A model generated the notes under the pieces. It was not told the DNA's origin. It made no database searches and saw only the letters and a list, made by a program, of their open reading frames with translations. Positions 1-64,000 of a stretch of DNA of 64,000 nucleotides are shown in pieces (within the stretch, counting starts at the first letter, position 1; each line of letters begins with the position of its first letter). Source of the DNA: a bacterium (GTDB lineage: Bacteria > Pseudomonadota > Gammaproteobacteria > Burkholderiales > Thiobacillaceae); contig WOUQ01000020.1 of the NCBI GenBank assembly GCA_009772925.1, positions 1 to 64,000 of the forward strand, in the 5' to 3' direction. Made by a program: the position numbers and the translations under genes.

Positions 1-146
1 TTCTCTTCGCTTCCTTCACCCCAGATCCTCACCCAGAATGAATTCCACTCGACCCAATGCCCACACCTTAAGGCTGTAAGTAATTTGTTAAAGAACTGTT
101 TTTACTGCGTTTTTCACCATCTCGCGGGAACTCCGCGGCGACGGGA
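1..146 (-). promoter_or_regulatory. rRNA operon leader with boxA antitermination site
   Basis: Read on the minus strand, positions 96-85 give GTTCTTTAACAA, a good match to the boxA antiterminator. A TGTGGGC element follows at 65-59, as in betaproteobacterial 16S leaders. No protein ORF is plausible here. The 16S gene itself would start left of position 1 and is not in the window. This leader lies downstream of the strong promoter at 154-204 and would recruit NusB/NusE and related factors to the nascent pre-rRNA. The assignment rests on motif order, since the rRNA body cannot be seen. Confidence 0.75.
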
Positions 147-153
147 GACCGGC

Positions 154-204
154 ATTATAGGGGGCTAAAAACTTCGGTCAAGCTTTTGTTGCAAGATTTT
201 TTCA
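154..204 (-). promoter_or_regulatory. rRNA operon promoter (sigma-70, with UP element)
   Basis: On the minus strand there is TTGACC (181-176), a 16-bp spacer and a perfect TATAAT (159-154). An A/T-rich tract at about 204-182 precedes it and resembles an UP element. The sequence just after the -10 is GC-rich, the discriminator type associated with stringent control. The promoter points left toward the boxA-containing leader. It lies downstream of tyrS on the same strand. Confidence 0.8.
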
Positions 205-327
205 GGCCCATGACAAATCGCTTGCGTGTCAGGGAGTTAACCATGCCCCCTCCGCCACGGCGGCCACGTCGCGCGCGCCCGCCGAAGCCAGGTCATGCCT
301 GAAACGACCCGGCGAACGCCATGCGGC

Positions 328-1527
328 TCAGCGCAACGTCACCCGCGCGAAACGTCGCTTGCCAACCTGCAACACTACGGTCATCCCCTTGCCGACCAGC
401 AATCCCTTGTCGGCCACCTTCTCACCATCCAGTTTCACGCCACCACCGGCGATGCTGCGCATGGCCTCGGAGGTGCTGGGAACCAGGCCCGCCTGTTTGA
501 GCAATTGGGTGATGGGGACGCCGGCATCCGGCGCGTCGATGCTGAACTCGGACACATCGTCGGGAATCGCTCCCTGGCGGAAACGCGCCTCGAAATCCGC
601 CAAGGCCGCCTCGGCGGCGGCGCGGTCGTGGAAGCGGGTGACGATCTCTTGCGCGAACCGCACCTTGATGTCGCGCGGGTTGCGGCCCTCCTCGACCTCC
701 TTCTTCCACTGACGGATTACCGCCAGCGGTTCGAAGGAAAGCAGCTCGATGTAGCGCCACATGAGTTCGTCGGAAACGGACATCAGCTTGCCGAACTGCT
801 CCTGCGGGGAGTCGGTGATGCCGACGTAATTGCCCAGCGACTTGGACATCTTGTTGACCCCGTCCAGCCCCTCCAGCAGGGGCATGGTCAGGATGCACTG
901 GGGCTTCTGGCCGAAATGCTTCTGCAACTCCCGGCCCATGAGCAGGTTGAACTTCTGGTCGGTGCCGCCGAGTTCCAGGTCCGCCTCCAGCGCCACCGAG
1001 TCGTAGCCCTGGATCAGCGGGTAGAGGAACTCGTGGATGGCGATGGGTTGATTGCCCTGGTAGCGCTTGCTGAAATCATCCCGTTCCAGCATGCGGGCGA
1101 CGGTGTGGGTAGCGGCCAGCTTGATCATGTCGGCGGCGCTCATGCCGCCCATCCAGCGGGAATTGAATTCCACCTCGGTCTTTTCCGGGTCCAGGATCTT
1201 GAACACCTGGGCCTGGTAGGTGCGGGCGTTGAGTTCCACCTGTTCCGGCGACAGGGGCGGCCGGGTGGTGTTCTTGCCGGTGGGATCGCCGATCATGCCC
1301 GTGAAGTCGCCGATGAGGAACACGGCCTGGTGGCCCAGGTCCTGCAACTGGCGCATCTTGTTGAGCAGCACGGTATGGCCCAGGTGCAGATCGGGGGCGG
1401 TGGGATCGAAACCGGCCTTGACCCGCAGGGGCTTGCCGGTCTTAAGTTTCTCCACCAATTCGGTCTCGACGAGCAATTCGTCGCAGCCGCGCTTGATGAC
1501 AGCCAGGGCGTCTTCGAGGGAAGGCAT
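328..1527 (-). CDS. tyrS: Tyrosyl-tRNA synthetase
   Basis: This 399-residue class I synthetase charges tRNA-Tyr with tyrosine in the cytoplasm. The signature HLGH is at residues 48-51 and KMSKS at 226-230. The Rossmann catalytic domain occupies about residues 35-270. The last 60 or so residues form an S4 RNA-binding domain (VKLDGEKV and VLQVGKRR are visible). Length and motif spacing fit the short, TyrZ-like type. The ATG start is at 1527. The gene lies between tRNA-Gly and the rRNA promoter, all read leftward, so it sits in a translation-related neighbourhood. No frame disruption is seen. Confidence 0.98.
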
Positions 1528-1551
1528 GGGATTTTCGGCGGGAGGAATGGT

Positions 1552-1625
1552 TGGAGCGGGTGATGGGAATCGAACCCACGTCTAAAGCTTGGGAAGCTCT
1601 CGTTCTACCATTGAACTACACCCGC
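1552..1625 (-). tRNA. tRNA-Gly (anticodon CCC)
   Basis: The minus strand folds into a full cloverleaf of 74 nt. The acceptor stem is GCGGGTG paired with CACCCGC, the D-arm contains GTTCAATGGTAGAAC, and the T-arm reads GGGTTCGATTCCC. The seven-base anticodon loop is TTCCCAA, giving anticodon CCC, which reads GGG glycine codons. The discriminator base is T and the 3' CCA end is encoded (1555-1552). It lies just upstream of tyrS on the same strand and divergent from thiS. Confidence 0.97.
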
Positions 1626-1675
1626 GATGTAAACTCGCGGCCCCGAATGCTACTGGATTTCAAGGGCGCCACAAA

Positions 1676-1879
1676 GTGATCACCCTGCGCATCAACGGCC
1701 AGCCGAGGCAGTTTCCGGCACCGCTTTCCATCGCCGAGTTGATGCTCGCGCTGGATCTGGCGGGCAAGCGCGTCGCCGTCGAAAAAAACGGTGAGATCGT
1801 GCCGCGCAGCCAGCATGGCGACGCCCGGGTCGTCGATGGCGACCAGCTTGAAATCGTCGTCGCCGTGGGCGGCGGCTGA
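1676..1879 (+). CDS. thiS: Sulfur carrier protein ThiS
   Basis: This 67-residue ubiquitin-fold protein carries sulfur as a C-terminal thiocarboxylate to thiazole synthase. The fold begins with the strand ITLRINGQ, and the chain ends in a run of glycines, the site of adenylation and thiocarboxylation. A GTG at 1676 is the natural start: earlier in-frame codons run into the tRNA-Gly gene, and an AAGGG lies about 9 nt upstream. thiG follows after 40 nt, as in other betaproteobacteria. No TPP riboswitch is recognisable in front of it. Confidence 0.93.
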
Positions 1880-1919
1880 GTCGCATCTTCCCCATTCCGT
1901 TCTCACAGGTTCGAATCAA

Positions 1920-2702
1920 ATGGATGAACTCGTCATTGCCGGCAAGGCCTATTCCTCCCGCCTGCTGGTGGGCACCGGCAAGTACAAGGATTTTTCCGAG
2001 ACCCGCGCCGCCCTCGATGCTTCCGGCGCCCAGATCGTCACGGTCGCCATCCGCCGCACCAACATCGGCCAGGATCCCAGCCAGCCCAGCCTGCTCGACG
2101 CGGTACCGCCCAGCCGCTTCACCTACCTGCCCAACACCGCCGGCTGCTATACGGCGGACGACGCCATCCGCACCCTGCGCCTGGCGCGGGAACTGCTGGA
2201 CGGCCACGACCTCGTCAAGCTGGAGGTGCTGGGCGATCCGCAAAGCCTGTATCCCAACGTGGTGGAAACCCTGAAGGCCGCCGAGGTGCTGATCCAGGAC
2301 GGCTTCAAGGTCATGGTCTACACCAGCGACGACCCCATCGTCGCCAAGCAGCTTGAGGACCTGGGCTGCGTCGCGGTCATGCCGCTGGCCTCGCTCATCG
2401 GCTCCGGCATGGGCATCCTCAACCCCTGGAATCTGCAGATCATCCTCTCCCGCCTGACGGTGCCCGTCATCGTCGATGCCGGGGTCGGCACCGCCTCCGA
2501 CGCGGCCATCGCCATGGAACTCGGTTGTGATGCGGTGCTCATGAACACAGCCATCGCCGGGGCGAAGAATCCGGTGCTCATGGCCTCCGCCATGCGGAAG
2601 GCGGTGGAGGCCGGACGCGAAGCCTTCCTGGCCGGGCGCATAGCCAAGAAGGTCTACCAGGCCAGCCCCTCCTCCCCCACCTCGGGCCTGATCGGCTCCT
2701 GA
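1920..2702 (+). CDS. thiG: Thiazole synthase ThiG
   Basis: This 260-residue TIM-barrel enzyme condenses deoxyxylulose phosphate, dehydroglycine and ThiS-thiocarboxylate into the thiazole phosphate of thiamine. The conserved lysine that forms the Schiff base is K100 in the VKLEVLGD motif. Phosphate-binding glycine segments ([14 protein letters not shown]) follow in the C-terminal half. The ATG at 1920 follows thiS closely, and the two are surely co-transcribed with trmB. The glycine oxidase that would supply dehydroglycine, thiO, is in this window but 27 kb away. Confidence 0.97.
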
Positions 2703-2739
2703 TCTGCGGGCCGGACAGGCGCGCCGACCCGTCCCAGCC

Positions 2740-3420
2740 ATGTCCGCGGAAGTCCAGCACCGTCCCATTCGTTCCTTTGTCCTGCGCGCGGGCCGCCTCG
2801 GCACCGGCCAGCAGAAGGCGATCGAAGAACTGGGCCCGCGCTACGTCCTGCCCTACCAGTCCGAACCACTCGACCTGGCCGCCAGCTTCGGCCGGGAAGC
2901 CCCCAAGGTGCTGGAAATCGGCTTCGGCATGGGCCGGGCCACGGCGGAGATCGCCCGCGGCCATCCCGACATCGATTACCTGGGCGTGGAGGTGCACACC
3001 CCCGGCGTCGGCGCCTTGCTCAAGCTCATCGGCGAACAGCAGCTCGGCAATCTGCGCATCATCCAGCACGACGCGGTGGAAGTGCTGCGCCTCATGATCC
3101 CGCAAGCCGGACTGGACGGCATCCACATCTTCTTTCCCGATCCCTGGCACAAGAAGCGCCATCACAAGCGCCGCCTGATCCAGCCCGCCTTCGCCCAGTT
3201 GCTGGCGGAGCGGCTCCGGCCCGGCGGCTATCTGCACCTGGCCACGGACTGGGAAGACTACGCCCGGCAGATGCTGGAGGTGCTCGGCGCCACCCCGCTG
3301 CTGCGCAACAGCGCCGAGACCTACGCGCCCCGTCCGGACTACCGCCCGCTCACCAAGTTCGAGCAACGCGGCATGCGTCTGGGGCACGGCGTGTGGGACC
3401 TGGTCTTCCTGCGTGTCTGA
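2740..3420 (+). CDS. trmB: tRNA (guanine-N7-)-methyltransferase
   Basis: This 226-residue SAM-dependent enzyme makes m7G46 in tRNA variable loops. The SAM-binding motif [10 protein letters not shown] lies near residues 60-69. The family signature [14 protein letters not shown] follows in the middle of the chain. A C-terminal TKFEQRG motif is also typical. It lies 37 nt after thiG on the same strand. The thiS-thiG-trmB order is common in betaproteobacteria, and nothing suggests a functional link beyond shared transcription. Confidence 0.96.
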
Positions 3421-3534
3421 ACTTCGCCCGCGCTAACGCCGAAACCACAGCGCATGTGTCGGTCCGCCGACAGGCCCGCGCGCCCGCATCGCCGTCCTAC
3501 CGCCTGCGCCCCCGGCCTGGCGGAGGCGGGCATC

Positions 3535-3550
3535 TGGCACGGGAAATGCG
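3535..3550 (+). promoter_or_regulatory. Sigma-54-type (-24/-12) promoter
   Basis: The sequence TGGCACGGGAAATGCG matches the RpoN consensus TGGCAC-R-N4-TTGC-W at all of the -24 block and at TGC of the -12 block. Predicted transcription would start near 3560, about 23 nt before the ATG of the small gene at 3583, whose ribosome-binding site lies between. Position and orientation fit that gene exactly. Confidence 0.6.
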
Positions 3551-3582
3551 TGTCATGGCCATCCCCACACCGGGAGAACGCC

Positions 3583-3789
3583 ATGTTCGCCTGGATCATC
3601 GAAGGCGATGGACATCGCCCCATGCTGCGCTTCGAGGATGGCCGCACCGGCATCCCGGTGAACCTGCGCCTGCTCAACCGGCGAGAGTTTCTGGAACTGC
3701 TGGGGCGCCGGGTCGAGGTGCGCTCGCAACTCTCGCCCGACCACTACACGGTGCGTTTCTCCGGCTCGGATGAGCCCCGCGCCGGCTGA
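3583..3789 (+). CDS. Small hypothetical protein, 68 aa
   Basis: I do not recognise this protein. It starts MFAWIIEGDGHRPMLRFEDG and continues with a basic middle (NLRLLNRREF) and a second short beta-rich section ending DEPRAG. It has no signal peptide or membrane segment. The ATG at 3583 is chosen because CGGGAGAA lies about 5 nt upstream and an apparent sigma-54 promoter ends 33 nt upstream. Longer in-frame extensions would run through that promoter. The beta-rich look suggests a small barrel or regulator, but this is only an impression. Confidence 0.6.
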   Translation: MFAWIIEGDGHRPMLRFEDGRTGIPVNLRLLNRREFLELLGRRVEVRSQLSPDHYTVRFSGSDEPRAG

Positions 3790-3866
3790 GCCGGCCCCCC
3801 GCCAGAAGACCGAGCCCGTAGCGCGAAAAATCGGACCGCGCTGTGCGCATGCCGGCGGATCGCCGC

Positions 3867-3872
3867 TACAAT
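3867..3872 (+). promoter_or_regulatory. Possible -10 element for alaS
   Basis: TACAAT lies 32 nt before the alaS ATG. With a 17-bp spacer the -35 position reads TGCGCA, a weak match, so only the -10 is convincing. Confidence 0.3.
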
Positions 3873-3903
3873 CCGCCAACTCCTTCATTTGCAAGCAGAA
3901 GCC

Positions 3904-6519
3904 ATGCAAAGCAGCGAAATCCGCCGCCAGTTTCTCGACTATTTCGCCAGCCAGGGCCATACCCCCGTTGCCTCCAGCCCGCTCATTCCGGGCAACGATC
4001 CCACCCTGCTGTTCACCAACGCCGGCATGGTGCAGTTCAAGGATGTGTTCCTGGGCCGGGAATCACGCCCCTACGTGCGCGCCGCCTCGTCCCAGCGCTG
4101 CGTGCGTGCCGGCGGCAAGCACAACGACCTGGAGAACGTCGGCTACACCGCGCGGCACCACACTTTCTTCGAGATGCTGGGCAACTTCAGCTTCGGCGAC
4201 TATTTCAAGCGCGAAGCCATCCGCTACGCCTGGGAATTCCTCACCGTCACCCTTGCCATTCCCAAAGAGAAACTCTGGGTCACCGTCTACCGCGACGACG
4301 ACGAGGCCTATGCGATCTGGGCCGACGAGATCGGCGTGCCGAAGGACCGCATCACCCGCATCGGCGACAAGGCCGGGCAGAAGTACCACTCCGACAACTT
4401 CTGGCAGATGGGCGACACCGGCCCCTGCGGCCCCTGCACGGAAATCTTCTACGACCACGGGCCCGAGGTGGCCGGCGGCCCCCCCGGCACGCCTGAAGAA
4501 GACGGCGACCGCTACATCGAAATCTGGAACCTGGTGTTCATGCAGTACAACCGCGACGAGACCGGCGTGCTGCATCCGCTGCCCAAGCCCTCGGTGGACA
4601 CCGGCATGGGCCTGGAGCGCATCTCCGCGGTCATGCAGCACGTGCATTCCAACTACGAGATCGACCTGTTCCAGGCCCTGATCCGCGCCGCCATGCGGGA
4701 AACCGGCGCGACGGACGCCCGCAACAACTCCCTCAATGTCATCGCCGACCACATCCGCGCCTGCGCCTTCCTCATCGTCGACGGCATCATCCCCGGCAAC
4801 GAGGGGCGCGGCTACGTGCTGCGCCGGGTCATCCGCCGCGCCATCCGCCATGGCTACAAGCTGGGCTGCAAGACCCCCTTCTTCCACAGGCTGGTGGCCG
4901 ATCTCGCCGCCGTCATGGGCGAGGCCTATCCCGAACTGGTGGCCAATCAGGACCGCGTCACCGCCGTGCTCAGACAGGAGGAGGAACGCTTCGCCGAGAC
5001 CCTGGAACACGGCATGGGCGTGCTCGAGGAGGCCATGGCCTCCGAGGACCGCATGCTCGACGGCGACACCGTGTTCAAGCTCTACGACACCTTCGGCTTC
5101 CCCCTCGACCTCACCGCCGACATCGCGCGGGAGCGGGGCATCACCGTCGACTTCGCCGGCTTCGAGGCGGCCATGGAACGGCAGCGTGAACGCGCCCGCG
5201 CCGCCAGCAAGTTCACCATGGGCAAGGGTCTGGAGTTCTCCGGGGAGAAGACCGAGTTCATGGGCTACGACAGCCTGGAACAGGAAAGCCGCATCGTCGC
5301 CCTCTACAAGGACGGCACCCAGGTCGCCGATATCAGCGCCGGTGATCAGGCCGTCATTGTCCTCGACCGCACGCCGTTCTACGCCGAATCCGGCGGCCAG
5401 ATCGGCGACATCGGCGAGATCGCCTGCGGCCATGGCAGCTTCGAGGTCGGCGATACCCAGAAAATCCAGGCAGACGTCTTCGGCCACAGCGGACGCCTCA
5501 GTGCCGGCCGGCTGGCTGTCGGCGATACGGTGAACGCGCGGGTCGACACCGAGACCCGCCAGCGCGCCGCCTACAACCATTCCGCCACCCACCTCATGCA
5601 TGCCGCCCTGCGCGCCGTGCTGGGCACGCACGTGGCGCAGAAGGGTTCCCTGGTCAACGCCGAGCGCACCCGCTTCGATTTCGCCCATCCGCAAGCGGTG
5701 ACGGCGGAGGAGATGAAGCGCATCGAGGATCTGGTGAATGCCGAGATCCGCCGCAACCACCGCGTGGAAACTCGCCTCATGCAGCACGCCGACGCCATCA
5801 AGGCGGGGGCCATGGCCCTGTTCGGCGAGAAATACGGCGACGAGGTGCGCGTGGTGGGCATGGGCGATTTTTCCACCGAACTGTGCGGCGGCACCCACGT
5901 CAAGCGCACCGGTGACATCGGCCTGTTCAAGATCATCGCCGAGGGCGGCGTCGCCGCCGGCATCCGCCGCATCGAGGCGGTCACCGGCCCCGGCGCGGTG
6001 GCCACGGTCCAGGACCAGGAAAATACGCTGCGCGAGGTGGCGGAACGGCTCAAGGCCCAGCCCGGCGAAGTGGCCGCGCGCATCCAGCAGATCCAGGATC
6101 AGGTCAGGGCTCTGGAAAAAGAGCTGGCCCGCTACAAATCCAAGCTCGCCGGCAGCCAGAGCGACGACCTACTCGCCCAAGCCATCGAAATCAGTGGAAT
6201 CAAGGTGTTGGCCGCGACAATTGAAGGAGCGGATGCTAAAGCTTTACGGGAAATGGCCGATAAACTGCGTGACCGGCTGAAGTCCTGCGCTCTGGTGCTG
6301 GGCAGCGCGGTGGATGGCAGGGTGGCGCTGATCGCCGCCGTCACCGCCGACCTGACCGCCAGGGTGAAGGCGGGCGAACTGGTGAATCACGTGGCCGGCC
6401 AGGTGGGCGGCAAAGGTGGCGGCAAGGCCGACATGGCGCAAGCCGGTGGCAGCGACGCGGAGAAGTTGCCGGCCGCGCTGGCCTCGGTGGCGGACTGGGT
6501 ACGCGGCAAACTTAACTGA
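3904..6519 (+). CDS. alaS: Alanyl-tRNA synthetase
   Basis: This class II synthetase of 871 residues charges tRNA-Ala and edits mis-charged Ser/Gly. Order of parts: catalytic core about 1-250, tRNA-recognition helices to about 460, editing domain about 550-710, then a DHHA1/C-Ala region. The editing-site metal ligands are visible as H559 and H563 (HSATH) and C661 in CGGTH. A glycine-rich KGGGKAD motif lies near the C-terminus. The ATG at 3904 gives the usual [10 protein letters not shown] start; an in-frame TTG five codons earlier (3889) is less likely. It stands alone, 34 nt before the PilZ-like gene. Confidence 0.98.
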
Positions 6520-6522
6520 TGG

Positions 6523-6536
6523 CCCCCTGAAGGGGG
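6523..6536 (+). other. Small GC hairpin between alaS and the next gene
   Basis: CCCCC-TGAA-GGGGG forms a 5-bp stem with a tetraloop immediately after the alaS stop. No T-run follows, so it is at most a weak terminator or processing site. Confidence 0.3.
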
Positions 6537-6553
6537 TAAAAGGACGGACATCC

Positions 6554-8218
6554 ATGTTCGGGTTCTTCAAACGCAAGAAAGCTGGCGAAGAGGATCCCCT
6601 CAGCGATCTGAAGACGGTCTCGCGCTGGATGCAGGGCCTGCCTGCGGGGGACATCTACACTGCCCAGGAACAGGTGGTGCAGAGCCTGATCCAGTTCAAC
6701 CACGCCGGCCTGGCACTGTCCAAGGAACGCCTGCAGGTGCTCATGCACCTGGACGAGCAGGCGCGCGAAATGCAGTACTCCCTGTGCATGCAGTATCTTC
6801 GCAACCCGCGCATGTCGAAGGTCATCGAATCGCGGCTGTGGACCGCCATCCACGCCTTCTACTGGGAAATCACGCGCGGCTATCACGCCTTCCTCATGGA
6901 CTTCGTCGGCCATCCCGGCGGCAGCAAGCTGCAGTCCAGCATTCCCCTCATCACCGCGCGCGCCCTGCGCGGCTTCGCGGACATCTTCAAGTGGCGCTAT
7001 TTCCGCTACGAACGCATCGAGGACAAGCTCTGGCAGCGCCTGCACAACATCTACCGCATCGCCGAATTCGACGGCTTCCACAGTACCCGCTTCAAGCTCT
7101 ACCCCGGTGACGCCAAGTCTTCCAGCTGCATGGAGGAATACGTGCAGGCCCTGCTGCTCTCCCCCCTCGGGGCCGGCAGCCTGACCCCCAAGCAGATGGA
7201 AATGGTGGATTTCTGGCTGGACAACTGGTCCGAATTCATCCCGCTGGAGGAACGCTTCGAGGCCAACCGGCATTTCTTCTACGTGGACACCGGGAAAGGG
7301 CAAAGCCTGAAGCCGGTGCGGGAAGACCTCGCCAGCGAACCGACCTTCCGTTACCTGAATACGGAACGCCTCATGGAACACCTGCGGCAGACCGAGCGTT
7401 CCCTGAAAGCCGGCACACCCGCCGCCACCCTGGGCCTGGGCGAGGACTTCCGCCTGCCCGAAGGCTACGACCTGCTCTACCACGTCAGCAATGAATGGTC
7501 TCCCGCGCAAAACAGGGAGCGCCGCGGCAGCCCCCGCCACCCCGCCGAGGGGCGCTGCGAGGTGGTGCGCGAACTCGCCGGCATCTGCGCGCGCCTGCGC
7601 ACCGAGGAGGAAATCGCCTCCGGCACCATCCCCAATCAGCAGCTCAGCCCCGAGGAAATCCTCGACATCAAGCTGTACGGCTTCGTCACCGAGCGCACCA
7701 AGTCCACCATCAGCCAGCGCCAGGCCGGCAGCCGCGATCTCAGTTCCGAGCAATGGCCCATGCACGATCGCAGCGAGACCGGGCTGGGCATCCTCTTGAA
7801 GACCGAGGACAGCGAATGGGTGCGGGTCGGCAAGCTGATCGCCCTGCGTGTCGATCCGGCCCAGGGCTGGATCGTCGGCGTCATCCGCCGCATCACCCGC
7901 CTGCAGGAGGATCAGCGCAAGATCGGCGTGCAGACCCTCAATGCCGCGCCGGTGGCGGTGCATCTCGAACAGCACGAAGCCTCGCCCACCCTCAGCTATG
8001 CCGTCGACGGCACCGACTACAGCATGCACCCGCCCGGTGACGCCCTGATCTTTCCCAAGCTGCCCGGCGACAACCTCATCATCCTGGAAGGTTCACGCTA
8101 TGCGCACGGGCGGCAGTACCGCCTGCACGATCTCGACGGCTTCCGCCTGATCCGTCTGGAGAACGTGCGCGACAAGGGGGATGGCTGGCTGCTGGCGGTT
8201 TACAGCCAGCTGACCTGA
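6554..8218 (+). CDS. Uncharacterised protein with PilZ-like C-terminal motifs
   Basis: This 554-residue cytoplasmic protein has no signal peptide. The N-terminal 300 residues are helical and I do not recognise them. Two motifs of c-di-GMP-binding PilZ domains are visible in the C-terminal half: RxxxR at R324-R328 (RGSPR) and DxSxxG at D405-G410 (DRSETG). Their separation of about 77 residues is far more than the usual 20-30, so a split or inserted PilZ domain is an inference. The ATG at 6554 begins MFGFFKRKK. It precedes the sigma-54 activator and the pseudopilus cluster on the same strand, which suggests a regulatory role there. Confidence 0.7.
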   Translation: MFGFFKRKKAGEEDPLSDLKTVSRWMQGLPAGDIYTAQEQVVQSLIQFNHAGLALSKERLQVLMHLDEQAREMQYSLCMQYLRNPRMSKVIESRLWTAIHAFYWEITRGYHAFLMDFVGHPGGSKLQSSIPLITARALRGFADIFKWRYFRYERIEDKLWQRLHNIYRIAEFDGFHSTRFKLYPGDAKSSSCMEEYVQALLLSPLGAGSLTPKQMEMVDFWLDNWSEFIPLEERFEANRHFFYVDTGKGQSLKPVREDLASEPTFRYLNTERLMEHLRQTERSLKAGTPAATLGLGEDFRLPEGYDLLYHVSNEWSPAQNRERRGSPRHPAEGRCEVVRELAGICARLRTEEEIASGTIPNQQLSPEEILDIKLYGFVTERTKSTISQRQAGSRDLSSEQWPMHDRSETGLGILLKTEDSEWVRVGKLIALRVDPAQGWIVGVIRRITRLQEDQRKIGVQTLNAAPVAVHLEQHEASPTLSYAVDGTDYSMHPPGDALIFPKLPGDNLIILEGSRYAHGRQYRLHDLDGFRLIRLENVRDKGDGWLLAVYSQLT

Positions 8219-8300
8219 GCATGCCGGCCGCGCGCCGCCTCCGCGCCTGGCCGGCGCGGCCGCCGGCGGCCCGACCCGCACCGATGACCGGAGACTCCCA

Positions 8301-9728
8301 GTGAAATCCGCCAAACCCGCCCTGCTCATCGTCGACGACGACCCGCTCATCACCGACACCCTGCATTTCGTGCTCTCCGACGACTTCGACGTGTTCGTCG
8401 CCGAGAGCCGCCAGCAGGTCAAGAGCGTGCTGACGCAACTCGACGAAGCGCCCCCGCTGGCCCTGATCGATCTCGGTCTGCCGCCGACGCAGCACAAGCC
8501 GGACGAGGGTTTCGCCCTCATCACGGATCTGCTCAACCATTCCAAGAAAACCCGCATCCTGGTGTTGTCCGGGCAGAACGACGAGGCCAACGCCCGTCAC
8601 GCCCGCGCCCTCGGCGCCATCGACTTCATCGCCAAACCGGCCGAGCCGGAACAGATCAAGCGCGCCCTGCAATCCGCCCTGCGCTTCGAGCAGGAGGTGG
8701 CCTCCGCCCCGCGTCCGGAAACGGCCGACGACTCCAGCGGCATCATCGGCACCAGCTTCGCCGTCGACCGCCTGCGCAACCAGATCAAGCTCTACGCGGA
8801 CGCGCCTTTCCCGGTGCTGATCGAGGGCGAATCCGGCAGCGGCAAGGAACTGGTGGCGAAGAGCCTGCACCAGTGGGCGAAGCGCGGCGGCAAACCCTAT
8901 CTCGCCCTCAACTGCGCGGCCATCTCCCCCTCCCTGGTGGAGCCCACCCTGTTCGGCTACGCCAAGGGCGCCTTCACCGGCGCCACCCAGGCGCATTCCG
9001 GTTACTTCGAGGATGCGCGCGACGGCACCCTGTTCCTCGACGAGATCGGCGAACTCCCCCTGGAACTCCAGGCCAAGCTGCTGCGCGTGCTGGAGAATGG
9101 CGAGTTCCAGCGCGTCGGCGAAACCAGCAGCCGTTTTTCCAACGCCCGCATCGTCACCGCCACCAACCGCGACCTGCGCAAGGAAGTGCGCGAAGGCCGC
9201 TTCCGCGGCGACCTCTATCACCGCCTGTCGGTCTTTTCCGTGCACGTGCCGCCGCTGCGCGACCAGCCGGAGGACAAGCTGGCGCTGCTGGAGCATTTCC
9301 GCAAGCAGTTTTCCGGCGAGGCCGGCGTGCCCGCCTTCACCTTTGCGCCCGAGGCCCAGCGCCTGTGGGAGGACTATCACTTTCCCGGCAACGTGCGCGA
9401 GTTGCGCAACATCGTCATCCGCCTCACCACCAAATACGCCGGCCGCACCGTGAGCGCGCGCGAACTCGAGGACGAATTCGATCTGGACGTGGTCAGCCCG
9501 GGCAGCATCCCCATGCCCAGCGACGCCAACGCCCTGCAGGAGTACGCCAAGTTCCACCTGCGCGGCGTGCACAGCTTCAACCTCGACCAGGTCATGAAGC
9601 AGTGGGAGAAAAGCTACGTCGAAGCCGCCCTGGGCATGACCCATGGCAATCTGTCGCAGGCCGCGAAAATCCTCGGCGTCAACCGCACCACGCTGTACAG
9701 CCGCATGCAGACCTACCAGAGCGACTGA
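8301..9728 (+). CDS. Sigma-54-dependent response regulator
   Basis: This 475-residue protein is an NtrC-type transcription activator. The receiver domain is about residues 5-125, with acidic D12-D14 and probable phospho-acceptor D57 (LIDLGLPP). The AAA+ domain is about 148-385, with Walker A GESGSGKE near 176-183 and the sigma-54 contact loop GAFTGA at 223-228. A Fis-type HTH (NLSQAAKILGVNRTTLYSRM) ends the chain. It uses a GTG start preceded by GGAG. No histidine kinase is adjacent. The architecture resembles PrsR-like regulators of PEP-CTERM genes as well as other NtrC proteins; which it is cannot be decided here. It could act on the -24/-12 promoters at 3535, 31422 and 63743. Confidence 0.92.
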   Translation: MKSAKPALLIVDDDPLITDTLHFVLSDDFDVFVAESRQQVKSVLTQLDEAPPLALIDLGLPPTQHKPDEGFALITDLLNHSKKTRILVLSGQNDEANARHARALGAIDFIAKPAEPEQIKRALQSALRFEQEVASAPRPETADDSSGIIGTSFAVDRLRNQIKLYADAPFPVLIEGESGSGKELVAKSLHQWAKRGGKPYLALNCAAISPSLVEPTLFGYAKGAFTGATQAHSGYFEDARDGTLFLDEIGELPLELQAKLLRVLENGEFQRVGETSSRFSNARIVTATNRDLRKEVREGRFRGDLYHRLSVFSVHVPPLRDQPEDKLALLEHFRKQFSGEAGVPAFTFAPEAQRLWEDYHFPGNVRELRNIVIRLTTKYAGRTVSARELEDEFDLDVVSPGSIPMPSDANALQEYAKFHLRGVHSFNLDQVMKQWEKSYVEAALGMTHGNLSQAAKILGVNRTTLYSRMQTYQSD

Positions 9729-9763
9729 TCCGGCGGACCACGCAGCGAGAAGCCGCCACCGCG

Positions 9764-11446
9764 ATGGCCCACTTTCCCGACCCTCCCCAACTCGGCGAAT
9801 GGCTGGCGAGCCAGGGCCTCATCAGTCACGACCAGTTGCGCATCGCCCTGCTGGAGCAGGCCAGCAGCGGCCTGCCCCTGGGCCGGCAACTCATCGACCT
9901 GGGCTTCATCCATGACGCCGTGCTGCGCGACGTGCTCGCCCGCAACGCCGGCGAGGCGAGCATCGATCTCGCTCAGGTGGTGGCCGACCCGGAAGCCATC
10001 GCCCTGACCCCGGAACACCTGGCCCGCCGCCACCACATCCTGCCGCTGGCGGTGGACGCGGAGGCCCGCATCCTCACCGTCGCCGTGCCCGACCTCTACA
10101 ACCTGGTCGCCCTCGACCAGTTGCGCGCCACCCTCGAGGGACACTACGACATCCAGCCGGTGCTGGCGGCGGAAGCGCAGATCCTGGAATGCCTGGATCG
10201 CTTCTACGGATTCGACCTGTCGGTGGACGGCATCCTCCAGGAAATCGAGACCGGCGAGGTGGACTGGGGCAGCCTGCAGACCGGCGCCGAGTACACCCAG
10301 CCGGTGGTGCGCCTGGTCAATGCCCTGCTCGCCGAGGCGGTCAAGCGTGGCGCCTCCGACGTGCACTTCGAGCCGGAGGCGGCCTTCCTGCGCGTGCGCT
10401 ACCGCATCGACGGCGTGCTGGAACCGATGCGCAGCCTGCACCGCAAATACTGGCCGGCCATCTCGGTGCGCCTGAAGGTCATCTCCAACCTCAACATCGC
10501 CGAATCGCGGGCGCCCCAGGACGGCCGCCTGTCGCTCACCCTGTATGGCCGCAGCATCGACTTCCGCGTCTCCAGCCTGCCCACCCTGCACGGCGAAAAC
10601 ATCGTGCTGCGCGTGCTCGACCGCGAAAAATCCATCATCCCGCTGGAGCGCATGGGCCTGCCCGAATCCACCCTGCGGCGCCTGCGGCGCGCGATCTCCC
10701 GACCCGAAGGCATGATCATCGTCACCGGCCCCACCGGCTCCGGCAAGACCACCACGCTGTACTCCCTGCTGGCGCACCTGAACCGGGAAGAGGTCAACAT
10801 CATGACCCTGGAGGATCCGGTCGAATATCCGCATCCCCTCATCCGCCAGACCTCGGTCACCGAACTGGCGAAGGTGGATTTCGCCGGCGGCGTGCGCGCC
10901 ATCCTGCGCCAGGATCCGGACATCGTCCTGATCGGCGAAATCCGCGACGCCGAGGCGGCGGAGATGGCCTTCCGCGCCGCCATGACCGGGCATCTGGTGT
11001 TCACCACCCTGCATACCCACTCCGCCCTCGGCGTGTTCCCGCGCCTCACCGACATGGGCATCCGCCCCGCCCTGCTGGCCGGCAATGTGCTGGCGGTGAT
11101 TGCCCAGCGCCTGGTGCGCCGCCTGTGCCCGGCGTGCAAGGAAGAGCACGCGCCGGACGAGGCCGCACGCGCCTTGCTGGGTTCCGACGCCCCCATCCAT
11201 AGCGCTCGCGGTTGCGTGCACTGCGCCTACAAGGGATACCGCGGGCGCCTGCCCCTGATGGAACTGCTGCTCATGGACGAGGAACTGGACGAGGCCGTCC
11301 TGCGCGGCGCCACCCCGCGCGAGCTGGCCGCGCTGGCCGAGCAGCGGGGCTGGAGGCGCCTGGTCGAGGACGGTCTCGAACGCGTGCGCGCCGGGGAAAC
11401 CTCGCTCGACGAACTCGGCCGGGTCGTCGACCTGGCCCGGCGCTAA
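9764..11446 (+). CDS. GspE/PilB-family assembly ATPase
   Basis: This 560-residue ATPase would power pseudopilus or pilus assembly at the inner membrane. An N-terminal GspE_N-type domain (about 1-145) precedes the core. Walker A GPTGSGKT is near residues 322-329, an Asp box LEDPVEY follows near 350, and the Walker B region lies around DPDIVLIGEIRD. Two CxxC pairs (about C455/C458 and C484/C487) form the zinc-binding tetracysteine subdomain of GspE/PilB. The ATG at 9764 lies 36 nt after the response regulator. Cognate gspF, PilM/N-like and PilO-like genes follow, but no secretin gene is in the window. Confidence 0.93.
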   Translation: MAHFPDPPQLGEWLASQGLISHDQLRIALLEQASSGLPLGRQLIDLGFIHDAVLRDVLARNAGEASIDLAQVVADPEAIALTPEHLARRHHILPLAVDAEARILTVAVPDLYNLVALDQLRATLEGHYDIQPVLAAEAQILECLDRFYGFDLSVDGILQEIETGEVDWGSLQTGAEYTQPVVRLVNALLAEAVKRGASDVHFEPEAAFLRVRYRIDGVLEPMRSLHRKYWPAISVRLKVISNLNIAESRAPQDGRLSLTLYGRSIDFRVSSLPTLHGENIVLRVLDREKSIIPLERMGLPESTLRRLRRAISRPEGMIIVTGPTGSGKTTTLYSLLAHLNREEVNIMTLEDPVEYPHPLIRQTSVTELAKVDFAGGVRAILRQDPDIVLIGEIRDAEAAEMAFRAAMTGHLVFTTLHTHSALGVFPRLTDMGIRPALLAGNVLAVIAQRLVRRLCPACKEEHAPDEAARALLGSDAPIHSARGCVHCAYKGYRGRLPLMELLLMDEELDEAVLRGATPRELAALAEQRGWRRLVEDGLERVRAGETSLDELGRVVDLARR

Positions 11447-11505
11447 CCGTTCATGGCCAATCTGCCGCCCCCGTCCATGAAAGCGCCTGCTGGCCATGAA
11501 CGGTT
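11445..11505. repeat. Perfect 15-bp inverted repeat spanning the gspE stop
   Basis: AACCGTTCATGGCCA (11445-11459) is exactly the reverse complement of 11491-11505, with a 31-nt loop. The left arm includes the last two bases of the gspE TAA stop. No T-run follows. Confidence 0.85.
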
Positions 11506-11506
11506 T

Positions 11507-11543
11507 CCCTCACCCCCCTGCCCCTCTCCCGGAGGGAGAGGGG
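11507..11543 (+). repeat. REP-like hairpin, CCCTCTCCC family, copy 1
   Basis: CCCTCACCC-type sequence is followed by a 10-bp stem, CCCCTCTCCC (11521-11530) and GGGAGAGGGG (11534-11543), with loop GGA. Related copies are at 19444-19479 and 60904-60938. It lies in the gspE-gspF gap. Confidence 0.8.
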
Positions 11544-11552
11544 CGCTTCGAG

Positions 11553-11569
11553 AAGTCGCTATGCGACTT
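11553..11569. repeat. Short palindrome before gspF
   Basis: AAGTCGC-TAT-GCGACTT forms a 7-bp stem with a 3-nt loop, 9 nt before the gspF start. It could occlude or expose the gspF start region; no clear Shine-Dalgarno is seen there. Confidence 0.55.
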
Positions 11570-11577
11570 TCACGTTA

Positions 11578-12780
11578 ATGCCGCGCTTTCGCTACCTCGC
11601 CGCCGACAGTCGCGGGCAGCGCGTGCGCGGCGACCTGTCGGCGCTCAACGACGTCGATCTCGACCTGCGCCTGCGCCGCGGCGGCCTTACCCTGATCCGC
11701 GCGCGTCCCGCCACCGGCGGTGTGCTGTGGCGGCCGCGGCATGCCAGCCGCCGCGACCTCATCAGCTTCTGCTTCCACATGCAGCAGATCGCCCGCGCCA
11801 ACGCGCCCCTGCTGGAAGGACTCAAGGACCTCATCGACAGCACGGAGAACTCGCGCTTCCGCGATCTGCTCACCCTGGTGGCGGATGACCTGGAAGGCGG
11901 CAAGCTGCTCTCCGAGGCGCTGGCGGCGCATCCCCACGTGTTCGACCACGTCTTCGTCGCCCTGGTGCGCGCGGCGGAAAAAAGCGACCGCATGGAAGCC
12001 CTGTTCGCCCGCCTGGAAAGCCGCCTCAAGCAGCAGGAAGAACTGCATGCCGAGTTCACCCGCCTGCTCATCTACCCCAGCCTGGCGGCGGTGGCGGTGC
12101 TGGCGGCGGCGGGCGTGTTGCTGTTCTACCTGACCCCGAAGCTGGCCATGCTGGTGCACAGCCTGCATCTGCCGATGCCCGCCACCACCCGCGCCCTGGT
12201 CGGCGCATCCGAACTGGCGCGCGACCATCTGCCCTGGCTGTTGTCCCTGCTGCTTCTCGCCGGCGCCGGCCTGGCCTTCGCCCTGCGCCGCTCCGCCGCC
12301 CTGGCCGAACGCCTGGACGGCGTTCTACTGGTTCTGCCGGCGGTGGGGACCGCCCTCAGGAAACACATCCTGGCGCGGGTCACCGGCCTGCTCGCGCTGC
12401 TCCTGCAATCCGGCGTCGGCCTGCTCGACGCCCTGCGCGCCTGCGCCGAAAGCGCCGACAACCGCGTCATCCAGCGCAAGCTGCGCGCCGCCGGCCAACT
12501 CATCTCGGCGGGAGGCGGAGTGAGCGACAGCCTGGGACGGCAGGGACTGTTCCCCCCCCTGGTCCTGCGCATGGTGCATAGCGGAGAGAGCAACGGCGCC
12601 CTGGCCGAGGCCCTGGAGAACGTGGCCTGGTTCTTCGAGCGCGACTCGCGCGAAACCCTGACGCGCGCGCTGAAGCTGCTGGAACCCGCGCTCGCCGCCC
12701 TGCTCGGCCTGCTGCTCGCCCTGCTGCTGCTGGCGGTGTTCCTGCCCGTGTACCAGATCATCGGGGAGTTGCCGCTGTGA
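11578..12780 (+). CDS. GspF/PilC-family inner-membrane platform protein
   Basis: This 400-residue protein would be the membrane platform of the pseudopilus machine. It has the duplicated T2SSF domain, about residues 60-185 and 265-390. Transmembrane segments lie near 160-180 (AVAVLAAAGVLLFYL), about 215-235, and at the C-terminus (ALLGLLLALLLLAVFLPVY). It follows gspE after a 131-nt gap full of inverted repeats, and its stop overlaps the next gene by 4 nt. An 8-C homopolymer lies at 12552-12559 inside the gene. The N-terminal cytoplasmic region is short for GspF. Confidence 0.9.
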   Translation: MPRFRYLAADSRGQRVRGDLSALNDVDLDLRLRRGGLTLIRARPATGGVLWRPRHASRRDLISFCFHMQQIARANAPLLEGLKDLIDSTENSRFRDLLTLVADDLEGGKLLSEALAAHPHVFDHVFVALVRAAEKSDRMEALFARLESRLKQQEELHAEFTRLLIYPSLAAVAVLAAAGVLLFYLTPKLAMLVHSLHLPMPATTRALVGASELARDHLPWLLSLLLLAGAGLAFALRRSAALAERLDGVLLVLPAVGTALRKHILARVTGLLALLLQSGVGLLDALRACAESADNRVIQRKLRAAGQLISAGGGVSDSLGRQGLFPPLVLRMVHSGESNGALAEALENVAWFFERDSRETLTRALKLLEPALAALLGLLLALLLLAVFLPVYQIIGELPL

Positions 12781-14276
12781 GGCTCTTCTCCATCCGCCTG
12801 GCTTCGCGTCTGCTGCTCTATGTCTCCGCGGCCGGCGCCAGCTGTGCCGTGTACCGGCGCGGCCGCCTCGCCGAGGTGCGCGCCCTGCCGCCGGGCGAGG
12901 AAGGCTGGCAGATGTTCAACGACCTGCTGCTGCGGCATGCGAACGTGCCGGTGGCCGTGGCCGTGGACACCGTCGACGAACTCTACCGCCCGGATCCCCT
13001 GCCGCATGCGCGCGGCCGCGACCGGCGCGAGATGACCGAGCGCCGCCTGCGCCAGATCATGCACCACTCACCCTACCGCGCCGCCCTGCGCCAGGAACCG
13101 ATGCGGGACAACAGCCGGCGCGATCACTACCTGATGATGGGCCTCACCAATCCCGCCATGCTCGCCCCCTGGCTGGACATCCTGCACGTGCGCGGCACCT
13201 GGCTGGCCGGCATCTGGCTGGTGCCCGCCCTCGCTCCCGCCCTGGCCCGCCGCCTGGGTCTGGGCAGCGCGCGCCTGCTGCTGGTTTCGGAACAGACCGG
13301 CGGCCTACGCCTGAGCTATCTGGAACACGGCGAGCTGCGTTTCTCCCGGCTGGCGCCGGTGGACAGCCGGCAGCATGAAAACCCGCTGGAGAGCTACGCC
13401 GAGGAAATCGAGCGCACCCGCCAGGCCCTGGTGGGCCAGCGCCTGCTGGCGCGCGCGGAGCGCCTGCGCACCCTGCTGCTCGACCCCCTCGACACCCTCT
13501 CCGCCCTGCACGGCCTGCTGCCCGAATCCTCGGGTTTCCAGTGCGAAAGCATCGCCCGCGCGCGATTGCTCGATACCCTGAACCTGCCGCCTTCCCTGCT
13601 GGCGGAGTCCAGCGACGCCCTGTATCTGCGCCTGCTGCCGGACGCGCCCGCCGGCGCCAACCTGATGACGCCGGAACAGGGCAAGCTGGCGCGCGCTCGC
13701 GGGCTCGGCCATTTTTTCCGCCGGGCCGCCCTGGCCAGCGCCGGAATCGCCGCGCTGAGCAGCGCCGGCCTGCTGCTGGACGCCTGGCGCCTGCACGGGC
13801 AAAGCGAACATATGCTGCGCTCGGCCGACGCACTGCGCGAACGGGAGAGCGCTCTGTTGCGGGAGGCCGGCGGCAGCGACGCGGTGCATCGCCGTCTGCG
13901 CGCCCTGGATGCCTGGCAAACCGTCAGCACCCTCGACCTGGCGCCGGGCCCCCTGCTGGAGGTGGCCATGACCGCCGTCGCCGCCACCGGCGACATCCGC
14001 CCGAGGCGGCTGGATTGGACCTCCCCGCGCGCGCGCGACGGCGCCCCGGCCGTGCTCGTTCTGGAGGGGGAAGTCAGCCCCTTCGACGGCGACTTCCGCC
14101 GCGCCCACGCGCGCGTCGAGGCGCTGCGCGACCGCCTGCGCGCGACCTTGCCCGCCGGGCACAGCGTCGAAGTCGCGCTCTGGCCCCTGGACGCCGCGCC
14201 GGAGCACGGCCTCGAAGGTGAATTCGGCCAAGGCCGCCTGAACGCCCATTTCCGCATCGAGGTGGCCTTGCGATGA
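12777..14276 (+). CDS. PilM/PilN (GspL)-like assembly protein
   Basis: This 499-residue protein has an actin-like PilM/GspL-type N-terminal part (about 1-280), one membrane segment near 312-332 (ALASAGIAALSSAGLLLDAW), and a PilN-like C-terminal part. It appears to combine PilM and PilN functions, like GspL, to link the ATPase to the periplasmic assembly proteins. GTG start at 12777 overlaps the gspF stop as GTGA, and it overlaps the next gene by 4 nt. Similarity is at fold and context level, so the exact family is uncertain. Confidence 0.7.
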   Translation: MRLFSIRLASRLLLYVSAAGASCAVYRRGRLAEVRALPPGEEGWQMFNDLLLRHANVPVAVAVDTVDELYRPDPLPHARGRDRREMTERRLRQIMHHSPYRAALRQEPMRDNSRRDHYLMMGLTNPAMLAPWLDILHVRGTWLAGIWLVPALAPALARRLGLGSARLLLVSEQTGGLRLSYLEHGELRFSRLAPVDSRQHENPLESYAEEIERTRQALVGQRLLARAERLRTLLLDPLDTLSALHGLLPESSGFQCESIARARLLDTLNLPPSLLAESSDALYLRLLPDAPAGANLMTPEQGKLARARGLGHFFRRAALASAGIAALSSAGLLLDAWRLHGQSEHMLRSADALRERESALLREAGGSDAVHRRLRALDAWQTVSTLDLAPGPLLEVAMTAVAATGDIRPRRLDWTSPRARDGAPAVLVLEGEVSPFDGDFRRAHARVEALRDRLRATLPAGHSVEVALWPLDAAPEHGLEGEFGQGRLNAHFRIEVALR

Positions 14277-14836
14277 AGCCGCCCGCTGATTTCTCCCCGC
14301 GCCGACCCGCTCTCGCCCTGCTCGCCGCCGTTGTCCTCGGTGGTGGCGTGGTGTACTGGGCGCTGGGCGTGCACGGCGAGCGCGCCGCCGAAGCCGCGGC
14401 CGCGCAGCAGATCTTGAACGCCGCCACGGAAGCCGCCCGTCTGGCCCCCGACAAGCTGGCGCGCGACCGCGCACAAACCGCCCTGCACCAGCGCATCCTC
14501 GACATCGGCTTCGTCGGCGAGGAAGACCGCGCCGCCTGGGTGACCGCCCTCGCCGTGGCGCGCGCCAACCTCAACCTCGACAGCCTGTCCTGGCGCCTGG
14601 CGCCGCGGGCCGAAAGCCCGCTCATGCCCGGCCTGCGGGTTAGCGTGCTGGAACTGTCCGCGGGCAATCTCGACCGGGCCGGGCTGGAGGCCCTGCTGGC
14701 CCGTATGCGCGCCGAGGAGGCAGGCTTTTTCACCGTCGAACGCTGCGCCCTGCAGTTTCCGGCGGATGCTCCCAGCGGCCAGGCCGAATGCCGACTGCTG
14801 TGGTGGACCTGGCCTGAGACGGGCGATGCGCGCTGA
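14273..14836 (+). CDS. PilO/GspM-like inner-membrane protein
   Basis: This 187-residue bitopic protein has a short cytoplasmic start, one membrane helix about residues 13-31 (ALALLAAVVLGGGVVYWAL), a coiled-coil-prone stretch to about 75, and a small alpha/beta periplasmic domain. This is the layout of PilO and GspM. Its start overlaps the PilM/N-like gene (ATGA) and its stop overlaps the pseudopilin start, so the genes are translationally coupled. Confidence 0.65.
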   Translation: MKPPADFSPRRPALALLAAVVLGGGVVYWALGVHGERAAEAAAAQQILNAATEAARLAPDKLARDRAQTALHQRILDIGFVGEEDRAAWVTALAVARANLNLDSLSWRLAPRAESPLMPGLRVSVLELSAGNLDRAGLEALLARMRAEEAGFFTVERCALQFPADAPSGQAECRLLWWTWPETGDAR

Positions 14837-15569
14837 AACCGCGGTGCCGCGCCCGGCCCGCACAGGCGGCTTCACCCTGGTCGAACTGGCCATCGTCCTG
14901 TTCATCGTCACCCTGCTGCTGGGCGGCATGCTCATGCCTCTGGGCCGGCAGATCGCCGAACGCCAGACCGCCGACACCCGGCGCGCCCTGGAGCATGCGC
15001 GCACCGCCCTGGTCGGCTACGCCCTGGCCCGCCGCGCCGCCGATTCGCCGGGACATCTGCCCTGCCCCGACCTGCGTGCGCCGGGACCGGCCGGCCGCAG
15101 CCATGACGGCATCGAGGACCGGCTGGCGGACGGACGTTGCGCCGCCAGCTCCGGCAACCTGCCCTGGCGCACCCTGGGTCTGGCCGAGGGCGACGCCTGG
15201 GGCAATCGCCTCGGCTACGCCGTCACGCGAACCTGGAGTCGGCCCGGCGCGCACGCCGGCGGCGGCGAGGAAACCCTGGAGATCTGCCGCGACGCCGCCT
15301 GCGCCGAGGCGCTGCCCGCCGCCGCCGTGCTCATCTCCCATGGTGGCAACGGTTTCGGCGCCGGCAACGCTCGCGGCGGCGTCAACCTGGCGCCGACCGG
15401 CCGCGAGGAACTCGCCAACGCCCACGGCGGCGAGCGCTACTACATGCTGGCGCCGCGCGAGTCCGGGCACGCGCAAGGCGAATTCGACGACCTGCTGCTG
15501 CCGCTGTCCGCCGACTGGCTGCGTGGCCGTCTGTGCGACCCCGCCGCCCTCTGCGCGGCCGTGCGCTGA
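14826..15569 (+). CDS. Pseudopilin (prepilin-type N-terminus)
   Basis: This 247-residue protein has the class III prepilin signal: a 14-residue leader, cleavage in G|FTLVEL, then a hydrophobic helix (AIVLFIVTLLLGGMLMPLG). The exported part has the motifs GHLPCPD, GNLPWRTLGL and DAWGNRLGY, a family often found in betaproteobacterial pilin-like genes, and several cysteines. ATG at 14826 overlaps the upstream gene by 11 nt. It is the only pseudopilin in the cluster and the natural substrate of the preceding ATPase and platform proteins. Confidence 0.82.
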   Translation: MRAETAVPRPARTGGFTLVELAIVLFIVTLLLGGMLMPLGRQIAERQTADTRRALEHARTALVGYALARRAADSPGHLPCPDLRAPGPAGRSHDGIEDRLADGRCAASSGNLPWRTLGLAEGDAWGNRLGYAVTRTWSRPGAHAGGGEETLEICRDAACAEALPAAAVLISHGGNGFGAGNARGGVNLAPTGREELANAHGGERYYMLAPRESGHAQGEFDDLLLPLSADWLRGRLCDPAALCAAVR

Positions 15570-16235
15570 TCAGTCGGGAGGCGCCTCGCAGACGCTCGGG
15601 GTGAAGCCCCGCGGCCAGCCCTGCCCCAGGCTCGCGGCTGGCGTACTGCCCGCCTTCTCCTCCCACAGCAGACGCACCGGCCCGGCTTCCGGCCGCGGTC
15701 CGTAGCGCAGCCCGCGCAATCCTTTCGCCTCCAGCGCGGCGGCGTGCGCGCGAGCCCTGTCCAGGCTGGGGAAGACCCCCAGGGACACGGCGTTGGCCAG
15801 GCGGCCGCCGCGCACCGCAGCGAAATCGCGGATGCCCTTGGCGCTCACCTCCTCCAGGGCCACGCGCAAGGCCTCGGCATCGGGCAGGGGCGGCAGATAG
15901 ACCCACCAGCCCAAGGGCTTGTCGATAAGGAATTCCCGCTCCACCGCCACGCCGCGGCTGTCCAGATGCGCCTGCACCGCCGCCAGGCCGTCGGCGTCGA
16001 GACGCGACCAGAGCAGACAGGCGCGCCGCGCCGCCGCCTCCACCTGCGCGACCGCGGCCACCTCCGGGGAAGTGCGGGTCTCCTGCGCGGACTGCGGCGA
16101 CTCCAGCAGGCGGATCTTGTCCGCATTGAACTCCGGCGTCGGCCCCGGCTTCGACAACCACACGCCCATGCCCAGCCCCGCCAGCAGAACGCCGCCGTTC
16201 AACAGCAGCAGAAGACCAATCCAGCGACTTTTCAT
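15570..16235 (-). CDS. SPOR-domain membrane protein
   Basis: This 221-residue protein has one N-terminal membrane helix (about residues 5-25, IGLLLLLNGGVLLAGLGMGV) and a C-terminal SPOR-like repeat (about 125-205, including WWVYLPPL and NAVSLGVFPSLDRA). SPOR domains bind denuded peptidoglycan at division sites. The ATG at 16235 is preferred because GAGGTGCC lies just upstream; earlier codons run through a REP-like palindrome. It is the last gene of birA-coaX-SPOR, a common betaproteobacterial order. Confidence 0.8.
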   Translation of the reverse strand: MKSRWIGLLLLLNGGVLLAGLGMGVWLSKPGPTPEFNADKIRLLESPQSAQETRTSPEVAAVAQVEAAARRACLLWSRLDADGLAAVQAHLDSRGVAVEREFLIDKPLGWWVYLPPLPDAEALRVALEEVSAKGIRDFAAVRGGRLANAVSLGVFPSLDRARAHAAALEAKGLRGLRYGPRPEAGPVRLLWEEKAGSTPAASLGQGWPRGFTPSVCEAPPD

Positions 16236-16271
16236 TGGCACCTCAATAAGCCTGGAAACCTCAGCACTCTT

Positions 16272-16313
16272 TCGCGGGCATACCCTGAAGGGCACAAGAG
16301 CCCGCTCCTACGG
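16272..16313. repeat. REP-like palindrome upstream of the SPOR gene
   Basis: TCGCGGGCA and GAGCCCGCTCCTACGG are the arms of the widespread REP type (core GTAGGAGCGGGC...CCGCGA). A short extra segment, TACCCTGAAGGGCACAA, separates the arms. Copies of the same class lie at 17117-17174. Confidence 0.65.
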
Positions 16314-16344
16314 AACCTGCAACTGCCGGTAACAGGATAAGCCG

Positions 16345-17088
16345 TCACGCCGGCGCGTCCCCTGAAGGGCATGAAGGCCGATGTGCGATACATGCCAATC
16401 CCTGCAAAACCAGATCCTCGACTTCCTGCACGGGCCCTTCCAGCAGTGGCCGCAGCCCACCCCGCGCGCCACCGGTAAGCAGCACCACGGGGTCGCCGCC
16501 GGCTTCCGCCAGGCGCGCGCGCATGCCGTGCACCACCCCAGCCAGGGCCAGGGCGATGCCGGTGGCCACCGCGCCACCAGTATCCAGGGGGAAGCGGGTG
16601 ACCTCGCCCGTCACCGCAGCCACCCGCGCGGTACCGCGCAGCAAAGCGCCGCGCATGAGATCGGGGCCGGGAACGATGCAGCCCCCGAGAAAACGGCCGT
16701 CGCGCGCGAGCATGTCGGCGGTCATCGCGGTGCCCACGCTCACCACCACGCAATCCTGCGCGAAGCGGCGCGCCGCCACCAGGGCGGCATAACGATCCGG
16801 GCCGAGGGATTCCGGCGGCTGGTAGGGGTTGATCACGCCATGCGCCTGCGCGGCGGCGCGCAGCCACTGCACCGCGGCGCCGGACGCGCGCAGCAACGCC
16901 TCCAGACGCGCCCGTGTCGCCTCGTCGGCGACGCAGGCCACCAGGGCCCGCTCGGGACGCAGATCCGTCCAGGTTTTGCGCAGGGCTTCGAGGTCGCTGT
17001 TGGCACAGGCGGCGCCCGGCGTAAGCCGCCCCCCGTCCAGCGTCGCCCACTTGACGCGGCTGTTGCCGGCATCCACCAGCAACATCAT
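16345..17088 (-). CDS. coaX: Type III pantothenate kinase
   Basis: This 247-residue enzyme phosphorylates pantothenate in CoA synthesis. It has the ASKHA fold: phosphate-1 motif LLVDAGNSRVKW at residues 3-14, GPDRYAAL in the middle, SVGTAMTAD (catalytic Asp region) and GGCIVPG. ATG at 17088 follows GGGGAC. It sits between birA and the SPOR gene and is bracketed by REP-like palindromes on both sides. Type III kinases are insensitive to CoA feedback. Confidence 0.95.
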   Translation of the reverse strand: MMLLVDAGNSRVKWATLDGGRLTPGAACANSDLEALRKTWTDLRPERALVACVADEATRARLEALLRASGAAVQWLRAAAQAHGVINPYQPPESLGPDRYAALVAARRFAQDCVVVSVGTAMTADMLARDGRFLGGCIVPGPDLMRGALLRGTARVAAVTGEVTRFPLDTGGAVATGIALALAGVVHGMRARLAEAGGDPVVLLTGGARGGLRPLLEGPVQEVEDLVLQGLACIAHRPSCPSGDAPA

Positions 17089-17116
17089 GCCGATGTCCCC
17101 GGTTGAACACGACCCA

Positions 17117-17174
17117 TCGCGGGCAAGCCCGCTCCTACAAGTGGTTGATTCTGTAGGAGCGGCCTTGGCCGCGA
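17117..17174. repeat. Paired REP palindromes (BIME-like) between birA and coaX
   Basis: TCGCGGGCAAGCCCGCTCCT-ACA (17117-17139) faces an inverted partner, TGTAGGAGCGGCCTTGGCCG-CGA (17152-17174). Each is itself an imperfect hairpin. The pair forms a bipartite element of the kind mobilised by REP-associated transposases; none is in the window. Confidence 0.75.
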
Positions 17175-17224
17175 TAGAACCGAATTCGAATAAATCAGCG
17201 CTTCCCTTGGGGACTGGAATTTTT

Positions 17225-18196
17225 TCACAGCCTCTCCGGACGCAGGCTGACTTCGCCGGCGTGGAAACGGCGCACGCCCGTCTCGGTCTCCAGCAGCAAC
17301 GCACCCTGCTCGTCCACCCCCAGGGCACGGCCGACCACCGCGTGCTCCGGGCCGGCTTGCAGGCACACACGGCGCTGCTGGTGAGCATGGCATGCCTGCC
17401 ATTCCGCGTGAAAGGCGGCGAACCCCTGCCGATCAAAACGATCGAGCCCCTCCAGCAGGGCCGGCACCAGTTCCAGCAACAATTCGTTGCGGTCGATCGG
17501 CCCAATGTGGCGCTGCACATCCGTGACCGGCTGCCCCACCTCGCGGCTCACACGCTCGCCGTCCAGCACGTTGAGGCCGATCCCAATGACCGCCGCGCTG
17601 GGTCCCAGCATGTCGCCGCTGAGTTCGATGAGCACCCCCGCGAGTTTAGCCTCGTCCACCTGGATGTCGTTGGGCCACTTCACCATGGCCCGCGCCAGTC
17701 CGAGCCGGCGCAGCACCCGCACCAGGGTCGCGCCCACCGCCAGGGAAAGACCGGACAACTCGGCCACCGGACGGCCCGAACGCCACAGCAGGGAAAACAG
17801 CAGGCCGCTGCCCAGCGGGGCGTGCCAGGAACGCCCGCGACGCCCGCGCCCCTGGCTCTGCGATTCAGCCACCACCAGGGCGCGATGCGGCGCGCCGGTC
17901 TGCGCCCATTGCAGCAGATGCGCGTTGGTGGAAGGCAGATCGTCGAAACAACGCAACGCCACCCCATGCGCCTGCAGCGCCCCGCCCAGACGCTCCGCAT
18001 CGAGCCAGCTCATCGGTCGCGCCAGCCGGTAGCCGCGCCCGCGCACCGCGTGCACCCGCACCCCGGCTTCCTCGGCCTCGCGCAGGGCGTTGTGCACCGT
18101 CGCGCGGGAACAGCCGAGACGTTCGGCCACCCGCTCGCCGGAGAGAAATTCCTCGTGGGAAAGCTGGCGCAGGACGGAGAGCAGCAGGGAAGACAT
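17225..18196 (-). CDS. birA: Biotin-protein ligase / biotin operon repressor
   Basis: This 323-residue protein biotinylates acetyl-CoA carboxylase. It has an N-terminal winged helix (about 1-65, SGERVAERLGCSRATVHNAL) and a ligase core with the GRGRRGRSW biotinoyl-AMP motif near 116-124 and the KWPND motif near 172. The DNA-binding domain means it could also repress biotin genes, which lie about 40 kb away in this window. ATG at 18196 is the first gene of the birA-coaX-SPOR run. Confidence 0.95.
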   Translation of the reverse strand: MSSLLLSVLRQLSHEEFLSGERVAERLGCSRATVHNALREAEEAGVRVHAVRGRGYRLARPMSWLDAERLGGALQAHGVALRCFDDLPSTNAHLLQWAQTGAPHRALVVAESQSQGRGRRGRSWHAPLGSGLLFSLLWRSGRPVAELSGLSLAVGATLVRVLRRLGLARAMVKWPNDIQVDEAKLAGVLIELSGDMLGPSAAVIGIGLNVLDGERVSREVGQPVTDVQRHIGPIDRNELLLELVPALLEGLDRFDRQGFAAFHAEWQACHAHQQRRVCLQAGPEHAVVGRALGVDEQGALLLETETGVRRFHAGEVSLRPERL

Positions 18197-18453
18197 CGGG
18201 ACGGGGTAAGTGAAGAAAACGCCGGGTTAAGCTGAATGGCGCTTACTTAAACACAAAACGACTGAAACTACCGCACTCGTTATTCCCGCGAAGGCGGGAA
18301 TCCAGGATCGTGTCCGCAGGCCGATGGGGAGGGGGAACAAGGCGAAAAACATGGGATTAGTCCAGCTCATGGATTCCTTTCAACCACATTCTCGGCGCTG
18401 GTATGTCGAGCGCGTGAATGATGGTTTGACGGACACAGCCGGAAGGACCAAAT
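18197..18453. other. Intergenic stretch with a small hairpin
   Basis: This divergent gap between birA and the toxin-antitoxin pair has no convincing gene. ATTCCCGC-GAAG-GCGGGAAT at 18282-18301 is an 8-bp hairpin of a common dispersed type. TTGACG at 18426-18431 could be the -35 of the downstream operon. Confidence 0.5.
18282..18301. repeat. ATTCCCGC hairpin repeat
   Basis: This is a perfect 8-bp stem with a GAAG loop, followed by TCCAGGATC. The same sort of element is dispersed in many proteobacterial genomes. Only one copy is seen in this window. Confidence 0.6.
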
Positions 18454-18478
18454 TATCACTTGGTATCACCAAGTGATA
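18454..18478 (+). promoter_or_regulatory. Palindromic operator of the toxin-antitoxin operon
   Basis: TATCACTTGG-TATCA-CCAAGTGATA is a perfect 10-bp inverted repeat with a 5-nt spacer, 11 nt before the antitoxin ATG. It overlaps the likely -10 region. RHH antitoxins bind such palindromes to autoregulate, so this is the expected operator. Confidence 0.7.
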
Positions 18479-18489
18479 GGAGAGCACCA

Positions 18490-18762
18490 ATGGCAACATC
18501 GCTCAAGATCGACGATGCGCTGAAAGGCCGCATCCAACACCTCGCCAGTCAGCGCCGCCGCTCGCCCCACTGGATCATGCTCGAAGCCATCCAGCAATAC
18601 GTCGAGCGCGAGGAAGCACGCGAGAGCTTCAAGCAGGAAGCCCTGGCTTCCTGGGCGGCCTATCAGGAAACCGGACGACATTTGACCGGCCAGGAAGTGC
18701 GCACCTGGTTGAACACCTGGGGCACCGAAGACGAAAAGGCGGTGCCTGAGTGCCACAAGTAA
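18490..18762 (+). CDS. Ribbon-helix-helix antitoxin (CopG/ParD-like)
   Basis: This 90-residue protein starts with a short beta-strand and two helices of the RHH type (ATSLKIDDALKGRIQHLASQ, then HWIMLEAIQQYVEREE). The C-terminal tail would wrap the toxin. ATG at 18490 follows GATAGGAGAG. It lies directly behind a perfect palindrome and overlaps the toxin gene by 13 nt, the typical antitoxin-first layout. Confidence 0.85.
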   Translation: MATSLKIDDALKGRIQHLASQRRRSPHWIMLEAIQQYVEREEARESFKQEALASWAAYQETGRHLTGQEVRTWLNTWGTEDEKAVPECHK

Positions 18763-19043
18763 TCGTCACTGAAGGCGCGGCGGAAGGCTTGGAGCGATGC
18801 CGGCGCATCCTTGCCGTCAAGGCCCCGGATGCCGCCAGGCGAGCCGGTCAGGCCATCGAGCGGCAATTCCTGCTGCTGGAAACGGCCCCCAACATTGGCC
18901 GACCGTTCCCTGAAATGCCCGAGTTGCGCGAGCTGGTGATTGCCTTCGGGGACTCCGGCTATGTGGCTGTGTACCGCCACGAACCGGCCGACGATGCAGT
19001 GTATGTTCTGGCCTTCCGGCACCAGAAAGAGGCGGGCTACTGA
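18750..19043 (+). CDS. RelE/ParE-family toxin
   Basis: This 97-residue basic protein has the small alpha/beta fold of RelE/ParE toxins: an early helix with paired arginines (GLERCRRIL), a second helix (RRAGQAIERQF), then strands GRPFPEMPELRELVI and YVAVYRH, ending YVLAFRHQKEAGY. The GTG start at 18750 lies inside the antitoxin gene. Whether it cleaves mRNA or poisons gyrase cannot be told from sequence alone. Confidence 0.82.
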   Translation: MPQVIVTEGAAEGLERCRRILAVKAPDAARRAGQAIERQFLLLETAPNIGRPFPEMPELRELVIAFGDSGYVAVYRHEPADDAVYVLAFRHQKEAGY

Positions 19044-19324
19044 TTGTCGGAATTTTCGGCAGTTCTGGCTTCGTCGGCCGTGCATTGGACTTCTGAGCAA
19101 TCCCGGCCCCCTCGCGACGTTTCGCACATAGAACTCCTGACCTTTGATGGTCGGAAGTCCGCTGCACACATGGCGGCTCGCCACCCAGACGGTGGAACCT
19201 GGATCGGACATGGCTGGCATCCCCGCCGAGGCTCCTTGCACCGGCGCCGGGGCATCCCATTATCGCGAGCGCCCTGCGGGCATAAACTCCGCGTGGCGGT
19301 CTTTGCAGGGCGTCTAGCTACTGG

Positions 19325-19352
19325 ATTGCCGCGTCGCTACGCTCCTCGCAAT
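19325..19352. repeat. Dispersed repeat ATTGC...GCAAT
   Basis: ATTGC and GCAAT flank a GCGTCGCTACGCTCC core, a short dispersed element known in many proteobacteria. Only one copy is present in this window. Confidence 0.55.
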
Positions 19353-19443
19353 GACGCCCAAGGTGGGGTTTCACGCTAACATTCATAAGCTATACGCAGC
19401 ACCACCCAACACCCATGACGATGAGATACGCGATGCGTCAGAA

Positions 19444-19479
19444 CCCTCTCCCGCAGGCGGGAGAGGGCAGGGTGAGGGA
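19444..19479 (-). repeat. REP-like hairpin, CCCTCTCCC family, copy 2
   Basis: CCCTCTCCCGC (19444-19454) pairs with GCGGGAGAGGG (19457-19467) in an 11-bp stem. The flank GCAGGGTGAGGGAG matches copies 1 and 3 in inverted orientation. Confidence 0.8.
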
Positions 19480-19499
19480 GAACAACACGACGGTGACGA

Positions 19500-19850
19500 T
19501 CACACCGACACCAAACCCTCGGGGGCCTTTTTACGTGTTGCCCGGCGAGGTTTTACAGGGGTGGCCGGGGCGGCATGCAACTTGATGCCGAGGGCGCGGA
19601 TCACCTTCAACACCGTCGAAAGTTCGGGATTGCCCGATGATGAAAGCGCACGGTAAAGACCCTCGCGGGTAAGACCAGTATCGCGAGCGAGCTGTGTCAT
19701 GCCACGCGCCCTGGCAATGTCATTCAACGCAACACGGATCAAGCTGCCATCGCCCGGATCCTCATCCAGACAGGCATCGAGGTAAAGCGCCATCTCCTCG
19801 TCGCTCTCCAGATAATCCGCTGCATCCCAACGGGAAAATTTTACGGTCAT
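19500..19850 (-). CDS. Orphan antitoxin, HI1420-like HTH
   Basis: This 116-residue protein resembles the HigA-like 'addiction module antidote' family: an acidic leader (DEEMALYLDACLDED), then a Cro/CI-type HTH (ARARGMTQLARDTGLTREGLYRAL) and a basic tail. ATG at 19850 is preferred; an in-frame GTG at 19865 is possible. The partner toxin normally sits immediately upstream, but the next gene upstream is a pilin, so this antitoxin is orphaned. Confidence 0.7.
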   Translation of the reverse strand: MTVKFSRWDAADYLESDEEMALYLDACLDEDPGDGSLIRVALNDIARARGMTQLARDTGLTREGLYRALSSSGNPELSTVLKVIRALGIKLHAAPATPVKPRRATRKKAPEGLVSV

Positions 19851-19901
19851 GGTTTGTTTGGACACGAGAAAATGGCTGGCCCACCCGCCAACAGCGCGGC
19901 A

Positions 19902-20360
19902 TCAACGCGGCCAGCAATCCACCAGTTTCGCCCCCGGCGCGGTGACGCCGACACGCCCGGCGTGGTCGATCAGCAGGCTACCGCAGGCATCCTCGCCCAC
20001 TGGCACCGCCTGCAAAGTGAACTCCTGGGCTGTGGAAGCGGGAAAGACGATGTTGGGATCGGCAGCCGCCATCGGTGTCCTGGCCAGGCTGATGGCATAG
20101 GCCGCATCGCCCTCGCGCGGGCTCTGGGTGATGGGCAGGCCGGCAATCTCGAAACTGCCCGTGCGGGTATGCTGCATGCGCAGCCCCTCGGCCAGTTCCA
20201 CCAGCGCCGAACGCGCCTGCGCGCGCGCCTTGCGCTCCATGTGATCGAGAAAGGAAGCCACCGCCACCGCCACCAGCAGGCCGACGATGACCAAGCCCAC
20301 CACCAGCTCGATGGCCGTGAAGCCGCCGTTTGCGCGTACCGCCCGGAATTTCGCAGTCAT
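19902..20360 (-). CDS. Type IV pilin-like protein (PilE/minor pilin)
   Basis: This 152-residue prepilin has a leader of about 13 residues ending GG, then FTAIELVVGLVIVGLLVAVA, the pilin helix. The usual L at +3 is A here, and the glutamate E5 is kept. The C-terminal half has a two-cysteine loop (ACG... DCW), as in PilE-type pilins. ATG at 20360. It reads opposite to the fimT-pilE cluster to its right, with no partner on its own strand except a small unknown gene. Confidence 0.8.
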   Translation of the reverse strand: MTAKFRAVRANGGFTAIELVVGLVIVGLLVAVAVASFLDHMERKARAQARSALVELAEGLRMQHTRTGSFEIAGLPITQSPREGDAAYAISLARTPMAAADPNIVFPASTAQEFTLQAVPVGEDACGSLLIDHAGRVGVTAPGAKLVDCWPR

Positions 20361-20409
20361 GCATGCGCTCCCTATATGTTTAGGTAGCCAGTTTACTCCA
20401 GCGCGGCGC

Positions 20410-20652
20410 TCACACCCACTTGATGCGATCGTCCATGGGTTCGTCCTCTTCCTTGGGCATCGCATAGGCCAGCTTGTGCAGGGCGTGCAGAAACTGCAAT
20501 TCGTCCCAGATATCCGCCGGCCAGCCTGCACGGGTACCGCGGGCATCGAACATCAGGTCCATGAACAAAGCATCGACCCCGGAGGGATCGCCCCAGACCG
20601 GCAGCAGGCGCTCCAGCACGTGGCCGTAGCGGGATTCCAGAATCGAGATCAT
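20410..20652 (-). CDS. Small hypothetical protein, 80 aa
   Basis: I do not recognise this protein. It starts MISILESRYGHVLERLLPVW, has an acidic middle (DPSGVDALFMDLMFDARG) and a helical end (WDELQFLHALHKLAYAMP). It has no signal or membrane helix. A good AGGAG lies 6 nt before the ATG at 20652; an ATG two codons earlier abuts the AGGAG and is less likely. It lies upstream of the pilin gene on the same strand, 49 nt apart, and may be co-transcribed with it. Confidence 0.65.
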   Translation of the reverse strand: MISILESRYGHVLERLLPVWGDPSGVDALFMDLMFDARGTRAGWPADIWDELQFLHALHKLAYAMPKEEDEPMDDRIKWV

Positions 20653-20959
20653 GGTCATCTCCTAACGTTTCCCGATTGGATTCGCGGTACGCCACGATAC
20701 CACCGGTGGGCCGCGTGGCGTGTGTGACGCTGTTGCGTTCTCAACGAGAATTGGTTTCGGTCAAGAGCGCGCCCAATCCATGAAACTCCAACTCCAAGGT
20801 GTGGTTCGCCGTCGTAAGAGAAGGAAAACCATATTCCTCCGGGGCAGTCCGCTCATTCAATCAAAACCACCACTCATCACCCCAGGCCGGCCCACCGAAA
20901 AAGAAGGCGGCTAGGATTGGATCGCGAACTACACAGACAGGGGTAAATGTCGCACGGGA
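20653..20959. other. Divergent intergenic region before the minor-pilin cluster
   Basis: No gene is supported in these 307 nt. The region separates the leftward small gene and pilin from the rightward fimT-pilE cluster and must hold promoters for both. No clear sigma-70 pair and no -24/-12 element were found. Confidence 0.5.
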
Positions 20960-21520
20960 ATGCGCATTGTGACTATGCATACGAAACCACATCAAGCCAG
21001 GGGACATGTCATGTCAGCGGGCTTCTCGCTCATGGAACTTTTGGTCACCATCGCCGTGCTGGGGGTAGTGCTGACCATCGCCGTACCCAGTTTCCGGGAC
21101 TTTCTGCAGAACAGTCGCATCACCAACCAGACCAATGAATTCGTCCTCGCTCTGGCCTACGCGAAAAGCGAAGCGGTCAAGAGAAACCTGGCCGTCATCG
21201 TATGCAGCCGCGCCACCAACGCCACTTGCGCCGCCAGCACCACCTGGGACGACGGCTGGCTGGTTTACGCGGACACCAATGCCAACGGCGCGCCCGACGC
21301 CGGCGAGATTCTCCAGGTCCGCGCCGATCTGGAAGGCGGCAACACCCTGCGGGCCGGCGCCAGCCAATCGGTAACCTTCAACAGCAGCGGCTTTTCGCCA
21401 GGGGTCAACAACGACACCTTCAGGCTCTGCGACGACAGGGGTACGGCTCTTGCCCGGGCCATAGTAGTCTCGCCGCAAGGCCGGGTAATATCGGGAATAG
21501 GGACGGCTGCATGTCCATGA
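20960..21520 (+). CDS. FimT/GspH-family minor pilin
   Basis: This 186-residue prepilin has cleavage motif G|FSLMELLVTIAVLGVVLTI. The exported part is typical of GspH/FimT: RNLAVIVCSR, then WDDGWLVYAD and a C-terminal SPQGRVI. The start is uncertain: ATG 20960 gives a leader of 21 residues with basic residues, while ATG 21011 has the better ribosome site (AGGGGAC) but a leader of only 4. It is first in a run of overlapping minor-pilin genes. Confidence 0.88.
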   Translation: MRIVTMHTKPHQARGHVMSAGFSLMELLVTIAVLGVVLTIAVPSFRDFLQNSRITNQTNEFVLALAYAKSEAVKRNLAVIVCSRATNATCAASTTWDDGWLVYADTNANGAPDAGEILQVRADLEGGNTLRAGASQSVTFNSSGFSPGVNNDTFRLCDDRGTALARAIVVSPQGRVISGIGTAACP

Positions 21521-22056
21521 AAGCACGCGCATCGCACTTCCCCGGCAAGGCCGGCATGCCTCATTCCCCTCACGCGCAGGCGGGCTTCACTCTGCTCGAA
21601 ATCCTGGTCGCCATCGTCGTGCTGTCCCTCGGCCTGCTTGGCCTCGCCGGCCTCCAGGCCGCCAGCCTGACCAACAACCAGAACGCGTACTACCGCTCTA
21701 TCGCCACCCAGCAGGCCTATGACATGGCCGACCGCATCCGCGCCAATCTCGCGGGGGTCGCCGCCGGCAACTACGATGCCCTGGGCACCAACACCCCGGC
21801 GGATCCGGCTTGCATCCATACCGTCGCCGCTTGCACAGCCGCCAACGTCGCGGTCACCGACCATTCCCAGTGGAACACCACCAACGGCCGCGTGCTGCCC
21901 AATGGACAAGGCAGCGTCGATTGCGTGCTCGGCCCCGGCGCCAACTGCAGCAACAACCTCAATGCCGTGCGCACCTTCGACATCACCGTGCAGTGGACCG
22001 AACGGACCGCCGGCGGCAACGTCGCGGGCACTTTCGTGACGCGGGTGACACCATGA
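21511..22056 (+). CDS. pilV: Type IV pilus minor pilin PilV
   Basis: This 181-residue prepilin has cleavage motif G|FTLLEILVAIVVLSLGLLGL, the PilV signature, followed by QQAYDMADRIRANLAG. Cysteines in the C-terminal half could form disulfides. ATG 21511 lies within the end of fimT (10-nt overlap), and its stop overlaps pilW as ATGA. PilV, PilW, PilX and PilE prime pilus assembly and incorporate PilY1. Confidence 0.9.
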   Translation: MSMKARASHFPGKAGMPHSPHAQAGFTLLEILVAIVVLSLGLLGLAGLQAASLTNNQNAYYRSIATQQAYDMADRIRANLAGVAAGNYDALGTNTPADPACIHTVAACTAANVAVTDHSQWNTTNGRVLPNGQGSVDCVLGPGANCSNNLNAVRTFDITVQWTERTAGGNVAGTFVTRVTP

Positions 22057-22883
22057 ACCTGACTCTCCGCGATCGGGCGCGGAACTCGCGGACCCCGCAT
22101 CACCAGGCGGGCCTCACCCTGCTGGAGATGCTGATTTCCATCTCCCTGGGTTTGCTGCTCGTGTTCGGCATCGGCACCATCTTCGTCGGCAGCAACCAGA
22201 CCTACCGGGTGCAGGAGGAAAATGCGCGTATCCAGGAAGCCGGGCGCTATGCGCTGGAAATCATCGGAAGAAATCTGCGCCAGGCCGGGTATGCGGACAT
22301 TTCCATAGACCCCGTGGCCACGAAGACAGCCTTCCAGGGCACCCCGGTGAACGGGGTCAATACCATCTGCCCGCTCGGAACCCCGGTCACCGACCTGCTT
22401 ACCGTGCAATACGACGGCAGGGTTGGGGAGCAGGACTGCCAGGCCAACAACGTGAACGCCGGAGACATTGTTCAGCACACCTTTTTCATCGAGAACAACG
22501 TGCTGCGCTGCAACGCGGTCCGCGCGGCGGCCGCCCCGGCTCCACCAGCCGCCTGCCCGGCGGCCAACACCGGGGTCGAGTTGCTGAACAATGTCGAGGA
22601 TCTCCAGGTGCTGTACGGTATAGACATCACCGGCGACCAGTCCGCCGACCGCTATACCGCCACGCCCGCGAACTGGAACCAAGTGGTCACTGCCCGGGTG
22701 TGCGTCCTGGTCCGCTCCCCCAACATCGGCGTGGTGGCCGGTAACCAGAACTTCCTCAATTGCGCCGGCGCCCTGGGCACGGTCGCCGCAGGCGCGGCGT
22801 TCACCAACGCCGCGGACACCCGCCTGCGCCGCGCCTTCGTCGCCACGTTCAACCTGCGCAACCGCGTCAACAACCTACCCTGA
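22053..22883 (+). CDS. pilW: Type IV pilus minor pilin PilW
   Basis: This 276-residue prepilin has cleavage motif G|LTLLEMLISISLGLLLVFG, with L rather than F at +1. It continues with QEENARIQEAGRYALEIIGR, characteristic of PilW. Alternating cysteines and VELLNNVEDLQVLYG follow. Its start overlaps pilV by 4 nt, and pilX follows after 6 nt. Confidence 0.9.
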   Translation: MNLTLRDRARNSRTPHHQAGLTLLEMLISISLGLLLVFGIGTIFVGSNQTYRVQEENARIQEAGRYALEIIGRNLRQAGYADISIDPVATKTAFQGTPVNGVNTICPLGTPVTDLLTVQYDGRVGEQDCQANNVNAGDIVQHTFFIENNVLRCNAVRAAAAPAPPAACPAANTGVELLNNVEDLQVLYGIDITGDQSADRYTATPANWNQVVTARVCVLVRSPNIGVVAGNQNFLNCAGALGTVAAGAAFTNAADTRLRRAFVATFNLRNRVNNLP

Positions 22884-22889
22884 GCGACC

Positions 22890-23468
22890 ATGGCTCCCAA
22901 CCGGCCTCTTCCCCCGACCCTTGAGCGCCAGCGCGGCGCGGCGCTCATCACCGGTCTGATCTTCCTCATCGTCTTGACCATGATGGGCGTTACCGCCGCG
23001 CGCATGTCCAGCCTGGAGGAACGCATGGCCGGCAACCTCCGCGATCGGGCCCTGGCCATGCAGGCGGCGGAACTCACCCTGCGTGACGCGGAGCGGGACA
23101 TCCTGAACAGCGGCCGGGTTTCCGGCATCACCAATTTCGTGGCCACCTGCACCAACGGCCTGTGCATCCGCCGGGGCGTGCAGCCCACCTTCACCCTCAC
23201 CACCATCGATTTCCCCGCGTTCACCGCCGGGGGTGTCAACTATGCGGCGCTCTCCGCCAGCATGACCGCCGCCCCCAGCGTGGCCCTGGGTGGATTCACT
23301 GCCGCCACGGCCATCCCGCTGGTTTCCGCCCAGCCCCGCTACCTCATCGAAGGCATACGTAAAACCCCGCCCGGAAGCGGAGAAACCTTTTTGTACCGTA
23401 TCACCGTGCGTGCCCAGGGCATGAACCCCAACACGGTGGTATGGCTGCAGGAAATTATCAAGCCCTGA
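22890..23468 (+). CDS. pilX: Type IV pilus minor pilin PilX
   Basis: This 192-residue protein has the PilX N-terminus RGAALITGLIFLIVLTMMGV and the following MSSLEERMAGNLRDRALAMQ motif. Unlike other pilins it lacks a canonical G|F cleavage site: the residues before the helix are QRGAAL. Two cysteines (FVATCTNGLC) lie in the middle. It lies between pilW and pilY1, its usual position. Confidence 0.92.
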   Translation: MAPNRPLPPTLERQRGAALITGLIFLIVLTMMGVTAARMSSLEERMAGNLRDRALAMQAAELTLRDAERDILNSGRVSGITNFVATCTNGLCIRRGVQPTFTLTTIDFPAFTAGGVNYAALSASMTAAPSVALGGFTAATAIPLVSAQPRYLIEGIRKTPPGSGETFLYRITVRAQGMNPNTVVWLQEIIKP

Positions 23469-23499
23469 CCAGGGCTATACGGAATCACGGAGGTCCACC

Positions 23500-26400
23500 A
23501 TGAACCCCAAACGCTATCTGCCGATTCTTCTGTTGGGAGGACTGCCTCTGTCCACCCAGGCGCTCAATCTGGCGCAGGATCCGCTGTTCATCGCGTCGAC
23601 GGAACCGCGCATCATGCTGCTGCTGTCGCGCGATCACGAGTTGTACAAAAAGGCGTACACGGATTATTCGGACCTGGATCCCATCCCGGATGGCGTGCTG
23701 GAAACCACTTACAAGGATTCCATCGAGTACTACGGATATTTTGATTCCCGGCGCTGTTATACGTATTCCACCACCAATAACCGCTTCGAGCCGGGGGCGG
23801 CTTCCACCGGCACCAACTCGCACCATTGCAGCGGGGAATGGAGCGGTAATTTCCTGAATTGGGCGACGATGACCCGCATGGACATCGTGCGCAAGGTGCT
23901 CTACGGCGGTCTGCGTTCCACGGATAATGCGGGTTCTGCACTGGGCGACACGGTGCTGCAGCGGGCGCTGCTGCCTTCCGATGTGCACGCCTTTGCCAAG
24001 GTCTTCGCGCCGCCCGGTGGCTCCGCCGAAGTCGCCTTATATATTCCTTCCTCAGCGCACTCCGCCAATGAAGTGACACTTTGCAATGTCACTAGGCCCA
24101 GTATGCCATCCACCGGTGGCAGCGTGGGCCAAGGCCGCCTTTCACGGGATATAAACACCGCGACCGATCCGCCCAAAGTGCGGATTGCGTCAGGCTCATG
24201 GGGGCAATGGGCCGCATCTGAAATCATTCAATGCCGGGTTGATAGCGACACATCGGGTGGAAACACCGCAACCACCCGCCCCGCAAGCGCGGTCGATTAC
24301 AGTGTGAATGTGGCGGTATGTGTACCCAACAAACTTGAGGCCAATTGCAAGACTTATCCCAGCGGGGCGGTGAAACCCACTGGCCTATTACAGAAATATG
24401 GCGATACGGATGCCGAACGCCCAGTGCGATTCGGCCTGATGACCGGCAGCTATGAAAAGAATAAGTCCGGAGGCGTGCTGCGAAGAAATACCAGCAAAAT
24501 CGCCGGCAACGCCACGGCCAGCGAAAATGAAATCAACAGCAACACGGGTCAATTCACTGGCAACCTTGGAGTCATAGATACCCTTAACCGCCTACGCATC
24601 AGTAATTTTCAGTTTGGCGACAGGCTGAATAGTAGCCGAAGGAGCAATCAATACTTCGAAAATCCGCCAGGATCTGGCTCTGGTGGATGCCAATCCCCTG
24701 GCTCCTCAACTTTTACCGAGGGGCAATGCCCCGATTGGGGCAACCCCCTGTCCGAAATGTATTTCGAAGCCTTGCGCTATTTCGCGGGCAAGACCGGTCC
24801 GACCAGCGGCTACGCCACCACTGATTCCTCCTATTTGGCCTCCCCCCTGCCCTCGGCCACTTGGTCCGATCCCCTACCAAGCACGGAATGGTGCGCGCTG
24901 TCGAACATCATCGTGCTCTCCACCGGCCTGAATTCCTTCGACGGCGGCCTCTTCACCGACCCCCCCACGGGCATTAACGTCGATACGCTGACCGACGCGG
25001 TCGGTACCGCGGAAGGTTTGGCGAATGCTTCCGTCTTGATCGGTGACAACAACACTTCTCCTACCCCTGACAAGCAATGTACCGCGAAGACCATCGGCAA
25101 TCTTTCCGATGCCAAGGGCATTTGTCCGGAAATGCCGAGTACAGAGGGCACCTACAAGATCGCCGGCCTCGCCTATGCCAACCGGACCGTGGATCTGCGC
25201 CCCAGCTATGCGACTCAGCGAAACGCCCGCTGGAACAGCGGCACCAACCCCATCAATCCGGCCTGGGGCGCCCGGCAACCCATGGGCACCTACTCGGTCG
25301 CCTTGGCGGAAAACCTGCCGGAGTTCTCGGTTACCACTCAAAGCGGCGCGAAGATCAAGTTCCTGCCCGCATGTCAGGCCCACGGCGGCTGGACCCCCTG
25401 CACCCTGACCGATGTACGTGTGCTCAGTACCGGCACCACCGGTGGCAGCTTCCTTGCTGTGTGGGAAGATTCCCAGTGGGGCTATGACTATGACATGGAC
25501 GCCATTTCACGCGTCGACTGGTGCTTGGGTTCCGCCTGCACGCCGGCGGTTGCTTCAAACCAGGTCAAGTTCACCGTTTCAATTCCGCAAAAGGTGTCGG
25601 GCGCAGGCATGCGATTTGGCGTGATCACCACCGGTACGACTTCTGATGGCATATCCAGCATGCTGACAGACAATACTCCGCCACCTGGTTATACCTGCAC
25701 AGATGCGATTTGCAGTTCAAGTACAAGTTCCGGTGGTTACACCCCCCCCACCCCCATCAACCTAACCTATACCGCCGGCTCCTCGGCCGCCCTCACCCTG
25801 CAGAACCCCCTTTGGTACGCCGCCAAGTACGGCGCCCCAGCCAGTTCCTGGGACCTGAAGAACAACAACACCGGCGCCGCCACCGCTGACGGCATTCCCG
25901 ACCACTTCTTCGAGGTCCGCAACCCCGGCACGCTGGGCCCGGCACTGGCCGAAGTCTTCGATGCCGCCTCCCAGCCCGATGCCTCCGCCGCTTCCGTGGC
26001 CACCAACTCGACCAACCTGCGCATCGAGAGCCGCATCTACCAAGCCCGATTCTCCAGCGCCGACTGGAGCGGTCAATTGCTGCAATACCAGATCAGCACC
26101 GCGGGCGTGCTAGCGGCCAACTCGGAGTGGGATGCTGGAGCCCTGCTGCAATCCGCCACGGGCCGCAAGATCATCACCAAGGGGACGAGCGACGGGGTCG
26201 CTTTCCAGTGGGGCAACCTGACCTCCGCCCAACAGACCGCCCTCAATACCAATGCTTCGAGCGTGAACGACGGCCTGGGTAGTAACCGCGTAACCTATCT
26301 GCGGGGCACCGATGTGACCGGCTTCCGGGCGCGCGCCTCCAGCAAGCTGGGCGACATCGTCAACTCCAACCCCTGGTACGTGGCCAGGCCGGATGCGGGC

Positions 26401-28044
26401 TACTCGGACGTCGATCATCCCGGCTACAGCGCGTTCCGCACCACCTACGCCAACCGTACCCCCGTGGTATACGTGGGCGGCAACGATGGCATGCTGCACG
26501 GCTTCGACGCCTCCCTGGATTTCTCCACGGTGAGTACCGGTGTGCCCACCACCAGCGCGGGTACGGAAGTCCTGGCCTACATTCCTTCCGCGGTGTACGG
26601 CAACCTGAGCCGCCTGACTGCCTTGAACTACAACAAGAACCACCGGTATTTCGTCGATGGCTCGCCGATGATCGCGGATGTCGATCTGGACTCCACCGCC
26701 ACCAACGACTGGCGTACCTTGCTGATCGGCGGCCTGGGCGCTGGCGGCAAAGGTTATTTCGCCCTGGATGTGACCAACCCAGCCAGCTTCAGCGAAAGCG
26801 GCACCGCCCCCGCCGATACCCTGTTGTGGGAATTCGACGAAACCGACATGGGCAATGCCTTCAACATGCCCCCCGCCATCCTGAAGACAAACCAGGCCAA
26901 GCAGATCGTCAAGCTGGCCAACGGCAAGTGGGCCGCCGTGGTGGGCAATGGCTACAACAGCGCCAGCGGCAAGGCGGTGCTGTATGTCATCCACATCGAG
27001 GATGGCGTGGACGGTACCTGGAGCGTGGGGGATTTCGTCAAGATCGTGGCCGATGCGCCTGTATCCCCAGCCACCAACAGCAATAACGGGCTGTCCACCC
27101 CGGTGCCCTTCGACAGTAACGGCGACGGATACGCCGATACCGTGTATGCCGGTGACCTCAAGGGCAACCTGTGGAAATTCCTCATTGGCCCCAATGGCAG
27201 CGACGCCAGCGTGACCGCCAACCCCTCCACCTGGAAGATCGCGTTTTCCACCAGCGCCTGGAATGCCGGCACCTACACCTTGACGTGTTCGCCCTGCAAA
27301 CCGCTGTTCGTGGCCACGAATGCCAGCAGCCAGATCCAGCCGATCACTTGGCCACCCGAGGTGACTCTGCATCCCTATGGCGGCCAGATGGTGCTGTTCG
27401 GTACCGGCAAGTATCTCGAGAGCGGCGACAACGGCACCTCGCAGGTGCAGTCCTTCTACGGCATCTGGGACTGGCACGACGGCACCGACCATTCGATCGC
27501 CCGGGCCGACCTGCTGGCGCAAACCGTGACGTCCTCGGTGATCGGCAGCAATACCTATCGCACGCCTTCCGCAAACACCATCACTTGGCGTGGCTTGACC
27601 TGCGTTCCGCCTTACGCGGGGAACTGCAATGTCGGCAGCCACATGGGCTGGTACATGGACCTGCCCACCAGCGGGGAACGGCTGACCGGTATTCCCAAGC
27701 TCGAAGCCGGCACCATCTTCTTCAACACCTTCATTCCCTCCACGTCGCCCTGCGCCGCGGGCGGGACCGGATGGCTCATGACTCTGGATTACATCAACGG
27801 CGGGCTGCTCTCCTTCCCACTGTTCGACACCAATAACGATGGGGTCGTCAATGCCAGCGACACTCTGGTCGGCGGCTTGCAGATCGGCGCGGCGCTGGGC
27901 GGCACCACCCTGATCCAGGGCGTGGGCGCCGGCTCGACCGGGGTGGGTGTCTCCTCGCTCACCAGCGGCAGCATGACCACCACCCTGATTAACTTCGGTC
28001 CGGGATCGCGCGGTCGCATCAGTTGGCGTGAAATCATCCAGTGA
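23500..28044 (+). CDS. pilY1: PilY1-type pilus tip adhesin
   Basis: This 1514-residue exported protein is the putative pilus-tip adhesin and assembly factor. A cleavable signal (ILLLGGLPLSTQA) is followed by a long variable N-terminal part. The C-terminal half is the PilY1 beta-propeller. Two calcium-loop motifs are visible: DSNGDGYAD at about residue 1205 and DTNNDGVVNASD at about 1443. The start has an excellent GGAGG. Positions 24040-24680 are poorer in G+C than the flanks. An 8-C tract lies at 25742-25749. It precedes pilE in the minor-pilin cluster. Confidence 0.93.
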   Translation: MNPKRYLPILLLGGLPLSTQALNLAQDPLFIASTEPRIMLLLSRDHELYKKAYTDYSDLDPIPDGVLETTYKDSIEYYGYFDSRRCYTYSTTNNRFEPGAASTGTNSHHCSGEWSGNFLNWATMTRMDIVRKVLYGGLRSTDNAGSALGDTVLQRALLPSDVHAFAKVFAPPGGSAEVALYIPSSAHSANEVTLCNVTRPSMPSTGGSVGQGRLSRDINTATDPPKVRIASGSWGQWAASEIIQCRVDSDTSGGNTATTRPASAVDYSVNVAVCVPNKLEANCKTYPSGAVKPTGLLQKYGDTDAERPVRFGLMTGSYEKNKSGGVLRRNTSKIAGNATASENEINSNTGQFTGNLGVIDTLNRLRISNFQFGDRLNSSRRSNQYFENPPGSGSGGCQSPGSSTFTEGQCPDWGNPLSEMYFEALRYFAGKTGPTSGYATTDSSYLASPLPSATWSDPLPSTEWCALSNIIVLSTGLNSFDGGLFTDPPTGINVDTLTDAVGTAEGLANASVLIGDNNTSPTPDKQCTAKTIGNLSDAKGICPEMPSTEGTYKIAGLAYANRTVDLRPSYATQRNARWNSGTNPINPAWGARQPMGTYSVALAENLPEFSVTTQSGAKIKFLPACQAHGGWTPCTLTDVRVLSTGTTGGSFLAVWEDSQWGYDYDMDAISRVDWCLGSACTPAVASNQVKFTVSIPQKVSGAGMRFGVITTGTTSDGISSMLTDNTPPPGYTCTDAICSSSTSSGGYTPPTPINLTYTAGSSAALTLQNPLWYAAKYGAPASSWDLKNNNTGAATADGIPDHFFEVRNPGTLGPALAEVFDAASQPDASAASVATNSTNLRIESRIYQARFSSADWSGQLLQYQISTAGVLAANSEWDAGALLQSATGRKIITKGTSDGVAFQWGNLTSAQQTALNTNASSVNDGLGSNRVTYLRGTDVTGFRARASSKLGDIVNSNPWYVARPDAGYSDVDHPGYSAFRTTYANRTPVVYVGGNDGMLHGFDASLDFSTVSTGVPTTSAGTEVLAYIPSAVYGNLSRLTALNYNKNHRYFVDGSPMIADVDLDSTATNDWRTLLIGGLGAGGKGYFALDVTNPASFSESGTAPADTLLWEFDETDMGNAFNMPPAILKTNQAKQIVKLANGKWAAVVGNGYNSASGKAVLYVIHIEDGVDGTWSVGDFVKIVADAPVSPATNSNNGLSTPVPFDSNGDGYADTVYAGDLKGNLWKFLIGPNGSDASVTANPSTWKIAFSTSAWNAGTYTLTCSPCKPLFVATNASSQIQPITWPPEVTLHPYGGQMVLFGTGKYLESGDNGTSQVQSFYGIWDWHDGTDHSIARADLLAQTVTSSVIGSNTYRTPSANTITWRGLTCVPPYAGNCNVGSHMGWYMDLPTSGERLTGIPKLEAGTIFFNTFIPSTSPCAAGGTGWLMTLDYINGGLLSFPLFDTNNDGVVNASDTLVGGLQIGAALGGTTLIQGVGAGSTGVGVSSLTSGSMTTTLINFGPGSRGRISWREIIQ

Positions 28045-28054
28045 AGGAATTGCC

Positions 28055-28531
28055 ATGTCGCTCCCATTCCCTTCCCGCCGCCTGCGTTTTGTCCATTATC
28101 ACCGCTGGGCCGGGGTTACCCTGATCGAACTGCTCATCGTGGTGGTGGTTATAGGAATCCTGGCCAGTATCGCGGTGCCTTCCTATCAGGAATACACCCG
28201 GCGCGCCAACCGTGCCGAGGCCAAGGCCATCCTGCTGGAAAATGCCCAGTTCCTGGAGCGCAACTACACCGTCACCAATCGTTATGACCTGGCTCCGGGG
28301 GGTGGCGCCATCGCCCTGCCATTCACCACCTCGCCCAAACCCGGAGGTGGCGCCGCCCGATACAACATCGCGGGAGCCTACGGCGCCGCCCCCGCGCAAA
28401 CCTTCACGCTCACCGCCACCCGCGCCGGCACCATGGCTGGAGATGCTTGCGGCGATTTCACCCTGACACAGACCGGCGAACAGAACCTGGTCAACAACAC
28501 GCTTGGCGTGGCCGACTGCTGGGGCCGCTGA
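28055..28531 (+). CDS. pilE: Type IV pilin PilE
   Basis: This 158-residue prepilin has a 20-residue leader ending WAG, then VTLIELLIVVVVIGILASI (V at +1), and continues YQEYTRRANRAEAKAILLEN. The C-terminal ACGDFTLTQ...DCWGR gives the PilE-type disulfide loop. ATG 28055 follows AAGGAATTGCC. It lies 10 nt after pilY1, and the same order is found in Pseudomonas and betaproteobacterial minor-pilin clusters. Confidence 0.92.
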   Translation: MSLPFPSRRLRFVHYHRWAGVTLIELLIVVVVIGILASIAVPSYQEYTRRANRAEAKAILLENAQFLERNYTVTNRYDLAPGGGAIALPFTTSPKPGGGAARYNIAGAYGAAPAQTFTLTATRAGTMAGDACGDFTLTQTGEQNLVNNTLGVADCWGR

Positions 28532-28728
28532 GTACAATTGCATTAGTGTTGCCTCCGCACGAGCAGGGCTTCATCCCTGACCTGGCAGCGACCCGCTCCA
28601 CCCATGTAATATTTTTGCCTGGCGAGCGCGGCTGAAACCCGATAAATTCTTGCCATGCCGGCGTCGTGCATGGCTCCTGGCCATACGCATCGCCACCAAG
28701 AAATCAATATTCGACAGGGAGGCCTGTC

Positions 28729-29328
28729 ATGGCAGCGTGCAAACGCGGATACAGGGTTTATTCTTGCGTGTCACCGGGTGGCGGCCCACTTCGCGCCGAG
28801 GGCATGTCCTTGGTCGAAGTGCTGGCAACCCTTGCCATCTTGTCTATTCTGCTGACGGTGGCCGTGCCCGCCTTCGACGCGATGATTACCTCCAGCCGCT
28901 TTGCCACTTCGGCCAATCTCTACCTGACCAGTCTGCATCTCGCCCGCAGCGAGGCCATCAAGCGGAACGGGCGGGTGGCGCTGTGCAAATCCGCGGACGG
29001 CGCGACCTGCACCGCCAACGGCCGCTGGGATCAGGGCTGGATCGTGTTTCATGACGTCAACAACAATGCCCTGGCCGATGGAGGGGAGGAAATCCTGCGT
29101 GTCTATGAGGTGCTGCCTGCTGACTTGGCCTTAAGTGGCAACTTGCCGGTTGCCAACTATGTGTCCTATGGGGCTTTGGGAGCATCGCGATTGACCAGTG
29201 GTGCATTCCAGGCCGGCACGCTGACTTTGTGCCGTCTTTCGACCGGGGGCGGCGAGGCACGGCAGATCGTGATCAGCATGACCGGGCGCCCGCGCGTGCA
29301 GCAGGTGAACGTGGCCGCCTGCCCCTGA
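28729..29328 (+). CDS. Second FimT/GspH-family minor pilin
   Basis: This 199-residue prepilin has leader end RAEG, then MSLVEVLATLAILSILLTV, and the FimT/GspH features RNGRVALCKS, WDQGWIVFHDVNNN and TGRPRVQQ. ATG 28729 follows AGGGAGG at 5 nt; longer starts lack a site. It is separated from pilE by 197 nt, so it may be transcribed separately, but it resembles the first gene of the cluster at 20960. Confidence 0.87.
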   Translation: MAACKRGYRVYSCVSPGGGPLRAEGMSLVEVLATLAILSILLTVAVPAFDAMITSSRFATSANLYLTSLHLARSEAIKRNGRVALCKSADGATCTANGRWDQGWIVFHDVNNNALADGGEEILRVYEVLPADLALSGNLPVANYVSYGALGASRLTSGAFQAGTLTLCRLSTGGGEARQIVISMTGRPRVQQVNVAACP

Positions 29329-29474
29329 TGTGGCATCATCGCGCACCGGTGTTTGCCACGATGCCGACGCCCTGCGCTCTTCCAGAAAATTGCGGTTGAG
29401 TCGATGCAGTCTGCCGCGATGCATGCCTGGCCTGGCCCGGCCGGACACCTCGCACCAAACCGTAACATTCCGTC

Positions 29475-30539
29475 ATGTCCCTCGACCTCCTCATCCTCGG
29501 CGCCGGAGTCAACGGCCTGCTCTCCGCCCTGCAACTCGCGCGGGAAGGCTTGCGCGTGGGCGTGGTCGAGCGTGGCGAACCAGGGCGGGAATCGACCTGG
29601 GCGGGGGCGGGCATCCTGTCGCCGCTGCTGCCCTGGGACTATGGGGCCGAGGTCAACGCCCTGTGCGCGAGAGGCGTCGCGCTCTGGCCGGGGTGGATTG
29701 AGGCTTTGCGCCAGGCCGGCACGGTCGATCCGGAATATTCCGTCTGCGGCATGTGGGTGCATGCGGTGGCGGATCGGCCGCGCGCCCTGGCCTGGTGCCG
29801 GGCGCATGGCTGGCGCGCCGAGGCGGCTTCGTCGGCGCCAATCGGTGTGGCCGACGCCAATGAGGGCATCTGGCTGCCCGACGTGGCGCAGGTGCGCAAC
29901 CCCCGCCTGGCGCGCGCGCTGACCGAGGCCTGTGTGGCCGCGGGCGTGCGCCTGTGGCCGAACACCCCGGCCCTGGGCTGGGACGTGCGCGGCGAGTCGG
30001 TGGCGGCGCTGAGGACCAGCACCGGCATGCTGACGGCGGACCGCTATGTGGTCTGCGCCGGTGCCTGGAGCCGGGACTTGCTGCCCGAGGCGCCCGCCCG
30101 GCCCGAGATTCATCCGGTGCGTGGCCAGATGCTGCTGTTTCGCGCCGCGCCGGGCCTGCTGCCGTGCGTGTTGTACCGGGACGGGCACTATCTGGTGCCG
30201 CGCCGGGACGGCCTGATCCTGGCCGGCAGCACGCTGGAGCACGTCGGCTTCGATAAATCCGTCACGACGGAGGCGCTCGGGGAACTGCGCGAATTCGCCC
30301 TGGGCACCCTGCCCGCCCTGGAACACGCCGATCTGGTCGGGCAGTGGGCGGGCCTGCGCCCCGGCTCCCCGGACAACGTGCCCTGCATCGCCGCGCATCC
30401 ACGGCTTCACAACCTGTTTCTAAACAGCGGCCAGTATCGCTACGGGGTCACCATGGCGCCGGCCTGCGCGGAACTGCTGGCCGACCTGATGCTGGAACGC
30501 CCGCCGCGGCTGGACCCTGCTGCGTACCGCTGGCCGTGA
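29475..30539 (+). CDS. thiO: Glycine oxidase ThiO
   Basis: This 354-residue FAD enzyme oxidises glycine to dehydroglycine (iminoglycine) for ThiG. The dinucleotide-binding motif LILGAGVNGLLSALQLARE is at residues 6-24. A second FAD contact, GAWSRDLLP, and the C-terminal GLRPGSPDNVPCIA/GQYRYGV motifs are those of the DAO family. It lies alone after the second fimT, far from thiS-thiG at 1676. Confidence 0.92.
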   Translation: MSLDLLILGAGVNGLLSALQLAREGLRVGVVERGEPGRESTWAGAGILSPLLPWDYGAEVNALCARGVALWPGWIEALRQAGTVDPEYSVCGMWVHAVADRPRALAWCRAHGWRAEAASSAPIGVADANEGIWLPDVAQVRNPRLARALTEACVAAGVRLWPNTPALGWDVRGESVAALRTSTGMLTADRYVVCAGAWSRDLLPEAPARPEIHPVRGQMLLFRAAPGLLPCVLYRDGHYLVPRRDGLILAGSTLEHVGFDKSVTTEALGELREFALGTLPALEHADLVGQWAGLRPGSPDNVPCIAAHPRLHNLFLNSGQYRYGVTMAPACAELLADLMLERPPRLDPAAYRWP

Positions 30540-30555
30540 TGGTCTCGATGGTGGG

Positions 30556-30891
30556 TTACGCTGAGTTCACCCGACCACGCATTGTGAACTCATGTTTTCC
30601 TGTCGCCTGAAGGAATTGCGCGGCGCTGCGGTCATGGTCTGGACACCACGCGGCGAAACCCGTGGCATCATCAGCCAGCCAGATGCGGCGCAGGGCTTTG
30701 AGGAGCAGGGGATCATCGTACTTCGGTTTGCGACCGACCCGATGGGGCAACGCAGTGGGCTTCTTGCGCCCCAGCAAGCGGATCGCGTACTTGCGGTGGT
30801 AACCGCAGACCGCACAGAACTCGTCAAGTATCTTGGCTTCAATTTGAAGCAACGTTCCTTCCTGACTACCTCCTTCGGTTACATTCTTTGT
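30556..30891 (-). pseudogene. Truncated transposase (integrase-type) fragment
   Basis: About 110 residues remain of the N-terminal end of a transposase: KILDEFCAVCGYHRKYAIRL is a recognisable conserved stretch, followed by LLKALRRIWLADDATGF, after which similarity is lost. No normal start or catalytic domain remains. The ORF ends within a 9-bp inverted repeat (TGAGTTCAC 30562-30570, GTGAACTCA 30584-30592). It is an insertion-sequence relic. Confidence 0.7.
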
Positions 30892-30940
30892 GAGTCAATT
30901 CGGTCAATTCGCATGAACTGGTAAATCTTGGTTTTTTTGC

Positions 30941-30946
30941 TACAAT
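30941..30946 (+). promoter_or_regulatory. Likely -10 of the small lipoprotein gene
   Basis: TACAAT lies 78 nt before the lipoprotein ATG, behind a T-rich tract. No good -35 was identified at the usual distance. Confidence 0.35.
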
Positions 30947-31023
30947 GCGGCGCGTCAATCGAGGCGCTGCTCGCAAATCGGTTGATTTCTTTCATGTTGA
31001 TCAACTTCGTAAGGAATACCTAA

Positions 31024-31242
31024 ATGAAATACTCTGTCCTGCTCGCCGCCCTGCTGGCCGTTTCCCTGTCTGCCTGTGGCAAGAAAGAAGAAGCTGCTCC
31101 GGCTCCCGCTCCCGCTCCTGAAGCTGTCGCTCCGGCTCCTGCTCCGGCCCCGGCTCCCGCCGATGCCGCCGCTCCTGGCGCTGCTCCCGCCGACGCCGCC
31201 GCTCCTGGCGCCGCTCCGGCTCCCGCTGCCCCCGCCAAGTAA
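31024..31242 (+). CDS. Small Ala/Pro-rich lipoprotein
   Basis: This 72-residue lipoprotein has a signal of about 17 residues with lipobox LSAC|GKKEE. The mature part is almost only A, P, D, E and G in short repeats (PAPAPAP, DAAAPGAAPA), probably an extended, disordered linker. Such small lipoproteins anchor in the outer membrane, but its function is unknown. ATG 31024 has AAGGA upstream, and a strong terminator follows the stop. Confidence 0.85.
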   Translation: MKYSVLLAALLAVSLSACGKKEEAAPAPAPAPEAVAPAPAPAPAPADAAAPGAAPADAAAPGAAPAPAAPAK

Positions 31243-31262
31243 TCGGCAAAGCAAGCGGTATG

Positions 31263-31291
31263 AAAAACCGGCCTTCGGGCCGGTTTTTTTT
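31263..31291 (+). terminator. Rho-independent terminator after the lipoprotein gene
   Basis: ACCGGCC-TTCG-GGCCGGT forms a 7-bp stem with a UUCG loop, flanked by A/T pairs and followed by an 8-T run. Confidence 0.9.
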
Positions 31292-31421
31292 CGTCCCGTC
31301 CGGCCGTATTGCCTGTCCACTGCTGTCTTTTCGTCAGCCGTCGATGATTCCCCGGCGGAGTTTCGCCATCACCCTCCTGTGGGAAAACCATAACCCTATG
31401 TTTTGATTGATTTCTATAGCC

Positions 31422-31437
31422 TGGCATGAGAACTGCA
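31422..31437 (+). promoter_or_regulatory. Sigma-54-type promoter of the PEP-CTERM gene
   Basis: TGGCATGAGAACTGCA matches the RpoN consensus with one change in each block (T for C, C for T) and exact spacing. An A/T-rich tract (TTTTGATTGATTTCTATAG) lies just upstream, as for IHF- or activator-type sites. The gene starts 39 nt downstream of the element. Confidence 0.65.
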
Positions 31438-31475
31438 TAGGTCTGCTCAGTTCATTCCTGATGTCGGAGACGACC

Positions 31476-32297
31476 ATGCGCAAGTCCTTCACTCACCTGA
31501 TGCTGCTGGCCGGGCTGAGCCTTTCCTTTGGGGCGCAGGCCATTGCCATCAATGGAAAGCTGGATGACTGGGGGGTGAAGAAGAATGCTGGCGCCGCAGG
31601 CTGGATTCCTCACCAGGGAATCGAGCACACCATCGAGGACCAGACCGGAAATGCCAATACCTACCTGAACCCCGGATGGGGCGGGCAGGCTTACGATGCC
31701 GAGGCCCTGTACGCGGTCATCCAGGGCAACCACCTCTTCATTGCCCTAGCCACGGGACATAACCCCAATACGCGGCAAGACCCGGGTCGCAACAGCTACG
31801 GTGCCGGCGATTTCGCCATCGATTTCGGCAAGGACGGCATATACGAACTGGCGATCAACATCCGGCATGTCAACGCGAGTGGTGTCAAGGCCGACTTCGG
31901 CGTGGAGGGCGGGGTGTATGAGAATCCAGTCTGGGCATTGGGGCTGTTTGAAGAGACGGACACTGACTACCCAATCAATAAAACCAAGCGTCCCGCCTAT
32001 CTGACCGGTGGCGAAAAAATCGGCGATGCAGTCCTCGCCTACACGACGGTGGGAGAAGCTGGCTATGGCAAGTACGCCGGCGACCTGCATTATTTCTACG
32101 AAATGAAGGTGGATCTGGATCTGCTGACGCTGGCAGGTTGGGACAACAACAACTTCAACATCCACTGGACCATGAATTGCGGCAACGACAGCATCTGGGT
32201 CGATCCGCCGCCCGGCGTGCCAGAGCCCGCCACCCTGGCCCTGCTGCCGCTCGGCCTGCTTGGCCTGATGGCGATGCGCCGGCGCGGTTCAAGCTAG
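31476..32297 (+). CDS. PEP-CTERM sorting-domain exported protein
   Basis: This 273-residue protein has a signal peptide (LMLLAGLSLSFGAQA), a globular beta-rich exported domain, and the C-terminal sorting signal VPEPATLALLPLGLLGLMAM followed by RRRGSS. This is the PEP motif, hydrophobic helix and basic tail recognised by exosortase. No exosortase gene is in the window. ATG 31476 follows GGAGA. Its promoter is of sigma-54 type, as described for PEP-CTERM genes of related bacteria. The substrate or role of the globular domain is unknown. Confidence 0.9.
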   Translation: MRKSFTHLMLLAGLSLSFGAQAIAINGKLDDWGVKKNAGAAGWIPHQGIEHTIEDQTGNANTYLNPGWGGQAYDAEALYAVIQGNHLFIALATGHNPNTRQDPGRNSYGAGDFAIDFGKDGIYELAINIRHVNASGVKADFGVEGGVYENPVWALGLFEETDTDYPINKTKRPAYLTGGEKIGDAVLAYTTVGEAGYGKYAGDLHYFYEMKVDLDLLTLAGWDNNNFNIHWTMNCGNDSIWVDPPPGVPEPATLALLPLGLLGLMAMRRRGSS

Positions 32298-33446
32298 AAC
32301 GCGGCGCAGCCGGGCGACCGCCTCGCCGATGCGCTGCAGGGAGGTGGTGTAGGCGAAGCGGACGTGGCGCTTGGCGGCGTGGGTGCCGAAGTCCGTGCCG
32401 GGTGTGACGGCCACGCCGGCCTCCAGCAGCAGTTTCTCGGCGAGGGCTTCGGCCTCCATGCCGAAGGCGTCGATGCCGGCATAGACGTAGAACGCGCCCT
32501 GCGGCGCGGCGCCGACGCGGAATCCCAGACGCTCCAGTTCGGGCAGCAGTTCATCCCGGCGTTCGCGCAGTTCAGCCTTCCTCTGCTCCAGCAGCACGCG
32601 GGTGTCCGGCGCCAGCGCCGCCAGGGCGGCATGCTGGGCGACGGTGGGGGCGGACAGGAAAACATTCTGGGCGATGCGGTCGATGGCGGGCATCAGCGCC
32701 GGCGGCGCCAGCAGCCAGCCCAGGCGCCAGCCGGTCATCAGCCAGTATTTCGAGAAGCTGTTGAGGACGATGACGTCCTCGCCCAAGCCGGCGGCGCTGG
32801 GCGGCGGGTCGCCGTAGACCAGCTCGTGGTAGATCTCGTCGACCAGCAGGTGGCCGCCGCGCTCGCGCGCCACGGCATGGATGGCGCGCAGTTCGTCCTG
32901 GGCAATCAGGGTGCCGGTGGGGTTGCCGGGATTCGCCACCAGCACGCCGCGGGTGCGCGGGCCCCAATGCCGGGCCACCAGCTCGGCGGTGAGCTGGTAG
33001 CCGGTGTCCGGGCCGACCGGCACGCCGACGCCGCGCGCCTCGACGAGACGGGCGAAATGCCGGTTGCAGGGATAGCCCGGATCCGCCAGCAGGATTTCCT
33101 CGCCGGGGTCGAACAACACCGCCATCGCCAGCAGCAGGGCGCCGGAGGCGCCCGGCGTGACGCAGACGCGGCCCGCGTCGAGATCGACGCCGTGCCGCTC
33201 GCTGTAGTAGCCGGCAATGGTGCGGCGCAGTTCGGGCAGGCCCATTGCCGGGGTGTAATGGGTGTGTCCGGCGCGCAGGGCGGCGATGCCCGCCTCGACG
33301 ATGGGCGGCGGCGTGGGGAAGTCCGGTTCGCCCACTTCCATGTGCACGATGTCGTGGCCGCGCGCCTGCAATTCCCGCGCACGGCCGAGGATGGCCATGA
33401 CGCGGAAGGGTTCGATATCCTGGGCGCGGCGGGTGGGTGCGGGCAT
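32289..33446 (-). CDS. Class I PLP-dependent aminotransferase
   Basis: This 385-residue fold-type I aminotransferase has the PLP lysine K233 in LNSFSKYWLMTGWRLG, the aspartate/tyrosine motif DEIYHELVY near 203, and ANPGNPTG near 171-178. The substrate is not clear from sequence; it belongs to the broad AspC/AlaT-like group. ATG 33446 is chosen for MPAPTRRAQDIEPF. Its 3' end overlaps the PEP-CTERM gene end by 9 nt on opposite strands. Confidence 0.88.
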   Translation of the reverse strand: MPAPTRRAQDIEPFRVMAILGRARELQARGHDIVHMEVGEPDFPTPPPIVEAGIAALRAGHTHYTPAMGLPELRRTIAGYYSERHGVDLDAGRVCVTPGASGALLLAMAVLFDPGEEILLADPGYPCNRHFARLVEARGVGVPVGPDTGYQLTAELVARHWGPRTRGVLVANPGNPTGTLIAQDELRAIHAVARERGGHLLVDEIYHELVYGDPPPSAAGLGEDVIVLNSFSKYWLMTGWRLGWLLAPPALMPAIDRIAQNVFLSAPTVAQHAALAALAPDTRVLLEQRKAELRERRDELLPELERLGFRVGAAPQGAFYVYAGIDAFGMEAEALAEKLLLEAGVAVTPGTDFGTHAAKRHVRFAYTTSLQRIGEAVARLRRVLA

Positions 33447-33600
33447 GGCTGGCAAGGGTGGCTGGATTAACCCCGCGCATGCGGGGGCGGGCAAGCATGA
33501 TAGGGAGCTTTGCCGGACGGCCCAAGGATTCTTGCGCTCGATCCGCCGCGCGCATCGCGGATAATGCAGGCGGCCTCCGCCCACCCTCCTCCTCCGCGCC

Positions 33601-34344
33601 ATGTCCTCCGACGATTACCTCTATGCCGCCGGCGTCCTGCTGCTGGCGTACTTCGTGCGTGGCATTTCCGGCTTCGGTTCCGGCCTTGTCGCGGTGCCGC
33701 TGCTGGCCCTGCGTTTTCCCCTGACGCAGGTGGTGCCGTTCATGCTCATCGCCGACTTCGCCGCCTCGGCCCTGGTCGGGGGGCTGCATTTCCGCCGCGT
33801 CGAGTGGCCGGAAATCCGCCACCTGCTGCCCGCCACCCTGGTGGGCGTGGCACTGGGCACCGGCCTGCTGGTTTCGCTGCCCGCCACCGTCCTGCTGACG
33901 GTGCTGGGTGGCTTCATCCTGCTGTTCGCCGTGCGCGGCCTGCTCTCGCAAGCCGGCCCCTTCACCCCCGCCTCGCCGCGCTGGGCCTGGCCCGCGGCGC
34001 TCTCCGGCGGCGCGGTGAGCGGGCTGTTCGGCACCGGCGGCCCGCCTTACGTGATCTATCTCTCGCACCGCATCCGCGACAAGTCGGCCCTGCGCGCCAC
34101 CCTCTCGGCGCTGTTCTTCCTGGAAGGCCTGCTGCGCATCCTCGCCTTCCTGGCGGCGGGCCTGTTGTGGAGCGCGACGGTGTGGTGGCACAGCCTGCTG
34201 GCGGCGCCGATCATCGTCGCCGCGCTATATGCCGGCAGCCATGTGCACACCCGTCTTAGCGACGGGCAGATGCTGCGCCTGGTCAACCTGCTGCTGCTGG
34301 GCAGCGCCGCGGCGGTGCTGGCGAAGGCCTGGTGGATGAGCTGA
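33601..34344 (+). CDS. TauE/SafE-family membrane permease
   Basis: This 247-residue protein has about eight hydrophobic helices and the family motifs ISGFGSGLVAVPLL at the N-terminus and SGLFGTGGPPYVIYL in the middle. TauE/SafE proteins are linked to export of sulfite or sulfonate-derived sulfur, but the individual substrate is unknown. It reads rightward and is divergent from the aminotransferase. Confidence 0.85.
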   Translation: MSSDDYLYAAGVLLLAYFVRGISGFGSGLVAVPLLALRFPLTQVVPFMLIADFAASALVGGLHFRRVEWPEIRHLLPATLVGVALGTGLLVSLPATVLLTVLGGFILLFAVRGLLSQAGPFTPASPRWAWPAALSGGAVSGLFGTGGPPYVIYLSHRIRDKSALRATLSALFFLEGLLRILAFLAAGLLWSATVWWHSLLAAPIIVAALYAGSHVHTRLSDGQMLRLVNLLLLGSAAAVLAKAWWMS

Positions 34345-34460
34345 GCAAGGGCATCGGCCGCTACGAGGCGAACCTGACATGGTGATTGTCATCTGCACGG
34401 CCTACACTGTAAGCAAAACATAAGCAAAACACTTCCCTCAACCACAGCAAGGAGATCCCT

Positions 34461-35141
34461 ATGAATTCGGCACGCCTGAGCAACCTGACCCTGGCCTTGT
34501 CTCTCGCGGCGGCTCTTACGGCCGCATCGGCAACTACTTTTGCGCAGTCCTCGACCTCCGGCTTCATCCAGAATCTGCCCGCCGACATGAAGGCGGACCC
34601 GGCCGGGCCCGGCACCATGCGCTGGCAGTCACCCACCACCGGGCTGGGCGCCTACAGCAAGATCCTGCTGGAGCCGCTCACCATTTACATCGCGCCTGAC
34701 TCGGAAGAGAAAGGCCTGGATCCCGAAGCGCTCAAATCCCTTTCCGACTGGTTCCGGCAAATCATCATCGACAAGCTGGAACCCGCCTATCCCGTGGTGG
34801 ACAAGCCCGGCCCCGGCGTCCTCGTACTGCGTCCGGCGCTGACCAATCTGCAACTGACCTCCAAGTCACGCGGCCTGCTGCAAACCGTCACGCCGGTGGG
34901 CTGGATCGTCTACGCCGCGCGGGATGCCCATTCCAAGCGCTATTCCGTGGATAAGGCCTCGCTGGAAGTCGAAGCGCTGGACGGGGTGAGTGGCGAACGG
35001 GTAGCGGTTCTCATCGATCGCGCGCCCGAGAAATCCGGTTTGCGTGAGGAGCAGTACCTCAACTGGACTTTCCTGGAGAACACGCTGAATTTCTACGCCG
35101 GCCGCCTGCGCAACAACCTGGATGCGGCGCAAAAGAAATAA
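34461..35141 (+). CDS. Exported DUF3313-like protein
   Basis: This 226-residue protein has an N-terminal signal (LALSLAAALTAASATTFAQ) without a lipobox. The mature part has the DUF3313 look: YIAPDSEEKGLDPEALKSLS, then DWFRQIIIDKLEPAYPVVD and VLVLRPALTNLQL. It is probably periplasmic or outer-membrane associated; function unknown. Its start has AAGGAGATCCC. It ends at a bidirectional terminator shared with rplS. Confidence 0.82.
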   Translation: MNSARLSNLTLALSLAAALTAASATTFAQSSTSGFIQNLPADMKADPAGPGTMRWQSPTTGLGAYSKILLEPLTIYIAPDSEEKGLDPEALKSLSDWFRQIIIDKLEPAYPVVDKPGPGVLVLRPALTNLQLTSKSRGLLQTVTPVGWIVYAARDAHSKRYSVDKASLEVEALDGVSGERVAVLIDRAPEKSGLREEQYLNWTFLENTLNFYAGRLRNNLDAAQKK

Positions 35142-35157
35142 GGCGCCGCACCACGCA

Positions 35158-35186
35158 CAAAAAAGCCGCCCTCGGGCGGCTTTTTT
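35158..35186. terminator. Bidirectional terminator between the DUF3313 gene and rplS
   Basis: AAGCCGCC-CTCG-GGCGGCTT is flanked by A-runs on the left and T-runs on the right, so it terminates both converging transcripts. Confidence 0.9.
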
Positions 35187-35202
35187 CATGCGGCGAAAAG
35201 GC

Positions 35203-35583
35203 TCAGGCCTTGGGCGCGCGCTTGTGGTCGAGCTTTTCCTTGATGCGCGCGGACTTGCCGGAACGCTGGCGCAGGTAGTAGAGCTTGGCCCGGCGCACAT
35301 CGCCGCGGCGCTTCACCTCGACGGTGGCGACCAGCGGGGAGTAGGTCTGGAAGGTGCGCTCGACGCCCTCGCCGGCGGAAATCTTGCGCACGGTGAAGGC
35401 GGAGTTGAGGCCCCGGTTACGCTTGGCGATGACCACGCCCTCGTAGGCCTGCAGGCGCTCGCGGTTGCCTTCCTTCACTTTCACATGCACCACCACGGTG
35501 TCGCCGGGGGAGAACTCGGGCAGGGTCTTGCCGGCCGACAGGCGGGCGATCTCTTCTTTTTCCAACTGTTCGATCAGGTTCAT
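35203..35583 (-). CDS. rplS: 50S ribosomal protein L19
   Basis: This 126-residue protein lies at the 30S-50S interface. Typical L19 features: [15 protein letters not shown] at the start, [19 protein letters not shown], and the basic end [21 protein letters not shown] 35583 is preferred over an earlier in-frame start, because the family always begins at this point. It is last in rpsP-rimM-trmD-rplS, with a 103-nt leader containing a strong hairpin. Confidence 0.97.
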
Positions 35584-35606
35584 CTTCGTTTCCTTGTACG
35601 AATGTG

Positions 35607-35638
35607 GGTGGCAGAGGTATCCGGGGATACATGCCACC
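35607..35638 (-). promoter_or_regulatory. Leader hairpin of rplS
   Basis: An outer stem GGTGGCA/TGCCACC and an inner stem GTATCC/GGATAC, separated by a small bulge, lie in the trmD-rplS gap, 24 nt before the rplS start. The fold could regulate L19 translation or mRNA processing. No known leader family is claimed. Confidence 0.5.
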
Positions 35639-35686
35639 GTTTCTACACTGGTCCGTACCACAAGCCGGACCGCTCACTGCACTTCC

Positions 35687-36448
35687 TTAGCGCCGCCCGG
35701 ATTCCGCATCCAGCTCGGCGAGCAATTCCTGTTCCAGCGGGCTCAAGGCCCGTCCCGCCAACAACTCCGGCCGCCGCGCCCGCGTCCGCGCCAGGGCCTG
35801 CCGCAGCCGCCAGCGCGCCACCTGGGCGTGGTTGCCGCCGCGCAGCACTTCCGGCACCGGCAGCCCCAGCCAGTTTTCCGGCCGGGTGTAGTGCGGGCAG
35901 TCCAGCAGCCCGTCGGCGAAGGAATCCTCCCTGGCCGAATCCGCGTGGCCCAGGGCGCCGGGCAACTGGCGGATCACCGCATCCAGCAACACCATGGCCG
36001 GCAACTCGCCGCCGGACAGCACGTAGTCGCCAACGGACACTTCCTCGAGCCGGTGACGGGCAAAGAGGCGTTCGTCGATGCCTTCGTAGCGGCCGGCCAG
36101 CAACACCAGGCCGGGTTCGACCGCAAGTTCTTCGACCAGGGCCTGGTCCAACCGCCGCCCCTGGGGCGACAGGTGGATCAGCCGGGGCTGCGCCACCCCT
36201 TCCCGGGCCAGGGCGGTTTTCGCCGCGATCAGGGCCAGGTCCAGCGGTTCCGCCAACATCACCATGCCGGGACCGCCGCCGAAGGGCCGGTCGTCCACCG
36301 TACGGTAGTTGTCCTGGGTGAAGTCCCGGGGATCCCAGAACCTCACCGAGCACAACCGCCTGTCCACCGCCCGGCCGCTGACGCCGTAGCCGGTCAGGGC
36401 GGCGAACATCTCCGGAAACAGCGTAACCACATGGTAGCCGGGGGCCAT
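35687..36448 (-). CDS. trmD: tRNA (guanine-N1-)-methyltransferase
   Basis: This 253-residue SPOUT enzyme makes m1G37 in tRNA and prevents frameshifts. Motifs: FPEMF at the start, [11 protein letters not shown] near residue 55, then [10 protein letters not shown] and [15 protein letters not shown], which build the trefoil SAM knot. ATG 36448 gives [15 protein letters not shown] and lies 9 nt after rimM. Its operon is rpsP-rimM-trmD-rplS. Confidence 0.97.
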
Positions 36449-36456
36449 GCCGTGCC

Positions 36457-36945
36457 TCAGTAATCCAGGCCCCAATCCACCAGCAGCCGACCCGCTTCCA
36501 GGTCCACTTCCTTCACCACCGCCTCGACAAAGGGGATGAGGCGTTCCCGCTCTGCATCCCGCACCTGCAACACGTCGTTGGCGCCGGTCTCCAGCAATCC
36601 TTCCACCCGGCCCAGGGTTTGCCCCGCCAGGTTCACCACTTGCAGGCCGATGAGATCGTCCCAGTAGTACTCGTCCTCGTCGGCCTCGGGCATCGCCCCC
36701 CGCGGCACCGCCACGTCGAGGCCCATCAGGGCTTCGGCGGCGCTGCGGTCGTGCACGCCTTCCAGGCTGGCCACCAGGCTCTGACCGTGGATGCGACCAT
36801 CGAGCAGGCGGTAGTCGCGCCAGTCGCCATCGCGACCGATGCGCCAGACTTCGTAATCCAGCAGGCTGTCCTGGTATTCGGTGTAGGTCCGCAGCCTGAC
36901 CCAGCCCCGCACCGCGTAGGGGGCGACGATGCGCCCCATGACCAC
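36457..36945 (-). CDS. rimM: 16S rRNA processing protein RimM
   Basis: This approximately 162-residue protein has the RimM N-domain [23 protein letters not shown] and a C-terminal PRC barrel ([30 protein letters not shown]). It assists 30S head maturation. The start is uncertain: GTG 36945 has GAGGA 5 nt upstream and follows the rpsP stop by 7 nt; GTG 36978 would overlap rpsP by 26 nt and give 11 more residues; ATG 36939 is also possible. Confidence 0.93.
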
Positions 36946-36952
36946 GTAGTCC

Positions 36953-37204
36953 TCAGGCGGCGGGAGCGGCTGCGCCACGCACGATCCGGGCGACGGTGGG
37001 AGAAGTCTGGGCGCCCACGCCCTGCCAGTAGGCCAGACGGGCCTGGTCGACGCGCAGGCCATCGGCGGAGCCGGAGGCGACGGGGTTGTAGAAGCCGATG
37101 CGCTCGATGAAGCGGCCGTCGCGGCGATTGCGGGAATCGGCCACGACGATGTTGAAGAAGGGGCGCTTCTTGGAGCCGCCGCGGGCGAGACGAATGGTCA
37201 CCAT
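36953..37204 (-). CDS. rpsP: 30S ribosomal protein S16
   Basis: This 83-residue protein starts [20 protein letters not shown] and continues [19 protein letters not shown], the S16 signature. ATG 37204 is the family start. It heads the rpsP-rimM-trmD-rplS operon, read leftward. Confidence 0.98.
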
Positions 37205-37320
37205 GTCGAGTATGTCCTCTGTGCCTATGCCGGCCGAAATGGCGCGGCGAATCCGGAAAAGCCGCGCATTGTACAGGAGCCCGCCGGCCAATCCAAGTGT
37301 TTGTTTTATCTGGAGGAAGC

Positions 37321-37809
37321 TCAATCCCGGAAGTTCTGGAACTGGAGCGGAAATTCGGTGATGGATTTCTTCACCAGGGCGATGCATTCCTGCAGGGTGT
37401 CGCGCTTGGCGCCGGAGACGCGCACCGCCTCGCCCTGGATGCTGGCGGTGACCTTCAGCTTGGCGTCCTTGATGAGCTTGACGATCTTCTTGGCCTGCTC
37501 GGACTCGATGCCGTTCTTCACCTTCACCTCGCGCTTGACCTTGTTGCCGGAGACCTTCTCGCTCTTCTCGGCGACGTCCAGGCAGCGGATGTCCACGCCC
37601 CGCTTGACCAGCTTGCCGTTGAGCACTTCCTGCACCTGGTCCAGCTTGAAGTCGTCGTCGGCGAACACGGTAAGGACGTAATCGGCCTGTTCCACGCGGG
37701 CGTCGGAACCCTTGAAGTCGAAGCGGTTGGCGACTTCCTTGTTGGCCTGGTCGACGGCGTTGCGGATTTCCTGCTTGTCCACTTCGGAGACGATGTCGAA
37801 GGATGGCAT
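37321..37809 (-). CDS. YajQ-family nucleotide-binding protein
   Basis: This 162-residue protein starts [20 protein letters not shown] and includes [10 protein letters not shown] and [20 protein letters not shown], the YajQ family. Relatives bind nucleic acid or c-di-GMP. A TATAAT is visible upstream at 37846-37841 on the minus strand, without a clear -35. It is divergent from rpoZ. Confidence 0.95.
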
Positions 37810-37882
37810 GACTTTTTCCGGGAGGGTGCGAAGAGGGGCGATTATAGAGCCGGCATCGTTTAGAATCGGTCCGTCTGCCCTT

Positions 37883-37904
37883 AGAGCCTGTTTCCGCAGG
37901 CTCT
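37883..37904 (+). promoter_or_regulatory. Hairpin in the rpoZ leader
   Basis: AGAGCCTG-TTTCCG-CAGGCTCT is a perfect 8-bp stem, 22 nt before the rpoZ ATG, not followed by a T-run. A TAGAAT that could be the -10 is at 37861. Function unknown. Confidence 0.55.
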
Positions 37905-37926
37905 TACACATCGAGAGGATTTCCTG

Positions 37927-38133
37927 ATGGCCCGCGTTACCGTCGACGACTGCATCCGCCACATTCCCAACCGCTTCGAGATGACCCTGGCCGCCGCCTA
38001 CCGCGCCCGCCAGATCTCCACCGGCGCCACGCCCCGCGTGGAAGCCGAGAAGGACAAACCCGCCGTGCTGGCGCTGCGCGAAATCGCCGAAGGACTCACC
38101 GGCCTCGAAGTCCTGAAGAAGGCCCAGGCCTAA
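37927..38133 (+). CDS. rpoZ: RNA polymerase omega subunit
   Basis: This 68-residue subunit starts [19 protein letters not shown] and continues AAAYRARQI, with [13 protein letters not shown] near the end. It helps assemble the core enzyme and forms part of a ppGpp site. It is followed 23 nt later by spoT, the usual order. The gmk gene that often precedes it is not present here. Confidence 0.97.
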
Positions 38134-38156
38134 CGCGTTTTTCCCGGGGCGGCAGC

Positions 38157-40289
38157 ATGCATTCCTCCCCTGACCTGCCACTGCTGCCCGAGGCGCTCGC
38201 CTACCTGCCACCGGCCGATCAGGAGGCCTTCGCGCGAGCCTACGAGTTCTCCGCGCGCGCCCACGAGGGCCAGTTCCGCAAGGGCGGCTTGCCCTACATC
38301 ACGCATCCGCTGGCCGTCGCCGAAATCCTCGCCGGCTGGCATCTCGACGTGCAAACCCTGATCGCCGCCCTGCTGCACGACGTGGTGGAGGACACCGGGG
38401 TCGGCACGGAGGAGGTCGCCACGGCCTTCGGCAAGCCGGTCGCGGCCCTGGTGGACGGGGTCACCAAGCTGGACAAGATCCAGTTCGAGAGCAAGGCCGA
38501 GGCCCAGGCCGAGAATTTCCGCAAGATGCTGCTGGCTATGGCCCGCGACGTGCGCGTCATCCTCATCAAGCTGGCGGACCGCCTGCACAACATGCGCACC
38601 CTGGACGCCATGCAACCGGAGAAGATCCATCGCATCGCCCAGGAGACCCTGGAAATCTACGCCCCCATCGCCAACCGGCTGGGACTCAACAAGGTCTACC
38701 AGGAACTGGAGGACGTCGCCTTCCTCTACCTGCACCCCACCCGCCACAAGGTCATCGAAAAGGCGGTGAAATCGGCGCGCGGCAACCGCAAGGAGGTGGT
38801 GGACAAGATCAAGGCCGCGATCGAGGCGAAATTGCAGGAGTGCAGGATCCAGGCCCAGGTGCGCGGGCGGGAGAAGCACCTGTTCAGCATCTATCGCAAG
38901 ATGCAGGAAAAGCATCTGGCCTTCTCCGAGGTGTTCGACATCTACGGTTTCCGCATCGTGGTCGAGGACCAGCGCGACTGCTACCTCGCCCTGGGCGCCC
39001 TGCATGCGCTGTACAAGCCCATCCCCGGCAAGTTCAAGGACTACATCGCCATTCCGAAGCCGAACGGGTACCAGTCCCTGCACACCACCCTGTTCGGCCC
39101 CTTCGGCGCGCCGCTGGAGGTGCAGGTGCGCACCCAGGAGATGCACCGCGTCGCGGAAGCCGGCGTGGCCTCGCACTGGCTCTACAAGTCGGGGGAAACC
39201 TCGCTGTCCGACGTGCAGAAGAAGACCCACCAGTGGATGCAGAGCCTGCTCGACATCCAGGCCGACAGCCGGGATTCGGCTGAATTCCTGGAACACATCA
39301 AGGTGGACCTGTTTCCCGACGAGGTCTACGTGTTCACGCCCAAGGGCCGCATCGTCGCGCTGCCGCGCGGCGCGACGCCGGTGGACTTCGCCTACAACGT
39401 GCACTCGGACGTGGGCGACCATTGCGTGGGCACCAAGATTAACGGCGAGTTCATGCCGCTGTCGACGCCGCTGAAGAACGGCGATCGGGTGGAGATCCTC
39501 ACCTCCGCGTCGGCCCGCCCCAACCCGGCCTGGGCGCATTTCGCCATCACCGGCAAGGCCCGCGCGCACATCCGCAGCGCCCTCAGGAAAACGCATCGGC
39601 ACGAGTCGGTGCTGCTCGGCGAACAACTGCTTGAACAGGCGGTGCGCGCGCTGGGCGGCGAACCGGTGGGCGAGGCGCAGTGGGAGCGCCTGCAGAAGGA
39701 AGGCGGCAAAGGCCGCGACGACACCCTGGCGGAAATCGGCCTGGGCAAGAAGCTGGCCTTCGTGGTGGCCAAGCAACTGCTCACCCAGGACAACGAAACG
39801 GCGCCGCGCAAGGCCACGGGCCCCATGCTCGTGCGCGGCGCCGAGGGCGTGGCGGTGCGCCTGGGCAAATGCTGCCGGCCGATTCCGGGCGACCCCATCA
39901 TCGGCCAGATCAAGAAGGAACAGGGCCTCATCATCCACACCCACGACTGCGCCCAGGTCCGCCATTACCGGGAGGATCCGGAGAAATGGGTGGACGTGGC
40001 CTGGGCGGCGGAGCTGAACCGGCTGTTCGACGTCGGCATCAAGATCATCGTCGTCAATCAGCGCGGCGTGCTGGCCAAGGTGGCGGCGGCCATCGCCAAC
40101 GAGGGTTCCGATATCGACAACGTGCACATGCACGACGAGGCCGGCGCCTACACCAGCCTCTACTTCACCGTCAGCGTGCAGAACCGCCTGCACCTGGCGC
40201 GGCTGATGCGGGCGCTGCGCTCGCTGCCCGAGGTCATCCGCCTGACCCGCGTGAAGGGCCGCGAGGAGCGCGGCGTCAACGTGGTGTGA
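38157..40289 (+). CDS. spoT: Bifunctional (p)ppGpp synthetase/hydrolase
   Basis: This 710-residue RelA/SpoT protein has an intact HD hydrolase domain (HDVVED at residues 74-79), a synthetase domain about 230-345 ([10 protein letters not shown], then [17 protein letters not shown]), a TGS domain about 378-440 ([14 protein letters not shown]), and a C-terminal ACT domain from about 630 ([18 protein letters not shown]). Both activities are predicted. It makes and degrades the alarmone that acts on RNA polymerase, including the omega site encoded just upstream. Confidence 0.96.
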
Positions 40290-40295
40290 AGCGCT

Positions 40296-41051
40296 TCAGC
40301 CCAGCCAGGCCCTGATCCTGGCCAGGTCCACCAGCCCCTGTTCTCCGGCTCCGCCCGCATCCAGGCGTTGGTAGGGCGCGCCCGGCTCGCCCAGGTCGGA
40401 CAGCACGGCGAGCGCCCCGCTGAAATCGTCCTCCCGGGTGTAGTCGTTGACGGTGATCAGGGTACGCAGGCCGGCGCCCAGGGAGGCGCGGATACCGTTG
40501 CGGGAATCCTCGAAGGCGAGGCACTCCTCGGGCTCCATGCCCAGTTTCCGCAGGGCCCAGACGTAGATGTCCGGCGCCGGCTTCTTGGCCGGGACGATGT
40601 CGCCGGCGGCGATGACGGCGAACCAGTCCGGGCCGTCCTCGGCCAGGCTGTGGCGCAGGAGGGCGGTGACATTGTCCGGGGTGGTGGTGGTGGCCACCGC
40701 CAGGGTCAGGCCGGCGGCGCGGGCTTGCGTGAGCAGGCGCCTGACGCCGGGACGCAGGGGAATGCCGCCCGCGGCCAGCATGCGGGTGTAATGGCGGGTC
40801 TTGGCCTGGTGCAGTTCGGCCACCAGCGCGTCGAAATCGGCGGGCTTTGCATAATCCGGGCGGAAGCGTTCGACGTAATACTTCATGCGTTCCTTGCCGC
40901 CGGTGACCGCCAGCAGTTGGCCGTACAGGGCCACGTCCCAGTCCCAGTCCAGGCCGTATTCCCGGAAGGCGGCGTTGAAGGCGGGGCGGTGGCCGTCGCG
41001 CTCGGTGTCGGCCAGGGTGCCGTCGACGTCGAAGATCAGTGCCTTGAGCAT
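40296..41051 (-). CDS. cbbY: CbbY-type HAD phosphatase
   Basis: This 251-residue HAD hydrolase has motif I DVDGTLADTE (nucleophile D9), the conserved lysine segment KKPAPDIY, and ends EDSRNG. The combination EYGLDWDWDVALYG and LLAVTGGKERMKYYV is typical of CbbY, the xylulose-1,5-bisphosphate phosphatase that protects Rubisco. No Rubisco is in the window, so the Calvin link is inference; other sugar-phosphate substrates are possible. ATG 41051 has AGGAAACGAC upstream. Confidence 0.8.
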   Translation of the reverse strand: MLKALIFDVDGTLADTERDGHRPAFNAAFREYGLDWDWDVALYGQLLAVTGGKERMKYYVERFRPDYAKPADFDALVAELHQAKTRHYTRMLAAGGIPLRPGVRRLLTQARAAGLTLAVATTTTPDNVTALLRHSLAEDGPDWFAVIAAGDIVPAKKPAPDIYVWALRKLGMEPEECLAFEDSRNGIRASLGAGLRTLITVNDYTREDDFSGALAVLSDLGEPGAPYQRLDAGGAGEQGLVDLARIRAWLG

Positions 41052-41074
41052 GTCGTTTCCTGTTTGAAACCGTG

Positions 41075-41102
41075 TTATCAAATGTTTAGGCGCGGTTACA
41101 AT
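41075..41102 (+). promoter_or_regulatory. Sigma-70-type promoter of the gene at 41134
   Basis: TTATCA (41075-41080), a 16-bp spacer and TACAAT (41097-41102) form a fair promoter. It makes ATG 41101 impossible as a start and supports a start at 41134 or 41146. Confidence 0.5.
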
Positions 41103-41133
41103 GCGCCTCCCTGTCTGCCCCGGCCACTCCGCC

Positions 41134-41589
41134 ATGGATCTCTCCATGCAGCAACACTCCGAATTCGACCGGCTTTTCGACGGTACCCTCTACAGCCTGC
41201 TGTCCTGGAAACAGCTCACGGCCTTCTGGGAGCGCCTCGATCCCGCCGCCGGCTGGTTCCTCTACGCGGTCGGCGAACCGCGTCCGCAAGCGCCGGCCGA
41301 TGCCGAGCACGTGGCCGCCTTCGTGCGCGAGATCGACGCCCTGCTGCGGCGCGAACACCACGAGGACTACTGCGGCATCGTCTATGCCGACGATCTGGAC
41401 ACGCCGCGGATCATCAAAATCTACGACCCCAACCATCTGGGGACGTCCTGTGGTTCCAGCAAACACCGCATCCTGCCCGGCTGGGTCATGTCCCGCATGC
41501 CGCCCTCCGACCTGGACCCGCCCGCCTTCGTGCCGCAGAACCGCAAGCGCTGGTGGCAGGGCTTCCTGGACATGATCGGGGCGCGCTGA
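41134..41589 (+). CDS. Conserved hypothetical protein
   Basis: This protein of about 151 residues is without a named function. Visible parts: FDRLFDGTLYSLLSWKQLTA, then AGWFLYAVGE and HHEDYCGIVYADDLD, and IKIYDPNHLGTSCGSSK near the C-terminus. The DYCGIVYADD and IYDPN segments look like strongly conserved surfaces in betaproteobacterial homologues. It is cytoplasmic by sequence. The start at 41134 follows the promoter at 41075; 41146 is also possible. Confidence 0.72.
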   Translation: MDLSMQQHSEFDRLFDGTLYSLLSWKQLTAFWERLDPAAGWFLYAVGEPRPQAPADAEHVAAFVREIDALLRREHHEDYCGIVYADDLDTPRIIKIYDPNHLGTSCGSSKHRILPGWVMSRMPPSDLDPPAFVPQNRKRWWQGFLDMIGAR

Positions 41590-41611
41590 GCCGACCAGAA
41601 CTGCCAGAAAA

Positions 41612-41633
41612 AAGCGGCCCGAAGGCCGCTTTT
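41612..41633. terminator. Bidirectional terminator before pnp
   Basis: AAGCGGCC-CGAA-GGCCGCTT has A-runs on the left and T-runs on the right, so it serves both the gene at 41134 and pnp from the right. Confidence 0.9.
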
Positions 41634-41652
41634 CTCATGCTCGCGCGCGGCC

Positions 41653-43785
41653 TTATTCGGCGGCCGGAGCTTCTGCGGCGGGCGCGGCAGCGGGTGCCGC
41701 CGGCGGCTCGATGAGCGCCTTCATGGACAGGCGCATGCGGCCCTTCTCGTCGGTCTCCAGCACCTTCACCTGCACGGCCTGGCCTTCCTTCAGGTGGTCG
41801 GTGACGGCGTTGACGCGCTGGTGGGCGATCTGGGAGATGTGCAGCAGGCCATCCTTGCCGGGCAGGATGTTGACGATGGCGCCGAAGTCGAGAATCTTCA
41901 GCACGGTACCGTCGTAGGCCTTGCCCACTTCCACCTCGGCCGTGATGTCCTCGATGCGCTTCTTCGCCAGCGCGCCGGATTCGGTGCTGGTGCAGGCGAT
42001 CTTGATGGTGCCGTCCTCGGCGATGTCGATCTGGGTGCCGGTCTCTTCCGTCAGCGCCCGGATGGTGGCGCCGCCCTTGCCGATGACGTCGCGGATCTTC
42101 TCCGGGTTGATCTTCATGGTGATGATGCGCGGCGCGTACTGGCTCATCTCGTGCGGCGCGGCCTCGGCGGCGTTCATGATGCCGAGGATGTGCAGGCGCG
42201 CCTCGCGGGCCTGGGTCAGGGCCACCTGCATGATCTCCTTGGTGATGCCGGTGATCTTGATGTCCATCTGCAGGGCGCTGACGCCCTCGGTGGTGCCGGC
42301 CACCTTGAAGTCCATGTCGCCGAGGTGATCCTCGTCGCCGAGGATGTCGGTCAGCACGGCGAAGCGGTTGCCTTCCTTGATCAGGCCCATGGCGATGCCG
42401 GCGACGTGGCGGGTCATGGGTACGCCGGCGTCCATCAGGGCGAGGGAGCCGCCGCACACCGAGGCCATCGAGGAGGAGCCGTTGGATTCGGTGATCTCGG
42501 ACACCACGCGGATGGCGTAGCCGAACGCTTCCTTGTCCGGCAGGCAGGCCACCAGGGCCCGCTTGGCCAGGCGGCCGTGGCCGATCTCGCGGCGCTTGGG
42601 GCTGCCGACGCGGCCGGTCTCGCCGGTGGCGAAAGGCGGCATGTTGTAGTGCAGCATGAAGTAGTCGCTGTAGCCGCCGGTGAGCGCCTCGATGGTCTGC
42701 TCGTCCCGGCTGGTGCCGAGCGTGGCGACCACCAGGGCCTGTGTCTCGCCGCGGGTGAACAGGGCGGAACCGTGGGTGCGGGGCAACACGCCGGTGCGGA
42801 TGGTGATGGGCCGCACGGTGCGGGTGTCGCGTCCGTCGATGCGGGGCTCGCCGCCGAGGATGCGGCCGCGCACCACCTTGGCTTCCAGGCTGTGGAACAG
42901 GTCCTTCACCACGTTGGCGGCGGTGGTGTCCATGTCTTCGCTGATCATCTCCACGAACACCCGGTTGCGGATCTCGTCGACGGCGGCGACGCGGGCCTGC
43001 TTCTGCTTGATGGAGTAGGCCTGGTTGAGTCCGTCGCCGCAGATCGCCTGCATCTTTTCGATCAGCGCGGTGGGGGTCTCGGGCGGGGTCCACTCCCAGG
43101 CGTCCTTGCCGGCCACGTCGGCCAGCTCGTTGATGGCGTCGATGGCAGCCTGCATCTGTTCGTGGCCGAACACCACGGCACCCAGCATGACGTCCTCGGG
43201 CAGTTCCTTGGCCTCGGACTCGACCATCAGCACGGCGGTCTCGGTACCGGCCACCACCAGGTCCAGCTTGGAGTTCTTCAGCTCGGTCTGGGTGGGATTG
43301 AGCACGTACTGGCCGTCCACATAGCCGACGCGGGCGGCGCCCAAGGGACCGTTGAAGGGCAGGCCGGACAAGGCCAGGGCGGCGGAAGCGCCGAGCATGG
43401 CGGGAATGTCGGAATCCACCTCGGCATTGGCGGACACCACGGTGGCGATGACCTGCACTTCATTGAAGAAGCCGTCCGGGAAAAGGGGGCGGATGGGGCG
43501 ATCGATCAGGCGGGAAGTCAGGGTTTCCTTCTCGGTGGGCTTGCCCTCGCGCTTGAAGAAGCCGCCCGGGATGCGTCCCGCGGCGTAGGTCTTCTCCATG
43601 TAGTCGACGGTCAGCGGGAAGAAATCCTGACCGGGCTTGACTTCGTTCTTCGCCACCACGGTGACCAGCACCACGGTGTCATCCATGCTGACGACCACCG
43701 CGCCGGTGGCCTGGCGGGCGATCTCGCCGGTTTCCAGGGTGACTTCATGGCGACCGTATTGAAATGTCTTTTTGACCGGATTCAC
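41653..43785 (-). CDS. pnp: Polynucleotide phosphorylase
   Basis: This 710-residue exoribonuclease degrades RNA 3' to 5' by phosphorolysis and is part of the degradosome. It has two RNase PH-like domains (about 10-145 and 320-490), a KH domain about 555-615 ([16 protein letters not shown]), and an S1 domain about 620-690 ([12 protein letters not shown]). An Ala/Pro-rich tail ends the chain. GTG 43785 is chosen: GGAAGG lies just upstream. It follows rpsO as usual. Confidence 0.96.
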
Positions 43786-43861
43786 GCTGTTGCCTTCCAA
43801 ATGGTTGTACCGATAAAGCGGAACGGCGCCCGAGGAGGGCGCCGGTTGCATGATGCTTGGC

Positions 43862-44131
43862 TTACTTGCGCAGGCCGAGGCGCTGGATGAGCTGGGTGTA
43901 GCTGTCCGCGTTGCGGTCCTTCAGGTAGTCCAGCAGGCGGCGGCGACGGCTGACCATCTTGAGCAGGCCGCGGCGCGAGTGGTGATCCTTGGCGTGGGTC
44001 TTGAAGTGGCCGGTGAGGTCATTGATGCGCGCGGTCAGCAGCGCGATCTGCACTTCCGGGGAGCCGGTATCGGCGGCGGCGCGCTGGTAATCCTTGAGGA
44101 TCTGCGCTTTCTGGGGGGTAGTGATAGCCAT
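43862..44131 (-). CDS. rpsO: 30S ribosomal protein S15
   Basis: This 89-residue protein starts [16 protein letters not shown] and has [20 protein letters not shown] and [20 protein letters not shown], the S15 signature. ATG 44131 is the family start. It is 76 nt ahead of pnp and 126 nt behind truB. Confidence 0.98.
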
Positions 44132-44257
44132 GGCAATACTCCTATGCAATCGCGTGGCCCGAGGCTATTCGGGACACGTTCGGGAAAGCGCACGATTGTA
44201 CGCCGAGGTGTTGATTTCGTTCAAGAAAAGTCTTATTGCATGGCCGACACAGGCGGA

Positions 44258-45145
44258 TCAAGCCTGGACGACCAGCCGCTTCGGCGCCAGCTTGCCGTCC
44301 TCGCCCACCTCGGCGACGCCGAGAAAGCGTTCTCCCTGTCCATAGATGCGATGCAGGACACCGACTTGCAGACGCGGCAACCAGACCGCCTGGCCATGCA
44401 TGATCTGCCAAGCCGCCTCGGCGTCGAGGCACAGTTTCGGCAGACCGTCGATGAGGGCGTCGGCGGGCGCCAGGCGGGCATCACGCTCCGCCTCGGCGAT
44501 GGCTTCCAGCTCTGCCAGGCCAAGGGCACCGGCGACGTCGAAGCGCCCTACCGCCAGACGGCGCAGGCCGGCCAGATGCGCGCCGCAACCCAGTATCTCG
44601 CCGAGATCGTCGGCCAGGGCGCGCACGTAGAAACCCTTGCCGCTGTGGATGCGCAGCACGCAGGCCTCTCCCTGAAAGGACTCCAGTTCGAGCGCGCGCA
44701 CCACGACGCGGCGAGGCGGACGTTCGATCTCGACGCCCCGGCGCGCGTATTCGTAGAGCGGGCGGCCCTGATGCTTGAGGGCGGAATGCATGGGCGGCAC
44801 CTGTTCGATTTCGCCCAGGAAATTTTCCAGTGCCCGGCGCAACCGGGCTTCCGTCAGGTCGACAGGCCGGGTGGCGATGACTTCGCCGTCGAGGTCGCCG
44901 GAGGCGGTGCGGACACCGAATTTCAGCTCGGCGCGATAGACCTTGTCGGCATCCAGCAGGAATTGGGAAAACTTGGTGGCCTCCCCCAGGCACAGGGGCA
45001 GCAAGCCGGTGGCGAAGGGATCCAGGGTGCCGGTATGGCCCGCCTTTTCCGCGCGATACAGGCGCTTGGCCTTTTGCAGGGCGGCGTTGGAGGTCAGGCC
45101 GGCGGGCTTGTCCAGCAGGAGGACGCCGTCAACCTTGCGCTTCAT
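44258..45145 (-). CDS. truB: tRNA pseudouridine-55 synthase
   Basis: This 295-residue enzyme makes psi55 in the T-loop of tRNA. The start VDGVLLLDKPAGLTSN and the catalytic motif GHTGTLDPFATGLL (catalytic Asp 42) are visible, then GVRTASGDLDGE, and YVRALADDLGE further on. It overlaps rbfA by 17 nt and belongs to the rimP-nusA-infB-rbfA-truB-rpsO-pnp operon. Confidence 0.97.
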   Translation of the reverse strand: MKRKVDGVLLLDKPAGLTSNAALQKAKRLYRAEKAGHTGTLDPFATGLLPLCLGEATKFSQFLLDADKVYRAELKFGVRTASGDLDGEVIATRPVDLTEARLRRALENFLGEIEQVPPMHSALKHQGRPLYEYARRGVEIERPPRRVVVRALELESFQGEACVLRIHSGKGFYVRALADDLGEILGCGAHLAGLRRLAVGRFDVAGALGLAELEAIAEAERDARLAPADALIDGLPKLCLDAEAAWQIMHGQAVWLPRLQVGVLHRIYGQGERFLGVAEVGEDGKLAPKRLVVQA

Positions 45146-45524
45146 CGTCCCGCGGCGGCTGGTCCTGGTGATGGCGGCGGTCTTCCTCCACCGCCAGATC
45201 GATCAGGTGCGACAGGTGCGCCCCGCGTTCCACCGACTCGTCATACTGGAAACCGAGCTTGGGTACGGTGCGCATGCGCATGCGATGCGCCAGTTCCGTG
45301 CGCAGGAAGCCGGCGGCGTGGGCCAGGCCCTGGCGGGCCGCCTCGTGGTCGGCCTGGAAGGTGGTGAACCACACCTTGGCGTGTTCCAGGTCGCTGCTCA
45401 CGTCGACGGCGGTGAAGGATACGCCGGCGACGCGGGGGTCCTTCATCTCGCGCAGGACGATGTCCGCCAATTCGTGGCGGATCTGTTCGGCGACGCGGCG
45501 GGAACGGGGGTTGGTATGAGCCAT
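45129..45524 (-). CDS. rbfA: Ribosome-binding factor A
   Basis: This 131-residue KH-type protein matures 16S rRNA. Visible: RRVAEQIRHELADIVLREMK at the start, then DPRVAGVSFTAVDVSSDLEH and PKLGFQYDES. ATG 45524 lies just inside a stretch of GGACTGA heptamers that fills the gap to infB. The C-terminus is extended by an acidic/histidine tail and overlaps truB. Confidence 0.96.
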   Translation of the reverse strand: MAHTNPRSRRVAEQIRHELADIVLREMKDPRVAGVSFTAVDVSSDLEHAKVWFTTFQADHEAARQGLAHAAGFLRTELAHRMRMRTVPKLGFQYDESVERGAHLSHLIDLAVEEDRRHHQDQPPRDDEAQG

Positions 45525-45526
45525 GA

Positions 45527-45554
45527 GGACTGAGGACTGAGGACTGAGTCTTGA
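45527..45554. repeat. GGACTGA heptamer array, rbfA-infB gap
   Basis: Three exact tandem copies of GGACTGA plus one degenerate copy (GTCTTGA) lie immediately before the rbfA start on its own strand. The core resembles the GGCGTGA heptamers of the biotin operon. Confidence 0.85.
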
Positions 45555-45585
45555 CTCGCTACTCAGCACTCAGCCCTCGCTACTT

Positions 45586-48252
45586 TCAAAGAGTTCTCGC
45601 CACCTCGACCACCTCGTAGCATTCGAGCTGGTCGCCTTCCTGGATGTCGTTGAAGTTCTTGAGGGACAGGCCGCATTCGAAGCCGGCCTTCACTTCCTTC
45701 ACGTCATCCTTGAAGCGCTTGAGGGAGTCGAGTTCGCCGTCGTGCACCACCACATTGTCGCGCAGCACCCGCACCCGCGCGGAACGCTTGAGCTGGCCGT
45801 CGAGCACGTAGCAGCCGGCCACCGCGCCGACCTTGGTGATGCGGAAGACCTGGCGGATCTCGGCCAGGCCGAGGGCGTTCTCCTTCTTCTCCGGGGAGAG
45901 CAGGCCGCCGAGGGCCGCCTTCACGTCATCCACGGCCTCGTAGATGATGTTGTAGTAGCGCAGGTCGACGCCGGAGGATTCCGCCAGCTTGCGGGCCTGG
46001 GCGTCGGCGCGCACGTTGAAGCCGATGATGACCGCGCCGGAGGCGATGGCCAGGTTGATGTCGGATTCGGAGATGGCGCCGACCGCCGAGTGGATGATGT
46101 TGACCTTGACCTCGCCGGTGGACAGCTTGCCCAGGGCATGCGCCAGGCCCTCGTAGGAGCCCTGCATGTCGGCCTTGAGGATGAGGGCCAGGGATTTGAC
46201 CTCGCCCTCGCCCATCTGCTCGAACATGTTCTCCAGCTTGGCGGCCTGCTGGCGGGCCAGCTTGACGTCACGGAACTTGCCCTGGCGGAACAGGGCGATC
46301 TCCCGTGCCTTGCGCTCGTCGGGCAGCACCAGCACATCCTCGCCGGCGCCGGGCACGTCGGACAGGCCCTGGATTTCCACCGGGATGGCGGGTCCCGCCT
46401 CGTTCACCGGCTTGCCGGTCTCGTCCAGCATGGCACGCACCTTGCCGAAGGCGGAGCCGGCCAGCATGACGTCGCCCCGCTTGAGGGTGCCGGACTGGAC
46501 CAGGATGGTGGCCACCGGGCCGCGGCCCTTGTCCAGGCGGGATTCGATGACCACACCCTTGGCCAGGGTGTCCACCGGCGCCTTCAGTTCCAGCACCTCG
46601 GCCTGCAGCAACACGGCGTCCAGCAGGTCGTCGATGCCCTTGCCGGTCTTCGCGGAGACGTCCACGAACTGAGCTTCGCCGCCCCATTCCTCGGGCACCA
46701 CGCCTTCGTTGGAGACTTCCTGGCGAATCTTTTCCGGGTTGGCTTCCGGCTTGTCGATCTTGTTCACCGCCACGACGATGGGCACGTTGCCGGCCTTGGC
46801 GTGGTGGATGGCTTCCCGCGTCTGCGGCATGACGCCGTCGTCGGCGGCCACCACCAGGATGACGATGTCGGTGGCTTTCGCGCCGCGCGCCCGCATGGCC
46901 GTGAAGGCCTCGTGGCCGGGGGTGTCCAGGAAGGTGATCATGCCCTTGCCGGTTTCCACGTGATAGGCGCCGATGTGCTGGGTGATGCCGCCCGCCTCGC
47001 CGGCGGCGACGCGGGTGCGGCGGATGTGGTCAAGCAGGGAGGTCTTGCCGTGGTCGACGTGGCCCATGACGGTGACCACGGGGGCGCGCGGCTTGAGTTC
47101 GGCCTCCTTGTGCTCGCCGCTTTCCTCCAGATAGGACTCCGGCGTATCGGTCGCCGCCTGCTTGGCGACATGGCCCATCTCCTCGACCACGATCATGGCG
47201 GTTTCCTGATCCAGCACCTGGTTGATGGTGACCATGGAGCCCATCTTCATGAGCACCTTGATGACCTCGGCGGCCTTCACCGACATCTTGTGGGCCAGGT
47301 CGGCGACGCTGATGGTCTCCGGAATCAGCACCTCGCGCACCACCGGCTCGGCCGGCGCCTGCGGCGCGGATTCATGATCGGACTTGTGGCGGCCCTTTTT
47401 CGCGCGCCAGCCATCGCCCGCATCGACGGCGCCTCGGGTCCTGAGGCCCGGGCGCTTGCCCGACACCGGCTCTTCCTTGCCCTTCTTGGCGGCGGCCTTC
47501 TCCTTGTCCACCTTCGGCTTGACGCTCGGCTTCACCGCAGGCTTGGTTTCCTCGGGCTTGGCCGCCTCCGCGGGCTTCGCGGCCTCGGCCGCCTTGGCCG
47601 ATTCCTCGGCTTGCCGGCGCGCGGCCTCGCGCTCCTGCTTGGCCTTCAGTTCCGCCTCCTGGATGGCGCGCAACTTGGCGGTGCGCTTGGCCTCCAGTTC
47701 GCGCGCCTTGCGCTCGGCATCACTGAGGATGGAAGGGATGACGCGCGGGGTCACCGCAGCCGGCTTCTCCTCCACCGCGGCAACTTCGCCGGCAGGCTCT
47801 TCGGCGGCGACGACCGGGACGGACGCCTCCACCTCGGGCGTGGCCAGCGTCGGCGCCTCCACCTGCTCGGGCACGGCGACCTGGGCAACCTGCTCCTCGA
47901 CGACGGCTGGCGCGGGCGGCGCCTCGGCGGCGGCTTCGCCGGGATGCGCCTCCACGCTGGCGCCCTCGCGCTTGACCAGCACGCGCTTCTTGCGCACCTC
48001 GACCTGCACGGTGCGGGTGCGACCGGTGCTGTCGGCGGTCTTGATCTCGCCGGTCTGCTTGCGCGTCAGGGTGATCTTGGTCTTCGGCTCGCGGGCACCA
48101 TGTTTGCCGCGCAGATAATCCAGCAGACGGGATTTGTCCTGATCCGACAGAGCATCCTGCACACCCTGGACGGCCACGCCCGCGGACTGGAGCTGCTTGA
48201 CCAGCAGCGCGGGATCCACCTTGAGTTCCGTGGCGAACTGTTCGACGTTCAT
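45586..48252 (-). CDS. infB: Translation initiation factor IF-2
   Basis: This 888-residue GTPase brings fMet-tRNA to the 30S subunit. It has the IF2_N winged domain at the start ([20 protein letters not shown]), a long charged Ala/Glu/Lys linker to about 290, a second IF2_N, the G domain from about 392 with G1 [17 protein letters not shown] and NKIDKPEA, and C-terminal domains ending [20 protein letters not shown]. It lies 12 nt after nusA. Confidence 0.98.
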
Positions 48253-48264
48253 CTTCTACTCCCG

Positions 48265-49746
48265 TCAGGCCCCCGCCAACATCGGCGCGCGCGCGGTCAT
48301 GATCAGCGCCTTGGCGCGTTCCTCGTCCATGGCGACCAGCTCGATCAGCTCGTCGACGGCCAGGTCGGCCAGATCCTCGGCGTTCTGGATGCCCTGCGCG
48401 GTCAGTTGGGCGGCGGTTTCCTCGTCCATGCCGGCCACGCTCATGAGGTCGGCGGCGGCGCTCTCCACCGCCTCCTCGCGCACGATGGCGTCGGTGAGCA
48501 GGGCGTCGCGTGCGCGGGCGCGCAGTTCGTTGACGGTGTCCTCGTCGAAGGCATCGATCTCCAGCATCTCGGCCAGCGGCACGTAGGCCACCTCCTCCAG
48601 GCTGTTGAAGCCTTCCTCCACCAGGACCTGGGCCACGTCCTCGTCCAGGTCCAGCTTGACCATGAACATGCGGATCAGGCTCTCGGCTTCCTGTTGATGC
48701 TTCTCCTGGGCCTCGTCTACGGACAGGATGTTGATGACCCAGCCGGTGAGTTCGGCGGCCAGGCGCACGTTCTGGCCGTAGCGACCGATGGCGACTTCGA
48801 CCTGCTCGGGCTCGACCACCACGTCCATGGCGTGCTTCTCCTCGTCGACGACGATGCTGGTCACCTCGGCCGGCGACAGGGCGTTGATGACGAACTGCGC
48901 GGGGTCGGGCGACCACAGCACGATGTCGACACGCTCGCCGTTGAGCTCGTTGGTCACCGCGGTGACGCGGGTGCCGCGCACGCCGATGCAGGTGCCCTGC
49001 GGATCGACGCGCGGATCGTTCGACTTCACTGCGATCTTCGCGCGCATGCCGGGATCGCGCGCGGCGGCCTTGATCTCGACGATGCCCTCTTCCACCTCGG
49101 GCACTTCCAGGCGGAACAGTTCCATGATGAATTCCGGCGCGGTGCGCGACAGGGTCAACTGCGGCCCCCGACCGCCGCGCTCGGCGCGCACCAGATAAGC
49201 GCGCACGCGGTCGCCCACGCGCAGGTTTTCCTTGGGGATCATCTGGTCCTTCTCCAGGCGACCCTCGATGCGTCCCGATTCGATGATGGCGCTGCCGCGG
49301 TCCATCCGCTTGATGGTGCCGGACACCAGGGCCTCGTTGCGCGCCAGGAAGTCGTTGAGCACCTGCTCGCGCTCGGCGTCGCGGATGCGTTGCAGGATCA
49401 CCTGCTTGGCGGCCTGGGCGCCGATGCGGCCGAAGGCCACCGCCTCCAGCGGTTCCTCGATGAACTCGCCGACCTGCACGTCCGGCCGGATCGCCTGCGC
49501 CTGGCTCAGGGTGTACTGACGTTCCGGCGCCTCGATCTCGACATCGTCGGGCAGGATTTCCCAGCAGCGAAAGGCCTCGTACTCGCCGCTCTTGCGGTCG
49601 ATCTCGACACGCACGTCGGCGTCCTCGTTGAACCTTTTCTTGGTGGCGTGGGCCAAGGCCGCCTCCAGGGCGGCGAACACCACGTCCGGCTCCACATTCT
49701 TCTCGCGCGCCAAGGCGTCCGCCAGCATCAAAACTTCGCGACTCAT
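48265..49746 (-). CDS. nusA: Transcription elongation/antitermination factor NusA
   Basis: This 493-residue factor has an N-terminal polymerase-binding domain, S1 about 135-200 ([20 protein letters not shown]), KH1/KH2 about 225-345 ([20 protein letters not shown]), and two acidic C-terminal repeats with helix-hairpin-helix motifs, which bind alpha-CTD and NusG. ATG 49746 overlaps the rimP stop by 4 nt. It also acts at boxA of the rRNA operon at the left edge. Confidence 0.98.
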
Positions 49747-50192
49747 CGGTTCCTCCGGGTATGACCCTCAAGCTCCGGCGCCAGACGGGCGGAATCCACC
49801 TCGGCCAGGGGAATCGCCAGCATTACGCCATCCATCTCCAGTTGCAGTACGCCGTCCACCACTCCGCGCAGGATCCCGGCGAAGCGCTTGCGCCCGGAAA
49901 GGGGCGCGTGCAGCCGGATATTGGCCCGCTCGCCGGCGAAGCGGAGATAATCCGCCTCCTTGACCAGGGGCCGATCCAGTCCCGGAGAAGACACCTCCAG
50001 ACGGTCGTAATCCACGTTCTCCACCATGAACAGGCGCGTGAGCTGATTGCTCACCCGCACGCAGTCATCCAGCGTGATGCCGCCGGGCTGGTCGATGTAA
50101 AGCCGCAGCAAGCCGCGGCCGACCCGTTCCAGGGCCACCATCTCATACCCCATGCCCGCCAGGGTCGGTTCGATCAGTGCACGCAAGTCCAT
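49743..50192 (-). CDS. rimP: Ribosome maturation factor RimP
   Basis: This 149-residue protein matures the 30S subunit. Visible: [20 protein letters not shown] at the start, [20 protein letters not shown], and [23 protein letters not shown] 50192 is preferred; an earlier in-frame start would be in a hairpin leader. It heads the nusA-infB operon. Confidence 0.97.
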
Positions 50193-50202
50193 GTCGGAGA
50201 AA

Positions 50203-50225
50203 TAAAAAATGGGCGCGAAGCCCAT
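50203..50225 (-). terminator. Terminator-like hairpin in front of rimP
   Basis: Minus-strand ATGGGC-TTCGC-GCCCAT is followed by TTTTTTA, the form of an intrinsic terminator. It lies 11 nt before the rimP ATG and just downstream of a TATAAT. It may end the upstream fixH transcript or attenuate rimP-nusA. Confidence 0.6.
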
Positions 50226-50238
50226 CGAAAACTTGTCG

Positions 50239-50244
50239 ATTATA
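50239..50244 (-). promoter_or_regulatory. -10 element of the rimP-nusA operon
   Basis: Perfect TATAAT on the minus strand, 47 nt before rimP. No good -35 is present at 16-18 bp, so activation or an UP-type contact may be needed. The start would put the hairpin at 50203-50225 in the first 40 nt of RNA. Confidence 0.5.
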
Positions 50245-50349
50245 CATCACTTCATGGCCATGCCCGCTAGTCTGTTCGATGCGCGCATGGGGCGCGCCCG
50301 ACACATGCGGCAAGGCGCCGGCGCGGCATGCTCTGCGCGATGCCAGGCC

Positions 50350-51126
50350 CTATTCGCCGCCCAGGATCCGCTCCAGCTCGATGTTGTCCTCGCCGGCGCG
50401 CAGACGCAGACTGGCCAGCCAGGCGCCGGTGTCGGGCAGGCGGGCCTCGGTCCGATACTCTCCGTCGCCGACGTCGTCCAGGTTGAGGGTCTCGATGGGC
50501 GGCTGACCTGGGCGGCCGAGCAGGATTTGCACCGGCACGCCCACCACGCCGCGGCCGTCCGCGCCGAGCACGCGCACCCGCACAACCCCGGCGCGGAGGG
50601 GACGCAGATCGTCCAGCCCGGCGACTTCCAGGCGCCACCCCAGGCGGAGCAGCTTGGCTTCCATGCCACGGCGATGACCCAGCACCTTGGCGGCATCCTC
50701 GCGATGCGCCACCACCCCGGCGAAACCGGTATGGATGTTCTTGCCTTCGGCGCCCGGCAGCAGGATGCGCGCCAGCGCGGGCGGCAGGCCCTGGCCGGCG
50801 ATATAGACGAAGGCGCCGAAAATGATGGTAATGAACACGAAGAAGCCGATCATCAGCTTCGGCGCCCAATGCGTCTGGCCATGCGTCCCCGCCTTGCTGT
50901 GATAAAGCTGGAACAGCAGGATGGCCACCGTCGGGTAGGCGATGACGTGCAGGGTGACCACATCAAGGCCCGGCCAGACCATCGTGGCGTAGACCAGATA
51001 GGCGGCGGAGGGCAGCGCGCTGGCGACTACCGCGGCCCAGAAATTCGACATGCGCAAGCGGCGGGCGGCGCCATACAGCAGGACGGTGAGCAGCATGCCG
51101 CCGAAGACGGTGATGAGTAGATTCAT
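50350..51126 (-). CDS. FixH-like protein with extra membrane segments
   Basis: This 258-residue protein starts with three hydrophobic segments (about 3-20, 30-52, 55-75) before a fourth helix (about 90-110, LMIGFFVFITIIFGAFVYI) and a periplasmic FixH-like domain (about 125-255). Ordinary FixH has only the last helix plus domain and about 150 residues, so this looks like a fusion or extension. FixH assists cbb3 oxidase maturation. It follows ccoG directly. Confidence 0.75.
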   Translation of the reverse strand: MNLLITVFGGMLLTVLLYGAARRLRMSNFWAAVVASALPSAAYLVYATMVWPGLDVVTLHVIAYPTVAILLFQLYHSKAGTHGQTHWAPKLMIGFFVFITIIFGAFVYIAGQGLPPALARILLPGAEGKNIHTGFAGVVAHREDAAKVLGHRRGMEAKLLRLGWRLEVAGLDDLRPLRAGVVRVRVLGADGRGVVGVPVQILLGRPGQPPIETLNLDDVGDGEYRTEARLPDTGAWLASLRLRAGEDNIELERILGGE

Positions 51127-51132
51127 GAGGGT

Positions 51133-52548
51133 TTAGTGTCGCGTGAAGAATCGGGCCGGATCGACCACCACATCGCCCTTGCCGGAGCGGATGACGAATT
51201 CGAATTCAGAGACCTGGGCGGCCTTTTCGGGATCGAGTTTGACGCTGGCCTGGACGATGACGCTCTTGCCGTTGCGGATGCGCACATCCCTGAAGCTGCC
51301 GAGATCGAGGGCGTCGGGCGGCAGGCCGCGGGCCTCGATGTGGTAGGTTTCCTCCGCGCCGGAAAGGTTGGTCAGGCGGATCTGGTAGCGGTTGCGTATG
51401 GAGCCGTCGGACAGCACCACGTAGAGCGGCTGGCGGATTTGCTGGATGCTGTGCTCGAAGCTGTCGCGATGGCTCATGTCGTAGACCAGGTAGGCGGTCA
51501 TCAGCACCAGGGCGACGCCGTAGCCCAGCACCTTGAGGTTCTTCCAGTGCAGGCGCACCGGCCCGGGCTCGGCCCTGGCCAGGTTGGTCTCCGAGTCGTA
51601 GCGCACCAGGCCGCGCGGCCAGCCGATCCTGTCCATGATGCTGTTGCAGGCATCGACGCACAGGCCACAGGAAATGCAGGTGTATTGCAGGCCGTCGCGG
51701 ATGTCGATGCCCACCGGACAGACCTGCACGCACAGACCGCAGTCGACACAATCGCCGTGGCCGAGCGCGCCGCGTTCGGCGCGCTCGCGCAGTCCGCTGC
51801 GCGCGGCGACACGGCCGGCGGCACCCTCGCCGCGGGCGCGGTCGTAATGCACGGTGAGGGTTTCCGGTTCATACATGGCGCCCTGGAAGCGGCCATAGGG
51901 GCAGATGAAGGTGCACACATGCTCGCGCAGCACGCCGGCGGACAGGTAGGTGCTGAGGGTCAGGGCCAGGGTGGTGATGTAGGCGGCCGCCGGCGCATGA
52001 CCCAGGAAGAAGTCGTGCAGCAGGCTCGGGGCATGGCCGAAATAGAGCACGAAGGTGAGGGCCGTCCAGAACGACAGTAGCACCCAGGCCAGGCGCGTGG
52101 CGCCCACCTTGAGGAGCTTGTCGCGGCTGCGCCAGGACTCCCGCGCCAGCCGCAGGCGCGCCGGCCGCTCGCCCTGGAGCACGTGTTCCAGCCAGATGAA
52201 GGCATCGGTCCACAGGGTCTGGAAGCAGAAATAGCCGCAGAAGGCGCGCCCGACCAGGGCAGTGGTGAAGAACAGCAGGACCGCCGCGATGAACAGCAGC
52301 ATCGCCAGCCAGAACACGTCCTGGGGATAGACGGTCAGGTCGAAGATCAGATAGCGGCGGCCGGGAATGTCGAACATCACCGCCTGGGAAGGCGCGTCGC
52401 CGCGCGACCAGGGCAGCCAGGGCAGGAGGAAATAGATGGCGAAGCCCAGCCAGAGGATGCCGGTCTTGAAGCGGCGAAATGGCCCCCGGATGGAGCGGGG
52501 CACGATGGGCACCCGCTTGAAATACAACTCCTTGCCTGCGTTTTCCAC
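51133..52548 (-). CDS. ccoG: cbb3 oxidase accessory protein CcoG/FixG (4Fe-4S)
   Basis: This 471-residue membrane protein has several helices and two 4Fe-4S clusters: CVDCGLCVQVCP and CISCGLCVDACN near residues 275-325. CcoG reduces Cu(II) to Cu(I) for oxidase assembly. A GTG at 52548 with AGGTGA is the start. It lies after a terminator that follows ccoP and just before the FixH-like gene. Confidence 0.93.
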   Translation of the reverse strand: MENAGKELYFKRVPIVPRSIRGPFRRFKTGILWLGFAIYFLLPWLPWSRGDAPSQAVMFDIPGRRYLIFDLTVYPQDVFWLAMLLFIAAVLLFFTTALVGRAFCGYFCFQTLWTDAFIWLEHVLQGERPARLRLARESWRSRDKLLKVGATRLAWVLLSFWTALTFVLYFGHAPSLLHDFFLGHAPAAAYITTLALTLSTYLSAGVLREHVCTFICPYGRFQGAMYEPETLTVHYDRARGEGAAGRVAARSGLRERAERGALGHGDCVDCGLCVQVCPVGIDIRDGLQYTCISCGLCVDACNSIMDRIGWPRGLVRYDSETNLARAEPGPVRLHWKNLKVLGYGVALVLMTAYLVYDMSHRDSFEHSIQQIRQPLYVVLSDGSIRNRYQIRLTNLSGAEETYHIEARGLPPDALDLGSFRDVRIRNGKSVIVQASVKLDPEKAAQVSEFEFVIRSGKGDVVVDPARFFTRH

Positions 52549-52615
52549 GAAATCACCTGCTGGACGGATTCGGGAAGCCGCTCGACAACGGCTTCGCGGA
52601 TCGGCCCGGGGAAAA

Positions 52616-52640
52616 GAAAAGCCCCGGCGAACCGGGGCTT
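52616..52640 (-). terminator. Terminator after ccoP
   Basis: AAGCCCCGG-TTCG-CCGGGGCTT on the minus strand is followed by a T-rich tract. It separates ccoNOQP from ccoG. Confidence 0.85.
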
Positions 52641-52684
52641 TCCGGACGAACGGCTCGGGGTAGACCTCTCAGTGGATCCGCCCC

Positions 52685-53617
52685 TTACTTGCCACCACCC
52701 AGTTCATGTACATAGAGCGTAAGCAGCCTGATCTGTTCCGCACTCAGGCGGCCTTGCCAGGCTGGCATCACGCCCTTGTCGAGGCCGCTGGCGATGACCT
52801 TGCGCACGGCATCCAGCTTCGCGGCGTCGCCCTCGGCAGCGGGCACGTTCGCCCACAGCCAGACCTGGTCGGTAAGGTTGGCCGAGCCGATGTCCTGACG
52901 GCCCTTGCCATTGTCGCCATGGCAGTAGTAGCAGGCGCCGGCGTGCGAGTTGAACAGTTCCTTGCCCTGCGCCACCTTGGCCGCGTCGACCTGCGCCGCG
53001 CCAGACAGCGACAGCACGTAGTGCGCCAGCTCGTCAATCCGTGCGGCGTTCAGGGCCTCGCCATAGGGGGGCATGTAGCCGCGCCGGCCCTGGGCGATGG
53101 AGGCATGGATCCGCTCGAAGGAACCGCCATATAACCAGTCGTCATCGGTCAGGTTGGGGAAGAAACCGATCTTGCCCTGCCCGCCGGCCTGGTGACAGGC
53201 GGCGCAGTTCTCCGAGAACAGGGCCTTGCCGGCGGAGACCACGAAGCTGTTGAGTTCCGGATCCTGGGTGACCTGCTCGTAGGGCAGGCTGGCGATGCGG
53301 TCGAAGTAGGGTTTCTGCAACGCGGAAGCTTCCTGTGTTTCCGCCAGCAGCTTGGCGCGCGTGTTCCAGTGCCAGGATTCCTCCTCGCCCTGGGCATTGA
53401 CGTAGGTCACCTTGCCGATGCCCGTCATAAAGCCCGCGCCCACAGGCCAGGACGGATACCACACCCAGTACACCAGGGCGAAGAGGATGGTCACGTAGAA
53501 CCCGTAGGTCCACCAGGCCGGCAGCGGGTTGTTGAATTCCTGAAGGTCGTCATCCCAGACGTGGCCGGTGGTTTGCGCACCGGAAGCGGGCGATGGGCCG
53601 GTAGTGTGGTCAGCCAT
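52685..53617 (-). CDS. ccoP: cbb3-type cytochrome c oxidase subunit CcoP
   Basis: This 310-residue membrane-anchored diheme cytochrome passes electrons to CcoO/CcoN. An N-terminal hairpin with FYVTILFALVYWVWYPSW precedes two cytochrome domains with CAACHQ and CYYCHG heme-binding motifs. It overlaps ccoQ by 8 nt and is last in ccoNOQP. Confidence 0.97.
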   Translation of the reverse strand: MADHTTGPSPASGAQTTGHVWDDDLQEFNNPLPAWWTYGFYVTILFALVYWVWYPSWPVGAGFMTGIGKVTYVNAQGEEESWHWNTRAKLLAETQEASALQKPYFDRIASLPYEQVTQDPELNSFVVSAGKALFSENCAACHQAGGQGKIGFFPNLTDDDWLYGGSFERIHASIAQGRRGYMPPYGEALNAARIDELAHYVLSLSGAAQVDAAKVAQGKELFNSHAGACYYCHGDNGKGRQDIGSANLTDQVWLWANVPAAEGDAAKLDAVRKVIASGLDKGVMPAWQGRLSAEQIRLLTLYVHELGGGK

Positions 53618-53789
53618 TGGACTTGTCCTTCATGTCTTCGTCATCGAGAAACGGGATGTTCTTGTGTTCTTCCAGCCGTTTGCCACGCTTCTTGCTGCCG
53701 TAGACCCAGAGCACGATCAGGCAAAAGGTCACGAAGAAGATCAGCAGGCCAAGCGACTTGGCGTTGGCGGGATCGGCGAACCACTCCAT
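53610..53789 (-). CDS. ccoQ: cbb3-type oxidase small subunit CcoQ
   Basis: This 59-residue protein has one membrane helix (SLGLLIFFVTFCLIVLWVYG) followed by SKKRGKRLEEHKN and an acidic end. CcoQ stabilises the oxidase. ATG 53789 overlaps the ccoO stop, and the stop overlaps ccoP. Confidence 0.92.
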   Translation of the reverse strand: MEWFADPANAKSLGLLIFFVTFCLIVLWVYGSKKRGKRLEEHKNIPFLDDEDMKDKSNG

Positions 53790-54532
53790 CAGCGATATTT
53801 CACCAGGTCTTCGGGCTTGATCTTGCTGAAGTCCACCATGGTACCCAGCACCTGCAGGTAGGCAACCAGCGCGTCCATTTCGGTGACGCTGGCGCGATCG
53901 CCGTCGAAGTTGCCTTCCTGGGCCTGAGCCACCAGGATATTCCGCGCGTCCGGAATGTGCAGGGTCTTCGCCACGTCGGCACCAAATTTCTCGACGTTGC
54001 GCTGGTATTCCTCCTTGTTGGCGGAATAGGGCACGCCGGCCACGCGCAGGGCGCGCATGCGGTCGCCGATGTCGGCGTAGTCGAGTGGGGACATCAGCCA
54101 GGGATAGTTGGGCATGACCGACTCGGGCACCACCGATTTGGGCTGGATCATGTGCTGCACGTGCCATTCGTTGGAGTACTTGCCGCCCACCCGCGCCAGA
54201 TCCGGGCCGGTGCGCTTGGAACCCCACTGGAACGGGTGGTCGTACTTGGATTCGGCGGCCAGGGAATAATGGCCGTAGCGCAGTTGCTCATCGCGGAAGG
54301 GGCGGATCATCTGCGAATGGCAGGTATAGCAACCCTCGCGGATGTAGATGTCGCGGCCACGCTGTTCGAGGGGCGTATAGGGACGCACGCCGGGCACGTT
54401 CTCCATGGTGTCCTTGATGAAGAACAGGGGGGCGATCTCCACCAGGCCGCCGGCGCTGATGGCCAGCATGGTAAGGACCAGCAGGACGCCAGCGTTGGTC
54501 TCGACTTTCTCGTGCTTGAAGTTCTTGAGCAT
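53789..54532 (-). CDS. ccoO: cbb3-type cytochrome c oxidase subunit CcoO
   Basis: This 247-residue monoheme cytochrome c has an N-terminal anchor helix and the heme motif [12 protein letters not shown] with the [13 protein letters not shown] segment that carries the axial methionine region. Start at ATG 54532, 16 nt after ccoN. It transfers electrons from CcoP to CcoN. Confidence 0.97.
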
Positions 54533-54548
54533 GACGACCTCGTCGGAA

Positions 54549-55994
54549 TCAGGCGGCCGCGGCGGCGGGCGCGGCGGTGGCTTGGGCGGCGAGCACGCCC
54601 TGGCGGATGGTCCTGTACACGTTGTACGCCATCAGGCACATGCCCGCGAGGAAGAACATGCCGCCTATGGCGCGCATGACATAGAAGGGATGCATGGCGG
54701 CGACGGACTCGACGAAGGAATACTGCAAGTTGCCGAAGTCGTCGAAGGCGCGCCACATCAGGCCCTGGGAGATGCCGGAGATCCACATCGCGGTGATGTA
54801 CAGCAGCACGCCGATGGTGGCCAGCCAGAAGTGGGTGTTGATCAGCCTGATGCTGTACATCTGGGTATTCCACAGGCGCGGAATCATGTGGTACAGGGAG
54901 CCGAAGGAGATCATCGCCACCCAGCCCAGGGCGCCGGAGTGCACGTGGCCCACGGTCCAGTCGGTGTAGTGCGACAAAGCGTTCACATCCTTCAGCGACA
55001 TCAGCGGGCCCTCGAAGGTGGACATGCCGTAGAAGGACAGGGCAACGATCATGAAGCGCATGATGGGGTCGGTGCGCAACTTATCCCAGGCCCCGGACAG
55101 CGTCATGATGCCGTTGATCATGCCACCCCATGACGGCAGCAGCAGCATGATGGAGAAGGTGGCGCCGAGGGTGGAAGCCCAGTCCGGCAGGGCGGTCCAG
55201 TGCAGGTGATGGGTGCCTACCCACATGTACATGAAGGACAGGGCCCAGAAGTGGACGATGGACAGCCGGTAGGAGTACACCGGCCGGCCGGCGTGCTTGG
55301 GCACGAAGTAATACATCATGCCCAGGAAAGCGGCGGTGAGGAAGAATCCCACGGCGTTGTGCCCGTACCACCACTGCACCATGGCGTCCTGGGCACCGGA
55401 GAAGATGCTGTAGGACTTGAGGGTGAACAGGCCTACCGGGATGGCGATGTTGTTGAAGGTATGCAGGATGGCGGTGGCCAGGATGAAGGACAGATAGAAC
55501 CAGTTGGCCACGTAGATGTGCGCCTGCTTGCGCTGCATCAGGGTGCCGATGAACACGGCCATGTAGGCGACCCAGACGAACAGGATGAGCAGGTCGATGG
55601 GCCATTCCATTTCCGCGTATTCCTTGCCCTGGCTGTAGCCCATGACGTAGGACAACGCGGCCAGCACGATGACCGCCTGCCAGCCCCAGAAGGTGAAGGT
55701 GGCCAGGCCTGGCGCGAACAGGCGGGTCTGGCAGGTGCGCTGCACCACGTAGTAGGAGGTGGCGAACAGCGCGGAGCCACCGAAGCCGAAGATCACCGCG
55801 CCGGTGTGCACGGGCCGGAAGCGGCCAAAGGTGATGTAGGGGCTGTCGAAGTTGAGCACCGGCCAGGCCAGCTGCGAGGCGATGTACACCCCCACGAACA
55901 TGCCCACCACGGCCCAGACCACGGCCATGACGGCGAACTTCTTGATGACGTCGTAATCGTACGGCTCGGCAACTGCCGCGTTGGTTGCAGACAT
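54549..55994 (-). CDS. ccoN: cbb3-type cytochrome c oxidase catalytic subunit CcoN
   Basis: This 481-residue 12-helix subunit binds low-spin heme b and the heme b3-CuB centre and reduces oxygen at high affinity. Histidine-bearing segments visible include [14 protein letters not shown], then [17 protein letters not shown] (the CuB ligand region) and [14 protein letters not shown] 55994 follows AGGAGGCGTT. It is the first gene of ccoNOQP. Confidence 0.97.
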
Positions 55995-56086
55995 AACGCC
56001 TCCTAGGGTTACTGCTTCTCCGGGACACCCCGGAGCGTTGTATCGGTGCCGGACATCCCATCAGCGGGCCGGCGAAAAGACGCGGG

Positions 56087-56116
56087 AGTATAGTTCGCCT
56101 CGAACTTATCCCGCAA
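56087..56116 (-). promoter_or_regulatory. Candidate promoter of ccoNOQP
   Basis: TTGCGG (56116-56111), an 18-bp spacer and TATACT (56092-56087) form a weak sigma-70 promoter. No FNR/ANR-type TTGAT-N4-ATCAA palindrome was found near it, though cbb3 genes usually carry one. A CTCCGGG/CCCGGAG hairpin lies between it and ccoN. Confidence 0.35.
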
Positions 56117-56133
56117 GGCGGACCGGGTTGTTC

Positions 56134-56730
56134 TCACTCTCGCGCGGCCGCCAGCAGGTTCAGATCATGGGCGATATCCGCCGGGGAATGGCCGTACGGC
56201 AGATACAGGCGCGGCCGCCCCCTGGCGTCGAGCACATACATGCCGGCCGAGTGGTCCACCAGGTATCCCAGCGCTCCGGCTTCCGCCTGCTTGCGGTAGA
56301 CCACCCGGAACTCCCGCGCCACCTCGGCGACCTCTTCGGGGCTGCCGTGCAGGCCCAGGAACGCGGGGTGGAAATGCGGCACGAACTGCCGCAACAACTC
56401 GGGCGTATCCCTTTCCGGGTCGACCGTCACGAACAGCACCTGCACCCTGCCGGCAGCATCAGGCGGCATCAGGCCGAGGGCCTGGGCCAGGTCCGACAGC
56501 GTGGTGGGACACACGTCCGGACAATGCATGTAGCCGAAGAACAGCACCACCAGCCTGCCGCGGAAGGATTCCAGGCTCACCGCCCGGCCATTGTGGTCGG
56601 TCAGTTGCAGGCGCCGACCGAAATCCACCCCGCTGATGTCGCTGCCCCGGTATTGCACGGCCGGCTCGCCACAAGCGGCCAGACCGAGGACGACCAGGGC
56701 CAGCGCCAGGCCCCGCGTAAGCCGGTTCAA
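56134..56730 (-). CDS. SCO-family copper chaperone (lipoprotein)
   Basis: This 198-residue thioredoxin-fold lipoprotein has signal LALALVVLGLAAC|GEP and the copper motif CPDVCP in FGYMHCPDVCPTTL, with the distal histidine in LVDHSAGMYVLD. It would deliver Cu to oxidase CuA/CuB sites. TTG at 56730 overlaps the stop of the rrf2 gene; this rarer start is chosen because it yields a perfect signal peptide and no other start does. It follows the regulator as one operon. Confidence 0.88.
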   Translation of the reverse strand: MNRLTRGLALALVVLGLAACGEPAVQYRGSDISGVDFGRRLQLTDHNGRAVSLESFRGRLVVLFFGYMHCPDVCPTTLSDLAQALGLMPPDAAGRVQVLFVTVDPERDTPELLRQFVPHFHPAFLGLHGSPEEVAEVAREFRVVYRKQAEAGALGYLVDHSAGMYVLDARGRPRLYLPYGHSPADIAHDLNLLAAARE

Positions 56731-57182
56731 CCCGGCAACGCCGCCGCCGGCAGGTCGGCCAGCCGATACTTGCCGGTCATCACCGCCTTGGCCAGTTCCT
56801 CCAGATTCATGTCGTTGAGCAGCGCCAGAATCTTCTTCTTCACCGGAATCCACTTGAAATGCATGGGACATGCGGTCGCATCGGAGCATTCCTTGAGGCC
56901 GAGGATGCAGCTCTTGGTGAAATCCGGTCCCTCGGTGAGCAGCAGCACCTGCATGAGCGAAGTCCTGTGCATGCCCTCGCGTAGACAGAAACCGCCCAGG
57001 CGGCCGCGGTAGGAATCGAGCAGACCATGCTTGCAGAGATTCTGCAGAATCTTGGCCAGATAGGCCGCCGGCACGTTCAGGCGACTGGCGATGTCACGGT
57101 TGAGCACCGGCTCGCCCATCGGCTGGGTGGCGATGTAGATCAGGGCCTGAACGGCGTACTGGCTGGTGCGAGACAAGACCAT
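56727..57182 (-). CDS. Rrf2-family transcriptional regulator
   Basis: This 151-residue regulator has an N-terminal winged helix (TSQYAVQALIYIAT, NRDIASRLNVPAAYLAKIL) and a C-terminal cysteine cluster CILGLKECSDATACP, the arrangement that holds an iron-sulfur cluster in IscR/NsrR/RsrR. It could sense iron, NO or oxygen and act on sco-cco expression. ATG 57182 with GGAG at 6 nt. Its own promoter carries an inverted repeat. Confidence 0.88.
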   Translation of the reverse strand: MVLSRTSQYAVQALIYIATQPMGEPVLNRDIASRLNVPAAYLAKILQNLCKHGLLDSYRGRLGGFCLREGMHRTSLMQVLLLTEGPDFTKSCILGLKECSDATACPMHFKWIPVKKKILALLNDMNLEELAKAVMTGKYRLADLPAAALPG

Positions 57183-57193
57183 AACCCACTCCA

Positions 57194-57241
57194 AAGACAT
57201 TTTTGTCTTGAATTATCAAAGGTAAATGCGATCCCATGCAA
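57194..57241 (-). promoter_or_regulatory. Promoter and candidate operator of rrf2-sco
   Basis: On the minus strand TTGCAT (57241-57236), an 18-bp spacer and GATAAT (57217-57212) form the promoter. The repeat AAGACA-TTTT-TGTCTT (57194-57209) overlaps the predicted start, the place for autoregulation by the Rrf2 protein. Confidence 0.5.
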
Positions 57242-57320
57242 AGTGTTTTTTTCCGGCCCGGTCTGCCGCCAGTGCTCCGCTCCGCGGCGAGGCGGCCGCT
57301 CGGCCCTGTCGGCCGGCCGC

Positions 57321-58043
57321 CTATGGCCCGGCGGCGTAGAGGGATTGCAGCGCGCGCGGCGAAATCAGGCGAGCCGCCGCGCCCGCGTCGACGGCCCGCA
57401 TGTGGGGCAGCTCCGCCAACAGCGGCGCGGGCAATCGGGCCATGAGCGCGGACAGGTTCTCGTCGTAGGCGGCCATGTCGGCGTCAATGCGGTTGGCCAC
57501 CCAGGCCGCGAGCCGCAGACCGCGCGCGGTGATGGCCTCGGCGGTGAGCAGGGCATGGTTGAGGCAGCCCAGGCGCATGCCCACCACCAGAATGAGGGGC
57601 AGGCCCAGACGCACGGCCAGGTCGGCGGTGTCCCGCTCTGGCCCCAGGGGCACACGGAAGCCGCCGACGCCCTCCACCACGACGCAATCCGCCAGCCCGG
57701 CGAGTTCGTCGAAGGCGGCGGCGATGCGCGGCAGTTCGATGCCGACGCCCTTGTGCTCCGCTGCGATATGCGGCGCGATCGGCTCGCGGAACAGATAGGG
57801 ATTCACCAGTTCGGGCGGCGCCGCGACGGCCGATGCCGCGCGCAGCAGGGCCACGTCCTCGTTGACCCAGACGCCGTCCTGCAACGCCGCCCCCGCCGCT
57901 ATCGGCTTCATGCCGACCGCGCGCACCCCGAGCCCGGCGAAGGCATGCAGGAGGGTGGCGGAAAACAGGGTCTTGCCGACGCCGGTGTCGGTGCCGGTGA
58001 TGAAAAAGCCGCGAGGCGTAAGACGTGAGGCGTGAGGGCTCAC
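57321..58043 (-). CDS. bioD: Dethiobiotin synthetase
   Basis: This 240-residue ATP-dependent enzyme closes the ureido ring of dethiobiotin. P-loop GTDTGVGKT is at about residues 17-25, then MKPIAAGA and EGVGGFRVPLG. A GTG at 58043 overlaps the bioC stop (GTGA). The first ten residues (SPHASRLTP) are encoded by the GGCGTGA heptamer array and are not part of the normal family start, which begins near the FFITGTDT strand. Last gene of bioB-F-H-C-D. Confidence 0.94.
   Translation of the reverse strand: MSPHASRLTPRGFFITGTDTGVGKTLFSATLLHAFAGLGVRAVGMKPIAAGAALQDGVWVNEDVALLRAASAVAAPPELVNPYLFREPIAPHIAAEHKGVGIELPRIAAAFDELAGLADCVVVEGVGGFRVPLGPERDTADLAVRLGLPLILVVGMRLGCLNHALLTAEAITARGLRLAAWVANRIDADMAAYDENLSALMARLPAPLLAELPHMRAVDAGAAARLISPRALQSLYAAGP
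58015..58042. repeat. GGCGTGA heptamer array at the bioC-bioD junction
   Basis: Four 7-mers in register: GGCGTAA, GACGTGA, GGCGTGA, GGGCTCA. They encode the N-terminus of BioD on the minus strand. Confidence 0.85.
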
Positions 58044-58942
58044 AGGCCACCCCGCTTGCCAGCAATCTTCAGCTGGATAACTTGGCGGCCGTCCTCCAGC
58101 CGGTCCTTGCGGCCCGCCCAGGCGTGGCCATAGACCACCTCGTAGGTGGCGGGCAGGCGGCCATCGCGGCGGTAGCGCTCGTAGTGGTCGGCCAGGCGTT
58201 TCCACTCCGTCTTGCCCATGAGGCCGGCACGGCGGTTTTCCAGCACGGTGTGGGCGCCGATGGCCTTGAGGTCGCGCAGCAAGCCGGGCAGGGCTTCGTA
58301 GGTCAGGGTGATGCGCTCCATCTCCATGACCGGATTGCTGAAGCCGGCGTGAACCAAAGCGTCGCCCAGGTCGTGCATGTCGATGAAGCGGTTCACGTGC
58401 TGGTGACCGTCCAGGTCCGCCGAGGCGGCGCGCAGTTCCATCAGGGTGTCCGGGCCGAAGGTGGCAAACAGGAACAGCCCCTCCGGCTTCAATACCCGGT
58501 GGGCTTCGCGGAAGGTGATATCCGGTTCGACCACCCATTGCAGGGCCAGGCTGGACCAGACCATGTCCAGGCTGTCCTTGCGCAAGGGCAGGCGTTCCAT
58601 GTCGGCGCACAGGGTCGTCAGGCGTGAGGCGTGAGGCGTGAGGCGGGATAACCATGTGCGCCAGCCTGCCGCCTGGGCATGGCCGTGGGCGGCGTGCAGG
58701 GCCATGGCATGGGCCAGGTCCAGGCCCAGCAGCCGCGCCTTGGGAAAGCGCGCCTTGAGCAGGGAGAGGCCGAAGCCGGTGCCGCAGCCGGCGTCCAGGA
58801 TCATACCCGGATCGATCTTCATGCCGTCCAGATGGTCGTCCAGGCGGCGGGCCACCTCATGTTGCAGGAAAGCGGCCTCGTCGTAGCGCTCGGCCGCGGC
58901 CTCGAAGGAGCGGCGGATGGCCCGCTTCAGGCTGTCATCCAT
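58040..58942 (-). CDS. bioC: Malonyl-ACP O-methyltransferase BioC
   Basis: This 300-residue SAM enzyme methylates malonyl-ACP so that fatty-acid synthesis can make pimeloyl-ACP. SAM motif I DAGCGTG is at 50-56, with LGLDLA later and MVWSSLALQW for motif post I. Residues about 97-110 (SRLTPHASRLTT) are an insertion encoded by the heptamer array at 58621. Start ATG 58942 overlaps bioH by 8 nt. Confidence 0.95.
   Translation of the reverse strand: MDDSLKRAIRRSFEAAAERYDEAAFLQHEVARRLDDHLDGMKIDPGMILDAGCGTGFGLSLLKARFPKARLLGLDLAHAMALHAAHGHAQAAGWRTWLSRLTPHASRLTTLCADMERLPLRKDSLDMVWSSLALQWVVEPDITFREAHRVLKPEGLFLFATFGPDTLMELRAASADLDGHQHVNRFIDMHDLGDALVHAGFSNPVMEMERITLTYEALPGLLRDLKAIGAHTVLENRRAGLMGKTEWKRLADHYERYRRDGRLPATYEVVYGHAWAGRKDRLEDGRQVIQLKIAGKRGGL
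58621..58648. repeat. GGCGTGA heptamer array inside bioC
   Basis: Three exact GGCGTGA copies and one GGCGGGA sit in the coding region. Read on the minus strand three copies make 21 nt that encode SRLTPHA. Confidence 0.9.
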
Positions 58943-59675
58943 CGAGGAAGCCCCCCACCTGCTCGGCGAACCAGACCGGATGGGACAGGAAAGGCGCGTG
59001 CGCGGCGCGTTCGTGCAGAGCCAGGCGGGCGTCCGGAATCTGTTCCGCCAGCCAGTGTGCGGCCTCCACGGGGCACAGGGTGTCGTAGGCCCCGTGCACC
59101 ACCAGGGTGGGACAGCGTACCCGGGCCGCGACGGCGCGCAGGTCGACGTCCCGCAACAGGTCGAGGCCGGCGGCGAGCACTTCGCTGGCCGGCTCGCCGC
59201 GTTGGAACACGGTTTCGCGCAGACGGGCGATCACCTCCCGCGCCGCGTCGCCGCCGCGGGCCTGGAGAGAAAGGAAACGCAGCAGGGTGGCGCGGTAATC
59301 CTGCTTCAGGGATGCGGCAAAGCCCGCCAGTACCTCGGGAGCCAGGCCGTGCAGCCAATCGGGCCGGCTGACGAAGGTCGGATTGGTGCCCACCAGCACG
59401 AGCCTGGACACCTTGTCCGGATGCCGCGCCGCCAGGGCCAGGGCCACCATGCCACCCAGCGACCAGCCAACAAGTTGAACAGGTTGACTCAGGGGCGCGG
59501 CGACCGCGTCGGCCAGGATTGCCGCCGTGTAAGGCGAAACCGAGGGCGTATCGCCATAGCCGGGCAGGTCCGGGCATGCGCCGGCCAGGCCGCACTCGGC
59601 CCAGATGCCGCCGTGCAGGCCCCATCCGTGCAGAAAAATCCGGCGAGGCGTGAACGCTGAGGCGTGAGGGGTCAT
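58935..59675 (-). CDS. bioH: Pimeloyl-ACP methyl ester carboxylesterase BioH
   Basis: This 246-residue alpha/beta hydrolase releases pimeloyl-ACP from its methyl ester. Nucleophile S72 lies in GWSLGG (70-75), with catalytic Asp in HGAYDTLCP and His in the HERAAHAPFLSH segment. The N-terminal MTPHASAFTPRR is encoded by heptamers at 59647; the family normally begins at about the IFLHGWG strand. ATG 59675 overlaps the bioF stop. Confidence 0.92.
   Translation of the reverse strand: MTPHASAFTPRRIFLHGWGLHGGIWAECGLAGACPDLPGYGDTPSVSPYTAAILADAVAAPLSQPVQLVGWSLGGMVALALAARHPDKVSRLVLVGTNPTFVSRPDWLHGLAPEVLAGFAASLKQDYRATLLRFLSLQARGGDAAREVIARLRETVFQRGEPASEVLAAGLDLLRDVDLRAVAARVRCPTLVVHGAYDTLCPVEAAHWLAEQIPDARLALHERAAHAPFLSHPVWFAEQVGGFLDG
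59647..59674. repeat. GGCGTGA heptamer array at the bioF-bioH junction
   Basis: Four 7-mers in register: GGCGTGA, ACGCTGA, GGCGTGA, GGGGTCA. They encode the N-terminal extension of BioH. Confidence 0.85.
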
Positions 59676-60838
59676 CAAGGCGCCAGCTCCCGCAAGGCGG
59701 CCAGCAAGCTATCGAGGTCAGCGACGCCGTGGGCGGCGGACAGGGAGATGCGGAGCCGGGCCTGGCCCTGGGGCACGGTGGGCGGCCGGATCGCGGGGAT
59801 GAGGATGCCCCGCGCGCGCAAGCCCTCCGCCAGGCGCACGGCATCCTCGTTGCCGCCCACAAGCAGGGGCTGGATGGGACTGTCCGAGGCCACCAGGGGC
59901 CAGGGCAGGTCGGCGACGCCGGCTTTCAGGCGGGCGATCAGTTCGGCCAGGCGCTGACGCCGCCAGGGCTCCCCGGCGATAAGCTTCAGGCTTGCCGACA
60001 CCGCCGCCGCAAGCAGGGGCGGCTGGGCGGTGGTGTAGATATAGGTGCGAGCCCGGTTCACCAGCCATTCGACGAGTTCTTCCGTGCCCGCGACGAAGGC
60101 CCCGGCGACGCCAGCGGCCTTGCCCAAAGTCGCCATGTAGATCAGTGAGGGGTGGGGCGTGAGGCGCGAGGCGGATAGGGCATGGGGATGTTCCGCCTCA
60201 CGCTCCAGCACACCGAAGCCATGCGCATCGTCCACGTAAAGCCAGGCGTCGTGCTTCTCCGCCAGGGCCAACAGTTCAGGTATGGGCGCCAGGTCGCCGT
60301 CCATGCTGAACACCGTGTCCGTGGCGATGAGCTTCACCTGGGCCACGCTCTCCCCCAGCCTGCGGTCCAGCCAGGCCAGGTCCAGATGGGGGTAGCGGGT
60401 GAGTTTCGCCCGCGAAAGCAAGGCCGCGTCCACCAGGGAGGCGTGGTTGAGGCGGTCTTCGAACACCTCGCCGTGACGGTCTAGCAGAGCCGGGATCACC
60501 CCCAGGCTGGCCATGTAGCCGGTCGAGAACAGCAGCGCGGCGGGCAGGCCGACGAAGGCGGCGAGTTCGGCTTCCAGCTCATGGTGCAGGCGATGGTGGC
60601 CGGTCAGCAGGTGGGCAGCGCCGGCTCCCACGCCGAAGCGAGCGACGGCAAGCTGGGTGGCGCTGACGATCTCGGGATGGTTGGCCAGGCCCAGGTAGTC
60701 GTTGCTGGAGAAAGACAGGTAGTCGCGGCCGTCCACCCGCACCCGCACACCCTGTGGTCCATCGAGGACCCGGCGGCGGCGACGCAGGCCCTGGCTGTCC
60801 AGGTCGGCGAGGGCGAAAGCAAGCTGATCGGGGTTCAT
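59675..60838 (-). CDS. bioF: 8-amino-7-oxononanoate synthase
   Basis: This 387-residue PLP enzyme condenses pimeloyl-ACP and alanine. Visible: SSNDYLGLANHP near 44, VDDAHGFGVL near 202-210, and the PLP lysine K240 in YMATLGKAAGV. Residues about 216-230 (EHPHALSASRLTPHP) replace the usual short linker here and derive from the heptamer array at 60142. ATG 60838. A REP-type hairpin separates it from bioB. Confidence 0.95.
   Translation of the reverse strand: MNPDQLAFALADLDSQGLRRRRRVLDGPQGVRVRVDGRDYLSFSSNDYLGLANHPEIVSATQLAVARFGVGAGAAHLLTGHHRLHHELEAELAAFVGLPAALLFSTGYMASLGVIPALLDRHGEVFEDRLNHASLVDAALLSRAKLTRYPHLDLAWLDRRLGESVAQVKLIATDTVFSMDGDLAPIPELLALAEKHDAWLYVDDAHGFGVLEREAEHPHALSASRLTPHPSLIYMATLGKAAGVAGAFVAGTEELVEWLVNRARTYIYTTAQPPLLAAAVSASLKLIAGEPWRRQRLAELIARLKAGVADLPWPLVASDSPIQPLLVGGNEDAVRLAEGLRARGILIPAIRPPTVPQGQARLRISLSAAHGVADLDSLLAALRELAP
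60142..60176. repeat. Degenerate GGCGTGA heptamers inside bioF
   Basis: GGCGTGA, GGCGCGA and GGCGGAT in register, preceded by AGTGAGG-type sequence, are translated as SASRLTPHP on the minus strand. It is the most degenerate of the four biotin-operon arrays. Confidence 0.75.
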
Positions 60839-60903
60839 GTCGACGTCACTCCCCCGCCAAGTGGCCGGGAGAGAGGGAGTCCGCTTCGGTCTTCCAGGCC
60901 GAG

Positions 60904-60938
60904 CTCCCTCACCCCGGCCCTCTCCCGGCGGGAGAGGG
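60904..60938 (+). repeat. REP-like hairpin, CCCTCTCCC family, copy 3
   Basis: CTCCCTCACCCC is followed by CCCTCTCCC-GGC-GGGAGAGGG (60918-60938), a 9-bp stem. It lies in the bioB-bioF gap. Confidence 0.8.
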
Positions 60939-60945
60939 AGTAACG

Positions 60946-61929
60946 CTAGTGGCCGGCACAACGGCGGCCCTGCGCGCCCTCGCCTCTCAGGCCCAGCTTG
61001 GCGAACAGGATTTCGTCCGCTTCCACGTCCGGGTTGCCGGTGGTGAGGAGCTTGTCGCCGTAGAAGATGGAATTGGCGCCGGCGAGGAAACACAGCGCCT
61101 GCACCGCCTCGCCCAGTTCCCGGCGGCCGGCCGACAGGCGCACGTGGGAGGTGGGCATGGTGATGCGCGCCACGGCGATGGTGCGCACGAATTCCAGGGG
61201 GTCCAGATCCGCCTCGGCCGCCAGGGGCGTGCCCGGCACCTTCACGAGCATGTTGATGGGCACCGATTCCGGCTGGGGGTTCAGGTTGGCCAGTTCCAGG
61301 ATCAGGCCGGCCCGCACCCGGCGGGATTCGCCCAGGCCGACGATGCCGCCGCAGCAGACGTGGATGCCGGCATCCCGCACCTGCGCAAGGGTATCGAGGC
61401 GGTCGGCGTGGCTGTGGGTGGTGATGACCTGGCCGTAGAACTCGCTGGCGGTGTCCAGGTTGTGGTTGTAGTAGTCCAGGCCGGCTTCCTTCAGTTGCTC
61501 CGCCTGGCCGGGCTTGAGCATGCCGAGGGTGACGCAGGTCTCCAGGCCCAGGGCCTTCACTTCCCTGACCATGTCCACCACGGCGCCCAGGTCCTTGTCC
61601 TTGGGGCCGCGCCAGGCGGCGCCCATGCAGAAGCGGGTGGCGCCGGCGTCCTTCGCGGCCTGCGCGGCTTGCACCACTTCCGCCACGTCCAGCAGTTTCT
61701 CCCGCTCCAGGCCGGTGTCGTGACGGGCGGATTGGGAGCAGTAGCCGCAGTCCTCGGAGCAGCCGCCGGTCTTGATGGACAGCAGGGTGGACAACTGCAC
61801 GGCGTTGGCGTCGAAGTGGGCGCGGTGCACGCTCTGCGCCTGGAACAAGAGATCGTTGAAGGGCAGCGCGAACAGCGCCTCCACCTGGGCCAGGCTCCAG
61901 GCCACCGGGACTTGGGCGAGATCGTTCAT
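60946..61929 (-). CDS. bioB: Biotin synthase
   Basis: This 327-residue radical-SAM enzyme inserts sulfur into dethiobiotin. The 4Fe-4S motif is at C57, C61 and C64 (CSEDCGYC). [10 protein letters not shown] and YYNHNLDTA with later ligands mark the 2Fe-2S side. ATG 61929 overlaps the upstream gene. First of the biotin genes and in good form, with no repeat insertion. Confidence 0.97.
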
Positions 61930-62375
61930 CAATGCGCCTCCCTGATCACTTCGATATCCCGCCACTGCTCCCTGCCCGCCTTCCAGACATCGTAGGCCGC
62001 CCAGGGCACCAGGGCGAGGATGAACAGGCCCCACACGCCGAGCCAGCCGGTGGGCAAGCGGGCCAGGTCATTGGAAAAGATGGTCAGCGCGCCCACCACG
62101 GCGTAATAGCGGTAGCCCGCCCATTTGTTGTAATGGCGCACGGTGAGATCCGGATGGTGGGCGATGGAGGCATAGACGAAAATGGAAGCGGCCAGCCAGA
62201 TCATGATCGGCGGCAGTGACATGGCCATGGGCAGGAAGGCCAGCTTCTTGTCGGCAACGAGCTGGCCCAGGCCGAACAGGCTCGCCGCCAGCAGCGTCGA
62301 GGCAATGGCGAGCAGGTTGAACATGCGCGCGCTGCGCAGGCAGGAGGCGGCGGTGACCAGTTGGGTTTGCGTCAT
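61929..62375 (-). CDS. Small integral membrane protein
   Basis: This 148-residue protein has about four hydrophobic helices ([65 protein letters not shown]). I do not recognise a family. It overlaps bioB by one base (TGATG) and so is translationally coupled to the biotin genes; whether it has a biotin-related role, such as transport, is unknown. Confidence 0.72.
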
Positions 62376-62434
62376 GGCGTGGGAAATCCGGGGAAGAATC
62401 GGGTAAAACGCTCGGATGTTCGGGGAGGAGATCG

Positions 62435-63157
62435 TTGTTGTCAAACCGGCTCGTGTCCATTCTGAACAATTGCATCAATAGCGTGCAATCCGGACTGCCG
62501 CAGGCCTGCCTGCTGTGTGGCGCACGCACCCTGGATGGGCTGTTGTGCGCCGGCTGTGTCGCCGACCTGCCCGCGTTGTCGCGCGACTGCTGCCCGCGCT
62601 GCGCCCTGCCCATGAGCGGCGCCCAGGCCGAGGGCGAAGTCTGCGGCCGTTGCCTGCGCCATCCTCCCGCCTTCGAACTGACGCGCGCGGTATTCCGCTT
62701 CGCCTTTCCCCTGGATGCCCTGATCAGGCATTGCAAGTACCACGGCGCCCTGGAACTCACCGACTGGTTCGCCCGCGTCGTCGAGCATGCAGTCGCCGAC
62801 CTGCCGCGCCCGGACCTGCTGCTGCCCATGCCCCTGCATCCCGCCCGCCTGGCGGAACGGGGCTTCAATCAGGCGGCGGAGATCGCGCGCCGGCTGGCGC
62901 CGCGACTCGACATCCCGTGGAGCGCGACGGGCGCCCGGCGCCTGCGCGACACGCCGCCGCAGGCCGGTCTGGACCTGCGGGCGCGGCGCGGCAACCTGCG
63001 CGGCGCATTCCGCTGCGACCTGGATTTAAGCGGCCGTCATGTGGTCCTGCTGGATGACGTCATGACCAGCGGCGCCAGCCTGCAAGAACTCGCCCAGGCT
63101 ACGCGCCAGGCCGGCGCGGCGCGGGTTTCCGCCTGGGTGGTGGCGCGGGCTGTGTGA
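62435..63157 (+). CDS. comF: ComF-family phosphoribosyltransferase-like protein
   Basis: This 240-residue protein has an N-terminal cysteine region (CLLCGARTLDGLLCAGC, then CCPRCALPM) like the zinc-binding head of ComF, a PRTase core with PRPP-type loop VVLLDDVMTSGAS, and LLPMPLHPARLAERGFNQ. ComF acts in natural DNA uptake in several bacteria. TTG at 62435 or 62438 is used, with GGGGAGGAG just upstream. It is divergent from the biotin operon. Confidence 0.9.
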   Translation: MLSNRLVSILNNCINSVQSGLPQACLLCGARTLDGLLCAGCVADLPALSRDCCPRCALPMSGAQAEGEVCGRCLRHPPAFELTRAVFRFAFPLDALIRHCKYHGALELTDWFARVVEHAVADLPRPDLLLPMPLHPARLAERGFNQAAEIARRLAPRLDIPWSATGARRLRDTPPQAGLDLRARRGNLRGAFRCDLDLSGRHVVLLDDVMTSGASLQELAQATRQAGAARVSAWVVARAV

Positions 63158-63170
63158 GGCGCGGCTGTCC

Positions 63171-63602
63171 TCACTCTCCGCCCAGGCGACGGATGGCCGC
63201 CGCGTTGCTCCAGGAAAAGCAGCGTTCCGCCGCCTCCTGCCAAGGCAGCCAGATCTGCCGCAGATGCTCGCGCGGCGACAGCACGACCGGCTCCGGTGCC
63301 GGCAGAGTCAGGCCGAACACATGCTCGGTGTTGTGCGTCACGCCGGGCGCGTAGCGCGCCCGCCAACGCGGGAAGATCTCGAACTCGTACTGGAGTTGCC
63401 AGTCGCGCAGGTCGAGCTTGCCGGCATCCAGGCCGGTTTCCTCGAACACCTCGCGGATGGCGGTCTGGGCCAGGGTTTCCCCGGCATCCTGGCTGCCGGT
63501 CACCGACTGCCACAAGCCGGGCGCATCGGCGCGCTCGAGCAGGAGCACTTGCAGATCGGGGGTGTGGATGACCACCAGCACGGAAACGGGAATTTTGTAC
63601 AT
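63171..63602 (-). CDS. nudB: Dihydroneopterin triphosphate diphosphatase (Nudix)
   Basis: This 143-residue Nudix hydrolase has box GSQDAGETLAQTAIREVFEE-TGL (G...E...REVFEETGL). The start MYKIPVSVLVVIHTPDLQVL and WQSVTGS resemble NudB, an early folate-pathway enzyme. ATG 63602 is chosen because longer in-frame starts run out of conservation. Convergent to comF by 13 nt. Confidence 0.85.
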   Translation of the reverse strand: MYKIPVSVLVVIHTPDLQVLLLERADAPGLWQSVTGSQDAGETLAQTAIREVFEETGLDAGKLDLRDWQLQYEFEIFPRWRARYAPGVTHNTEHVFGLTLPAPEPVVLSPREHLRQIWLPWQEAAERCFSWSNAAAIRRLGGE

Positions 63603-63742
63603 GAGGCACGACGAGGCGATGCGGGGACGGCGCAGCATAGTCCGAAACCCCGCCTGCGGCGGTGTCGGTTTAATTGACACTGCGCCCTGCCCGCGCCCGG
63701 CGGGTAGCGCCAACGCATTGATCCGACTGGGTTGTTAACAAC

Positions 63743-63758
63743 TGGCAGGAATCTTGCT
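63743..63758 (+). promoter_or_regulatory. Sigma-54-type promoter at the right edge
   Basis: TGGCAGGAATCTTGCT matches the -24/-12 consensus with a single change (G for C) in the -24 block and a full TTGCT. A perfect palindrome GTTGTTAACAAC (63731-63742) directly precedes it and could be an activator site. The downstream gene is off the edge or begins near 63792-63905. Confidence 0.65.
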
Positions 63759-63904
63759 GGGCAACAGTGCCCCCGGCATTTGCCCGATACCATGTCTCAC
63801 GCATCCAACCGCCCCGCCCTCCCCGCCCAACACGCGGCGCACAGCAAGCAACCGCCTGGTCACGCAGCACCGGAGCGGCACACCGGCTTTCCGGTCGACA
63901 CATC

Positions 63905-64000
63905 ATGCTGATTCCCCTGCGCCATCGCGCCAACCCGTCCGCCGTTACCCGCAAGGCGAACGACACCTCTGCATCCGGCCAAGCGGAGCATGGGCTGAGC
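63905..64000 (+). CDS. Possible partial gene at the right edge
   Basis: An ATG at 63905 opens a frame to the window end (MLIPLRHRANPSAVTRKAND at the start), 32 codons so far. No ribosome site is convincing. An alternative 39-codon ORF begins at 63792. It is listed because it lies downstream of the promoter at 63743; nothing is recognised in it. Confidence 0.3.
   Translation, partial: MLIPLRHRANPSAVTRKANDTSASGQAEHGLS

Follow-up and report, generated by a model that had tools for sequence, protein, structure and literature searches.

How 7-nt repeats come to lie, translated and in frame, in four consecutive genes of biotin synthesis is the question raised by this stretch of 64,000 nucleotides (hereafter the window). 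The GGCGTGA-type arrays in bioD, bioC, bioH and bioF, listed in a first-pass annotation, are real (Table 1), the one in bioC being nearly exact and the other three degenerate, and bioB, as also stated there, has no such match at ≤3 mismatches. As tandem 7-nt units above chance, the arrays are heptanucleotide simple sequence repeats. Exact GGCGTGA units occur in tandem within the window only at 58621-58641, and second-order Markov simulation of the window yielded not even one exact dimer in 50 runs; single 14-mers at ≤3 mismatches do not stand out from chance (21 observed, 16.3 expected), so that the three weaker bio arrays are recognized by their tandem arrangement and by relatives. The single orientation claimed for the four arrays was confirmed, but bioF also contains a short array of the opposite orientation, previously missed, which is a 14-mer with three mismatches and weak when taken alone. 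A single orientation needs no special cause, because three exact units, read on the other strand, suffice to bring a TGA into each frame; arrays that are short or degenerate, such as the BioF partner array, can escape this closure.

Table 1. Genes of the bio operon and heptamer arrays, in positions of the window.
Feature	Positions	Strand	Remarks
bioD	57321..58043	(-)	
bioC	58040..58942	(-)	
bioH	58935..59675	(-)	
bioF	59675..60838	(-)	
bioD array, degenerate TCACGCC, 4 units	58015..58042	(-)	right behind GTG start; encodes (M)SPHASRLTP
bioC array, TCACGCC	58614..58648 (58621-58648 in the narrower count)	(-)	most length-variable BioC segment; encodes SRLTPHASRLT
bioH array, degenerate TCACGCC	59647..59674	(-)	right behind start; encodes MTPHASAFTP
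bioF C-type array of probable inverted pair	60142..60176	(-)	most length-variable, low-confidence BioF loop, residues 212-233
bioF short G-type partner array	60191..60204	(-)	G-array first on coding strand; weak
Gene-less inverted pair	45513..45590	.	TGAGGAC array, then degenerate ACTCAGC/ACTCGCT array; read by eye; abuts putative rbfA start

The arrays are read in frame, in an SRLTPHA cycle, and are tolerated in biosynthetic enzymes, in agreement with the annotation; its statement that any array adds whole codons is incorrect, since only unit numbers divisible by three preserve the frame. The N-termini of BioD (eight amino acids longer than 1dts) and BioH (beginning M(M)TPHASAFTPRR) are array-coded, as had been proposed. 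The internal inserts attributed to BioC and BioF were not observed as net insertions, the variable segments having 31 amino acids against a median of 30 in close relatives and 22 against a median of 22, respectively (BioF has three additional amino acids relative to the solved structure 5vnx). Equally long and conserved segments in relatives had been named as evidence against insertion; we found these segments equally long but not conserved, and both arrays sit in the most length-variable loop of their protein. Between the BioC stop and GTDT lie 44 nt in this genome, as compared with 14-37 nt in 50 of the 58 named relatives. Both of these array-bearing starts overlap a stop codon, the GTG of bioD that of bioC and the ATG of bioH that of bioF.

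A clear partner array is absent for three of the four bio arrays and the BioF partner is weak here; in the sister species (G020) the latter is 21 nt longer and the BioF pair folds (z -4.8), as compared with z -1.85 for the pair of this genome (G000). The bioD array stretch has z -1.4. The fold of the BioC stretch (z -3.0) comes from sequence flanking the array, without a partner array.

The repeats are not restricted to biotin synthesis. Matches at ≤2 mismatches, counted by hand from a listing, form 26 clusters genome-wide, three of which fall in the ~2.2 kb of the bio operon; the clustering emphasized by the annotation is thus denser than expected but not unique, as ten further ORFs of this genome with Pfam matches to core enzymes (e.g. 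NadD, LpxB, AroA) carry in-frame arrays, and we rejected the idea that the repeats are exclusive to biotin genes. The gene names RuvC, MetF, RfbA, NadD, UbiH, Lpd, LipA and ValS are presumed assignments, made partly via Pfam family names, and we take the order to be Burkholderiales. In 80 other named loci, drawn with the array-containing BioC as query, which favours the BioC site and no other, all 11 arrays are in the bio operon (the reversed control pattern has four matches in all, their places not given), as do 10 of 17 exact period-7 runs, for a bio span of 29% of those bases (binomial P 0.010). One set of stretches was picked around arrays and gives no densities, and some record titles seem mislabelled (loci titled Bordetella parapertussis MAG).

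We noticed that arrays tend to occur in inverted pairs of fixed polarity. In 96 array loci, neighbouring arrays less than 500 nt apart are opposite in 32 cases and parallel in three, and all 32 opposite pairs have the G-array first (31 are distinct, L230/L324 being one pair counted twice); the reversed control pattern, with 110 matches in these loci, is uninformative because related units match it. Five of the eight long spacers between paired arrays encode the 23S rRNA intervening-sequence (IVS) protein (PF05635, S23). Array edges prefer a phase, the right edge falling at two positions in 87 of 121 arrays (39.8 expected); telomerase-like addition is not relied on here, as decay of terminal units may contribute.

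The same architecture is seen from the side of the gene. We assembled 91 PF05635 loci, 31 supplied by search and 60 selected by hand from further places listed (L421/L422 and L423/L424 are identical pairs), of which 84 were scorable, six not having been located by the profile and one being without a flank. Their lag-7 score is 14.4 upstream and 15.4 downstream, against 9.0 in 1,310 control windows; lag 8 is slightly raised, and lags 4-6 and 9-12 are as in the controls. Inverted complementarity exceeds the control 99th percentile in 61 of the 84 loci, as compared with 4.6% of cross-locus pairings, and is not significant in the other 23; G exceeds C in 41/44 upstream arrays and C exceeds G in 56/57 downstream arrays. 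At L471 and L417 the arrays on both sides of the gene look direct. Around PF05635 genes of the same order and of named plasmids, whether within 23S rRNA or elsewhere, the flanks are mostly of this inverted period-7 type, and their units are lineage-specific. For 14 named plasmid loci (14 of 25 matching records, Riemerella and Gemmatirosa excluded) the lag-7 score is 16.4/15.6 against 9.4, 12 of them scoring 15 or more out of 21 on one side, while L463 and L464 have no signal. The plasmid loci L461, L462, L467 and L468 resemble each other.

An Rfam scan covering 40 of the 91 loci, the second 20 of them non-random, placed five in LSU rRNA and 35 outside rRNA, where those examined lie at protein-gene junctions. 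Five PF05635 loci (three distinct sequences, three genomes) are inside 23S rRNA and these, too, have heptamer stems. Arrays of the TGAGGNN type co-occur with PF05635 in 300 genomes (27/15/43/215, p 7e-10, kinship uncorrected), the array and gene searches being taken as covering the same genomes from their agreeing handles and parameters, and 5 of 70 PF05635 positives being below the family cut-off; they are present in 13 of 18 genomes whose PF05635 flanks are of the TGAGG type and in 11 of 39 others (p 0.003). The two PF05635 copies of this genome are flanked by GGACTGA and GGGAAAC units, unlike the bio arrays; a copy flanked by TGAGGNG was sought in this genome and not found. No PF05635 ORF was detected in the 64-kb window with our own profile (E up to 0.01), and hence none at the four bio arrays, nor did phage records match a PF05635 protein.

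At the one site compared, C29 of this genome, gene and array are both absent from 20 of 20 joinable congeners (among 22, G004 gave no match and G005 was not joinable); the gaps there all stay below a lag-7 score of 15 and contain no PF05635-like ORF. The right array of C29 forms the N-terminus of the protein encoded by the next gene, and N-termini coded by right arrays are found elsewhere as well (e.g. MPSSSRLTPHPSRIRILGIDPG). In another bio operon, at L109, a full PF05635 element is placed between bioB and bioF.

We hypothesized, and regard as probable, that IVS-type selfish elements left the heptamer arrays of bioD, bioC, bioH and bioF as footprints without the gene. A full element consists of a G-rich heptamer array, a PF05635/TIGR02436 gene (S23, a four-helix bundle) and a complementary C-rich heptamer array, and its RNA could thereby form a hairpin with the S23 gene in the loop. 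It occurs in 23S rRNA genes, as the classical IVS, and at protein-gene junctions, where the right array may be read through in frame into the N-terminus of the next protein. The RNA stem would presumably be a substrate of RNase III, which excises rRNA IVSs without ligation. For the four bio arrays we infer descent from such elements through loss of the gene, which would leave solo arrays; these would survive where a change of length is harmless (N-termini, variable loops), in frame and mostly on the stop-free strand. Taken together, this looks like a small, widespread and barely described selfish element, a heptamer hairpin often with a small protein gene.

The element would work like an IVS but is not the classical one, as the bio arrays lie outside 23S rRNA, whose classical IVS sites are helices 9, 25 and 45. 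IVSs encoding S23p (PF05635), as presented for Coxiella in part of PMC4990558, likewise have complementary borders able to form a stem, with the S23p gene in the loop, as in the full elements described here, whereas the bio arrays contain no gene and lie in protein genes. The heptamer repeats of Xanthomonas (GGGAATC) and Nostoc share the 7-nt unit and the lineage specificity, and two Xanthomonas genomes have 70 and 75 convergent inverted pairs, but they are treated as G-quadruplex repeats, and the terms "four helix" and "intervening" are absent from the main text of that paper (PMC4692102). The TAACTGA repeats of Beggiatoaceae, Cyanobacteria and Bacteroidetes also have a 7-nt unit, with one strand closed in all frames and the other translated (LSVISYQ), and lie near gene starts; in the sections of PMC4679880 consulted they are read as regulatory and a gene-carrying element is not proposed. 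In the open-licence literature we found no paper reporting heptamer arrays as gene-less footprints of IVS-type elements, and the papers listed for heptamer and four-helix terms together contain heptamer terms and no four-helix ones. Rickettsia palindromic elements are selfish DNA maintained in frame within protein genes, and are in this respect alike, but they are not heptamer arrays, and we know of no IVS protein associated with them.

The arrays could instead have arisen by ordinary slippage, heptanucleotide microsatellites growing in place from a short seed (e.g. the MTPHG codons at the bioD start) and being kept where tolerated. Plain relatives indeed have seed-like starts (L054 ATGACGCCACACGGG), neutral repeats would persist exactly in loops and N-termini, and length does change in one long intergenic array, of TGAAGGG units and with aligned flanks, whose exact run is 96 nt in G000 and 26 nt in G020; moreover, Mrazek (2007) is cited in PMC4679880 as ranking heptanucleotide repeats first in abundance in most genomes, with slippage proposed. 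Nevertheless, the short arrays change little: seven of eight aligned G000/G020 pairs are equal in length and the eighth, BioF, differs by 21 nt, in frame, in a comparison of pairs selected because both carry arrays, in which gain and loss are invisible, and from which one of nine locus pairs (L252/L179) was left out as unalignable. Phase variation of the short arrays, which we also considered, is not supported by this comparison. Slippage predicts neither inverted pairs of one polarity, nor phase-preferring edges, nor the PF05635 link, and one and the same unit is met again at unlinked loci as well as in 24 of 399 genomes (one of 399 for the reversed control), so that we consider this origin unlikely.

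A reverse order of events, in which heptamer arrays are a separate, older class of repeats and PF05635 elements land in them, would account for gene-less arrays being commoner than genes (the 26 clusters as against two PF05635 genes in G000) and for the 15 of 42 genomes with TGAGGNN arrays that have no PF05635 match. It is quite improbable, given the joint absence of array and gene at C29, the matched inverted pair around most PF05635 genes, with a polarity tied to gene direction, and the heptamer stems of rRNA IVSs. Selection on the array peptides or RNA, for example for translation control at the overlapping starts of the bio operon, finds an argument in the recurrence of arrays at the bioD start (L064, L073, L078, L088, L090, L109 and L225); yet the corresponding places are free of arrays in most relatives, both the units and the encoded amino acids have drifted from one sister species to the other, and other repeats, identified by eye, occupy the same BioF loop elsewhere, which makes a function of this kind very improbable.

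The IVS-type origin, if true, would unite two orphan observations in a single element whose life cycle can be tested: 7-nt repeats, the abundance of which in bacterial genomes is unexplained, and S23/four-helix proteins, which are widespread and of unknown function. It would also describe how selfish DNA survives within enzymes of biosynthesis, through the stop-free strand, steps of 21 nt and a place in N-termini and variable loops, and would warn annotators that SRLTPHA-like N-termini and loops may derive from an element. The STRRs of cyanobacteria are long-known repeats, and S23 resembles Avd, the partner of diversity-generating retroelements. We tentatively extend the hypothesis, in a form we ourselves hold to be rather doubtful: most heptanucleotide repeats of Proteobacteria and Cyanobacteria, cyanobacterial STRRs included, might be the ends and gene-less remains of one ancient RNA-hairpin selfish family (IVS) that left or entered rRNA and spreads through operons, its stem being built up and copied by steps of 7 nt with the S23 four-helix protein and perhaps a reverse transcriptase in trans, and its right arm, fusing in frame to host genes, being a continuing source of N-termini and loops.

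The window itself holds one further candidate of this kind, the gene-less inverted pair of Table 1, between ORFs that we take to be infB and rbfA; its TGAGGAC array, at 45524-45548, had been overlooked in the first-pass annotation.

Repeat units of the GGCGTGA/TCACGCC type, read as TCACGCC on the coding strand, are present at all four sites of the bio operon (bioD, bioC, bioH and bioF) where the first-pass annotation had placed them, in a betaproteobacterium known from a 3.22 Mb draft genome, whose closest named BioC relatives (identity up to 71%) are MAGs, several of them titled Thiobacillus, Hydrogenophilales or Gallionellaceae. That observation is real in outline, and its details need correction. 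BioF holds a second array, short and of opposite orientation, which had been overlooked, and its coding strand in the window reads a G-rich array followed by a C-rich one, as in the inverted pairs of other loci. It was also proposed that any array adds whole codons, which is not so, as the frame is kept only by multiples of three units. One orientation is favoured inside genes because TCACGCC is open in all frames (peptide cycle SRLTPHA), whereas in GGCGTGA, which includes a TGA, no frame stays open beyond three exact units; the available text of a study on TAACTGA repeats makes the same argument (PMC4679880). The short or degenerate G-rich arrays of BioF, in the window and in the sister species G020, escape closure because their frame avoids TGA.

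The BioC and BioF arrays had been described as internal inserts, yet they lie in length-variable segments with their own length near the median, and therefore neither protein is longer than its relatives. Segment 210-234 of BioF, which contains the array, ranges from 13 to 47 residues among 28 sequences (two other segments vary slightly), and residues 213-225 within it are the only stretch of at least three residues with pLDDT below 50 in a model of mean pLDDT 86. In BioC, the array falls in segment 80-112, which varies in length more than any other (31 residues; median 30 in 31 sequences), and it sits within the loop of an RNA hairpin predicted from GGCGCACA/TGTGCGCC on its two sides (z -3.0). 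Judged by eye, the same BioF loop apparently carries in-frame TCACCCC, CCACTCG and CGACTCG arrays and palindromic repeats in other species, the latter of other families in L052, L187 and L188. The bioD and bioH arrays start right at the start codon, which in each case overlaps the stop of the preceding gene. The bioC stop and the GTDT motif of BioD are 14-37 nt apart in 50 of 58 named relatives and at least 44 nt apart in the other 8, 6 of which have a heptamer array. Across the four sites, G020 (93.7% nucleotide identity over the stretch compared) differs by a single length change, 21 nt in BioF, and array length is equal in 7/8 aligned pairs (four bio and four other sites; one more pair resisted alignment and was left out). 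By contrast, the aligned flanks of a long intergenic TGAAGGG array enclose an exact run of 96 nt in the source genome and of 26 nt in G020.

Coordinates of arrays, associated repeats and PF05635 genes
Feature	Location	Remark
bioD array	window 58015-58042	
bioC array	window 58621-58648	exact units at 58621-58641, alone among the four bio sites
bioH array	window 59647-59674	
bioF array	window 60142-60176	
bioF second array	window 60191-60204	opposite orientation
Predicted hairpin, bioC	window 58600-58700	
Palindrome, bioB-bioF spacer	window 60850-60945	GGGAGAGGG/CCCTCTCCC
Array and degenerate inverted array	window 45513-45590	TGAGGAC
PF05635 gene, source genome	C29:4588-4902 (L331/L348)	arms GGACTGA
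PF05635 gene, source genome	C4:279597-279896 (L349)	arms GGGAAAC
TGAAGGG array, source genome	C1:34247 (L328)	
TGAAGGG array, G020	C11:31257 (L345)	

The suggested clustering in the bio operon stands as far as density is concerned, but the arrays are not confined to it, since in-frame arrays occur in ten further ORFs of the source genome, which we take, partly from Pfam, to be NadD, LpxB, a sugar nucleotidyltransferase, a UbiH-like oxidoreductase, Lpd, AroA, ValS, a LipA-like radical SAM enzyme, ApbE and a cyclase. The bio stretch holds 3 of 26 genome-wide array clusters (up to two mismatches, counted manually from the match listing). In 80 named loci (793 kb), the bio operon accounts for all 11 arrays (reversed control pattern, 4) and for 10 of 17 exact period-7 runs, the bio span being 29% of the bases (P 0.010). 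Among 22 arrays from 22 other genomes, chosen without a bio query, one (L225) is at a bioD start. Exact (TCACGCC)x3 was found in 24/399 genomes of the order and its reversed control in 1/399. The edges of 121 arrays prefer one phase, the G strand tending to finish after GNG or GNGT.

A further 80 loci around arrays were fetched, and 96 loci of distinct central arrays were analysed for neighbours within 500 nt; 32 of these had the opposite orientation and 3 the same one. The G-rich array came first in 32/32 opposite pairs (31 distinct, L230 and L324 being one pair counted twice); the reversed-pattern control (110 matches) is uninformative, because related units match the reversed pattern. Spacers measured 7-84 nt in 23 pairs and 130-388 nt in the remainder, and 5 of 8 distinct long spacers, one of them on contig C29 of the source genome, contain genes for PF05635 (also TIGR02436, four helix bundle protein), the S23 protein of 23S rRNA intervening sequences (IVSs).

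Conversely, PF05635 genes were taken irrespective of repeats (matches in 70/300 genomes of the order, 65 above the cut-off, and in 0/14 control genomes); of 91 loci analysed, 84 were scorable. Their flanks show a period of seven, with lag-7 scores of 14.4 upstream and 15.4 downstream, against 9.0 in 1,310 control windows; lag 8 was slightly raised and the other lags were at control level. Scores of at least 15 out of 21 were reached on one side in 66/84 loci, on both sides in 35/84 and in 0.6% of control windows, and inverted complementarity exceeded the control 99th percentile in 61/84 loci and in 4.6% of cross-locus pairings. The units are lineage-specific (GGACTGA, GGATTGA, GGGGCTA, GTGACGA, GGTAGCG, TGAGGNG and others), and the flanking arrays are G-rich upstream in 41/44 and C-rich downstream in 56/57. 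The available text on the Coxiella IVS presents it as a selfish element whose borders are complementary, which carries a gene for S23p and which RNase III excises (PMC4990558). Rfam gave no match in the first 20 PF05635 loci scanned; in the second 20, five are located within 23S rRNA, representing three distinct sequences from three genomes. Since the stems of these five are heptamer arrays too, protein, stem and unit length are common to classical IVSs and operon elements.

The flanks of the C29 element were matched in 21 of 22 congeners and joinable in 20 (G005 could not be joined); none of the 20 gaps has a PF05635-like ORF or a lag-7 score of at least 15 (source genome, 21). The gap is 474 nt in the source genome and 109 nt in the sister species; among the joined congeners it is 58-195 nt in 13 and other sequence of 472-1089 nt in 7. 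The gene after the element begins MMPTQPSVLSPRYSDLL, its first codons being the right array. Among 62 scorable loci, the next gene start and the PF05635 stop are at most 48 nt apart in 19 (an uncontrolled count) and at most 2 nt apart in 11 of these, with N-termini such as MPSSSRLTPHPSRIRILGIDPG, MNASHITPHTSHTFSFEFFPPKTPE and MTAHSSPLTAHHTKGIILAGGSGTR in genes that are presumably RuvC, MetF and RfbA, respectively. BioD (MSPHASRLTPRGFFITGTDTG) and BioH have array-coded N-termini built alike, without a PF05635 gene. A scan of the window and 110 bio loci gave a sole PF05635 match, in L109, and none in the window. In L109 the gene lies at the bioB-bioF junction between GTGTTGA-type inverted arrays, the BioF start lies inside the right-hand array (VPNSTLSTQHLTLSAQ..., in frame with the BioF match), and a TCACNCC array is also found at the bioD start.

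We infer that the bio arrays represent relics of IVS-type PF05635 elements, on the basis of their unit family, polarity, site and co-occurrence. PF05635 is matched in 27/42 array genomes and in 43/258 others (p 7e-10, in a test that ignores kinship), leaving 15/42 array genomes without a match; none of the PF05635 genes found in the source genome is flanked by TGAGGNG, three of the four bio arrays are without a partner array, and the BioF partner is weak there. Other interpretations have been offered for similar repeats, with Xanthomonas heptamer pairs presented as quadruplex repeats (available text of PMC4692102) and TAACTGA arrays interpreted as regulatory (available text of PMC4679880); in the open-licence papers searched, we found no link between heptamers and PF05635. 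The observation leads to a larger subject, that of heptamer arrays as arms of IVS-type elements outside rRNA.

Fourteen named plasmid loci (13 cyanobacterial, one Azospirillum), from 25 plasmid records with a PF05635 match, gave lag-7 scores of 16.4 and 15.6 against 9.4, with other lags slightly raised too; 12/14 scored at least 15 on one side and 8/14 exceeded the control in complementarity, and the lag-7 signal was absent from L463 and L464. In the cyanobacterial plasmids L464, L466 and L471, the PF05635 genes lie within CRISPR-cas clusters, between cas10 and cmr3 or cas6 and cas4. The repeat in the bioB-bioF spacer of the window is of a different kind, a palindrome of a type common in proteobacterial spacers. 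The TGAGGAC array of the window and its degenerate inverted array adjoin the start of a gene that we take to be rbfA, and their unit is the same as that of the arms of the C29 element.
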